Part shown: positions 1-37,674 of the stretch, piece by piece
Position numbering within the stretch: position 1 is the stretch's first letter
How the letters are laid out: each line of letters begins with the position of its first letter
DNA from: Ignavibacteria bacterium
Lineage (GTDB): Bacteria > Bacteroidota > Ignavibacteria > Ch128b
Direction: 5' to 3'
Assembly: GCA_016873845.1 (NCBI GenBank)
Contig: VGVX01000020.1
Coordinates: 1 to 37,674 of the forward strand
DNA length: 37,674 nt
Position numbers and translations under genes: made by a program
Notes under the pieces: generated by a model
Databases searched by the model: none
What the model was told of the DNA's origin: nothing
What the model saw: the letters and a program-made list of their open reading frames with translations, nothing else

Positions 1-1142
1 AAAAGTAATCCGCGTGATCTTAAGTTTTGAATAATGTGCGGATCAGCTTCTTTAACATGCTGATGTTTGAAATCCGTTACAAGCTCATTGAATCTGCCGC
101 TTTTGTCAACAGGATTCACAAACGGCAGATCAAATTTTCTTCCTGCTTGATAATCATCTTCACCGAATGCCGGAGCCATGTGGACAATTCCGGAGCCGTC
201 TTCGGTCGTTACAAAATCTCCATCAACAACATAAAATCCTCTTTTATCAACTGGAATGTAATCGAACAATCTCTCATATTCCCAACCGAGCAGATCGTTT
301 CCTTTGTAAGTTTCTACAACCTCATACCCTTCAGGTAGAACAGATAATCTTTCTTTCGCAAGTATTAAGAAATATGCTTTTTTCTTTTCGTCAATCAGCT
401 TTGCTTTTACATAATCGATATCGTTTCTCACAGCGAGTGCAACATTTGAAATCAATGTCCATGGCGTAGTCGTCCAGACCAGAAAGTAGGTATCTTCTTG
501 CCCTTTAATTTTTGCCGCAATGTAGATTGACGGATCTTTTACGTCTTCATAACCAAGCGAAAGCTCGTGTGAAGAAAGGGGCGTTTCGCAGCGTGTGCAG
601 TAAGGTTGAATCTTGAATCCTTTGTAGATAAAACCTTCGTCAAAAAATCTTTTGAGCGACCACCAAACTGATTCGATGTATTCATTTGTGCATGTGATGT
701 ACGCATCGTCGAGATTTATCCAATAACCGATTCGGCGTGTTATCTCGTTCCAATCTTTGAGATATGTGAAGACAGAATTTTTACACGCTTTATTGAATTC
801 GCTTACGCCATAACTAATAATTTCATCTTTTTGCTTTATGCCAAGCTGTTTTTCAACTTCAATTTCGACCGGCAAGCCGTGTGTATCCCAGCCGGCTTTT
901 CGGTGGACTTGAAACCCCTGCAGAGTTTTATAACGGCATATGATATCCTTAATTGTTCGTGCCATAACATGATGAATGCCTGGCTTTCCATTGGCTGTTG
1001 GTGGACCTTCGTAAAAAGTAAAGAATTTATCCGAACTTCTCGAAGAAATGCTCTTCTCGAAAATCTTGTTGGATTCCCAAAAGCCGAGAATCTCTTTTTC
1101 TATCTCTGAATATTTTATTTTTTCTGTATGCTGCTTAAACAT
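1..1142 (-). CDS. ileS: Isoleucyl-tRNA synthetase, 5' part (partial)
   Basis: Class I aminoacyl-tRNA synthetase that charges tRNA-Ile in the cytoplasm. The reading frame is open from ATG 1140-1142 to the window edge, about 380 codons. The N-terminus reads MFKQHTEKIKYSEIEKEILG, then FYEGPPTANGKPGIHH, where GIHH is the HIGH-type nucleotide-binding motif, then AGWDTHGLPVEIEVEK, which is diagnostic of the IleS/ValS/LeuS group. The residue pattern and the ADPHIIQNLRSRGLLF stretch at the edge fit IleS of the longer eukaryote-like type. The KMSKS motif and anticodon-binding domain lie outside the window. A TAnnTTTG promoter element sits 27-34 bases upstream of the start. Seen: motifs and open frame. 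Inferred: subtype. Confidence 0.93.
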   Translation of the reverse strand, partial: MFKQHTEKIKYSEIEKEILGFWESNKIFEKSISSRSSDKFFTFYEGPPTANGKPGIHHVMARTIKDIICRYKTLQGFQVHRKAGWDTHGLPVEIEVEKQLGIKQKDEIISYGVSEFNKACKNSVFTYLKDWNEITRRIGYWINLDDAYITCTNEYIESVWWSLKRFFDEGFIYKGFKIQPYCTRCETPLSSHELSLGYEDVKDPSIYIAAKIKGQEDTYFLVWTTTPWTLISNVALAVRNDIDYVKAKLIDEKKKAYFLILAKERLSVLPEGYEVVETYKGNDLLGWEYERLFDYIPVDKRGFYVVDGDFVTTEDGSGIVHMAPAFGEDDYQAGRKFDLPFVNPVDKSGRFNELVTDFKHQHVKEADPHIIQNLRSRGLL

Positions 1143-1168
1143 AGTATCGAATCACTTAATTTGAACTG

Positions 1169-1176
1169 CAAAGATA
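1169..1176 (-). promoter_or_regulatory. Bacteroidota-type -7 box for ileS
   Basis: Read on the minus strand this is TATCTTTG, an exact match to the Bacteroidota -7 consensus TAnnTTTG. It lies 26 bases upstream of the ileS ATG, so transcription would begin about 20 bases before the start codon. No convincing TTTG -33 box was found at the usual spacing. The identical octamer precedes the TonB-dependent receptor gene, which strengthens the call. Confidence 0.5.
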
Positions 1177-1235
1177 AGAAAATTATTGAAATTTGTATTG
1201 ATTAGGTTATTATTTTTGAAAAGCGATGTTCTGAA

Positions 1236-1283
1236 AAATCCGACTTTTCTGATTCATTCAATTCGTAAAAAGTCGGTTTTTTT
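1236..1283 (-). terminator. Hairpin terminator closing the divIVA/PNP cluster
   Basis: A perfect 9-bp inverted repeat, CCGACTTTT (1240-1248) and AAAAGTCGG (1268-1276), has a 19-base loop. It is flanked by a T-run on both sides: seven T on the plus strand, and ATTTTT after the stem when read on the minus strand. It lies just downstream of the minus-strand gene ending at 1288, so it probably terminates that operon before ileS. The flanking runs would allow bidirectional action. Confidence 0.65.
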
Positions 1284-1287
1284 AGAG

Positions 1288-1905
1288 CTATTCCTTCAGC
1301 CCCTCTTCATGCTTTTCGAGGACGGCTAATTCGGTTTGGAGGAATTCTCGAATTTTAATTTCAAGCTCGCGTTTAATTTTTTCAAGCTCCTGAACTTTCT
1401 TCTTAGCATCAAAAACCATTTCATTTGCATTGACCATTGCTTCACGCTTTAAGAGTTCAGCTTCCTGCTTTGCATCAATAATATTCTTTTCATAAAAACG
1501 GATCTTTTCGGTTGCTTTTATAATGTCTTTGCTAACTTTGTATGAATAATACACAACAGTTCCAAATATTGCGAAACAGGTTGTCAGTGCGATTTTCAAA
1601 ATTTGTGTGAGGGCAGATGCTCCACCGAACGTTTCGAGATAAAATACAGACGGCTTAACCGCAACAATTATAAAAGAAAAGAAAGAAATTGCAAACCAAG
1701 AAATCCCAATTATCCAAAGAGATAATTTCATCCCGAACAAATAGCAGATAAGCATTCCAAAAGAAAATGCGAACAGGAAGAGCAAGAACCAAGTCCCAAA
1801 TCCCATCGGATAGAACGAGAGTATTTCAGTAAGTGCAAAGTTCGAGAGTGCAAGTACGCACAGGTAGAATAAAACAGCTATCCAATAATAGAATGGATAT
1901 TTCAT
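1288..1905 (-). CDS. Four-helix membrane protein with coiled-coil tail, function unknown
   Basis: I do not recognise a named family. From the ATG at 1903-1905 the protein is 205 residues. A TTG five codons upstream (1920) would overlap the preceding gene by 14 bases; the ATG is preferred because it starts just after that gene's stop and follows GAAAGA. Four hydrophobic segments occupy about residues 4-25, 33-57, 60-83 and 98-121. They are followed by about 75 charged, Lys/Glu-rich residues predicted to form a cytoplasmic coiled coil (KEAELLKREAMVNANEMVFD region). The tail resembles the coiled-coil part of DivIVA-like proteins. The gene is last in a divIVA-PNP cluster, so a membrane partner of DivIVA is a plausible inference, not shown by sequence. 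Confidence 0.75.
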   Translation of the reverse strand: MKYPFYYWIAVLFYLCVLALSNFALTEILSFYPMGFGTWFLLFLFAFSFGMLICYLFGMKLSLWIIGISWFAISFFSFIIVAVKPSVFYLETFGGASALTQILKIALTTCFAIFGTVVYYSYKVSKDIIKATEKIRFYEKNIIDAKQEAELLKREAMVNANEMVFDAKKKVQELEKIKRELEIKIREFLQTELAVLEKHEEGLKE

Positions 1906-1906
1906 T

Positions 1907-2737
1907 TTAAATTCTTTCAATTAACTTTTTCATTAGAAGAGTCATTTTAGGTTCAGCTTTTTTTGCGACTGCGATTATCTTTTCAACGTTTACTGGCTCA
2001 AGCGATTCGGGAAAACATAAATCTGTTATAATTGTTATTCCAAAACATCTCATGTTCATGTGATTAGCAACAATGTTTTCCGGAATTGTAGACATACCGA
2101 CCGCATCGGCGCCGGTCATTCGTAAAAATTTGTATTCTGCAGCAGTTTCGAGATTTGGTCCGGTCACTGCAACGTAAACACCTTTTTGGATTTTGATTTT
2201 TTCTTCCACAGCAATTTTTTCTGCAAGCGCAATCAATTCCTTTGAGTACGGTTCAGACATATCGGGGAATCTTACTCCAAGTTCATCATCGTTTGGACCG
2301 ACGAGAGGATTATCACCGAGCAAATTTATATGATCGCTCATTATCATCAAATCCCCTTTGTGAAAATCGGGATTCATTCCGCCGCCGGCATTTGAAATGA
2401 AAAGAGTATCAACTCCGAGTCCCACTTTCTTAGACATCACTCTGACAGGGAAGGTGATCTGCTGCATCGTGTAACCTTCGTAGTAATGAAATCGACCTTG
2501 CATTGCAACAACGTCTTTTCCGCCAAGCCTTCCAAAGATTAATTTGCCGTGATGCGATTCAACGGTTGAAACAGGAAAATGCGGAATGTCTTCATATTCA
2601 ATTACTGTTTCTTTTTCAATTTCATTTGCTAAACCGCCAAGCCCTGTACCGAGAATAATCCCGATTGAAGGAGCCATTGCAGTTTTTGATCTTATAAAAG
2701 AGACTGCATCGTTAATTTTTTTTCTGAGGTCTGTCAT
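1907..2737 (-). CDS. punA: Purine nucleoside phosphorylase (trimeric, PNP/MTAP family)
   Basis: Cleaves purine nucleosides with phosphate to free base and (deoxy)ribose-1-phosphate, in cytoplasmic purine salvage. It has 276 residues, normal for the trimeric family. Visible motifs are the phosphate loop ILGTGLGG (28-35), VESHHGKL (59-66), [10 protein letters not shown] (80-89), SNAGGG (115-120) and [11 protein letters not shown] (192-202), with base-binding Glu197. The position that is Asn in guanine/hypoxanthine-specific enzymes (ITN) is Asp239 here (ITDL), as in the 6-aminopurine-accepting branch, so adenine nucleosides may be accepted. Its ATG overlaps the stop of the divIVA-like gene by four bases, indicating translational coupling. 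Family certain; substrate preference inferred. Confidence 0.93.
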
Positions 2738-3261
2738 ATTAATCTATCAATAACCGACTCAATCTTTGAATTTGTTTTTTCTTTTTTTGATTCATCTGCT
2801 AATTCTGTTTGACCTGAATTCGTCAGTGCATTCATCATTTGCATGTGGGCGGTGATAACAGCACGCAGCCGCATGATTATAGTCTGCTTTTGCTCGCGGA
2901 GTTCAAGCACAGCATCGTGAATTGCTTTCGCATCTGCTTTCGCTTTATCTATCAATTGCTTTGCTTTTATTTCGGCTTCTTTAATTAGAAGAACTGCCTG
3001 CCGCTTTGATGATTCCATCGAACGTGAAGATGTTTCTTGTGCGGCGAGCAAAGTTTGCTGCAATCCTTTTTCAATCAGCTGATAATCTTGAAGCTTCTTC
3101 TGCATTTGATTTACCGAAGATGAAAATTCTTCGTTCTGTTTGATCAACTGATCGAATTCATCTGCGATTATTTCGAGAAAAGTATTCACTTCGTCGGGAT
3201 CATAACCGCGTATGTTTCTTTTGAATTCCTGACGCTTAATGCTCAGAGGTGTAATTCTCAT
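2734..3261 (-). CDS. DivIVA-domain protein
   Basis: Coiled-coil protein of the DivIVA/GpsB type, which binds curved membrane and recruits division or polar-growth proteins. It has 175 residues. The conserved N-terminal domain is clear: [20 protein letters not shown], then [18 protein letters not shown] (about 3-42). A long coiled coil follows (about 43-140, Gln/Lys/Glu-rich), then a polar tail. DivIVA homologues are best studied in Gram-positives, but short versions occur in Bacteroidota and relatives. It lies between yggS and purine nucleoside phosphorylase and overlaps the latter's ATG by 4 bases. YggS-DivIVA adjacency is common in many phyla, which supports the call. The cellular role here is inferred. 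Confidence 0.9.
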
Positions 3262-3271
3262 GACTCAAATA

Positions 3272-3313
3272 TCAATTATTAATTTTCAATTATCAATTTT
3301 CAATTACTAATTC
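3272..3313. repeat. Three tandem copies of a 14-base AT-rich unit
   Basis: Units TCAATTATTAATTT, TCAATTATCAATTT and TCAATTACTAATTC sit head to tail at 3272-3285, 3286-3299 and 3300-3313, differing at one to three positions. They fill the gap between the divIVA-like start and the yggS stop, and the last unit contributes the final codons of yggS. No function can be read from it; simple slippage is the likely origin. Confidence 0.7.
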
Positions 3314-4005
3314 ACTCTCCTTCTGCTGCCGAATATCGCTGTACCGATTCTTAGTATTGTTGCACCTTCTTCTATTGCAATTTCATAGTCGGATGTCATT
3401 CCCATTGAAAGTTCTTTCAAATCACAATTTTCAGTTTTGAAGGAAGAATTCTTTTCCTTTAACTCACGCAGCACCGTAAAACATCTTCGGATTTCTTTTT
3501 CATCTTCGGTGAAAGTTCCAATGGTCATTAATCCACTGAATTTTATATTCTGAAATTCCGAAATGCTATTCATAAAATCCTCAAGTTCGCTTTCGTCCAA
3601 ACCGAATTTAGTTTCTTCTTTAGCTGTGTGAATCTGAATCAATCCATTCACGATTATAGATTTTGTCTCAGCCCGCTTATTTATTTCACTTGCGAGCTTG
3701 ATACTATCGATGCTTTGAATCGACGAAACTTTATCGAAAATATACTTTACTTTATTGGTTTGCAAATGTCCTATCATGTGAAATTTTGCCTTAGAATCAA
3801 CTTTTTCGAACTTGCCTAAGAATTCCTGAACTTTATTTTCCCCAAATTCTGATATGCCAAGTTCTAAGGTTTGATTCAAAATCTCTGGGGGAATTGTTTT
3901 TGAGACAGCAATTATCTTTATTTCATCGCTCTTAATTCCAGCTTTTTCAGAAGCTTTACTGATCTTGGCTCTAACGACTTCAATATTTTCTTTAAGTGTG
4001 CTCAA
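3307..4005 (-). CDS. yggS: YggS-family pyridoxal phosphate homeostasis protein
   Basis: PLP-binding protein with an alanine-racemase-like barrel that buffers cytoplasmic PLP; it has no known catalytic activity. The PLP lysine is in IIAVSKTIPPE (K36 from the chosen start), followed by FGENKVQE, FHMIGHLQTNKVKY and the C-terminal LSMGMTSDYEIAIEEGATILRIG (all family hallmarks). The start is uncertain. The frame has no ATG near the N-terminus. The TTG at 4003-4005 gives MSTLKENIEVVRAKI, matching the usual family N-terminus and a length of 232. A TTG at 4045-4047 would add 14 residues with no family counterpart. Neither has a clear ribosome-binding site. It is followed by the divIVA-like gene. Confidence 0.9.
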   Translation of the reverse strand: MSTLKENIEVVRAKISKASEKAGIKSDEIKIIAVSKTIPPEILNQTLELGISEFGENKVQEFLGKFEKVDSKAKFHMIGHLQTNKVKYIFDKVSSIQSIDSIKLASEINKRAETKSIIVNGLIQIHTAKEETKFGLDESELEDFMNSISEFQNIKFSGLMTIGTFTEDEKEIRRCFTVLRELKEKNSSFKTENCDLKELSMGMTSDYEIAIEEGATILRIGTAIFGSRRRVN

Positions 4006-4102
4006 AGATTGACGATTAAATTTATACCAAGTCGGGGTAAAAAGCAAGCAAGAAGAACAAGATCGATCTAAATTAAAGGTATGTAAGAGTAAGTTATATT
4101 CA

Positions 4103-5104
4103 TCATCCCCCAGTCACATAATCAAACTGCTTCGTTTTGAAACAAGTCCACCACCTCCATTGACACATTTCGCCGGACATACTTCTTGCTCCACCGAGTA
4201 TTGATTTGGCATCGTATCCCAGCAATCGTAAATAAGCAACGACATAGGCAGAAGTCTGTCCATCGCTGTCATAAACCGCAACCTTTTGATCGTTTGGAAT
4301 TGTTTGAAGATACGCCGAACTGTTCAAATCCAAACGTGGTTGGAATAAGACTGCGCCTGGCGGATGGCCATAATCTCCCATCCGATAAAGTGAAGATGAA
4401 CCGTAACAGATAACAAAGTAGTCAATTGTCTTTTTATCTGTATTATATGTGTTCATTATCGTATCGATATCGATAGAGGCGTTATCCCAGCCTTGTTCAA
4501 GCAACAGTTTAATTCTCGATTCTAAAATCTTATCGATCGTTTTTTCACCCGTGATCAAAGCAGGCAGGCTGACATAATTTAATTTAGGGAACGATTGATG
4601 CGTGAATCTCCCAATGTTTCTTGCATTCTTTGAACTTTCGATTAGCTTGTTCACAAAATCCGAGTGCCAAATTCCCATTCCGAGATTCATTGAATATACG
4701 TTTTGATATCCATAGAGCCTGAGCAAACAAGCCGCATAACCGGACGACTGACCTGTATTACTAATAATTACAATTTTCTTAATAATAGAGGTGTCAACAG
4801 ATTTGATATAATCAAACAGATTTTTCATTTCGATATTTTTAGCATTTGCGATATGCCCTGCTGTGAAATCCACTTTTTCGCGTATGTCGAGAAGAAGATA
4901 TTTTTCTAAATTCATGTTGACTTCTTCAGGAGAGATTAAGGATGGAGAATTCGTTGAATTTATAAAATTACCGTGAGTCTCAAGATAAACAAGCATTAAT
5001 TCGGAGTTACTTATCTCGGGGAGCGGTTCGAGAGGATTATCTCTAAAGCAACTGGGTAACAACGTGAGAATTATTATGAAGAAAATCGTGGCGCACTTAT
5101 TCAT
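4103..5104 (-). CDS. Rhodanese-fold lipoprotein, catalytically dead (copy 2)
   Basis: Envelope lipoprotein of 333 residues with a signal peptide and lipobox ending LPSC (lipidated Cys19). Two rhodanese-like domains follow, about residues 55-150 and 215-320. The first has LLDIREKVDFTAGHIANAKN, typical of the fold, but its active-site loop reads IISNTGQSS with Ser115 where the persulfide Cys should be. The second loop reads AVYDSDGQTS with Asp279 in that place. Sulfur transfer by the usual mechanism is therefore unlikely. A conserved Cys (C233) in VICYG is shared with the neighbour copy, as is the C-terminal YVTGG. Last gene of the TonB receptor-DUF4249 operon, 17 bases after its paralogue. Function unknown; ligand or protein binding is an inference. 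Confidence 0.85.
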   Translation of the reverse strand: MNKCATIFFIIILTLLPSCFRDNPLEPLPEISNSELMLVYLETHGNFINSTNSPSLISPEEVNMNLEKYLLLDIREKVDFTAGHIANAKNIEMKNLFDYIKSVDTSIIKKIVIISNTGQSSGYAACLLRLYGYQNVYSMNLGMGIWHSDFVNKLIESSKNARNIGRFTHQSFPKLNYVSLPALITGEKTIDKILESRIKLLLEQGWDNASIDIDTIMNTYNTDKKTIDYFVICYGSSSLYRMGDYGHPPGAVLFQPRLDLNSSAYLQTIPNDQKVAVYDSDGQTSAYVVAYLRLLGYDAKSILGGARSMSGEMCQWRWWTCFKTKQFDYVTGG

Positions 5105-5121
5105 ATATTCTCACATAAGAT

Positions 5122-6156
5122 TTATCCGCCTGTTACATAAGTATAGTTCATTATATCAGATGATTTCAATCTGATGATCCGGGTGGAAAGGAGTTGATCG
5201 TTCCCGAACATTCCCATTGCACCAAGATAAATGGACTTCGCATCGTAGCCAAGCATTCTCAAATAAGCAACCAAATATGCGGCAATTTCACCGTTGTCAT
5301 CATATACAGCAATTTTCTTATTTGGCGGGAGTGTTTGCAAGTAAGTTGACGATTTCAAATCTATCCTTTGTTCATAACGTACCGTTCCAGGCGGATGCCC
5401 ATTATCTCTTATGTTATAAAGACGAGCCGGCGCATAACACACAACGAAATAATCGATGATCTCTTTTGTTTTATCATAATCCTTCATCACTGTATCTATA
5501 TCCACGAGAGCTTTTGAAAAACCTTCATTGAGTAAAATATTAATCCGAGATTCGATTTTATCGAGTGTCTGAACTTTGCCTGTTGCAAGCTTTGGCATTG
5601 ATGAAAAATTTGGCTTCGGTGTGCTGTAAAAATCAAACCTTCCGACAAACTTTGCATTTCTAATTGAATTATACCATTTACTCGAAAAATCCAAGTGCCA
5701 TGCTGACATTCCCCACTGCATTGAATAAACTTTTTCGTAACCTCCCAGCCGCAGCAGCGATGCAGAATATGCAGCTGATTGACCTGTCGCACTTACTAAC
5801 ACAATTTTTTCGAATTTCGAAGTGTCAATAGATTTAATGTGCGCCAATAAGTCTTTCATCAAAACATTTTTTGCACCTTCGACATGCCCCTTTGAAAAAT
5901 CAGATGACTCACGAATGTCGATGATATAATACTTGCTTAGATTAGAATTAACATTAGCTGCTGTAACAAATGCGGGTGCTTTCGTTGAGTTGATGAAATC
6001 GCCATGTGTTTCAAAATAGACAAGCAGCTCCTCTGAATCTCCCATATCAGAGATGGTTTCGATTGGATTATCTTTAAAACATCCATAGGTAAAAATTGTA
6101 AGTGTAATAAATGCGATTAATAAATATTTATATTTCATTGTGTAGTATATTTTCAT
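5122..6156 (-). CDS. Rhodanese-fold lipoprotein, catalytically dead (copy 1)
   Basis: 344-residue paralogue of the next gene downstream, with the same architecture throughout. The signal peptide has a TYGC lipobox (Cys26, or Cys20 if the ATG at 6136-6138 is used). Two rhodanese-like domains have IIDIRESSDFSKGHVEGAKN in the first. The active-site loops are LVSATGQSAAY (Ser122) and AVYDDNGEIAAY (Asp286), so the catalytic Cys is missing from both. Conserved with the copy: LVYFETHGDFINST near the N-terminus, Cys240 in VVCYA, NGHPPGTV, LGYDAKSI, and the final YVTGG. It starts 8 bases after the DUF4249 gene, in the same operon. The pair arose by tandem duplication and has diverged considerably, so both are probably maintained by selection. 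Confidence 0.85.
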   Translation of the reverse strand: MKIYYTMKYKYLLIAFITLTIFTYGCFKDNPIETISDMGDSEELLVYFETHGDFINSTKAPAFVTAANVNSNLSKYYIIDIRESSDFSKGHVEGAKNVLMKDLLAHIKSIDTSKFEKIVLVSATGQSAAYSASLLRLGGYEKVYSMQWGMSAWHLDFSSKWYNSIRNAKFVGRFDFYSTPKPNFSSMPKLATGKVQTLDKIESRINILLNEGFSKALVDIDTVMKDYDKTKEIIDYFVVCYAPARLYNIRDNGHPPGTVRYEQRIDLKSSTYLQTLPPNKKIAVYDDNGEIAAYLVAYLRMLGYDAKSIYLGAMGMFGNDQLLSTRIIRLKSSDIMNYTYVTGG

Positions 6157-6164
6157 AAACTTTT

Positions 6165-6965
6165 TTATTTAGCTAAAACCAGCGATCTACCAATTCCAAG
6201 GAACATACCAATGCCGTCACCGTACACGTTCCACTCGATGTTTCCGCCTGCTTGTGTGAATGTATCTTCAATCGGCTGATTGAACTTTTTTGTTTTGAAA
6301 TAATCCCGAAATTTTTCGTCAAAAGAGTAAACTCTGATATAAAGCTTTCCTTTAAAGGTGTTAATAATGTCTCTCGGAATTGTAATTGTTCTAAGCTGGA
6401 GCTTTTCATTTTCTTTATCGCTTTCTTTCGATAATGCGTACATTTCTTCAGCCTCTTTTATTAGAAGATTATTTTCATAAACCGCCCAGGTTGCGCCATA
6501 AACTTGCCCAGGCTTATTGAACACCTCTCCCTTAATGTATGCCGTTGTTCCGTCGTCAATCAAAAAAACATTAGTGACTCCTGGATTACTCGGGACAAAA
6601 GTCTTAGCATAAACATTTCTATCTTTCCACTTTCCGAAGAGTTCATATTCTTTATTTCCCTCGATCTGTAAATTTATGAGTGGTTTATACACGCCCTTTG
6701 AAGAATACTTCAGAGGTATGACACGCACTCCATCTTTTATGTAACAAACAACATCTTTAAGCTCTGCTTTTTCAATCGTGAATGTTTCAATAAGCGGAAG
6801 TGTCTTGGTAAATGTTACTCCCTGAAAAACTTGATAACCTTCAAGAAGACCTTGAACAACAACTTTTTCTTCATAAGGCAGATTTGTTTCAATCACATCA
6901 ATCTTTTCGCATCCAAAAATAATAATTGTAAAAAGCAGAATCGATAAATTAAGTAGTTTCATCAT
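6165..6965 (-). CDS. DUF4249-family outer-membrane lipoprotein
   Basis: 266 residues with a signal peptide and lipobox (IIIFGC, Cys19). After it comes the family-typical start IDVIETNLPYEEKVVVQGLL and a beta-rich body with EGNKEYELFGKWKDRNVYAKTFVP. DUF4249 proteins are encoded next to TonB-dependent receptors in Bacteroidota and are thought to be surface or periplasmic partners of the receptor; no biochemical role is established to my knowledge. The gene begins 5 bases after the receptor stop, with AGGTGA just ahead of the ATG. The C-terminus GDGIGMFLGIGRSLVLAK fits the family ending. Family assignment from pattern and context. Confidence 0.8.
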   Translation of the reverse strand: MMKLLNLSILLFTIIIFGCEKIDVIETNLPYEEKVVVQGLLEGYQVFQGVTFTKTLPLIETFTIEKAELKDVVCYIKDGVRVIPLKYSSKGVYKPLINLQIEGNKEYELFGKWKDRNVYAKTFVPSNPGVTNVFLIDDGTTAYIKGEVFNKPGQVYGATWAVYENNLLIKEAEEMYALSKESDKENEKLQLRTITIPRDIINTFKGKLYIRVYSFDEKFRDYFKTKKFNQPIEDTFTQAGGNIEWNVYGDGIGMFLGIGRSLVLAK

Positions 6966-6970
6966 TTCAC

Positions 6971-9319
6971 CTAAAAAGTAAAGTTAATTGAAAGAGTCGG
7001 CATAAATGGGAACAATGTAAGCTGTTTTAGTTTTGGAATTTTCTCGCCAGCTTCATTCGTCTCAAAAGATATATATTGAGCAAACGGATTTTTCCTGTTA
7101 TAAACATTGAATAAACCAAACGTAGCATTCATAGAACTGCTCAGCCATCTAAATTTGTACGATATACTTAAATCTAGCTTGTGATATGCCGGCAGACGAA
7201 AAGCGTTTCTTTCAAGGTAATTAAATCGGATGTTTTGATTGCTCGTTCCACCAATTTCATTGAAGTAATATTGACCTGTCGGCAATGTATAAGCCTGCCC
7301 TGTTCCATAAGTCCAAGTTGCGCTGATGTTCCAATGATTAAATAGACTGTAAGAGAGAACGATCGATACATCATGACGCCGGTCATAACGCGGATAGAAT
7401 ATTTGCCCGCGATTGAGTTCGTCGAACAATCGTCTTGTCCAAGAAATTGTGTAACCAATCCATCCATTCAGATCACCAGCACGCTTTTGGAGAAAGATTT
7501 CAATTCCATATGCCTCACCTTTTCCGACAACAAGCTGATCTTCAACTTCTGTATCAATTGAGAAAGTTGCCGCAGAAGAATATTCTAAGAGATTTTGCAT
7601 GTTTTTATAATATCCTTCGATCGAGAAAAGATATACTTCATTGAAAAGATATGATTCGATTCCACCAACGAATTGATCGGAACGTGCCGGCTCAATCCGC
7701 TCATTCGAAGGATACCAAATATCAGTTGGAAGCGAAACATCATTACGGACAATAAGATGAAGGAATTGATGTGCCCGCGCATAAGCTCCCTTAAAAAACA
7801 CATTTTCCATCAGTGCAAGCGTCAAAGAGATTCGGGGTTCAATAGAGAGTTTTTTTCGTTCTTTAAAATAGTAAAGGCGTGCACCTATATTTGTAGAAAG
7901 CTCAGGAATAATTTTCCATTCATCTGATGCGTACGCAACGGCTTCAAGTGACAATTGATCGTTTCCAGATCCGCTTCCGCGCTCAATTTCGCTTAGGAAA
8001 AAGTCGCTCGATACAAGCCTGAATCTATGCAAAGTGATTTCAGTACCGATTCTAATTGTATGTTCTTCGATTGGAAAAAATTCTGTTTCGCGTTTGAATA
8101 AAAAGTCTTGCAGTTTTGTAGATGCGAAGAAATCGGCTGCCGAAGCTCTACCCGATTTATCTTCAAGCAAGACGTCAAAATCATAATTTGTGTAACTCAG
8201 TGATGTGTTCGAAAATAAAGTTGGATTGGAGATTTGAGTCCAATTCAAACTCATGGTTGTATTTCCCCAATTTATATCGTATCCGATATCTTTTGCATTA
8301 AGAGAATTATATAATCTGTCTTCTCCCATTAAACCACTCACGGAAAGCCAATGCGATTCGTTTATTTTGAAAGATATTTTTCCATTCACATCAAAGAAAT
8401 TATATCTCGGAAGAATACTTCCCTTGTATAATGCACCTTGAAGCACATCGTAATACATTCTTCTGCCAGAAAACATAAAAGTTGAATTATCTGTCAAAGG
8501 TCCTTCGACGAAGAGATTCGAATTAATTAATCCGACTCCCATTTTTCCAGTGAATTGCTCTTTGGTTCCTTCTCGAAGCTTGACATCGAGAACACTTGAA
8601 AGCCTCCCGCCATATTGTGCAGGGAACGCACCTTTGATCAATCGAATATCATTTATAGCTTCAGTATTAAACGTGCTTGCAAAATTTCCCATATGTGCCG
8701 GATTATATACAATAACTCCATCAAGCAGAGTTAATGTCTGATCGGGCGAGCCGCCGCGAACATAGAGTCCGGTTGAAATTTCTGTCGCGACTTTTATCCC
8801 GGGCAGGAGTTGGAGTGTTCTAAAAAGATCCACTTCGCCGGTCAACGAGGGGAGAGTTTTAAGCAGTTCTGGAGAAACATCAATTGAACTGATTGGAGGG
8901 GCAATTTCAGAACCGCGCTTTTCGCGAACAACAACTTCAGGAAGTACAACTTCTTCTTCGGCAATTTCGAAATTAATTCTAATTGAATTTTCACCGGCTG
9001 CTTTTACTTTTTTAATTGAACTTTTATAACCGATACTTCTTGCCACAAGGAAATATTCTCCTGCTGGAACATTTGGGAGGGAATAAAATCCAAAGCGATT
9101 TGTTGCCGCTCCTCGAAAAGGGGGCTTGGTGAAAACTGAATCTTCATATAGAATCACGTTCGTACCTATTACGGCCTGTCCTGATATAACTTCGGTAACA
9201 ACACCTGCAATGGTTGTGTTTTGCTGAGCAATCGATAAGTTGAAATAAATCAACATCAATGTCAGCCCGACAAGAGTTCGGTTGAAAATAAGATTAAAGA
9301 TCACAAACTTTTTATTCAT
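6971..9319 (-). CDS. TonB-dependent receptor with CarboxypepD_reg-like domain
   Basis: Outer-membrane importer of 782 residues, driven by the TonB-ExbBD complex. Signal peptide about 1-31 (ends SIAQQ). A CarboxypepD_reg-like beta-sandwich follows at about 36-120 (TIAGVVTEVISGQAVIGTNV, then FGFYSLPNVPAGEYFLVARS). The plug domain spans about 140-250 (LPEVVVREKRG, RTLQLLPGIKV, GLYVRGGSPDQTLTLLDGV, AQYGGRLSSVLDV). The rest is a 22-strand-type barrel ending in SINFTF with the terminal Phe. The receptor heads an operon with DUF4249 and two rhodanese-fold lipoproteins. No SusD partner is present, so it is not a typical glycan locus. The substrate cannot be read from sequence. A TAnnTTTG promoter lies just upstream. 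Confidence 0.92.
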   Translation of the reverse strand: MNKKFVIFNLIFNRTLVGLTLMLIYFNLSIAQQNTTIAGVVTEVISGQAVIGTNVILYEDSVFTKPPFRGAATNRFGFYSLPNVPAGEYFLVARSIGYKSSIKKVKAAGENSIRINFEIAEEEVVLPEVVVREKRGSEIAPPISSIDVSPELLKTLPSLTGEVDLFRTLQLLPGIKVATEISTGLYVRGGSPDQTLTLLDGVIVYNPAHMGNFASTFNTEAINDIRLIKGAFPAQYGGRLSSVLDVKLREGTKEQFTGKMGVGLINSNLFVEGPLTDNSTFMFSGRRMYYDVLQGALYKGSILPRYNFFDVNGKISFKINESHWLSVSGLMGEDRLYNSLNAKDIGYDINWGNTTMSLNWTQISNPTLFSNTSLSYTNYDFDVLLEDKSGRASAADFFASTKLQDFLFKRETEFFPIEEHTIRIGTEITLHRFRLVSSDFFLSEIERGSGSGNDQLSLEAVAYASDEWKIIPELSTNIGARLYYFKERKKLSIEPRISLTLALMENVFFKGAYARAHQFLHLIVRNDVSLPTDIWYPSNERIEPARSDQFVGGIESYLFNEVYLFSIEGYYKNMQNLLEYSSAATFSIDTEVEDQLVVGKGEAYGIEIFLQKRAGDLNGWIGYTISWTRRLFDELNRGQIFYPRYDRRHDVSIVLSYSLFNHWNISATWTYGTGQAYTLPTGQYYFNEIGGTSNQNIRFNYLERNAFRLPAYHKLDLSISYKFRWLSSSMNATFGLFNVYNRKNPFAQYISFETNEAGEKIPKLKQLTLFPFMPTLSINFTF

Positions 9320-9341
9320 TGTTCACTAAAATTTTTGGTTT

Positions 9342-9375
9342 CAAAGATACACATTTGGAAGGTTATAAACACAAA
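9342..9375 (-). promoter_or_regulatory. Bacteroidota-type promoter for the TonB receptor operon
   Basis: On the minus strand a TTTG (9372-9375) is followed after 22 bases by TATCTTTG (9342-9349), matching the TTTG / TAnnTTTG arrangement with a spacer slightly longer than the usual 19-21. The start codon is 22 bases downstream of the -7 box. The octamer is identical to that before ileS. Confidence 0.55.
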
Positions 9376-9411
9376 GTGATAGAATTATTTTAACCAACAT
9401 TCTCCTAACTG

Positions 9412-10197
9412 TTAAATTAAAATTTCCCCTTCAAGATAAAGGACTGCGTTTCCTGATATCTTTACGCGATCGCCGAGATTTTCACAAAAAAGTTCTCCCC
9501 TTCGTTGAGAAAGCTGAAACGCATGAAGTTTATTTTTATTCAGCTGCTTTGACCAATATGGAATGAGCGAACAATGTGCTGAACCTGTAACCGGGTCCTC
9601 AAGAATTCCCGCATTTGGAGCAAAGAACCGTGAACAAAAGTCGTATCCATTTCCTGGCGCCGTGACAATTATCCCAAGAAAGTCCTTGAAAGTTTTTAAT
9701 AATTCAAAATTTGGAGATAATGAAATAATCTGTGATTCGTTTTTGTATACTACAAACAAATCGCGTGATCTTAGTATTTCCATCGGCTCAAGACCAAGCG
9801 CTGCACTGATATTTTCCTCAGGTTGATATGGAATTGGATCTCTTGCAGGAAAATCAAGGGAAAGAAGTTCAGCAGTTCTTTCAACTTTCAATTTTCCACT
9901 TTTAGTTTCAAAACTAACTGAACTAATATTTTTATTTATGAAATTAAAAATTACAAATGCACTCGCAAGAGTTGCATGCCCACACAAGTCAACTTCCATC
10001 GTCGGAGTAAACCAGCGCAGTTCGTAAAGGTCTTTGTCTTTCTTTACAAAGAAGGCTGTTTCAGATAAATTATTTTCTGCGGCAATTTTTTGCATAGTTG
10101 TATCGTCAGTCCATTTTTCAAGTGGACATACTGCTGCAGGATTTCCGCTAAATACTTTGTTTGTAAACGCATCAACTTGGTAAAGCGGGATTTTCAT
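9412..10197 (-). CDS. PhzF-family isomerase/epimerase-like protein
   Basis: 261 residues, with the two-fold diaminopimelate-epimerase-like fold of the PhzF family. The N-terminus MKIPLYQVDAFTNKVFSGNP is diagnostic. The catalytic Glu of the family is Glu46 in AAENNLSETAFF. Further motifs are MEVDLCGHATLASA (68-80) and EDPVTGSAHCSLIPYW near the C-terminus. PhzF itself isomerises a phenazine precursor, but no phenazine genes are present here. Most such homologues have unknown substrates and act in the cytoplasm, so only the family is claimed. The gene starts one base after a methyltransferase stop, so the two are cotranscribed, and it ends just before the TonB receptor promoter. Confidence 0.88.
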   Translation of the reverse strand: MKIPLYQVDAFTNKVFSGNPAAVCPLEKWTDDTTMQKIAAENNLSETAFFVKKDKDLYELRWFTPTMEVDLCGHATLASAFVIFNFINKNISSVSFETKSGKLKVERTAELLSLDFPARDPIPYQPEENISAALGLEPMEILRSRDLFVVYKNESQIISLSPNFELLKTFKDFLGIIVTAPGNGYDFCSRFFAPNAGILEDPVTGSAHCSLIPYWSKQLNKNKLHAFQLSQRRGELFCENLGDRVKISGNAVLYLEGEILI

Positions 10198-10198
10198 A

Positions 10199-10984
10199 TC
10201 AATCCTTTTTTTGAAATAAAAACGTTACACATTTTATTTTATGTTCTAAGTAATAATTTTCATCTCGCTGATTTTCGAGATAGCTGTCAAACAGATCTGC
10301 TTTATGCGGATACTTAAGCTTGAGTTCTTTAGTACGATTTTCAATTAAGGCGTACATTGCATCATTTTCGCCTTTCATTTTGCTTGGAGGGAACTCTTCC
10401 TTATCGACAATCACAAAATTACTTGAATGAATTTTCTCGTAATAATCACTTTCTTTCGTATATGCCGGATGAACGAAATCGCTTTCATTAGGGATAAGTC
10501 CATCTTCAATAATCACATAACCGTTCGGTACTAAACTTTCAGAAAGTTTTTCTAAAGTCTTGCAAATATCACCGAGCACAGGGCCAATCGAACAAAGCAG
10601 AATTAGGTGAAAATCAAAGCAAGTGTAAACACATTCGCGAATATCTCCAACTTGAAAGCTTACAAATTTCTCGACTTGAAACTCTCTTGCTTTGCGATTT
10701 GCTTCACCAATAAATTCTGGAATAGCATCAATTCCGAGAATCTCCGTATTTAACTTTTTTGCAATTTGAATAGAAACGGCTCCTTTTCCGCAGCCCAAGT
10801 CCAACACTTTGAGCTTAGGAAATTTTGTGTGAATAGAGTTCTTCTTGATTAAATTAATGATTGATGATGGCGATCCGCCAAGTTCCCAAAAATCCTGAAG
10901 CAAATATGGTAAGAACGGAAAAACTTCAGGATTTTTTCCATCAAGCGAAAATAAAATGCTTTCTTGAATTGAATCAGATTTCAT
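10199..10984 (-). CDS. Class I SAM-dependent methyltransferase
   Basis: 261 residues with a Rossmann-type methyltransferase core. Motif I is KVLDLGCGKGAVSIQIA (about 59-75), the acidic residue that binds SAM ribose is in EILGIDAIPEF, and VSFQVGDIRE follows. The substrate is not evident. Positions 1-58 (PFLPYLLQDFWELGGSP) form a helical lid of the type seen in small-molecule methyltransferases. The C-terminal part is long (MKGENDAMYALIENRTKELK). It is directly followed by the PhzF-family gene with a 1-base gap, suggesting a shared pathway, and lies 39 bases downstream of the prolyl oligopeptidase gene. Enzyme class confident; role unknown. Confidence 0.82.
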   Translation of the reverse strand: MKSDSIQESILFSLDGKNPEVFPFLPYLLQDFWELGGSPSSIINLIKKNSIHTKFPKLKVLDLGCGKGAVSIQIAKKLNTEILGIDAIPEFIGEANRKAREFQVEKFVSFQVGDIRECVYTCFDFHLILLCSIGPVLGDICKTLEKLSESLVPNGYVIIEDGLIPNESDFVHPAYTKESDYYEKIHSSNFVIVDKEEFPPSKMKGENDAMYALIENRTKELKLKYPHKADLFDSYLENQRDENYYLEHKIKCVTFLFQKKD

Positions 10985-11023
10985 TGGATCTTATTCTTAT
11001 GAAGATTTTAAAAAGCACTTTCA

Positions 11024-13129
11024 TTAGGGATTAATATTTAGATTGTAAAAAACAAAGGACCAAATATCCGTTTGTTCATCAATTTGTTTTGCAGTCGGTT
11101 TGCCTGCTCCATGTCCAGCTCGAGTTTCAATTCGAATAAGGACGGGATTTGTTCCTTTATATCTTTCCTGTAGGGTGGAAATATATTTGAATGAATGTGC
11201 AGGCACAACTCTGTCATCATGATCGGCAGTAGTTACAAGTGTTGCAGGATAATTCAATCCGGCACTTAAATTATGAAGAGGAGAATAAGAATAAAGATTT
11301 CTAAAATGAACCGAATCCTCGCTCGAACCATATTCAGCAGCCCACGCCCAGCCGATTGTAAATTTATGATAACGAAGCATATCCATAACTCCTACTGCCG
11401 GAAGAGCAACTTTAAATAATTCAGGTCTTTGATTCATCACAGCGCCAATTAGCAATCCGCCATTCGAACCGCCAGAAATTGCAAGTTTTTTATTTGAAGT
11501 ATATTTCTCTTTTATAAGAAATTCTGCCGCAGCAATAAAATCATCGAAGACATTTTGTTTGTTCAAAAGCATTCCTGCTTTATGCCATTCTTCCCCATAT
11601 TCACCGCCGCCGCGAAGATTTGCCATTGCATACACTCCGCCATTTTCAAGAAAAATCAATCGCGAAACACTGAACGACGGAAGCATGCTCGCATTGAATC
11701 CGCCATAGGCATAAAGCAATGTTGGATTATTTCCATCTAACTTTAATCCTTTTTTATGAACGATGAACATGGGTATTCTCGTGCCGTCTTTGCTCGAATA
11801 ATAAACTTGTTTCGTCTCGTAATCTCCAAAATCAAAATCTATATCCGATGTTCTGAATAGAGCCGATTTTCTTGAATGCACATCAAAGTGATAAATTACC
11901 GTGGGAAATGTGAACGAAGTAAAAGTATAAAATGCCGTAGTCTCATTTTTCTTCCCGCTGAATCCTCCAAGTGTTCCTAAAGTTGGAAGCTCAATTTCAT
12001 ATTCGAATTTACCATCTAGACTATAAACGTAAGCTCGGCTGCTCGCATCTTTCAAATATGATACAATTAATTTTCCCCCAATGATCGTTCCCCACTGAAG
12101 CACTTCTTTTTGTTCGGGAATAATTTCAATCCAATTTTCTTCAGAGAAATTATTTGGATCGGCTAAAATTATTTTCTTTCGTGGTGATTTGTGATTAGTT
12201 AGAATGAGGAGCTTATCATCGACATTATCGATTATGCTGTACCTGTAAACAAAATCAGTTACAACCGGAATGAATTCACTTCCTTCCTTGGAAAGATCTT
12301 TCACCATAAAAGCATTATTTCCCGAAGCTCCTTCGGACATGTAGAGAATTAGATAACGTTCATCCTCAGTTACAGATGCATAAAAATTTCTTTTGGGCTT
12401 TTCTCGAACTTCATAAACAAGTACATCGCTGCTTTGATAAGTTCCAACTTCATGATAATAGACTTTGTGATATTCATTTTTCTTTGTAAGCACTTCGCCG
12501 CTTGCGGGCTCATCATAGCGGCTGTAGAAAAAGCCATCTTTGTACCATGACGCACCAGAGAATTTAATCCATTTGATATGATCAGATAATTTCTTCTGAG
12601 TTGCAGTCTCCATTACAAAAAGTTCATTCCAATCCGAACCGCCTGATGCCGTACCATAAACAACATACTTTGCATCGTTTGAAAAACTTAATTGAGATAA
12701 TGCGACTGTCCCATCCTCAGAAAATTTATTTGGATCGAGAAATACTCTCGGCTCAGAATTCAAATCCTCCTGAACATAGAGGACACTTTGATTTTGCAGC
12801 CCGTCATTTTTAAAGAAGTAATAATTATCTCCTTCTTTGAAGGGCGAAGAATATTTTGGGTAGTTCCAAATTTTTGTGAGCCTTTCTTTTATCTTTTCTC
12901 TGAAAGGAATTTTTTCAAGATAATCGAATGTGATTTTGTTTTGAGCTTCAACCCAGACTTTCGTCTCCTCCGAATTATCATCTTCGAGCCAGCGGTATGG
13001 ATCTTCGACAATAGTTCCGTAATAGTTATCAGATTGATCAACTTTTTTTGTTATGGGGTAATTAATTTGAGCACTGAGAAGTTGAACTGCAAGCAATGCA
13101 ACAAACATTATTAGAAAGAACTTTTTCAT
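11024..13129 (-). CDS. Exported prolyl oligopeptidase (family S9A)
   Basis: Serine peptidase that cleaves short peptides after proline. It has 701 residues, with a signal peptide at about 1-20 (ends LLSAQ) that suggests a periplasmic location. The N-terminal DPYRWLEDDNSEETKVWVEA is the family start. A seven-bladed propeller follows, roughly 75-430, then the alpha/beta-hydrolase domain. The catalytic triad is visible: Ser555 in ISGGSNGG, Asp at about 638 in TADHDDRVVP, and His673 in RAGHGAGKP. YAYGGFNASMLPSFS marks the oxyanion region. The gene lies between glgA (32-base gap) and the methyltransferase (39-base gap), all on the minus strand, possibly one transcript with no obvious metabolic link. 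Confidence 0.94.
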   Translation of the reverse strand: MKKFFLIMFVALLAVQLLSAQINYPITKKVDQSDNYYGTIVEDPYRWLEDDNSEETKVWVEAQNKITFDYLEKIPFREKIKERLTKIWNYPKYSSPFKEGDNYYFFKNDGLQNQSVLYVQEDLNSEPRVFLDPNKFSEDGTVALSQLSFSNDAKYVVYGTASGGSDWNELFVMETATQKKLSDHIKWIKFSGASWYKDGFFYSRYDEPASGEVLTKKNEYHKVYYHEVGTYQSSDVLVYEVREKPKRNFYASVTEDERYLILYMSEGASGNNAFMVKDLSKEGSEFIPVVTDFVYRYSIIDNVDDKLLILTNHKSPRKKIILADPNNFSEENWIEIIPEQKEVLQWGTIIGGKLIVSYLKDASSRAYVYSLDGKFEYEIELPTLGTLGGFSGKKNETTAFYTFTSFTFPTVIYHFDVHSRKSALFRTSDIDFDFGDYETKQVYYSSKDGTRIPMFIVHKKGLKLDGNNPTLLYAYGGFNASMLPSFSVSRLIFLENGGVYAMANLRGGGEYGEEWHKAGMLLNKQNVFDDFIAAAEFLIKEKYTSNKKLAISGGSNGGLLIGAVMNQRPELFKVALPAVGVMDMLRYHKFTIGWAWAAEYGSSEDSVHFRNLYSYSPLHNLSAGLNYPATLVTTADHDDRVVPAHSFKYISTLQERYKGTNPVLIRIETRAGHGAGKPTAKQIDEQTDIWSFVFYNLNINP

Positions 13130-13161
13130 TAAAATTTTCCTTTGATAATTATTAAGCCAAA

Positions 13162-14640
13162 TTAATTTTGAATTTCTTTTCTTTTATCAATTGCCATTTT
13201 ATATAAATCGTAATACTTTTTAGCGGATGCATCCCAGGAGAAATCTCTTTTCATTCCATTTTTTTGGATCTTTTTCCAGGTTTTTTGGTCTTTGAAAACT
13301 TCAAGTGCTCTCTGGACAGTTGCGATAATGGCATTGCTTGTATACTCGTTGAAAGCGAAACCCGTCCCAGTCTCAAAACCGAGATATTCAAACTCATGCC
13401 AATCTTGCACCGTATCAGCCAAACCGCCGGTTTTTCTGACGATTGGGACCGTCCCGTACTTTAAGCTGTAAATTTGATTCAATCCACAAGGTTCGTATCT
13501 TGAAGGCATTAAAAACATATCAGCGCCGGCCTCTATCAAATGTGCAAGTTCATTATTAAAACCTAGATAGCTTGCGACTTTATTTGGAAAGGCATAAGTC
13601 ATGCTTCGGATAAGATTTTCATAACGAGGTTCTCCCGCACCGAGAATTACCCACTGGGCATCCAGTTTCATCAATTCTTTTGATGCATCGGCAAAAATGT
13701 CAAATCCTTTTTGATTTGCTAATCGCGAGATCAGACCTATCAGCGGAATATTTTTATCAAAAGGCAAATGAAGCTGAGTGAGTAAAGATTTTTTGTTTTT
13801 CTGTTTCGGAGAGAGTTTTCTTTTTGTGAAATTGAATGGAATGTGCTTATCTGTTTCAGGATCCCAAGTATCATAATCTGCGCCGTTCAACACTCCAAAG
13901 AAGTCATTTTTTCTTGTATTCAGAATTTTTTCCAGCCCGGCTCCATATTCATGAGTCAATATCTCACGGGCATACGTTTCACTGACAGTATTAATAATGT
14001 CCGCATACACTATACCAGCTTTTAGGAGACTAACGTTACCATGAAATTCAAGTGGTCCTCCTGCATAGAAAAGATTTGGCTGAAGTTCTGCTTTGCTCAA
14101 AACATTCGGCTGAAAAATTCCTTGGTACTCGATATTGTGGATAGTGAAAACGATTGCAGAGCGGCGGAACATCATATCCCAATTGTAATTATCTTTTATA
14201 TAAATTGGGAGAAGTCCGGTTGGCCAATCGTTGCAGTGAAAAACATCCGGAGTCCATCTTAACCGCTGGCAATTTTCAATTACTGCTTTTGAGAAAAGAA
14301 TGAACCGCTCATCTTCGTCTTTATCGCTAGTGTAAATTAACTGTCGATTGAAATAATGCGGACAATCAATAAAATAAATCTCAACTTTAGAATTAGGCAA
14401 AAATCCTTTGAAGACATGAACGGAGTAAGTGACTCCACCAACCCGAATCGGCAACTCGCCAATTTCCCAGCAATAATGTAGTTCAAACCTCCATTCATCA
14501 ATTGTTGGATACTTCGGCATGAATACTTTCACATCGCAATTGAGCATTTGTAATGCTTTTGGAAGCGAGCCGGCAACGTCTGCTAATCCGCCTGCTTTTG
14601 CGAATGGAACTGCTTCAGTAGTAACGAATGCTATTTTCAT
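13162..14640 (-). CDS. glgA: Glycogen synthase (ADP-glucose type, GT5)
   Basis: Transfers glucose from ADP-glucose to the non-reducing end of alpha-1,4-glucan, in cytoplasmic glycogen synthesis. 492 residues, the usual length for bacterial GlgA. The N-terminus MKIAFVTTEAVPFAKAGGLA contains the KxGGL nucleotide-sugar motif (Lys15). Other hallmarks are DVFHCNDWPTGLLP, IHNIEYQGIF, NGADYDTWDPETD, and the C-terminal donor-site motif MPSRYEPCGLNQIYSLKYGT followed by VRKTGGLADTV. The starch-synthase catalytic domain and GT1-like domain are both complete. No other glycogen genes (glgB, glgC) are in the window. Confidence 0.96.
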   Translation of the reverse strand: MKIAFVTTEAVPFAKAGGLADVAGSLPKALQMLNCDVKVFMPKYPTIDEWRFELHYCWEIGELPIRVGGVTYSVHVFKGFLPNSKVEIYFIDCPHYFNRQLIYTSDKDEDERFILFSKAVIENCQRLRWTPDVFHCNDWPTGLLPIYIKDNYNWDMMFRRSAIVFTIHNIEYQGIFQPNVLSKAELQPNLFYAGGPLEFHGNVSLLKAGIVYADIINTVSETYAREILTHEYGAGLEKILNTRKNDFFGVLNGADYDTWDPETDKHIPFNFTKRKLSPKQKNKKSLLTQLHLPFDKNIPLIGLISRLANQKGFDIFADASKELMKLDAQWVILGAGEPRYENLIRSMTYAFPNKVASYLGFNNELAHLIEAGADMFLMPSRYEPCGLNQIYSLKYGTVPIVRKTGGLADTVQDWHEFEYLGFETGTGFAFNEYTSNAIIATVQRALEVFKDQKTWKKIQKNGMKRDFSWDASAKKYYDLYKMAIDKRKEIQN

Positions 14641-14760
14641 GTTTTACTGGATTTAAGAATAAAGTAAAAAAAATTTTTTGATTATGAAACTATGAAGAAA
14701 AGAAAATAGGAACACGGATTTTTAAGAATATTATGATTCAAAATAATCAAAAAAAATCGG

Positions 14761-15528
14761 TCAGCTGGATTTAGTCTCAAGCAATTTCAAAATCTTAAAC
14801 GCAGCAGCAGCCGCGCCAACTCCATTATTAATATTCACGACTGTAACTCCGGGCGAGCAGCTTGTAAGCATTGCAAATAATGCCGTAAATCCATTCATTG
14901 CAGTTCCATAACCAATGCTTGTTGGAATTGCGATTAATGGCTGATGATATAAACCAGAAACAACACTCGGTAAAGCTCCCTCCATTCCGGCAGCAACAAT
15001 CAAAATATCGCACTCTTTAATTTTATTATCTTTCGAAAAGAGTCTATGAATTCCAGCTACTCCAACATCATAGATTCTTTCAATGTCTGCGCCCAAACTT
15101 TTCAGCACCAATCCGGCTTCTTCACATGCTGCTATGTCAGTTGTACCTGCAGTGATTAATCCGATTTTGTATTTTTTGATTTTTGGAAATGGTTTTCCAA
15201 TCCTGAATGAACGCCCCTCGTTGGAATAAACTCCCTTCGGAAAAATTTTCTTTAATTCTTTGAAGTGTTTTATATGGCAGCGAGTGCCAATTACTAATTT
15301 TTTCTTTGAATAGATTTTTTTTGCAAGCTCTATAATTTGTTCAAGAGATTTATTCTCGCAGTAAATAATTTCAGGAATAAATGTTCTGTGCTCGCGTTCA
15401 ATATCAATATTCGCGAAGGAGGTCGAAATCGAAGAGCGGGTTTCATTTAGTGATTTTTCAGCTTCGTCAATAGAGAGTTTTTTCTCGATCAACTTTTCTA
15501 GTATTCTTTTTGTTTTTTGATCAGGCAT
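14761..15528 (-). CDS. larB: LarB, nickel-pincer cofactor biosynthesis carboxylase
   Basis: LarB carboxylates and hydrolyses nicotinic acid adenine dinucleotide to pyridinium-3,5-biscarboxylic acid mononucleotide, the first step to the nickel-pincer nucleotide cofactor. 255 residues. A helical N-terminal domain (about 1-118) precedes a PurE-like domain with ITAGTTDIAACEEAGLVLKS (125-144), YDVGVAGIHRL (153-163), IVAAGMEGALPSVVSGL (177-193) and IGYGTAMNGF. Cys224 in LTSCSPG matches the cysteine that holds the NaAD adduct in characterised LarB. VNINNGVGAAA closes the domain, where NIDNGFGA is usual. It overlaps larE by 8 bases. larC and a lactate-racemase-like client are not in the window. Confidence 0.92.
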   Translation of the reverse strand: MPDQKTKRILEKLIEKKLSIDEAEKSLNETRSSISTSFANIDIEREHRTFIPEIIYCENKSLEQIIELAKKIYSKKKLVIGTRCHIKHFKELKKIFPKGVYSNEGRSFRIGKPFPKIKKYKIGLITAGTTDIAACEEAGLVLKSLGADIERIYDVGVAGIHRLFSKDNKIKECDILIVAAGMEGALPSVVSGLYHQPLIAIPTSIGYGTAMNGFTALFAMLTSCSPGVTVVNINNGVGAAAAAFKILKLLETKSS

Positions 15529-16333
15529 TTTCGATTTGTTCTTTTATTGCATGGTTCAGTTTTCCGGATTTAAATCCTTCGTCATCAATTTCAATATTTT
15601 CATAGCCGATGTTTTTAAATTCATCTTCAATCTCATCGTAGAATGATTTTAGTCTTTCAACATCGAAGTTGTCAACTTCAATTTTTGCTGAATTATCATA
15701 ATGCCGAACACGGACGTTTTTAAATCCAAAATTTCGAATAAACTTTTCAGCTTGTGCAATCATGCTAAGCGACTTGGCATCGATGAAAGTCCCATAGGGG
15801 ATTCGTGATGATAAACACGGAGCCGATGGCTTATCGTGATTTGGAATCCCATAAAATTCAGCTGCATCTCTTACATCTTGTTTTGTGAATCCACACTCTA
15901 TTAATGGAGAACGAATTTTATTCTCTTCCGCTGCTATTCTTCCCGGTCGATAATCGCCAAGATCATCAGCATTTGCTCCATCTAGCACAAAAGGAATATT
16001 TCGTTTCTCGGCAATAGCGAGCAAACGATTATATAATTCCGATTTGCAGTAGTAGCATCGGTTTATCGGGTTAGCAGCATAATTTTCGATTTCTAATTCA
16101 TTGTATTCGATTTCTTCATAATTGAATTTATATTTCTCTGCTAAACTACGTGCAAGTTCAACGTCTTCGTTGATAATAGTTTCTGTGCGAGCAAGAACGA
16201 TTAATGCTTCCTTGCCAAGAACTTTATTTGCAGCAAACGCAATCAGAGTGGAATCCACGCCTGCCGAGAATCCAATAATAACTCGGCCATAATTTCGAAT
16301 CGTATTTTCAAGTAGTTCAATTTTATTGTTCAT
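15521..16333 (-). CDS. larE: LarE, sulfur transferase for the nickel-pincer cofactor
   Basis: ATP-pyrophosphatase that adenylates and thiolates the LarB product before nickel insertion by LarC. 270 residues. The PP-loop is IIGFSAGVDSTL (19-30), and VLDGANADDLGDYRPGRIAA (116-134) and SAPCLSSRIPYG (170-181) are family hallmarks. Cysteines are at 93 and 96 (NRCYYC) and 173 (APCLSS). Single-cysteine LarE sacrifices the last of these as the sulfur donor, whereas a subgroup with three conserved cysteines binds a [4Fe-4S] cluster and is catalytic. The three visible here suggest the cluster type. First gene of larE-larB, with a TAnnTTTG promoter upstream. Confidence 0.93.
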   Translation of the reverse strand: MNNKIELLENTIRNYGRVIIGFSAGVDSTLIAFAANKVLGKEALIVLARTETIINEDVELARSLAEKYKFNYEEIEYNELEIENYAANPINRCYYCKSELYNRLLAIAEKRNIPFVLDGANADDLGDYRPGRIAAEENKIRSPLIECGFTKQDVRDAAEFYGIPNHDKPSAPCLSSRIPYGTFIDAKSLSMIAQAEKFIRNFGFKNVRVRHYDNSAKIEVDNFDVERLKSFYDEIEDEFKNIGYENIEIDDEGFKSGKLNHAIKEQIENA

Positions 16334-16367
16334 TTTACTTAATAATTCTAAGGTTTTTCTTTTATAA

Positions 16368-16399
16368 CAAATTTAGAGATTTAATCGCTTGAAATACAA
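16368..16399 (-). promoter_or_regulatory. Possible Bacteroidota-type promoter for larE-larB
   Basis: On the minus strand TTG (16397-16399) is followed after 21 bases by TAAATTTG (16368-16375), matching TAnnTTTG. The larE ATG lies about 34 bases downstream of the -7 box. The region is AT-rich, so a chance match is possible. Confidence 0.35.
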
Positions 16400-16486
16400 G
16401 TCATCATTTATAATATTTGTAATAACTGGTATTGACAGGTTTGTTTTTTCAAATACTGCTCGTCTAAACTAAATAATATTTATTTA

Positions 16487-16525
16487 TATGAATCCTTCGA
16501 ACTATTTATTAATGCAGGATTCATA
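16487..16525. promoter_or_regulatory. 10-bp inverted repeat in the leader of the symporter operon
   Basis: Perfect arms TATGAATCCT (16487-16496) and AGGATTCATA (16516-16525) are separated by 19 bases. The repeat ends 17 bases upstream of the AAAGGAG ribosome-binding site of the first small membrane protein. Its placement fits either a protein operator or an RNA hairpin in the 5' leader. It is not followed by a T-run, so it is not a terminator. Confidence 0.5.
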
Positions 16526-16562
16526 CTAAGTAGTTTTTCATAAAGGAGAAAATAAAAGAAAG

Positions 16563-16772
16563 ATGGATTTTTTTAACTCTTGGCTTCCATTTCTTTATCT
16601 ATATGGAATCGGGGGCGCGTTCTTCGGCTTTGGTTTATATATTTTAGTTAGAAGCAAAGCTCTAAATTTGAAAAATAAACTTCATGAGAAATGGATGCGC
16701 TATTTGGTTTTTGGGTTTTTCTACATGATGGCAATTCATTTTCTATTGATTGTTTTAGCTTTGTACCTATAA
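16563..16772 (+). CDS. Small two-helix membrane protein A, symporter-associated
   Basis: 69 residues, almost entirely membrane-embedded. Helix 1 is about 6-28, containing LYLYGIGGAFFGFGLYILV. A basic loop (RSKALNLKNKLHEKWMR) follows, and helix 2 is about 46-68 (YLVFGFFYMMAIHFLLIVL). It is clearly paralogous to the next gene: both share Y-x-Y-x-x-GG-x-FF-x-x-GL, a Lys-rich loop and FGFFY-x-M-x-x-H-x-LLI. AAAGGAG lies 14 bases before the ATG. Position at the head of a sodium:solute symporter operon suggests an accessory subunit. It differs from the DUF4212 small symporter subunit as I know it. I do not recognise a named family. Confidence 0.82.
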   Translation: MDFFNSWLPFLYLYGIGGAFFGFGLYILVRSKALNLKNKLHEKWMRYLVFGFFYMMAIHFLLIVLALYL

Positions 16773-16810
16773 TTAATATTTCAATATGAAATAAAAGAAA
16801 GCAGCGTTTT

Positions 16811-17023
16811 ATGACAGCAGTTCTGGAAATTTGGATTTCTTATTTCTACATGTATTTGGTAGGCGGAATATTTTTCGTAATTGGTCTGCTTATAACTCAC
16901 AAAGCCGGATCGATGACCTTGAAGAAAAAAAATCATCGATACTATTTTAGACTTTTAATATTTGGTTTCTTTTATTTTATGATACTACACGCACTTTTAA
17001 TTTTTGCAGGATTATATTGGTGA
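16811..17023 (+). CDS. Small two-helix membrane protein B, symporter-associated
   Basis: 70 residues, paralogue of the gene before it. Helix 1 is about 8-30 (YFYMYLVGGIFFVIGLLI), the loop is HKAGSMTLKKKNHRYYFR, and helix 2 is about 48-69 (LLIFGFFYFMILHALLIFAG). The conserved pieces are the GG motif in helix 1, the FGFFY start of helix 2 and a helix-2 His. The 13 bases AAATAAAAGAAAG upstream (16789-16801) are repeated exactly before the first copy (16550-16562), so gene and leader were probably duplicated together. The symporter ATG follows 3 bases after its stop, which points to tight translational coupling and a shared complex. Function inferred from context only. Confidence 0.82.
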   Translation: MTAVLEIWISYFYMYLVGGIFFVIGLLITHKAGSMTLKKKNHRYYFRLLIFGFFYFMILHALLIFAGLYW

Positions 17024-17026
17024 TTT

Positions 17027-19126
17027 ATGAATAACATTCACAGCATTGGAACTGGAATAGATTGGATTGTAATGGCAGTTTATTTTATTGCCATTATGTT
17101 GTTCGGAAGTTATTTCGGACGTTACAATCGTACTACAACCGATTTCTTTTTTGGCGGGAGAAGATTTGCTTGGTGGCTTATTGCGATGTCAATTGTAGCA
17201 ACAGGTGTCGGCAGCCATAGCTTTATAAAATATTCAGCAAAGGGATTCGAACACGGTATCTCTTCGACAATGGCGTATATGAATGATTGGTTCTTCGTTC
17301 CATTCTTCATGTTTGGCTGGCTTCCGATTTTAGTCTATACAAAAATCAGATCTATCCCGGAATATTTTGAAAAACGTTTCAGTCCATCCGCAAGATTTTT
17401 AGCGACACTTCTGCTGCTACTTTACATGGTCGGATACGTCGGAATTGGATTTCTAACAATGGGCAAAGCGATTCTTCCGCTTCTTCCACCGAGTTTTGAT
17501 TTTGGAATTTTTCAATTCGATGTTACATTGATGGGACTGATCATCGTTATCGCATTTATTACAGGCGCCTACATAACATTCGGCGGTCAAACTGCAGTTA
17601 TCTTCACTGATCTTCTCCAAGGTTTCATTCTGATTTTTGCAGGTATGTTCGTTTTTCTTTTGGGCATAGACTATGTCGGTGGATTTCAAGTTTTCTGGAG
17701 TGTTCTCCCAACCGAATGGAAATTACCACTTGCAAAGTTTAACACGCCACCAGATTTTAATTTCGTCGGAATCTTTTGGCAGGATGGAGTTGCTGGCTCC
17801 ATTGGATTTTTATTTATGAACATGGGGCTAGTGATGCGTTTCATGTCAACAAAAAGCGTTGACGAGGGACGAAAAGCCGCTGCATTTAATATACTTTTTA
17901 TGCTTCCGCTCTCTGCGATAGTTGTCGGAAATGCCGGCTGGATTGGTAAAGCAATTTCGATTACAAGCCCTGATGTTGTAAGCCCGAACACTCATCCTGA
18001 TCAAATTTTTGTTGTAGTTGCAAATGTTATCGCTCAGCCTGGAGTGTTTGGATTTATAATGGCAGCGCTAACTGCAGCTTTAATGTCAACGGTCGATACT
18101 TTGATAAATGCAATTGCGGCTATCTATATAAATGATATTCATCGCCCTGTAAAGAAATGGTTGAAAAAGCAGTCTTCATCCTTTAAGAAGGAAGACAAAC
18201 GAGAATTGTTTGCCGCAAGAATTGCCTCGATAGTGTTTACTTCTGTTGGTGTATTGGCTGTAATTCCTTTTAGTCAATTCCCTACGGTCTATGAAGCTCA
18301 TGGATACTTTCATTCAACTCTTACACCGCCGCTTGTTGTAGCAATATTTTTCGGAGTTCTTTGGAAAAGATTCACACCTGCGGCAGTGATCACAACATTT
18401 ATTGCAGGCGTTGCAATGATGATGCTTGGTGCATATTATCCAAATCCGTTGATCGCAATCTTTGATCATGGTACACCGATGGATCCAAAGCATCCCTATA
18501 TCTATATTGGAGCGTTATATAATACTTTCGTGTGTGTGGCAATTGGAGTTGTGGTTGCTTTTACTACAAAGCAACAAAGACGATTAATAAAGAAATTACG
18601 CGATAAGAAAAACGACCGCGGAATAATGGTCGTTGTTACGTTTATTATCGCAATTATCTTCAGTGCAATAATTTTTAATGCCGCCAGTTTAGCTGTTCTG
18701 TTAATCTTAAGTCTGACTTTAATTGCATTAGTCGCTCTTGCATCGACTTATTATATAAAATATGATGAAAACGAAAAGACGGAAGGATTAACTATTTGGT
18801 CAATTGAAAAAGCTAAAGAATTCTTCAAGGGGGGAAAGGTAAATGAGAAGGAAGGAAAGGTCATTAAAGTCCAATGGAAAATTAAAGATGATGAAGATGA
18901 TGATACGGTCAATTGTTCAAAGAGCGATATGAAAAAAATGTCCGCAGAAGTCGGCGACCTAGTTTATTTGTGCGATGCAAGAAAGATTTTCGGCGGGCTC
19001 AAATCCATTCACTCTGTATATGGCAAACCACATGATGAAGATGGGGTTGTTTATATAACTAAGGATCAGAAAAAAACTGGTATATTCGTGAAGGGTAAAA
19101 AGCTTACTGCTGAGAAAGAGATGTAG
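17027..19126 (+). CDS. Sodium:solute symporter (SSS family) with soluble C-terminal tail
   Basis: Inner-membrane secondary transporter of 699 residues with the LeuT-like SSS core. TM1 starts at DWIVMAVYFIAIMLFGSYFG, then DFFFGGRRFAWWLIAMSIVA, IRSIPEYFEKRFSP, GGQTAVIFTDLLQGFILIFA (about 186-205) and LMSTVDTLINAIAAIYINDI (about 355-374), all typical family motifs, including the Ser/Thr-rich Na+ site region in TM8. About 13-15 hydrophobic segments extend to about residue 580. A charged tail of about 95 residues follows (605-699; SVYGKPHDEDGVVYI near the end), which is not part of the basic SSS fold. Substrate unknown. It is cotranscribed with the two small membrane proteins. Confidence 0.92.
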   Translation: MNNIHSIGTGIDWIVMAVYFIAIMLFGSYFGRYNRTTTDFFFGGRRFAWWLIAMSIVATGVGSHSFIKYSAKGFEHGISSTMAYMNDWFFVPFFMFGWLPILVYTKIRSIPEYFEKRFSPSARFLATLLLLLYMVGYVGIGFLTMGKAILPLLPPSFDFGIFQFDVTLMGLIIVIAFITGAYITFGGQTAVIFTDLLQGFILIFAGMFVFLLGIDYVGGFQVFWSVLPTEWKLPLAKFNTPPDFNFVGIFWQDGVAGSIGFLFMNMGLVMRFMSTKSVDEGRKAAAFNILFMLPLSAIVVGNAGWIGKAISITSPDVVSPNTHPDQIFVVVANVIAQPGVFGFIMAALTAALMSTVDTLINAIAAIYINDIHRPVKKWLKKQSSSFKKEDKRELFAARIASIVFTSVGVLAVIPFSQFPTVYEAHGYFHSTLTPPLVVAIFFGVLWKRFTPAAVITTFIAGVAMMMLGAYYPNPLIAIFDHGTPMDPKHPYIYIGALYNTFVCVAIGVVVAFTTKQQRRLIKKLRDKKNDRGIMVVVTFIIAIIFSAIIFNAASLAVLLILSLTLIALVALASTYYIKYDENEKTEGLTIWSIEKAKEFFKGGKVNEKEGKVIKVQWKIKDDEDDDTVNCSKSDMKKMSAEVGDLVYLCDARKIFGGLKSIHSVYGKPHDEDGVVYITKDQKKTGIFVKGKKLTAEKEM

Positions 19127-19177
19127 AGTTTCTAAAATAATTTAGATAAGGGGATTGAAGTTGAACAATTTTAAAAA

Positions 19178-19765
19178 TTAAATCCCAAGAATTATTTTAT
19201 CAACAAACACTTTCCACTCATTCTCGATTGAAATTTCATTTGCTGGTTTCTTTGAATCGACTTTCGACATTAAAATTAATCCGCGTGCAAACCGCGCTAT
19301 CATTTGGGCAAGAGGTTTAGTTTCTTCTTCTAAGTACTTTTCCTTTTTAAAGTGATCTTTTAACAAATTGAATAGAAATTTTTCTTCTGATTCGATCAGA
19401 CTGAAATAAGGCGACTTCTCATCAAGCAAGTGCATCAATCCAACGGCATCAATTTGAATTTGAGTCAAGTTGCTTCCGTCATCAAAAGTTTTTTGACGAA
19501 TATGCAAATATTCGATAAGTTTTTCGTTTAAAGTTTGATCTTTGTTCTTCTCAAGCTGTAAAAGTTCTTTTGAAAACTCATTCAATTCAAACTTGATCAC
19601 AGCATTGAACACTTCTTCTTTGGTTTTGTAATAATGATAGAGGGTCGCTTTGCCCATTCTTAAATCGCCAGCAATATCATTCATCGAAGTTTTTTTGAAT
19701 CCGTATCTTGCAAACCTCTCCCTCGCGGACTTTATTATTAATTCTTTTCGTGGATTATTTTTCAA
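19178..19765 (-). CDS. TetR-family transcriptional regulator
   Basis: 195 residues. The N-terminal helix-turn-helix domain is ARERFARYGFKKTSMNDIAGDLRMGKATLYHYYKTKEEVF (about 14-53), the classical TetR pattern with TLYHYYKTKEE as recognition-helix end. The remaining helical domain would bind an effector and dimerise; it is rich in charged residues and shows no identifiable ligand signature. The gene lies 9 bases after a DUF6265 gene on the same strand, so they share a transcript. It converges with the symporter gene. Targets unknown; autoregulation of the pair is a common but unproven arrangement. Confidence 0.9.
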   Translation of the reverse strand: MKNNPRKELIIKSARERFARYGFKKTSMNDIAGDLRMGKATLYHYYKTKEEVFNAVIKFELNEFSKELLQLEKNKDQTLNEKLIEYLHIRQKTFDDGSNLTQIQIDAVGLMHLLDEKSPYFSLIESEEKFLFNLLKDHFKKEKYLEEETKPLAQMIARFARGLILMSKVDSKKPANEISIENEWKVFVDKIILGI

Positions 19766-19774
19766 AGTTTTTCT

Positions 19775-20260
19775 CTATTTTTTTTCACGTTCAAATTTCC
19801 ATGTGAGTGAATTCGTTTTTCCATTTAATATTCCTGTCACCTCCGCAATAAGAACTTTAGATTTATCGAGTTTATATTTTATCACTTGCGGAAAATCGTG
19901 TTCTGGATTTTCGAAAATCACTTCTCCGTTTTTTATTTCGACCATTTCGAATTCAGTTTCTTTTTTTCCTCCAGGACTTGCGATATAAAAAAGTTTCTTA
20001 TCCCTTTCAACAATTCTCAAATATTCAAAAAATACTTTGCCGGATTTTGAAATAGTTCTATTGACTCCAAGCATAATTCCATTTCGTGGTTCAATCCAAA
20101 ATTCTTCAACCGATTGGGGTTCTGTTTGAGATTTCCAGGAACCAGTGAGCCAGGTGAGATTTTCAATTAAATATTCTTGTGCAGAGACATAGATCGGAAA
20201 AAATAACAGTGCAGTTAAAATTGTAATAAAAATGCTTGATTTTAGGTTAATATTTACCAT
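19775..20260 (-). CDS. Secreted DUF6265-family protein
   Basis: 161 residues with a signal peptide at about 1-27 (ends YVSAQ), so periplasmic or exported. The body matches the DUF6265 pattern: WLTGSWKS near the N-terminus, EEFWIEPRNGIMLGVNRTIS, FFEYLRI, YIASPGGKKETEF, and the distinctive FENPEHDFPQVIKYK. The fold is expected to be a small lipocalin-like barrel. No biochemical function is established to my knowledge. First gene of a two-gene unit with the TetR regulator; divergent from the ppiD-like gene. Confidence 0.8.
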   Translation of the reverse strand: MVNINLKSSIFITILTALLFFPIYVSAQEYLIENLTWLTGSWKSQTEPQSVEEFWIEPRNGIMLGVNRTISKSGKVFFEYLRIVERDKKLFYIASPGGKKETEFEMVEIKNGEVIFENPEHDFPQVIKYKLDKSKVLIAEVTGILNGKTNSLTWKFEREKK

Positions 20261-20354
20261 TTATAAAAGAAAGCAATTAAAAATTATTCTATCTCGATTT
20301 TGTTTCAACTTATGTTTTTATCATAAATTCTTCAATAAAAACCAAAGAGCGAAA

Positions 20355-20385
20355 TTGATTTTATAACTCTATCACCCTATATTTG
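20355..20385 (+). promoter_or_regulatory. Bacteroidota-type promoter for the ppiD-like gene
   Basis: TTG (20355-20357), a 20-base spacer and TATATTTG (20378-20385) fit the TTTG / TAnnTTTG consensus with ideal spacing. Transcription would start near 20392, about 37 bases before the ATG, leaving room for the AGGAGA ribosome-binding site at 20415-20420. Confidence 0.55.
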
Positions 20386-20428
20386 TTAGCTTTTTTTAAC
20401 GTTTATTGATTAATAGGAGAACTAAAGC

Positions 20429-22531
20429 ATGGCAATTATGACCAAAATGCGGGATAATATGCCTGTCATTCTAATTGGATTAGTAGTTGTATTTTTGATT
20501 ACGATTATTTTCGATTGGGGAATGGGATATCTCGGACTCGATACTGGAAGACAAAATCCTGTTATTGGAGAAATTAATGGCAAGGAAATTACTTACTTGG
20601 AATTCAATCAACTTGTTGAACGCGCACGCGAAAACCAAAAAGCACAGAGCGGTCAAGATATTGAAGATGATCAGTTCGAAACTTTCCGACAGCAGGTTTG
20701 GGATGCGTATGTAACCCAAATCTTAATCGAACAGCAAATCGAAAAGTGGGGAATTAATGTTACAGATGATGAAATTCGCGATATCATTTTGGGAGAAGAT
20801 CCTCCTGAATTCTTAAAACGAAATTTCATTGATTCACTTGGCAATTTCAACCGTTCTATTTATGAACAAGCACTCATGGATCCAAGAAATAAAGAAGCTC
20901 TCGTTCAGGCCGAAGATGCAGTGAAACAACAGCAGCTACAGGAAAAATTGCAGAGTTTTATTCAAGCTTCGATAGTAATTCCCGAAAACGATATTAAGAG
21001 AAAATTTAAGGAACAAAGTCTTTCAGCAGATGCAAAGTTTGTTCTATTCGATCCAAATACAATCCCGGATGACCAAGTTAAAGTTACAGATGAAGAATTA
21101 AAAAATTATTACAACAAAAATCTCGACCTCTATAAAATTGAAGCGCAGAGAAAATTGAAACACGTAATGTTCAGAGAGGTCGCAACAAAATCTGACAGCG
21201 AATCAGTTTTTAAAGGATTGAAATCAATTGCCGAGGAAGCAAAACGTGATACTGACTTTGCCAGTATTGTAAAAATTTATTCAACAAAACCTTACCAGGA
21301 AAAAGCATTTCCCCATGGTTCACTTCCAAAAGAAGGTGAAAAGGTTTTGTATTCGGGAAAAGCTGGCAATGTCGTGGGCCCAGCTCCAACGTATGATGGA
21401 TATTCTGTTTTCAAAATTGTGAGAGACAGCACCGCTCAAGATGAGTATGTTTTAGCTTCTCACGTATTGATAAATTTTGGCGTCGACACTTCTTTAGCGT
21501 TAAAGAAAATTAATGAAATTCTTGCCGATCTGCGAAGTGGAGCTGACTTTTCTAAAACCGCAAAAGATTATTCACAAGATCCAGTGTCTGCAGCACAGGG
21601 GGGCGATTTAGGATGGTTTGGAAAAGGGATGATGGTTCCGGAATTTGAAAAAGCTGCATACGGCGCGAGGATCGGTGAATTAGTTGGGCCAGTTAAAACA
21701 AACTATGGCTTCCACATAATAAAAGTGTTCGACAAAAGTAAAAGAGTTGTAATTGCTGCCGAGTTAAACAATCCGGTAAAAGTCTCCGCACAAACCCGCG
21801 AAGAAATTTATAATGCGGCGACTGATTTTGCGTATATCATAGACAAAGGAAGTGATTTCGACAAAGAAGCTGAATTAATGAAATATCCCGTCCAAGAGAC
21901 AACCCCATTTAATGATAAAACAGAATTCGTTCCCGGAATCGGAATGCACAAAGCTATTGTCAAATTCGCTTTTGAAAACAATCTCGGGGATGTCAGTGAC
22001 GTTTTTAGAATTCAGAATGGCTATGTTGTTGTGAAAGTTTCGGAAGTTATTAACTCCGGAGTAAAAACATTTGAAGAAGTTAAGGATGGAATAAAACCAA
22101 CCGTGTTGCGTGAAAAGAAAATGGAAATGATGAAAAAGAAAGCCGAAGAAATGAAAAAGAAAATTCCTTCTGGAGAAAGTTTGGATTATTTAACTTCGGT
22201 AGATCCAAGTCTGCTCACAACTCAAACCGGATCATTTAATTACGGGCAATTTGTCGGCGGAGGCGTTGGAAGAGATTTTAATTTCAATTATACAGCTTTC
22301 ACTATGAAACCGAATCAACAACTATCTCAACCAATTAAAGGAAACCGCGGTTACTATTTAATTCAATTGGTTTCGAAGTCGGATTTTGACACAACTGCCT
22401 ACAGTGTTCAAAAAAATATTTTACGAAATCAGATCTTTCAGGAAAAAAGATCGCAATTATTTAATAATTGGCTGAACGAGCTGAAAAAGACATCTAACAT
22501 TGAAGACTATCGGTACAAATATTATAGATAG
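20429..22531 (+). CDS. ppiD: PpiD-type peptidyl-prolyl isomerase/foldase
   Basis: Membrane-anchored periplasmic chaperone that helps fold exported and outer-membrane proteins. 700 residues. A short cytoplasmic N-terminus and one transmembrane helix (about 12-30, VILIGLVVVFLITIIF) precede a SurA-N/PpiD chaperone region (VIGEINGKEITYLEFNQLVE, about 44-220). A divergent parvulin-like repeat follows at about 235-330. A well-conserved parvulin domain spans about 337-440 (LASHVLIN, DFSKTAKDYSQDP, GGDLGWFGKGMMVPEFEKAA, YGFHIIKV). A C-terminal chaperone segment completes it. AGGAGA lies 8 bases before the ATG, and a hairpin terminator closes the gene. The symbol follows architecture; orthology to E. 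coli PpiD is approximate. Confidence 0.88.
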   Translation: MAIMTKMRDNMPVILIGLVVVFLITIIFDWGMGYLGLDTGRQNPVIGEINGKEITYLEFNQLVERARENQKAQSGQDIEDDQFETFRQQVWDAYVTQILIEQQIEKWGINVTDDEIRDIILGEDPPEFLKRNFIDSLGNFNRSIYEQALMDPRNKEALVQAEDAVKQQQLQEKLQSFIQASIVIPENDIKRKFKEQSLSADAKFVLFDPNTIPDDQVKVTDEELKNYYNKNLDLYKIEAQRKLKHVMFREVATKSDSESVFKGLKSIAEEAKRDTDFASIVKIYSTKPYQEKAFPHGSLPKEGEKVLYSGKAGNVVGPAPTYDGYSVFKIVRDSTAQDEYVLASHVLINFGVDTSLALKKINEILADLRSGADFSKTAKDYSQDPVSAAQGGDLGWFGKGMMVPEFEKAAYGARIGELVGPVKTNYGFHIIKVFDKSKRVVIAAELNNPVKVSAQTREEIYNAATDFAYIIDKGSDFDKEAELMKYPVQETTPFNDKTEFVPGIGMHKAIVKFAFENNLGDVSDVFRIQNGYVVVKVSEVINSGVKTFEEVKDGIKPTVLREKKMEMMKKKAEEMKKKIPSGESLDYLTSVDPSLLTTQTGSFNYGQFVGGGVGRDFNFNYTAFTMKPNQQLSQPIKGNRGYYLIQLVSKSDFDTTAYSVQKNILRNQIFQEKRSQLFNNWLNELKKTSNIEDYRYKYYR

Positions 22532-22560
22532 TTTTTGATCAAAATTTTTATTTACTTATC

Positions 22561-22590
22561 AAGGCTGTTAAACTATAACAGCCTTTTTTT
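22561..22590 (+). terminator. Intrinsic terminator abutting the next start codon
   Basis: A perfect 10-bp stem, AAGGCTGTTA (22561-22570) and TAACAGCCTT (22576-22585), has a 5-base loop and runs into a seven-T tract (22584-22590). It is a strong terminator for the ppiD-like gene. The ATG of the following gene begins at 22591, the base after the T-run. Confidence 0.85.
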
Positions 22591-23310
22591 ATGAGAAAGA
22601 TTTTCTACATAATTATAATTTTTACTTCTTTAACCGCTCATGTATTCGGGCAGCCGCATGGCTATCGCCACAGCTTCAGCGGTTCGGTGAATTACATTAC
22701 AACTTCAAAAATGTTTTTAAATCCGCAATCATCCGATCCAATTGTACGAAACTCCCATTACAGATTTGATAAAATTTGGAGCTACTCTTTTGAATACAGA
22801 ATAAATCTTTACAACCAAACAATATTAGCCGGAGTAGGCGCCGAATATCTTTCAAAATTAAAAACTGATTTCCCAATGCGAGTTTTACGTAATGATCTAG
22901 TGCGAACAATGAACATCACAGATGGCTATGAATTAATTCCTATAGAATTTACAGGATATTATGTTTTCCCGTTCAGCGGAAATTCGTTTAGAATGGTAAT
23001 GGGAGGGGGATTCGGTGCTTACATTGGTAAACACGTAAGAAAAATCGGAGAGATTTCTGTTTCACCGGTTGAGAAAAAAATCACTTTCGGATTTCATGTT
23101 ACAGCAGGTGCCGAGTATTTTGTTTATGATTTTGTCTCAATAAGATTTGATATGAAGTTCAGAGATCCTGACTTCGAAGTGAAGAGCAAATACTCTCCAA
23201 CTGAAACAACTATAAACGGTGACCGGATTCGTGTATTGAACAATGAATTTTATTCGCGGATAAACGTAGATGGAATAAACTTTATTTTCGGTTTGGCAGT
23301 ACATTTTTAA
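22591..23310 (+). CDS. Outer-membrane beta-barrel-like protein, function unknown
   Basis: 239 residues. The signal peptide at about 1-20 (IIIIFTSLTAHVFGQ) supports this start codon despite its unusual position immediately after a terminator T-run with no ribosome-binding site. The mature protein shows alternating hydrophobic/polar strands, many aromatic residues, Gly-rich turns (MVMGGGFGAYIGKH) and a terminal Phe (GLAVHF), as expected for a small outer-membrane barrel of 8-10 strands. I do not recognise a family. A methyltransferase gene begins one base after its stop, so the two are cotranscribed. Confidence 0.78.
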   Translation: MRKIFYIIIIFTSLTAHVFGQPHGYRHSFSGSVNYITTSKMFLNPQSSDPIVRNSHYRFDKIWSYSFEYRINLYNQTILAGVGAEYLSKLKTDFPMRVLRNDLVRTMNITDGYELIPIEFTGYYVFPFSGNSFRMVMGGGFGAYIGKHVRKIGEISVSPVEKKITFGFHVTAGAEYFVYDFVSIRFDMKFRDPDFEVKSKYSPTETTINGDRIRVLNNEFYSRINVDGINFIFGLAVHF

Positions 23311-23311
23311 T

Positions 23312-23938
23312 ATGGGTAAAGAAAATTCACCGGGAAAAGAAATGTGGGATGAGAGATTTTCTTCCGAAGAATATGTTTACGGAAAGGAGCCAAATCAATT
23401 TTTAAAGTCAACCTATGAGAATAATCCAGCTCACTTTCAAAATCCAATACTACTCTTAGGAGACGGCGAGGGAAGAAATGGAGTTTATCTTGCATCAGAA
23501 CAGTTCGATGTAACCTCACTCGATTTTTCCGAGAAAGCTCTTGCAAAAGTAAGACTACTAGCTGAGGAAAATAATGTCACACTAAAAACGATTTTAAGCA
23601 ACATAAATGAATACGAATTCAAAAACGATTTCTGGGGAACGACTATATCGATTTATTTTCATCTTGATTCTTTCAGCCGAAAAAAACTTCATCAAAATGT
23701 AAAATCCTCTTTGAAATCGAATGGAATTTTCCTGCTTGAAGCTTACTCGCCACGTCAGCTTCAATTTGAAAGCGGCGGTCCTAAAAATATCGATTTACTC
23801 TACACGGTTGAAGAATTAAAAAACGACTTTAATGATTTTGAAATTATTCAATTGGACGAGGTGGAGACGATTCTGAACGAAGGAATACTTCATCAAGGTA
23901 AAGCTTCGGTCGTTAGGTTTCTTGGAAGAAAAAAGTAG
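23312..23938 (+). CDS. Class I SAM-dependent methyltransferase (TehB/thiopurine-like)
   Basis: 208 residues. The N-terminal MWDERFSSEEYVYGKEPNQF is typical of the TehB/TPMT-related branch. The SAM motif is ILLLGDGEGRNGVYLA (46-61), with Asp51 in place of the usual Gly/Cys. An acidic motif II follows in VTSLDFSEKAL, and SIYFHLDSFSRKKLHQNV is post-motif sequence. Members methylate small toxic compounds or metabolites; the substrate here is unknown. It is cotranscribed with the barrel-like gene (1-base gap), an odd pairing. Cytoplasmic. Class confident, subgroup moderately so. Confidence 0.82.
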   Translation: MGKENSPGKEMWDERFSSEEYVYGKEPNQFLKSTYENNPAHFQNPILLLGDGEGRNGVYLASEQFDVTSLDFSEKALAKVRLLAEENNVTLKTILSNINEYEFKNDFWGTTISIYFHLDSFSRKKLHQNVKSSLKSNGIFLLEAYSPRQLQFESGGPKNIDLLYTVEELKNDFNDFEIIQLDEVETILNEGILHQGKASVVRFLGRKK

Positions 23939-24062
23939 TTGTTTGTTAGAGATTCAATCTGTTGTGATAGTAGAAAAATGGTCGGCATTTTTTTCATTTC
24001 ACTAAAAATGTTAAATTGACCAGCAATTCATATAAGAGAATGGTTACAATTAAATAAAAATT

Positions 24063-24920
24063 ATGCCAAGAGTTATTGTTTCGGCAGCGGAAGAAATTTT
24101 AGAAAAAGAATATAAATGTCTTAACCATGGTTTTGTTCGTTTAATAGATTACATGGGAAGCGATGAATCGATAGTCCAAGCTGCAAGAGTTAGTTACGGT
24201 AAAGGAACTAAGACTATCCGCGAAGATAGAACTTTAATTCGATACTTGATGCGGCATCATCATACAACTCCTTTCGAAATGGTAGAATTAAAATTTCATG
24301 TGAAGCTTCCGATATTCGTTGCAAGACAATGGATACGCCACCGTACTGCAAATGTTAATGAATATTCCGGCCGATACTCAATTATGCCGGAAGAATTTTA
24401 TTTACCGGAAAAAAAAGACATCAAACCGCAGAGCACAACTAATCGTCAAGGGAGAAGTGAAGAAGAAATCCCATTGGAAATTCGTCAGAAGGTTTTGAAT
24501 TTACTTATGGAAGAACAAAAATCTTCCTTTAATGGATACAATGAAATGCTCGAAAGCAACGTCTCGCGTGAGCTTGCACGTATAAATCTGCCGCTCTCGC
24601 TTTATACTCAGTGGTACTGGAAAATTGATCTCCATAATCTTTTCCACTTCCTAAGACTTCGAATAGACGATCATGCTCAATATGAAATCAGAGTCTATGC
24701 TAAAGCTATGGGTGAGATGGTGAATAGAGTGGCGCCTTTAGCTTGGGAAGCTTTTGAGGATTACATTTTTAACTCCATCACTTTGTCAAAAACAGAACTG
24801 ACGGCACTGAAAGAATTTTTCCCAGAAGAAATTCCTAATCAGAAATTAGAACAACTTGATCTTTCCAGCTACGAAATTGCTGAACTTGCTGAAAAACTTA
24901 AAAAGATTCGAAAACTCTAA
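24063..24920 (+). CDS. thyX: Flavin-dependent thymidylate synthase
   Basis: Makes dTMP from dUMP using methylene-tetrahydrofolate, FAD and NADPH. 285 residues, longer than the minimal ThyX. The signature RHR-x7-S is at 92-102 (RHRTANVNEYS, then GRYS), with the FAD/dUMP-binding HHTTPFE at about 66-72 and the C-terminal NLFHFLRLRIDDHAQYEIR. No ThyA is visible in the window. There is no clear ribosome-binding site, and the gap to the upstream methyltransferase gene is 124 bases. A GC-rich palindrome begins 14 bases after the stop. Confidence 0.95.
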   Translation: MPRVIVSAAEEILEKEYKCLNHGFVRLIDYMGSDESIVQAARVSYGKGTKTIREDRTLIRYLMRHHHTTPFEMVELKFHVKLPIFVARQWIRHRTANVNEYSGRYSIMPEEFYLPEKKDIKPQSTTNRQGRSEEEIPLEIRQKVLNLLMEEQKSSFNGYNEMLESNVSRELARINLPLSLYTQWYWKIDLHNLFHFLRLRIDDHAQYEIRVYAKAMGEMVNRVAPLAWEAFEDYIFNSITLSKTELTALKEFFPEEIPNQKLEQLDLSSYEIAELAEKLKKIRKL

Positions 24921-24934
24921 TCTGGAACTTCATC

Positions 24935-24962
24935 TGCCGTCACCGACCGGTTGGTGACAGCA
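24935..24962. repeat. 28-bp dispersed palindrome, copy 1
   Basis: Arms TGCCGTCACCGA and TTGGTGACAGCA flank a CCGG loop. It lies 14 bases after the thyX stop. Two positions of the 12-bp stem are imperfect (a C-A mismatch and a G-T wobble on the plus strand). No T-run follows on either side. Confidence 0.85.
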
Positions 24963-25062
24963 CTAAATACTCCCCACTTCCAACCTTGTGAATTTTTTTG
25001 GATGGTTCGTTGTTTAATAGTTCAAGTTCTCAAAATTAATTTAAACCACAACTATATTGTAA

Positions 25063-25070
25063 AAGGAAAG
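25063..25070 (+). promoter_or_regulatory. Ribosome-binding site fixing the T9SS cargo start
   Basis: AAGGAAAG lies just upstream of ATG 25074. It supports this start over the in-frame start at 24951, which lies inside palindrome copy 1 and would put 41 non-signal residues before the signal peptide. Confidence 0.6.
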
Positions 25071-25073
25071 ATT

Positions 25074-25886
25074 ATGAGCTTTATCAAAAGAAATAAAATA
25101 TTCCTAACAAGATTTTCTATTTTCTTCATTGCTATTTCTTCATTTTTTTTATACGCCTTTAGTTCCGGAATTACAGGGCAAACAAAAAAAACCACTACAG
25201 ATGGATGCAACTGCCACGGAAGTTCACCAACTACTGCAGTAAATGTCATAATTGACGGACCCTCCTCTCTTATTATTGGGCAAAAAGCAACTTACACATT
25301 GACTATTTCTGGTGGACCTTTGGTTCGTGCCGGTACAAACATAGCTGCAAGCTCCGGCTCATTGGGTGTAATTACAGGTTCTGGACTTCGATCATCGGGA
25401 GGCGAATTAACGCATACATCACCTAAAGCGCCTGTATCTGGATCGGTAACCTTTCAATTTGAATATACAGCGCCATCAATTGCTGGAAATGTTACACTAT
25501 TCGCGAATGGCAATTCAGTAAATTTCACTGGTGGGAGCAATGGAGATCAGTGGAATTTTGCTGCAAATAAAACCATTGTTGTAAACACAATTTCTGTTGA
25601 TGACGAACTTCTTGTAAACGATTTTAGACTTGAACAGAATTATCCGAATCCGTTTAATCCGGGAACGGTTATTAGTTATCAGCTAAAAGTTAATGGTCAT
25701 GTCTCGTTGAAAGTATATGATATGCTTGGTGAAGAAATCGCTGAGTTGGTTAATGAGTTCAAGAACAATGGCAGGCATGAAGTTTACTTTGATGCAGCAA
25801 AATACAATTTACAATCAGGTGTTTATTTCTACAGACTCGATACAGAAGGATTCAATTCAATAAAGAAACTAATTTATCTAAAGTGA
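25074..25886 (+). CDS. Secreted T9SS cargo with choice-of-anchor V-like domain
   Basis: 270 residues. The signal peptide is about 1-31 (FFIAISSFFLYAFSSG). Just after it comes DGCNCHGSSP (C45, C47, H48), then an Ig-like/Reelin-like beta domain to about 180 (SGGPLVRAGTNIAASSGSLG; GSVTFQFEYTAP), matching what is called the choice-of-anchor V domain. The last 80 residues are a type A T9SS sorting domain: FRLEQNYPNPFNPGTVISYQ, VSLKVYDMLGEEIAELVN, SGVYFYRLDTEGFNSIKKLI. It should be exported across the outer membrane by the type IX system and the tail removed. Whether the CxCH binds heme or metal is unknown; it is not the canonical CxxCH. Confidence 0.88.
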   Translation: MSFIKRNKIFLTRFSIFFIAISSFFLYAFSSGITGQTKKTTTDGCNCHGSSPTTAVNVIIDGPSSLIIGQKATYTLTISGGPLVRAGTNIAASSGSLGVITGSGLRSSGGELTHTSPKAPVSGSVTFQFEYTAPSIAGNVTLFANGNSVNFTGGSNGDQWNFAANKTIVVNTISVDDELLVNDFRLEQNYPNPFNPGTVISYQLKVNGHVSLKVYDMLGEEIAELVNEFKNNGRHEVYFDAAKYNLQSGVYFYRLDTEGFNSIKKLIYLK

Positions 25887-25900
25887 TTTCAGTTATTAAT

Positions 25901-25947
25901 AGACCTTGAAGGTTCCTCGGATTAAGTTTTTGTAACCTTCAAGGTCT
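25901..25947. repeat. 14-bp perfect inverted repeat
   Basis: AGACCTTGAAGGTT (25901-25914) and AACCTTCAAGGTCT (25934-25947) are exact reverse complements around a 19-base loop, 15 bases after the T9SS cargo stop. The inner half of each arm is itself nearly palindromic (ACCTTGAAGGT). No T-run follows, so it is not a standard terminator. It belongs to a cluster of four inverted repeats in this intergenic region. Confidence 0.75.
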
Positions 25948-25959
25948 GGTCACGCATAC

Positions 25960-25987
25960 TGCTGTCACCGAACGCTCGGTGACGGCA
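25960..25987. repeat. 28-bp dispersed palindrome, copy 2
   Basis: Arms TGCTGTCACCGA and TCGGTGACGGCA flank an ACGC loop; the 12-bp stem has one T-G wobble. An A-run follows on the plus strand, not a T-run. It lies 12 bases after the 14-bp inverted repeat. Confidence 0.85.
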
Positions 25988-25997
25988 AAAAAAATCC

Positions 25998-26039
25998 AAT
26001 GTTCTCTATTTCTTAGAAATCGAGTATCGAGAGAACATT
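25998..26039. repeat. 10-bp perfect inverted repeat
   Basis: AATGTTCTCT (25998-26007) and AGAGAACATT (26030-26039) flank 22 bases. A further small hairpin, ATCGTA/TACGAT with a TTT loop, lies at 26074-26088. Both are upstream of the WG-repeat gene, so they could be operators or leader structures. Nothing in the sequence decides between these. Confidence 0.6.
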
Positions 26040-26170
26040 TTAAGACAGCCTCTGTTGTAATTCAAATTAATCCATCGTATTTTACGATAGAATTGTAAAG
26101 GTCATTTTACTAAAAATCCATTAAACAACTATTTTGATGAAGAATTGGACTTCATCTACTAAAGATAAAA

Positions 26171-26177
26171 GGGAGGA
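26171..26177 (+). promoter_or_regulatory. Ribosome-binding site fixing the WG-repeat start
   Basis: GGGAGGA lies 4 bases before ATG 26182. It supports that start, which begins directly with a signal peptide, over the in-frame TTG at 26134. Confidence 0.65.
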
Positions 26178-26181
26178 AAAA

Positions 26182-27282
26182 ATGAGAGTCCGCTTTTTGA
26201 TGCCCATGCTTTGGGCTTGTCTTTTTAGTAATCTATCAATTGCGCAGCCAACAATCGAGTGTAAGCAAATTGGCTTTTTTAAGGAAGGCTTGGCTCCGAT
26301 TCAACTTCGTGATGATTGGGGTTTTCTTGATGTGAATGGGAAAATTGCTATCGAACCGAAGTTTGCAGTTTACATAGAAGAATGGGGCGCGTTGCCGTAT
26401 TTCGACGAAGGAATGCTTGTCGTCCTTGATACGGAAACTGAGAAATGCGGTTATATAGATAAGCAAGGTAAACTTGTAATTCCATACAAATTCACACATG
26501 CTTTTAATTTTTCAGACGGTATTGCAGCAATAATCCAAGATAGCCGAGTTTTCTCTCTTATCAATACTGAAGGTAAAATTATTGCTGAAGAAATCGGTTG
26601 GCACGACGGTGGCAAGTTTAAAAACGGATTAATGAGATTTCAAAAAGAATTTCAAAATGGATTTATGAACAAAAAAGGAGAAGTCGTTATTGAACCGATG
26701 TTTGATGCTGCGACAGATTTTTGTGAGAATGTTGCCTTTGTTCAGAAAGATAATCGCTGGGGGCTTATTGACGCATCCGGAAAATATATTATCGAGCCAA
26801 AGTTCAAAGAATGTCCAGAACCGTTTTCAGGAGAAAGAACGTTTTTTATCGGTTCGGATTACAAACGTGGTATAATTGATAAAGAAGGTAAAATAATTAG
26901 TGAGCCAAAATATAATCATACTTTTCAATTCAAAGATGGATTTGCTGTTGTATCATTAAACGACTCAAAGAACCAGCAATTCTTTCAGATAATTGATCTG
27001 AATGGCAAATCAGTAAAAGAATTTCCATATACCAATAAGTATAAAGAAAATGTGACTTTTTTCTCTGGATTTCAGGAAGGATTGGCAATCGCAATGAAAG
27101 ATGGGAAAAGGGGGATGCTCGACACAAAAGGTAATACTGTAATTAAATTTGAATTCTCAGTATTGGAACCATTTTATTCCGGCCTTGCTTATGCTGAAAA
27201 ATTCGATGACAAGAACAAAAAAACAAAAAAGGGGTTCATCAATAAAAAGGGTGAATTTGTCTTTTTTGTGAATTTTATTTAG
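26182..27282 (+). CDS. Secreted WG-repeat protein
   Basis: 367 residues with a signal peptide at about 1-22 (PMLWACLFSNLSIAQ). The rest is a chain of about nine WG-type repeats, each of the form (W/R/K)G-hydrophobic-(I/L)D/N-x-x-GK-x-(V/I)-x-x-x-(K/P)F. Examples are WGFLDVNGKIAIEPKF, CGYIDKQGKLVIPYKF, WGLIDASGKYIIEPKF, RGIIDKEGKIISEPKY and KGFINKKGEFVF. WG-repeat proteins form beta-structured surfaces; no enzymatic role is known. The absence of a lipobox and of a T9SS tail suggests a soluble periplasmic location. It converges with the gltP-like gene across palindrome copy 3. Confidence 0.85.
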   Translation: MRVRFLMPMLWACLFSNLSIAQPTIECKQIGFFKEGLAPIQLRDDWGFLDVNGKIAIEPKFAVYIEEWGALPYFDEGMLVVLDTETEKCGYIDKQGKLVIPYKFTHAFNFSDGIAAIIQDSRVFSLINTEGKIIAEEIGWHDGGKFKNGLMRFQKEFQNGFMNKKGEVVIEPMFDAATDFCENVAFVQKDNRWGLIDASGKYIIEPKFKECPEPFSGERTFFIGSDYKRGIIDKEGKIISEPKYNHTFQFKDGFAVVSLNDSKNQQFFQIIDLNGKSVKEFPYTNKYKENVTFFSGFQEGLAIAMKDGKRGMLDTKGNTVIKFEFSVLEPFYSGLAYAEKFDDKNKKTKKGFINKKGEFVFFVNFI

Positions 27283-27292
27283 TTGAATCAAT

Positions 27293-27320
27293 TGCCGTCA
27301 CCGAACGCTCGGTGACGGCA
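27293..27320. repeat. 28-bp dispersed palindrome, copy 3 (perfect)
   Basis: Arms TGCCGTCACCGA and TCGGTGACGGCA are exact reverse complements around an ACGC loop, giving a fully paired 12-bp stem. It sits in the 45-base gap between two convergent genes, 10 bases after the WG-repeat stop and 7 bases before the symporter stop. No T-run follows in either direction, so it is not a canonical intrinsic terminator, although the stem could still affect transcript ends. Confidence 0.9.
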
Positions 27321-27327
27321 AAATAAA

Positions 27328-28821
27328 CTAAGCTTCACTCAAATCGGGCTTCTTCAATTCCCCTTCTGATTGAGCAATTACAACGCTGACTGCTGCATCG
27401 CCTGTTATGTTTGTAACAGTTCTGCACATATCGAGAATTCTATCGACTCCCAATACCAAAGCAATTCCTTCTTCAGGTACGTGAACAGCTTTTAATACAA
27501 TGATTAGCATAATTATGCCCACACCTGGCACAGGTGCAGTTCCAATTGATGCAAGTACAGCAGTTAATACTATCATTAATTGTTCAAATAAACTTAGATC
27601 CATTCCGTAGACTTGGGCAATAAAAACAGCCGCAACTCCTTGATAGAGTGCAGTTCCATCCATATTTATCGTTGCACCAAGCGGAAGAGTAAAGCTCGTA
27701 ATTCCTTTTGAGACACCAAGATTTTCCTCACAGCATTCCATGTTTACTGGTAGTGTTGCGGCACTCGAACTTGTACTGAATGCAATTGTCTGGGCGCGCC
27801 TCATTCCTTTGAAGAATGTTCTGATTTTCATTCTGCTGAAAAGTTTTAGCATCCCGCCGTAAACAAAAACTGTGTGAATAAACAATCCTATTAAAACTGT
27901 AAGCGAGTACCAAATAAGCGTTTGAAGAATTTCAAAACCGAACTCTCCAACTGTTGCCGCGATGAGTGCGAAAACTCCGTATGGAGCGATTTTCATAATT
28001 AAGTCTACCAACTTTATCATCGTATCGCTCAATCCGTCAAAGAAATTAACCACCGCCTGTTGTTTTTCTTTACGAACAAAAGTCAATGCAACCCCAGCAA
28101 ACACAGCGAAGAAAACAATTTGAAGCATTTCTGCATCAGCCATTGCTTTAATTGGATTGCGGGGAACGAGATTTACAATTTGAGTCATCACATCGACATC
28201 GACTTCGGTTTGGATTCTTTTACTTGCATCAGTTTGATAAGTAGCTAATAATTCCTGCTTAGTGCTTTCGGGCATTCTTGTTCCGGGCTGAACAAGATTG
28301 GCAAGAACTAATCCAACCGAAATAGCAAATGCGGTTGTCACTAAATATATCGAAATAGTTTTTCCGCCGATGCGAGCAAGTCTTTTAATATCACCAAGAC
28401 TTGCAGCACCGACAATTAGCGAAGCAAGGACTAATGGAATTGCAATCATGTTCAATAGTCGAATAAAAATATCACCTATCGGTTTAATGTAGATTGCAAT
28501 TGTTTTAACTTTCTCTACAGACTTCACATTTTCAAATATTCTTTCATCAATATTCAGCTTGATTAATTTTCGTTCTTCCGAAGAAAACGATTTGAACTTT
28601 TGAATTATCAGTAATTGATCTTTCCCAGAAAATGAACTTGTTTTATCCGAAATAAAAGCGAATGAATTCCAGTTCTGCATCTGTTCAGATTTTTGAATTC
28701 CATTTTCAATGTAAGATATTTCAAGAAGATTCTTATCGATGTGAAAGATTGCACCGAAGACTGCACCGAGTAACAATGCAAGCACAATTTGAGTGTGAAG
28801 TTTCATCTTCAATAATTTCAT
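27328..28821 (-). CDS. Dicarboxylate/amino acid:cation symporter (DAACS) with enlarged loop
   Basis: Inner-membrane transporter of the glutamate/aspartate family, 497 residues against the usual 400-440. Motifs are the serine-rich HP1 tip STSSSAATLP, TM7 NMDGTALYQG, and TM8 DRILDMCRTVTNITGD. In TM8 the Arg equivalent to GltPh Arg397, with the neighbouring Asp, Thr and Asn, indicates acidic amino-acid or dicarboxylate substrates. The extra length is a hydrophilic insertion of about 70-80 residues between TM1 and TM2 (about 30-110), expected on the periplasmic face. It lies divergent from the DUF47-Pit genes and convergent with the WG-repeat gene. Substrate identity not provable from sequence. 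Confidence 0.92.
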   Translation of the reverse strand: MKLLKMKLHTQIVLALLLGAVFGAIFHIDKNLLEISYIENGIQKSEQMQNWNSFAFISDKTSSFSGKDQLLIIQKFKSFSSEERKLIKLNIDERIFENVKSVEKVKTIAIYIKPIGDIFIRLLNMIAIPLVLASLIVGAASLGDIKRLARIGGKTISIYLVTTAFAISVGLVLANLVQPGTRMPESTKQELLATYQTDASKRIQTEVDVDVMTQIVNLVPRNPIKAMADAEMLQIVFFAVFAGVALTFVRKEKQQAVVNFFDGLSDTMIKLVDLIMKIAPYGVFALIAATVGEFGFEILQTLIWYSLTVLIGLFIHTVFVYGGMLKLFSRMKIRTFFKGMRRAQTIAFSTSSSAATLPVNMECCEENLGVSKGITSFTLPLGATINMDGTALYQGVAAVFIAQVYGMDLSLFEQLMIVLTAVLASIGTAPVPGVGIIMLIIVLKAVHVPEEGIALVLGVDRILDMCRTVTNITGDAAVSVVIAQSEGELKKPDLSEA

Positions 28822-29023
28822 AACTCACCTAAAAATTGGTCAAGTTTAGGAAAACAATGCATAGAATACAATCAGAATAATTTTAGCTCAAATGGTTAGA
28901 AAAGCTCAATATTTTTGAAAAAACGAAGGTTTTTATTGCAATAATTTTAAATCTTTCTCTTTCATTTCTTCAGGTTTATTTGCTAAGTTCGACTCCAACA
29001 ATTTATGAATTAAGGGAATCAAA

Positions 29024-29638
29024 ATGTTTAAGAAACTAATGCCTAAAGAAGAGAAGTACTTTGAAAACTTCAATGAGATGGTAAAACATCTTGAAGATAT
29101 TGCTAAATCAACTCACGATTTTTTCACTGCATCAAGCTACGATCCAGATTTATACCTAAAATTAAAACCAATTGAAAAAAGATGCGATGAGATAACATCT
29201 AAAGTTACGAAACGGCTGAATAAAACTTTTATCACTCCATTTGACCGAGAAGATATTTTTAATCTGATAAAAAAACTTGACGGCATCGGAGATATTTTAG
29301 TGGGCGCAGTATCGCGAGTTGAGACTTACAATCTTACCAAAAAAATTGAAGACGCTGATAAACTTACAGCGATCGTTGTGCAGCAATTAAAAGAACTCGG
29401 CAGGGCTATTCAGGATCTTCGTAAGGGAGATCACTTCAACGAATGTGAGGCAGTAAAAGATCTCGAAACCGAAGCCGATCACATTTACCGCAATGCGATG
29501 AAAAATCTCTTCGCAAAAGAAATGGATGCTATAACTCTTATTAAGAAAAAAGAAATTTTGGATATGCTCGAGAATGCATCAGACAAATGTCAATCAACCG
29601 CTAACGTTATCATTTCAATATTTATAAAGAACAGCTAA
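29024..29638 (+). CDS. DUF47/PhoU-like phosphate transport accessory protein
   Basis: 204-residue all-helical protein of the DUF47 (PhoU-like, formerly TIGR00153) family. The pattern is MFKKLMPKEEKYFENFNEM at the start, then KRCDEITSKVTKRLNKTFITPFDREDIF, LIKKLDGIGDILV and LETEADHIYRNAMKNLF. These proteins are regularly encoded with Pit phosphate carriers and are thought to modulate them; they may bind metal through the acidic bundles. The stop overlaps the pit start by one base (TAATG), so translation is coupled. Cytoplasmic. Confidence 0.9.
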   Translation: MFKKLMPKEEKYFENFNEMVKHLEDIAKSTHDFFTASSYDPDLYLKLKPIEKRCDEITSKVTKRLNKTFITPFDREDIFNLIKKLDGIGDILVGAVSRVETYNLTKKIEDADKLTAIVVQQLKELGRAIQDLRKGDHFNECEAVKDLETEADHIYRNAMKNLFAKEMDAITLIKKKEILDMLENASDKCQSTANVIISIFIKNS

Positions 29639-30657
29639 TGGAATTATTTTTTCCCCTCTTTATTATCTTTCTTGCACTTGTATTCGATTTCTATAATGGA
29701 ATGAACGATGCTGCGAATTCAATTGCGACAGTTGTTTCTACAAGAGTTCTTAAACCATTTCACGCTGTCTTATGGGCGGCATTTTTTAATTTTGTCGCTG
29801 CATTTGTTTTTGGAACTGATGTTGCTAAAACTATCGGTGCGGGTTTGATCGATGGCAAAATAATAGATTATAAAGTTATTTTCTCCGGACTTGTTGGCGC
29901 AATTGTTGTTTCATCTATCGCAACACATAGAGGTTTACCGATCAGCATTTCACATGCGATTATTGGTGGAATGGGTGGAGCCGCAGTAATGAAACAAGGA
30001 TTTGAATCTCTCATAATGTTAGGATTTACTAAGGTTATTTTATTCATTTTCTTTGCACCGATGCTTGGATTTGTGATTGCTTATATATTCTCGATTATTA
30101 CCTTGTGGATTGTTAGAAACAAACCTCCACGAATAGTTGATAAATATTTTAGGAAACTGCAGTTAGTTTCTGCAGGATTATACAGTTTAAGCCACGGCGC
30201 AAACGATGCTCAAAAAACGATGGGTATCATAACAATGGTTTTAGCATTAATGGCAGCTGGTGAATCTGGAGGAATAGCAACGAAAACTTTTCATGTTCCA
30301 TTTTGGGTAGTGATCACAAGTCATACTGTAATAGCTTTTGGAACGTTAGTCGGCGGTTGGAAAGTCATCAAAACTCTCGGTATGCGGATGACAAAATTAA
30401 ATCCATTCGGTGGTTTCAGTGCAGAAACTTCTGCAGGATTAACAATAATCGGTGCAACAATTTTTGGAATTCCTGTAAGTACAACTCATACAATCACCGG
30501 TTCGATCGCTGGTGTTGGTGCAGTTAAAAGTCTTTCTGCAGTAAGATGGGGAGTTGCGAGAATTATAGTTTGGGCTTGGGTATTGACAATTCCGCTTTCA
30601 GCTTCTGTGTCTGCTGGAACATATTGGGTGTTTATAAAAGTTTTACATTTGTTTTGA
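29638..30657 (+). CDS. pit: Low-affinity inorganic phosphate transporter (Pit family)
   Basis: Inner-membrane metal-phosphate/cation symporter, 339 residues, about 10 helices. The two inverted-repeat signature motifs are visible: DFYNGMNDAANSIATVVSTR near residue 17 and SLSHGANDAQKTMGIITMVL near residue 182. Also visible are GLPISISHAIIGG in the first half and GIPVSTTHTITGSIAG in the second. It is translationally coupled to the DUF47 gene upstream. A 190-base gap follows, with an antitoxin-like remnant and palindrome copy 4. Confidence 0.94.
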   Translation: MELFFPLFIIFLALVFDFYNGMNDAANSIATVVSTRVLKPFHAVLWAAFFNFVAAFVFGTDVAKTIGAGLIDGKIIDYKVIFSGLVGAIVVSSIATHRGLPISISHAIIGGMGGAAVMKQGFESLIMLGFTKVILFIFFAPMLGFVIAYIFSIITLWIVRNKPPRIVDKYFRKLQLVSAGLYSLSHGANDAQKTMGIITMVLALMAAGESGGIATKTFHVPFWVVITSHTVIAFGTLVGGWKVIKTLGMRMTKLNPFGGFSAETSAGLTIIGATIFGIPVSTTHTITGSIAGVGAVKSLSAVRWGVARIIVWAWVLTIPLSASVSAGTYWVFIKVLHLF

Positions 30658-30748
30658 TTTTTCTTTGTCTAGTATAAAACTAGTAAATTGTTTTGCGATT
30701 CAATATGTTTCAGATGTAAGACAGTTTAATTTTCGAAGGTTTGATCTT

Positions 30749-30841
30749 ATGGAAGTAAAACAGATTTTAGAGCGAGAATTAAAACTAAAACCATCCGAGC
30801 GGGCAATAGTTGTTTTGTTGCTGTCACCGACCGGTCGTTGA
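30749..30841 (+). pseudogene. Addiction-module antitoxin-like remnant cut by palindrome
   Basis: A 30-codon frame reads MEVKQILERELKLKPSERAI, then VVLLLSPTGR and stop. The first 24 residues match the start of the short addiction-module component family (PF09720-type; pattern L-x-L-x-P-x-ERA-x-(L/V)-x-x-x-LL). From residue 25 on, the codons lie inside palindrome copy 4 (30819-30846), which supplies the stop. Intact members are about 65-75 residues, so this is a truncated copy. No toxin gene is adjacent. The motif is short and the family call tentative. Confidence 0.45.
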
Positions 30842-30846
30842 CAGCA
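30819..30846. repeat. 28-bp dispersed palindrome, copy 4
   Basis: Arms TGCTGTCACCGA and TCGTTGACAGCA flank a CCGG loop, with one C-T mismatch in the 12-bp stem. It ends one base before the stop codon of the minus-strand symporter and interrupts an antitoxin-like frame on the plus strand. It shares the CCGG loop with copy 1, whereas copies 2 and 3 have ACGC. Confidence 0.85.
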
Positions 30847-30847
30847 A

Positions 30848-32070
30848 TTAGACTTTTAAAGTCTCACCTTCCGTTTTTGCAATTGTAACTGCGCCGCACG
30901 AATCGCTCCAAACGTTTACAGTTGTGCGGCACATATCGAGGATTCTATCTACAGCTAAAATCAAACCGACTCCTTCAAGAGGCAAACCGACTGCGGTTAA
31001 AATAATTGTAATCATAACTAATCCTGCCATTGAAATTCCTGCCGCTCCAATCGAAGCAAGCAATGCAGTAACCACAACAATTGCCTGCTGAAGAAATCCA
31101 AGCTCAACGCCATAAGCTTGAGCAATAAACATTGCGGCAACGCACTCATAAAGTGCAGTGCCGTCCATATTAACAGTGGCACCGAGCGGTAAAACAAAAC
31201 TTGTAATTTTATTAGAGACGCCATCATTATTTTCCACTGCGTCCATTGTAAGTGGAAGCGTTGCAGAGGACGAACTTGTTGAGAACGCAGTAAGCAGTGG
31301 AGTTGTCATTGCTTTGAAGTGTGAAAATGGATTTACCTTTGCAATGAATTTAAGAATCAACGGAAGTGTGATTGTGGCATGAATTAACAATCCGAGGAAA
31401 ACTGCGAGCACGTAGATCCCTAATCTTTTTATTATATCAATAAGCGAATTTAAATCACCGGCTTGTTCAGCTACAACTCCTGCAACAATTCCAAAAATAC
31501 CAATTGGAGTAAGTTTTATTACTACTGAAGTTATTTTCATCATGACTTCAAATGCCGCACTAAAGAAGCTTGTGAGATTGTCTTTATAAGAATTAGAAAG
31601 TCTTGTAATAAAAAATCCGAAAATGAGAGCGAAGAAAATAATCTGAAGCATCTCGCCGTTTGCCATCGAATTAAAAATATTTGTTGGTACAAGATCGATA
31701 ATGATATTCAAAAACGAACTGTCCGCTGCATTCAGCCCTTCGACCGATTTTTTAAATCCTAGATCCGCTCCCACTCCAGGCTGAAATAAATTTACCAGAA
31801 CTAAACCCGTTAGTATAGCAAAGGTGCTGGTTGAGATGTAGAAATAAAAGTTTTCATCCCCAGCCGCCCGAGATTTTCTGCCGTCCCAATTCCAGTCACT
31901 CCAGAGATAATCGAAGTAAAAATCAATGGAACGATCACCATTTTTAAAAGCCGTAAAAAGATTTCCCCCATCCAGGATACATAAGCAACATATTCAGTAA
32001 AAAATATGCCGTAAAGAATGGAGAAAATAAGAGCAATAAGAATTTGCCAATGAAGAGCAATTTTTTTCAT
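30848..32070 (-). pseudogene. Second DAACS symporter, one-base frameshift
   Basis: Glutamate/dicarboxylate-type symporter related to the gene at 27328-28821 but of normal length (about 408 codons if repaired). The first part, from ATG 32068-32070 (MKKIALHWQILIALIFSILY), runs in frame to LGRLGMKTF and then meets a stop at 31810. The remainder, from YFYISTSTFAILTGLVLVNL on, continues in the -1 frame to the end. It carries STSSSSATLP, NMDGTALYECV and DRILDMCRTTVNV, all intact. The break is at the A4/T4 homopolymers around 31846-31854. One missing base restores perfect colinearity with the paralogue. It follows hemW by one base. Either a recent pseudogene or a sequencing error. Confidence 0.85.
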
Positions 32071-32071
32071 T

Positions 32072-33205
32072 TCAGACCATGAGTTGTTCGCAGATTTCAT
32101 CGCAAAGAAGATAACCTTTTTTCGTCAATTTCAAAAAGTTGTTATCGACAATTACAAAACCGCTTTTTAACAACTCATTTACAAATTTTTCTTCTGAGCT
32201 TAAAAGCGAAATATTAAAATCCTGTTTGAACAAATTTAAATCTATTCCCCGACTTCTCAATCCGAGATAAATTCTTTCATTGTAAAGTTCGGTGGGATTA
32301 AGAAATTCTTCACTCTTGATTCCATGCTGCACTGATTTTACTGCTTCGATATATCTTGTGATGTTCGAAAAATTATTCCAGCGTTTATCATTCCAAAGTG
32401 AATGTGCCGATGGCCCAAATCCTAGATAATTAACATGATACCAATAATTTAAATTGTGAATGCACTCGAATCCAGGCTTGGCAAAATTCGATACTTCGTA
32501 TTGCACAAAATTATTCCGAACTAAAGTATCGATTAGATATTCATAACTCTCGGCATCGTGTTCAATCGATCTTAAGCTTGAAAATCCATGCTTTACGTTA
32601 TAATAAAGTGAGGTGCCCGGTTCTAAAATCAAACTGTATGCAGAAATATTTTGAATTGGAAGAGTTAAGGCGACTGCCAAATTATCTTTCCAAGTTTCTA
32701 AAGCCTGTCCAGGTATAGAAAAGATTAAGTCTATGTTTATATTTCCGTATCCTGATTTTGCAGCGATGTCAATGCATTCAGCAGCTTGTTTGCCGCTGTG
32801 ATTACGTGTAAGAAATTCTAAGTCATCATCATTAAATGACTGAACGCCAATGCTCAATCGATTAATTCCAATTGATTTTAATTCTCGAAGTTTTATTTCA
32901 TCTACTGTATCTGGATTTGTTTCTAAAGTTATCTCAACGTGTGCATCAAAAATGAATCTTGATTTAAGTGTTGTAATAATTTTATCAATATATTCCGGTT
33001 CAACTAATGATGGCGTCCCACCGCCAAAATATATTGTGTGAAATGTCGATTTATCTTTGTAACGGTCAGAAAAATATTGAATCTCCTTTTTTAATGAATC
33101 AAGAAGCAAATCATATTTAGAATGATTGATTTGAACATAGAAATCGCAGTAGTTGCATTTTATATCGCAGAACGGAATGTGTACATAGATCGAGGATTTT
33201 TTCAC
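32072..33205 (-). CDS. hemW: HemW-like radical SAM heme chaperone
   Basis: Radical SAM protein related to oxygen-independent coproporphyrinogen oxidase; HemW proteins bind and deliver heme. 377 residues from GTG 33203-33205, preferred because it gives MKKSSIYVHIPFCDIKCNYC, the standard family N-terminus, and a 4-base GTGA overlap with the upstream stop. An upstream start at 33250 would overlap by 49 bases. The [4Fe-4S] motif is C13-x3-C17-x2-C20. TIYFGGGTPSL, ETNPDTVD, INRLSIGVQSFND and GFGPSAHS follow. The C-terminal HemN_C domain is present. Confidence 0.92.
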   Translation of the reverse strand: MKKSSIYVHIPFCDIKCNYCDFYVQINHSKYDLLLDSLKKEIQYFSDRYKDKSTFHTIYFGGGTPSLVEPEYIDKIITTLKSRFIFDAHVEITLETNPDTVDEIKLRELKSIGINRLSIGVQSFNDDDLEFLTRNHSGKQAAECIDIAAKSGYGNINIDLIFSIPGQALETWKDNLAVALTLPIQNISAYSLILEPGTSLYYNVKHGFSSLRSIEHDAESYEYLIDTLVRNNFVQYEVSNFAKPGFECIHNLNYWYHVNYLGFGPSAHSLWNDKRWNNFSNITRYIEAVKSVQHGIKSEEFLNPTELYNERIYLGLRSRGIDLNLFKQDFNISLLSSEEKFVNELLKSGFVIVDNNFLKLTKKGYLLCDEICEQLMV

Positions 33206-35010
33206 ATCATACTCTTCATTATGTCGGATGTATCTCCCAGAAATTGCCAAACTTCCATTTTTGTTCCATCGAATTTCAACTCGTGAAATTCAGATCCGTC
33301 ATAATAAATGAACAAAATATTATCCAGGAATTGATTAAAATCAAATTTCACCCAAAGTGCGTCTTCATGATCAAGAGTTGTTTGAACTATCGTTGCTGTA
33401 AATAATTCGTTGGCGTATTTTCTTCCAACTTCTATTTTGGGAAGAGTACGTACAATCTTTGCAAACATATTCGAGAGCCAGCCGCTTTTATTCGTTTTCA
33501 GAGCGAATGAATTCTCGGAGATTTGTTGAACCCAAATCTTGCCGTTGAAGCTCGAAAGAATATGGACGTCTTTGTATTCCTTAAAGTGATAGCGGATTAT
33601 ATCATTAATATAAAAAGTGGGGAATTGCCCGGTTGTATTTAAGTAGACAATCTTATCGTTTTTTTCATTAGCAATAAATTTCTTACTGTTGATAACAACA
33701 TTTTCAATTGATTTAAAACTTTGCGGAAAAGTCTGTGCATAATAAAAACTTAGGTATAAGGCGAGAAAAATAGATGTGAATGCCAGATAATAACCGAATA
33801 TGCTGTTAAAATATTTTATTCCGCTCAGGTGGTCTTTAAGAAATTTTTTCTTGAGAAATGGAATTTGAAAAATCAAAAAACTCAACAGGAAACTTCCAGG
33901 TACCAATGGAAAATAAAGCTGCCGCTCAGATGCGTCGGTTGATAGTTGTGGAAGCAAAGCGAGAATGAATAGAAGAAAACAGAAGTGAATAACTTTTTCT
34001 TTCCAAAATTTTACTAATCCAACTGAAAGAAGAATGTAAAAAATAATTCCCAGAATCACCGCGACTAATACATATTCTTTGTAGAATAAATTTAAGCCGA
34101 TGGGATAAGCCGTAAGCAGTCCGGTAAACATTGTCGGAATTCCAACAACTAAATTTGATAAATATAATGCCGTTCTCTTAAAAGGATCGTAATACATTAT
34201 ATTATTTATACCAAAGCCCGCAAGCTTATAGAATGCAACATAAATTATGAGAAGAAAGAAACTTACTCGCCAATATTTCCTAATTCCAAAAAATGATACT
34301 GCTCTTTGATAGAATCTTTTGAAAACAATTTTTTGTTTTGTACTCGGCTCTGATAAAATAAATTCATACAACATAATTGCAAAAGGAGTTATTACTGCAG
34401 TTTCTTTACAGAAAAATGCTATCAACAAAAATACATTCGAAAGTATAAATTTTTTCTTAATGAATGTTTCACGGTAATCGACATGAAAGATTAGTGCAAG
34501 ATTTATAAATAGAACTGCCATTATATCTGTATTCGTTGCAATCCAGCCAATTGTCATTGAGTGATCTTCGCAAATTAAGTAGATAAAGGCGGCAACTAGC
34601 GAAATAGTGTATCGCTTCGATAATCTTAAAAAAAGTAGAAACACTGTGAACGACACAAGTGCATGAAGTAAAATTGAAAGCATGTGCAATGGTAGCGCAG
34701 CATCCCGTCCAAAAATCAAAAAGAAAGCCGAAAAAACAAGACTCGGTATTGGACGAAAAAATCTGCCGTTGACTCCATCATCCGCCCACCAAAGAGATTC
34801 AAAAGTTTTAATGTCTTGAAAGTCGAGTGCCCAAAATCCCGTTAGAGGATTAAACGAAATTATTTCTTCAAGTATTGATACAAAAATAAAATCATCTGCA
34901 TGAAATTTGTTCGTTATATATGGATAGAAAATGATGAGAGATATAATGAAAAATAGAATTGCAATTTCAAGATAAGTAAGTCGTCTTTTTAAAATATTAT
35001 TAATGTTCAT
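33202..35010 (-). CDS. Polytopic membrane protein, probable GT-C glycosyltransferase
   Basis: 602 residues, with about 11-13 hydrophobic helices in the first 430 and a soluble C-terminal domain of about 150 residues, expected in the periplasm. The first periplasmic loop has FHADDFIFV (Asp39, Asp40), the acidic pair typical of GT-C enzymes that use polyprenyl-phosphate sugars. GRFFRPIPSLVFSAFFLIFG and GWIATNTDIMAVLFINLALI follow, also common in this group. It probably glycosylates lipid or protein at the outer face of the inner membrane. The acceptor is unknown. hemW overlaps its end. Assignment from topology and motifs only. Confidence 0.72.
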   Translation of the reverse strand: MNINNILKRRLTYLEIAILFFIISLIIFYPYITNKFHADDFIFVSILEEIISFNPLTGFWALDFQDIKTFESLWWADDGVNGRFFRPIPSLVFSAFFLIFGRDAALPLHMLSILLHALVSFTVFLLFLRLSKRYTISLVAAFIYLICEDHSMTIGWIATNTDIMAVLFINLALIFHVDYRETFIKKKFILSNVFLLIAFFCKETAVITPFAIMLYEFILSEPSTKQKIVFKRFYQRAVSFFGIRKYWRVSFFLLIIYVAFYKLAGFGINNIMYYDPFKRTALYLSNLVVGIPTMFTGLLTAYPIGLNLFYKEYVLVAVILGIIFYILLSVGLVKFWKEKVIHFCFLLFILALLPQLSTDASERQLYFPLVPGSFLLSFLIFQIPFLKKKFLKDHLSGIKYFNSIFGYYLAFTSIFLALYLSFYYAQTFPQSFKSIENVVINSKKFIANEKNDKIVYLNTTGQFPTFYINDIIRYHFKEYKDVHILSSFNGKIWVQQISENSFALKTNKSGWLSNMFAKIVRTLPKIEVGRKYANELFTATIVQTTLDHEDALWVKFDFNQFLDNILFIYYDGSEFHELKFDGTKMEVWQFLGDTSDIMKSMM

Positions 35011-35081
35011 TGCGATTTAATTTTCACTTTTTAATAAAATTTATTTACAGAAGTATTTAACAACGACATAACGAAATTATC

Positions 35082-36782
35082 TCAGCCTTCCATCAACTCT
35101 TTTGCAGTTCTAAGACTTGTATCTGTAACTTCTTCGCCGCTTATGAGTTTTGCGATTTCCAGCACCCTCTCATCTGCTTTTAATTTCCGAATTGTACTAA
35201 ATGACTTCCCGGCTTTCACTGTTTTTTCAACAACATAATGCGAGTCTGAGAGCCCTGCAATTTGCGGCAGATGGGTAATTGAAATTATCTGATGGAACTC
35301 CGACAGATTTTTCAATGCTTTACCGACCTTTTGCGCAATTCGTCCGCTGACGCCGACATCTATTTCGTCAAATACCATCATTGGCAGTCTATCTGATTTT
35401 GCAAGAATTGTCTTTAGTGCGAGCATAATCCGCGAGATTTCTCCACCCGAAGCAACCTTTACAAGCGGCTTAACTTCCTCGCCAGGATTTGTTGAGATAA
35501 AAAATTCAACCTGATCAAATCCAGTTGAATCTGATTTGTAGAAATCTTTTCCAAGCTTAACGAACGAATTTTTGTCATCTGACTTTTTATTTTCTATTTT
35601 TACTTCGAATTTTGGATTCGTGATTCCAAGTTCTTTCAGAATTACGATAATTGATTTAGAGATTTTCTCTGCCGTCTCGCGGCGTTTTTGTGATAACCGA
35701 ACAGCGGCATCTGAACATTTTTTTCTCTCCTGTTCGATTTGACCTTCGAGGTTCGCAATTTCGTTTTCAAAATTTTCTGCGAGCGCAAGTTCTTTCTCAA
35801 TTTTTTTCCGGTATTCGATAACCGAGTCGAGTGAGCCGCCGTATTTTTTTTGCAGCATGACAAGTGAACCTAACCTTTGACGATACTCTTCAAGTAATTC
35901 CGGAGAAAATTCTATTCTCGAATTATAGCTCTGTATGAACTTTGCAAGTTCATCAACGATGGAAGTAATTGCTGCGGTTTCTTTTTTCATTTCGGAGAAG
36001 ATGTTGTCTATTTTGCTGAGGTCATCCAGCAAATTTCGGACTTTGATCATTTGATCGTAAACAGCAGAATCCGATTCGTAAAGAATTTCATAGATCCGTG
36101 CAGTGGAATCGTGAAGCTTTTCGCTGTTATCAAGTATTCGCAGCCGAGCTGAAATGTCTTCGTCTTCGTTTTGCTTTGGATTAATCTCATCGATTTCTTT
36201 TGCCTGAAATTCGTAAAAATCTTTTTTCTCTTTTAGAAGTTTTTCTTTGCTCTTTAATTCTTCAACTTCTCTGAAGAGTTTCGAAAGTGTTCGATTGTAA
36301 ATTTGATATTCTTCAAGAAGTTTTTCTAATCCGCCAAAATTATCGAGAAGCTCAACGTGAGTCTCTGACCGTAGTAATGACTGATGCTCGTGCTGACCGT
36401 GGAGATCAATTAAATATTTTCCAATTTCTTTTAAGTGCGAGAGTGGTGCCGGCGAATCATTGATAAAACATCGATTGCCGCCTTTACTAGAAACTTCCCG
36501 GCGAACAATTACCTCGGAACCCAAATCGTAACTGTTATCGCCAAGAAAATTTAGAACTGCTTGATTTCCGGTAACATCAAAAATTCCTTCGACTATTGCT
36601 TTGTTCGAGCCGGAGCGAATAACTTCGTTCGAAGCGCGTTCGCCCACTAATAAATTCATCGCATCAACGATAATCGATTTGCCGACTCCCGTTTCGCCGG
36701 TGATGATGTTGAGTCCACTTTCAAAATCAACATCGATGAAATCAATCAGAACATAGTCTTTTATTTTTAATGATTTGAGCAT
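35082..36782 (-). CDS. recN: DNA repair protein RecN
   Basis: SMC-like ATPase acting in double-strand break repair. 566 residues. Walker A is GETGVGKS (29-36), after MLKSLKIKDYVLIDFIDVDF, the family N-terminus. DLHGQHEHQSLL (about 129-140) is a RecN hallmark. Coiled-coil arms run about 160-380. The ABC signature is VASGGEISRIMLALK, Walker B is MMVFDEIDVGVSG, and ITHLPQIAGLSDSHY is the switch region. It lies 7 bases after the ROK kinase gene on the same strand. No SOS box was identified. Confidence 0.96.
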   Translation of the reverse strand: MLKSLKIKDYVLIDFIDVDFESGLNIITGETGVGKSIIVDAMNLLVGERASNEVIRSGSNKAIVEGIFDVTGNQAVLNFLGDNSYDLGSEVIVRREVSSKGGNRCFINDSPAPLSHLKEIGKYLIDLHGQHEHQSLLRSETHVELLDNFGGLEKLLEEYQIYNRTLSKLFREVEELKSKEKLLKEKKDFYEFQAKEIDEINPKQNEDEDISARLRILDNSEKLHDSTARIYEILYESDSAVYDQMIKVRNLLDDLSKIDNIFSEMKKETAAITSIVDELAKFIQSYNSRIEFSPELLEEYRQRLGSLVMLQKKYGGSLDSVIEYRKKIEKELALAENFENEIANLEGQIEQERKKCSDAAVRLSQKRRETAEKISKSIIVILKELGITNPKFEVKIENKKSDDKNSFVKLGKDFYKSDSTGFDQVEFFISTNPGEEVKPLVKVASGGEISRIMLALKTILAKSDRLPMMVFDEIDVGVSGRIAQKVGKALKNLSEFHQIISITHLPQIAGLSDSHYVVEKTVKAGKSFSTIRKLKADERVLEIAKLISGEEVTDTSLRTAKELMEG

Positions 36783-36789
36783 TTAACAT

Positions 36790-37674
36790 TTAATTAGTTT
36801 TCGATCCAAATAAAAATCCTTTTTCTTTCGCTAATGCAATTCCGCCGTAGAGGGCGGCATTGTCTCCAAGAGATGAATTCACGATTTTCATCCCTTTGAA
36901 ATTTTGAGGAAGAGCAACAGCTTCGGCATTTTTTCTGATTATTGGCAGCATAAAATCTCCGCATGCTTCGATCAATCCTCCGGCAAGAACAACTGCATCC
37001 AGGTCGAGAAGATTCGACATATTACCGATGACTAAACCAATCGTCTCCGATGCAGATTTCAACGCCCGCTTGGTTACTTTGTCATTCAATTTTAATGCGG
37101 AAGAAATCGTTCCACTTTTAATCAAATCATAGTTGTTTGTCAATTTGGTTATGACGGATTTCTTTCCATTTTTAATTACTCTTTTGATTTCACGTGTTAT
37201 TGCAGTACGGCTTGCTATTGCTTCAAAGCAGCCATAATTTCCACACCCGCACTTTTCGCCGTTTGGGTCGATTACGATATGTCCAATTTCACCTGCAGCA
37301 AAACTTTTTCCGCGATAAATTTTATTGTTTATGATCAGTCCTCCGCCGATTCCCGTGCCAACAAAAATTCCTAAAAGATTTTCGTATTTCTTTCCAAGCC
37401 CGAAGTGATGTATCCCCAAAGCTCCCAAGTTTGCATCATTTTCGATTAAGGTTGGGACATTGAAATGCTTTTTGATAGGATTTGCAACATTAATATTTTT
37501 CCAAGATAAATTCGGAGCTAAGTATACAATTCCTTTTTGAGAATTGAGCGATCCAGGAATTCCGATAACAATTGCGGCAAGTTGATTTGTTTTTACATTT
37601 GCTTGAGCTAACACGGTTTCGATGCATTCGATTATTCTTTTTATTACAACAGCTGCTCCATTTTGTGCATCTGT
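36790..37674 (-). CDS. ROK-family sugar kinase (partial, 5' end outside window)
   Basis: Glucokinase/N-acetylmannosamine-kinase-type protein. The frame stays open to the window edge, so the N-terminal ATP motif (usually GIDLGGTK) is missing and 295 codons are seen. Visible motifs are AIVIGIPGSLNS, NLSWKNINVANP, ENDANLGALG (catalytic Asp), GTGIGGGLIINNKIYRG, AGEIGHIVID, and the zinc motif CGCGNYGCFEAIASRTA. The C-terminal VVLAGGLIEACGD and SLGDNAALYGGIALA complete the family pattern. A GTG at 37612-37614 is in frame but lies inside the domain and is not the start. The sugar is probably glucose or an amino sugar. It is upstream of recN in the same unit. Confidence 0.92.
   Translation of the reverse strand, partial: TDAQNGAAVVIKRIIECIETVLAQANVKTNQLAAIVIGIPGSLNSQKGIVYLAPNLSWKNINVANPIKKHFNVPTLIENDANLGALGIHHFGLGKKYENLLGIFVGTGIGGGLIINNKIYRGKSFAAGEIGHIVIDPNGEKCGCGNYGCFEAIASRTAITREIKRVIKNGKKSVITKLTNNYDLIKSGTISSALKLNDKVTKRALKSASETIGLVIGNMSNLLDLDAVVLAGGLIEACGDFMLPIIRKNAEAVALPQNFKGMKIVNSSLGDNAALYGGIALAKEKGFLFGSKTN

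Follow-up and report, generated by a model that had tools for sequence, protein, structure and literature searches.

Small membrane hairpins encoded with a subfamily of SSS symporters as probable dedicated partners of the transporter

Two short genes that precede a sodium:solute symporter (SSS) gene in an Ignavibacteria bacterium very likely encode dedicated membrane-hairpin partners, or subunits, of one subfamily of Na+-coupled SSS symporters (SLC5-like, LeuT-fold). We favor this reading, which is drawn from comparison of sequences, because the small proteins and the symporter co-occur, their genes are linked in operons in three phyla, the two are naturally fused in one genome, and the small proteins give no DUF4212 profile match. 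In bacteria, little is understood of the small proteins that accompany SSS/SLC5 transporters; that SSS symporters can have small partners was already known, and what is new here is a dedicated, previously unnamed small-subunit family. The locus lies in a stretch of 37,674 nucleotides, referred to as the window, from a genome of 2.98 Mb in 162 contigs, and its features are collected in Table 1.

Table 1. Features of the small-protein and symporter locus, in window coordinates
Feature	Position	Strand	Description and evidence
13-base leader AAATAAAAGAAAG, copy 1	16550..16562	+	Exact match; abuts small gene 1
Putative small subunit gene 1	16563..16772	+	69 aa, two-helix hairpin, basic loop
13-base leader AAATAAAAGAAAG, copy 2	16789..16801	+	Exact match; 9 bases 5' of small gene 2
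Putative small subunit gene 2	16811..17023	+	70 aa, paralogous two-helix hairpin
SSS (PF00474) LeuT-fold symporter core	17027..18790	+	PF00474 match; vSGLT/SiaT relatives; Foldseek matches to SGLT2-MAP17 and SiaT
Symporter conserved C-terminal domain	18791..19126	+	Alignment; AF2 pLDDT 86; Foldseek double-psi beta-barrel (DPBB) matches; without Pfam match

The symporter reading frame (17027-19126, + strand) encodes 699 aa and is preceded by the two short frames, with gaps of 38 bases between small genes 1 and 2 and of 3 bases between small gene 2 and the symporter. The junction at the shorter gap reads TGA-TTT-ATG and thus keeps small gene 2 and the symporter in the same frame. Two exact copies of AAATAAAAGAAAG were found in the window against 0.07 expected, and none of 100 shuffles contained two. 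Since the repeat stands at different distances from the two start codons (0 bases for small gene 1 and 9 bases for small gene 2), it is likely a trace of tandem duplication, an explanation as probable as that of a control element. An Rfam search returned no matches, the promoter scan found no more sites than shuffles did, and the terminator-like excess from the promoter/terminator scan fell within genes. Just upstream of the small genes, and divergent from them, are LarB and LarE of nickel-pincer cofactor biosynthesis (window 14761-16333), with a glycogen synthase beyond them (13162-14640).

Alignment of the two small proteins gave 45% identity over 62 aligned residues (E = 1e-16), and both contain a GG pair in helix 1, a basic loop, and the pattern FGFFY-x-M-x-x-H. 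The paralogy and these motifs, which had been proposed in a preliminary description of the locus, were therefore borne out, as were its two frames of 69 and 70 residues ahead of an SSS symporter, the spacing between the genes, and the duplicated 13-base leader. In a whole-length alignment of 39 sequences, made up of relatives adjoining related symporters, the residues W7, Y12, Y14, G17, F21, G51, and H59 (numbered as in small protein 1) were invariant. When remote members were included, bringing the alignment to 51 sequences, W, Y-x-Y, GG, F, G, and H were still invariant or nearly so, and about 50 sequences retained the motif W-x-P-x-x-Y-x-Y-x-x-GG, followed by the F, G, and H. In 92 of 93 family members, the most basic part of the protein was the loop that joins the two helices; by the positive-inside rule, both ends of the hairpin would therefore be placed in the periplasm and the basic turn in the cytoplasm.

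No family scored above threshold when the small proteins were scanned against Pfam and NCBIfam, and the window's own pair had no Pfam match at E ≤ 1, so that profile searching turned up no known unrelated family in either collection. A search of the PDB with the profile of the small family gave no matches, and no paper on the family was found in the open-access literature. The small proteins very probably represent a previously unnamed family, absent from Pfam and NCBIfam, that spans three phyla. Members from the phylum of a Bdellovibrionaceae genome (L196-L207, L211, and L212) carry an extra N-terminal hydrophobic segment, for a total of about 105 residues, and are likely a three-helix version of the protein.

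The distribution of the small proteins follows that of the symporter closely. Among 294 genomes of the window's own class, the symporter (a P0003 match at E ≤ 1e-60) was present in 37, and the small protein, found by profile search, was present in the same 37 (Fisher p = 7e-48, a value that ignores shared ancestry). A 38th genome with a small-profile match (G274, open frame of 941 aa) was discarded, the match being a chance one inside an unrelated 938-residue multidomain protein and not a fusion. Of the small genes that could be assessed, 44 of 49 in this class lay in a symporter operon. The proportions were 11 of 12 across 246 genomes from the phylum to which a planctomycete genome belongs and 17 of 17 across 241 genomes from that of the Bdellovibrionaceae genome, which gives 72 of 78 over the three phyla. 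Because only the small protein served as seed in these searches, the choice of loci does not explain the linkage, with the qualification that the members used to build the profile were themselves linked to symporters. The six remaining small genes were away from any symporter; they represent only a few extra copies of homologues, and every genome that holds one also holds a small-symporter operon. One symporter copy (L140) had no adjoining small gene. One of the six small genes without a symporter beside it (L172, 1854-2051, in a planctomycete) stands before a polysaccharide flippase-like gene, and that genome also carries a normal small-symporter operon (L171). In another genome, two small-symporter loci near both ends of one long contig (L124 and L125, G225:C1) encode the same small protein and have broken symporter frames, and are possibly an assembly overlap or paired pseudogenes.

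A natural fusion was found in one genome of the planctomycete phylum (G418), in the form of a single reading frame of 706 aa (L165, 1555-3675). Its residues 1-65 match the small family (E = 3e-23), and a symporter match (E = 1e-196) starts at residue 99 and extends to include the C-terminal domain. This fusion is the strongest indication of a physical partnership, and it shows that the C-terminus of the hairpin can sit at the N-terminus of the symporter. It fixes which end of the symporter the hairpin joins, and it would offer structural biologists a ready single-chain complex.

The fusion also bears on a different role for the small protein, that of an assembly or stability factor (an insertion chaperone, or protection from FtsH) that acts in biogenesis only and is no lasting subunit. 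Such roles are known for other small transporter partners, including MgtU, MgtS, and FeoC (PMC10710835), and the order of small gene then symporter, with a spacing of 3 bases or an overlap, fits co-translational assembly. The fused protein, however, holds the hairpin permanently attached, and both helices and the loop contain conserved motifs. We regard an assembly factor as possible but on the unlikely side, and on balance prefer a lasting subunit.

The large protein matched the SSF family (PF00474; E = 2e-40, 139 bits against a cut-off of 22.8), and its core was nearest by sequence to vSGLT, SiaT, and SGLT1. Foldseek comparison of an AF2 model gave SGLT2-MAP17 as the top match and also returned SiaT and SGLT1, with E-values down to 1e-15, which points to a LeuT-type fold. 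In an alignment read by eye, the Na2 positions A62, I65, A361, S364, and S365 of vSGLT correspond to A, V, A, S, and T in the symporter, and this conservation makes Na+ coupling likely. The galactose-binding Q69 (Gln69) in the sugar site of vSGLT corresponds to S (Ser), which makes a galactose-type pocket unlikely. The symporter ends in a conserved domain of 111 residues (589-699) with an AF2 pLDDT of 86 and no Pfam match, for which double-psi beta-barrels were the best Foldseek matches (E about 1e-6, TM 0.65). The predicted fold of this domain resembles the barrel of the VCP N-domain. Judged from the topology, the domain is probably cytoplasmic, and a regulatory role for it is a guess.

Neighboring genes were considered as a guide to the substrate and set aside, as neither the pst phosphate operon seen in Ignavibacteria nor the HAD-like gene seen in planctomycetes is common across the phyla. 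The symporter operon stands next to a divergent pst-like phosphate ABC transporter operon in 12 to 15 loci from Ignavibacteria (L033, L035, L038, L047, L048, and L049 among them); it has no such neighbor in the window. The HAD-like gene, which starts with an FDGVWT-type motif and has a sub-threshold Pfam match only, is located upstream of the small gene and the symporter in 14 planctomycete loci, all from one group (for example, L165 636-1547 and L176 27-941). A potassium-channel-like protein with TrkA domains directly precedes the small-symporter pair in two planctomycete genomes (L167 952-1938 and L168 1138-2115).

Because small gene 2 and the symporter share a frame, the two could be folded as one read-through chain, with an AF2 alignment made up of the window chain, 23 relatives read through in the same way, and 15 symporter-only rows. 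The model had a pLDDT of 82.6 and a pTM of 0.82, scores that describe the hairpin and the symporter and not the contact between them, and pLDDT ran from 83 to 89 along most of the hairpin helices.

The family, its linkage and co-occurrence with the symporter, the fusion, the topology bias, and the Na2 site are read from the sequences themselves; from there we infer physical binding, an effect on transport, and a stoichiometry. The hairpin would be synthesized just before the symporter and would pack on the periplasmic-side N-terminal helix of the symporter, the site of its covalent fusion in one planctomycete. Like MAP17 for SGLT2, it may be required for the symporter to fold stably or to go through its transport cycle correctly. 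Where the small gene has been duplicated, as in the window and some other Ignavibacteria, one symporter could use two hairpins, either as alternatives or simultaneously.

Most genomes have a single small gene per symporter. Two small genes for one symporter were found in 8 of the 37 class genomes, the window's included (about a fifth), as four tandem pairs and as four cases with one copy in the operon and another elsewhere; further tandem pairs were seen at L033, L035, L036, L048, and L060. In a FastTree phylogeny of the small proteins, the upstream copies of tandem pairs formed one clade (support 0.99), and the downstream copies together with dispersed extra copies formed a second (about 0.79 to 0.90). 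Small protein 2 of the window grouped with the single and downstream copies of its relatives. Small protein 1 grouped with its ortholog from the same genus (0.99); its placement outside the main clade was weak, as was its affinity to the upstream members of other tandem pairs. Pairwise dN was 0.09 to 0.23 with large or saturated dS for the copies measured, which covered both types (small gene 1 against its same-genus ortholog, dN 0.09 with saturated dS), and both types therefore appear to be maintained by purifying selection. By these comparisons, the two-subunit state does exist in part of the lineage and is old there, but it is not general.

The preliminary description had proposed a hetero-oligomeric symporter with two distinct small subunits as a candidate undescribed transport system. 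Much of the broader claim holds, in that a dedicated, unnamed small-subunit family accompanies the symporter in 37 of 37 genomes of the class and is fused to it in one planctomycete; the two-subunit part fares less well, as the eight genomes with two small genes stand against a majority of relatives with one, and for many relatives only one of the pair is conserved. It is doubtful that the two distinct hairpins act together, with one symporter and one of each forming a true three-protein transporter. The single copy in most genomes and the low support (about 0.75) for the place of the window's pair in the two groups argue against such a complex, while the separation of upstream and downstream copies into two tree groups with a conserved order, the retention of the second copy type elsewhere in several genomes, and the purifying selection on the measured copies are in its favor. 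A more elaborate and unlikely form would be a three-part Na+ symporter in which the two paralogous hairpins are bound together or exchanged as alternative regulatory subunits and the cytoplasmic double-psi barrel serves as a further control element.

Short two-helix proteins beside SSS symporters are known from other families. In DUF4212 (PF13937), the gene of a short protein with two helices accompanies that of an SSS symporter; in DUF485 (PF04341), such a gene stands beside it, as with YjcH, which is encoded with ActP. DUF3311 (PF11755) is a short protein beside, and co-regulated with, an MctP-type SSS pyruvate symporter (PMC9100948). The small proteins of the window share the size class, the two helices, and the gene position of these families, and one remote planctomycete member had a DUF485 match below threshold, with 15 bits where 28 are required (E = 0.024). 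That they are divergent members of DUF4212, DUF485, or DUF3311 is nonetheless very unlikely. No window protein matched any of the three in Pfam, and profile-profile comparison with hhalign gave probabilities below 1% throughout: 0.1% for DUF4212, 0.2% for DUF3311, and 0.3% for DUF485, which was represented in the comparison by two sequences only, E. coli YjcH among them. The charge pattern is also reversed, with a basic loop between the helices here and basic ends in DUF4212 and DUF485. The motifs differ as well: DUF4212 has GFxLGFWFAQQGS between its helices, DUF485 has GIPIGIG, and the motif of DUF3311 is again different. The earlier statement that the small proteins do not resemble DUF4212 is consistent with these results; PF13937 had no matches in the whole host genome, which does carry a separate, genuine DUF485 gene. 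DUF997 (PF06196, YhdT with PanF) had no match in the Pfam scan of the window proteins. Finally, the notion that the small frames encode independent membrane peptides (toxin or stress peptides, for example) that are chance neighbors of the symporter, suggested by their short, hydrophobic nature and the few copies elsewhere in the genome, is scarcely credible, being already contradicted by the perfect co-occurrence, the operon order in three phyla, and the fusion.

As dedicated partners of a symporter, the hairpins invite comparison with MAP17 (PDZK1IP1), which has one transmembrane helix and is not known to be encoded in an operon, and to which no sequence relation was found. Human SGLT2 (SLC5A2) needs this small partner for robust expression and activity (PMC12605011). 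The likeness is that in both cases a symporter of the SSS/LeuT-fold type goes with a small membrane protein, SGLT2-MAP17 being the very complex that was the top structural match of the window symporter. With vSGLT, SiaT, and SGLT1, the window symporter has PF00474 and the Na2 positions in common, and it differs from them in forming a separate subfamily whose C-terminus bears an additional double-psi barrel domain. For annotators, the small proteins would be a new family. They would also provide a bacterial counterpart to SGLT2-MAP17, which raises the medically important question of how SLC5 transporters are controlled by small partners. Taken together, these comparisons strongly indicate that the small proteins would act like the DUF4212-type, DUF485, DUF3311, and MAP17 partners, yet lie outside those families.
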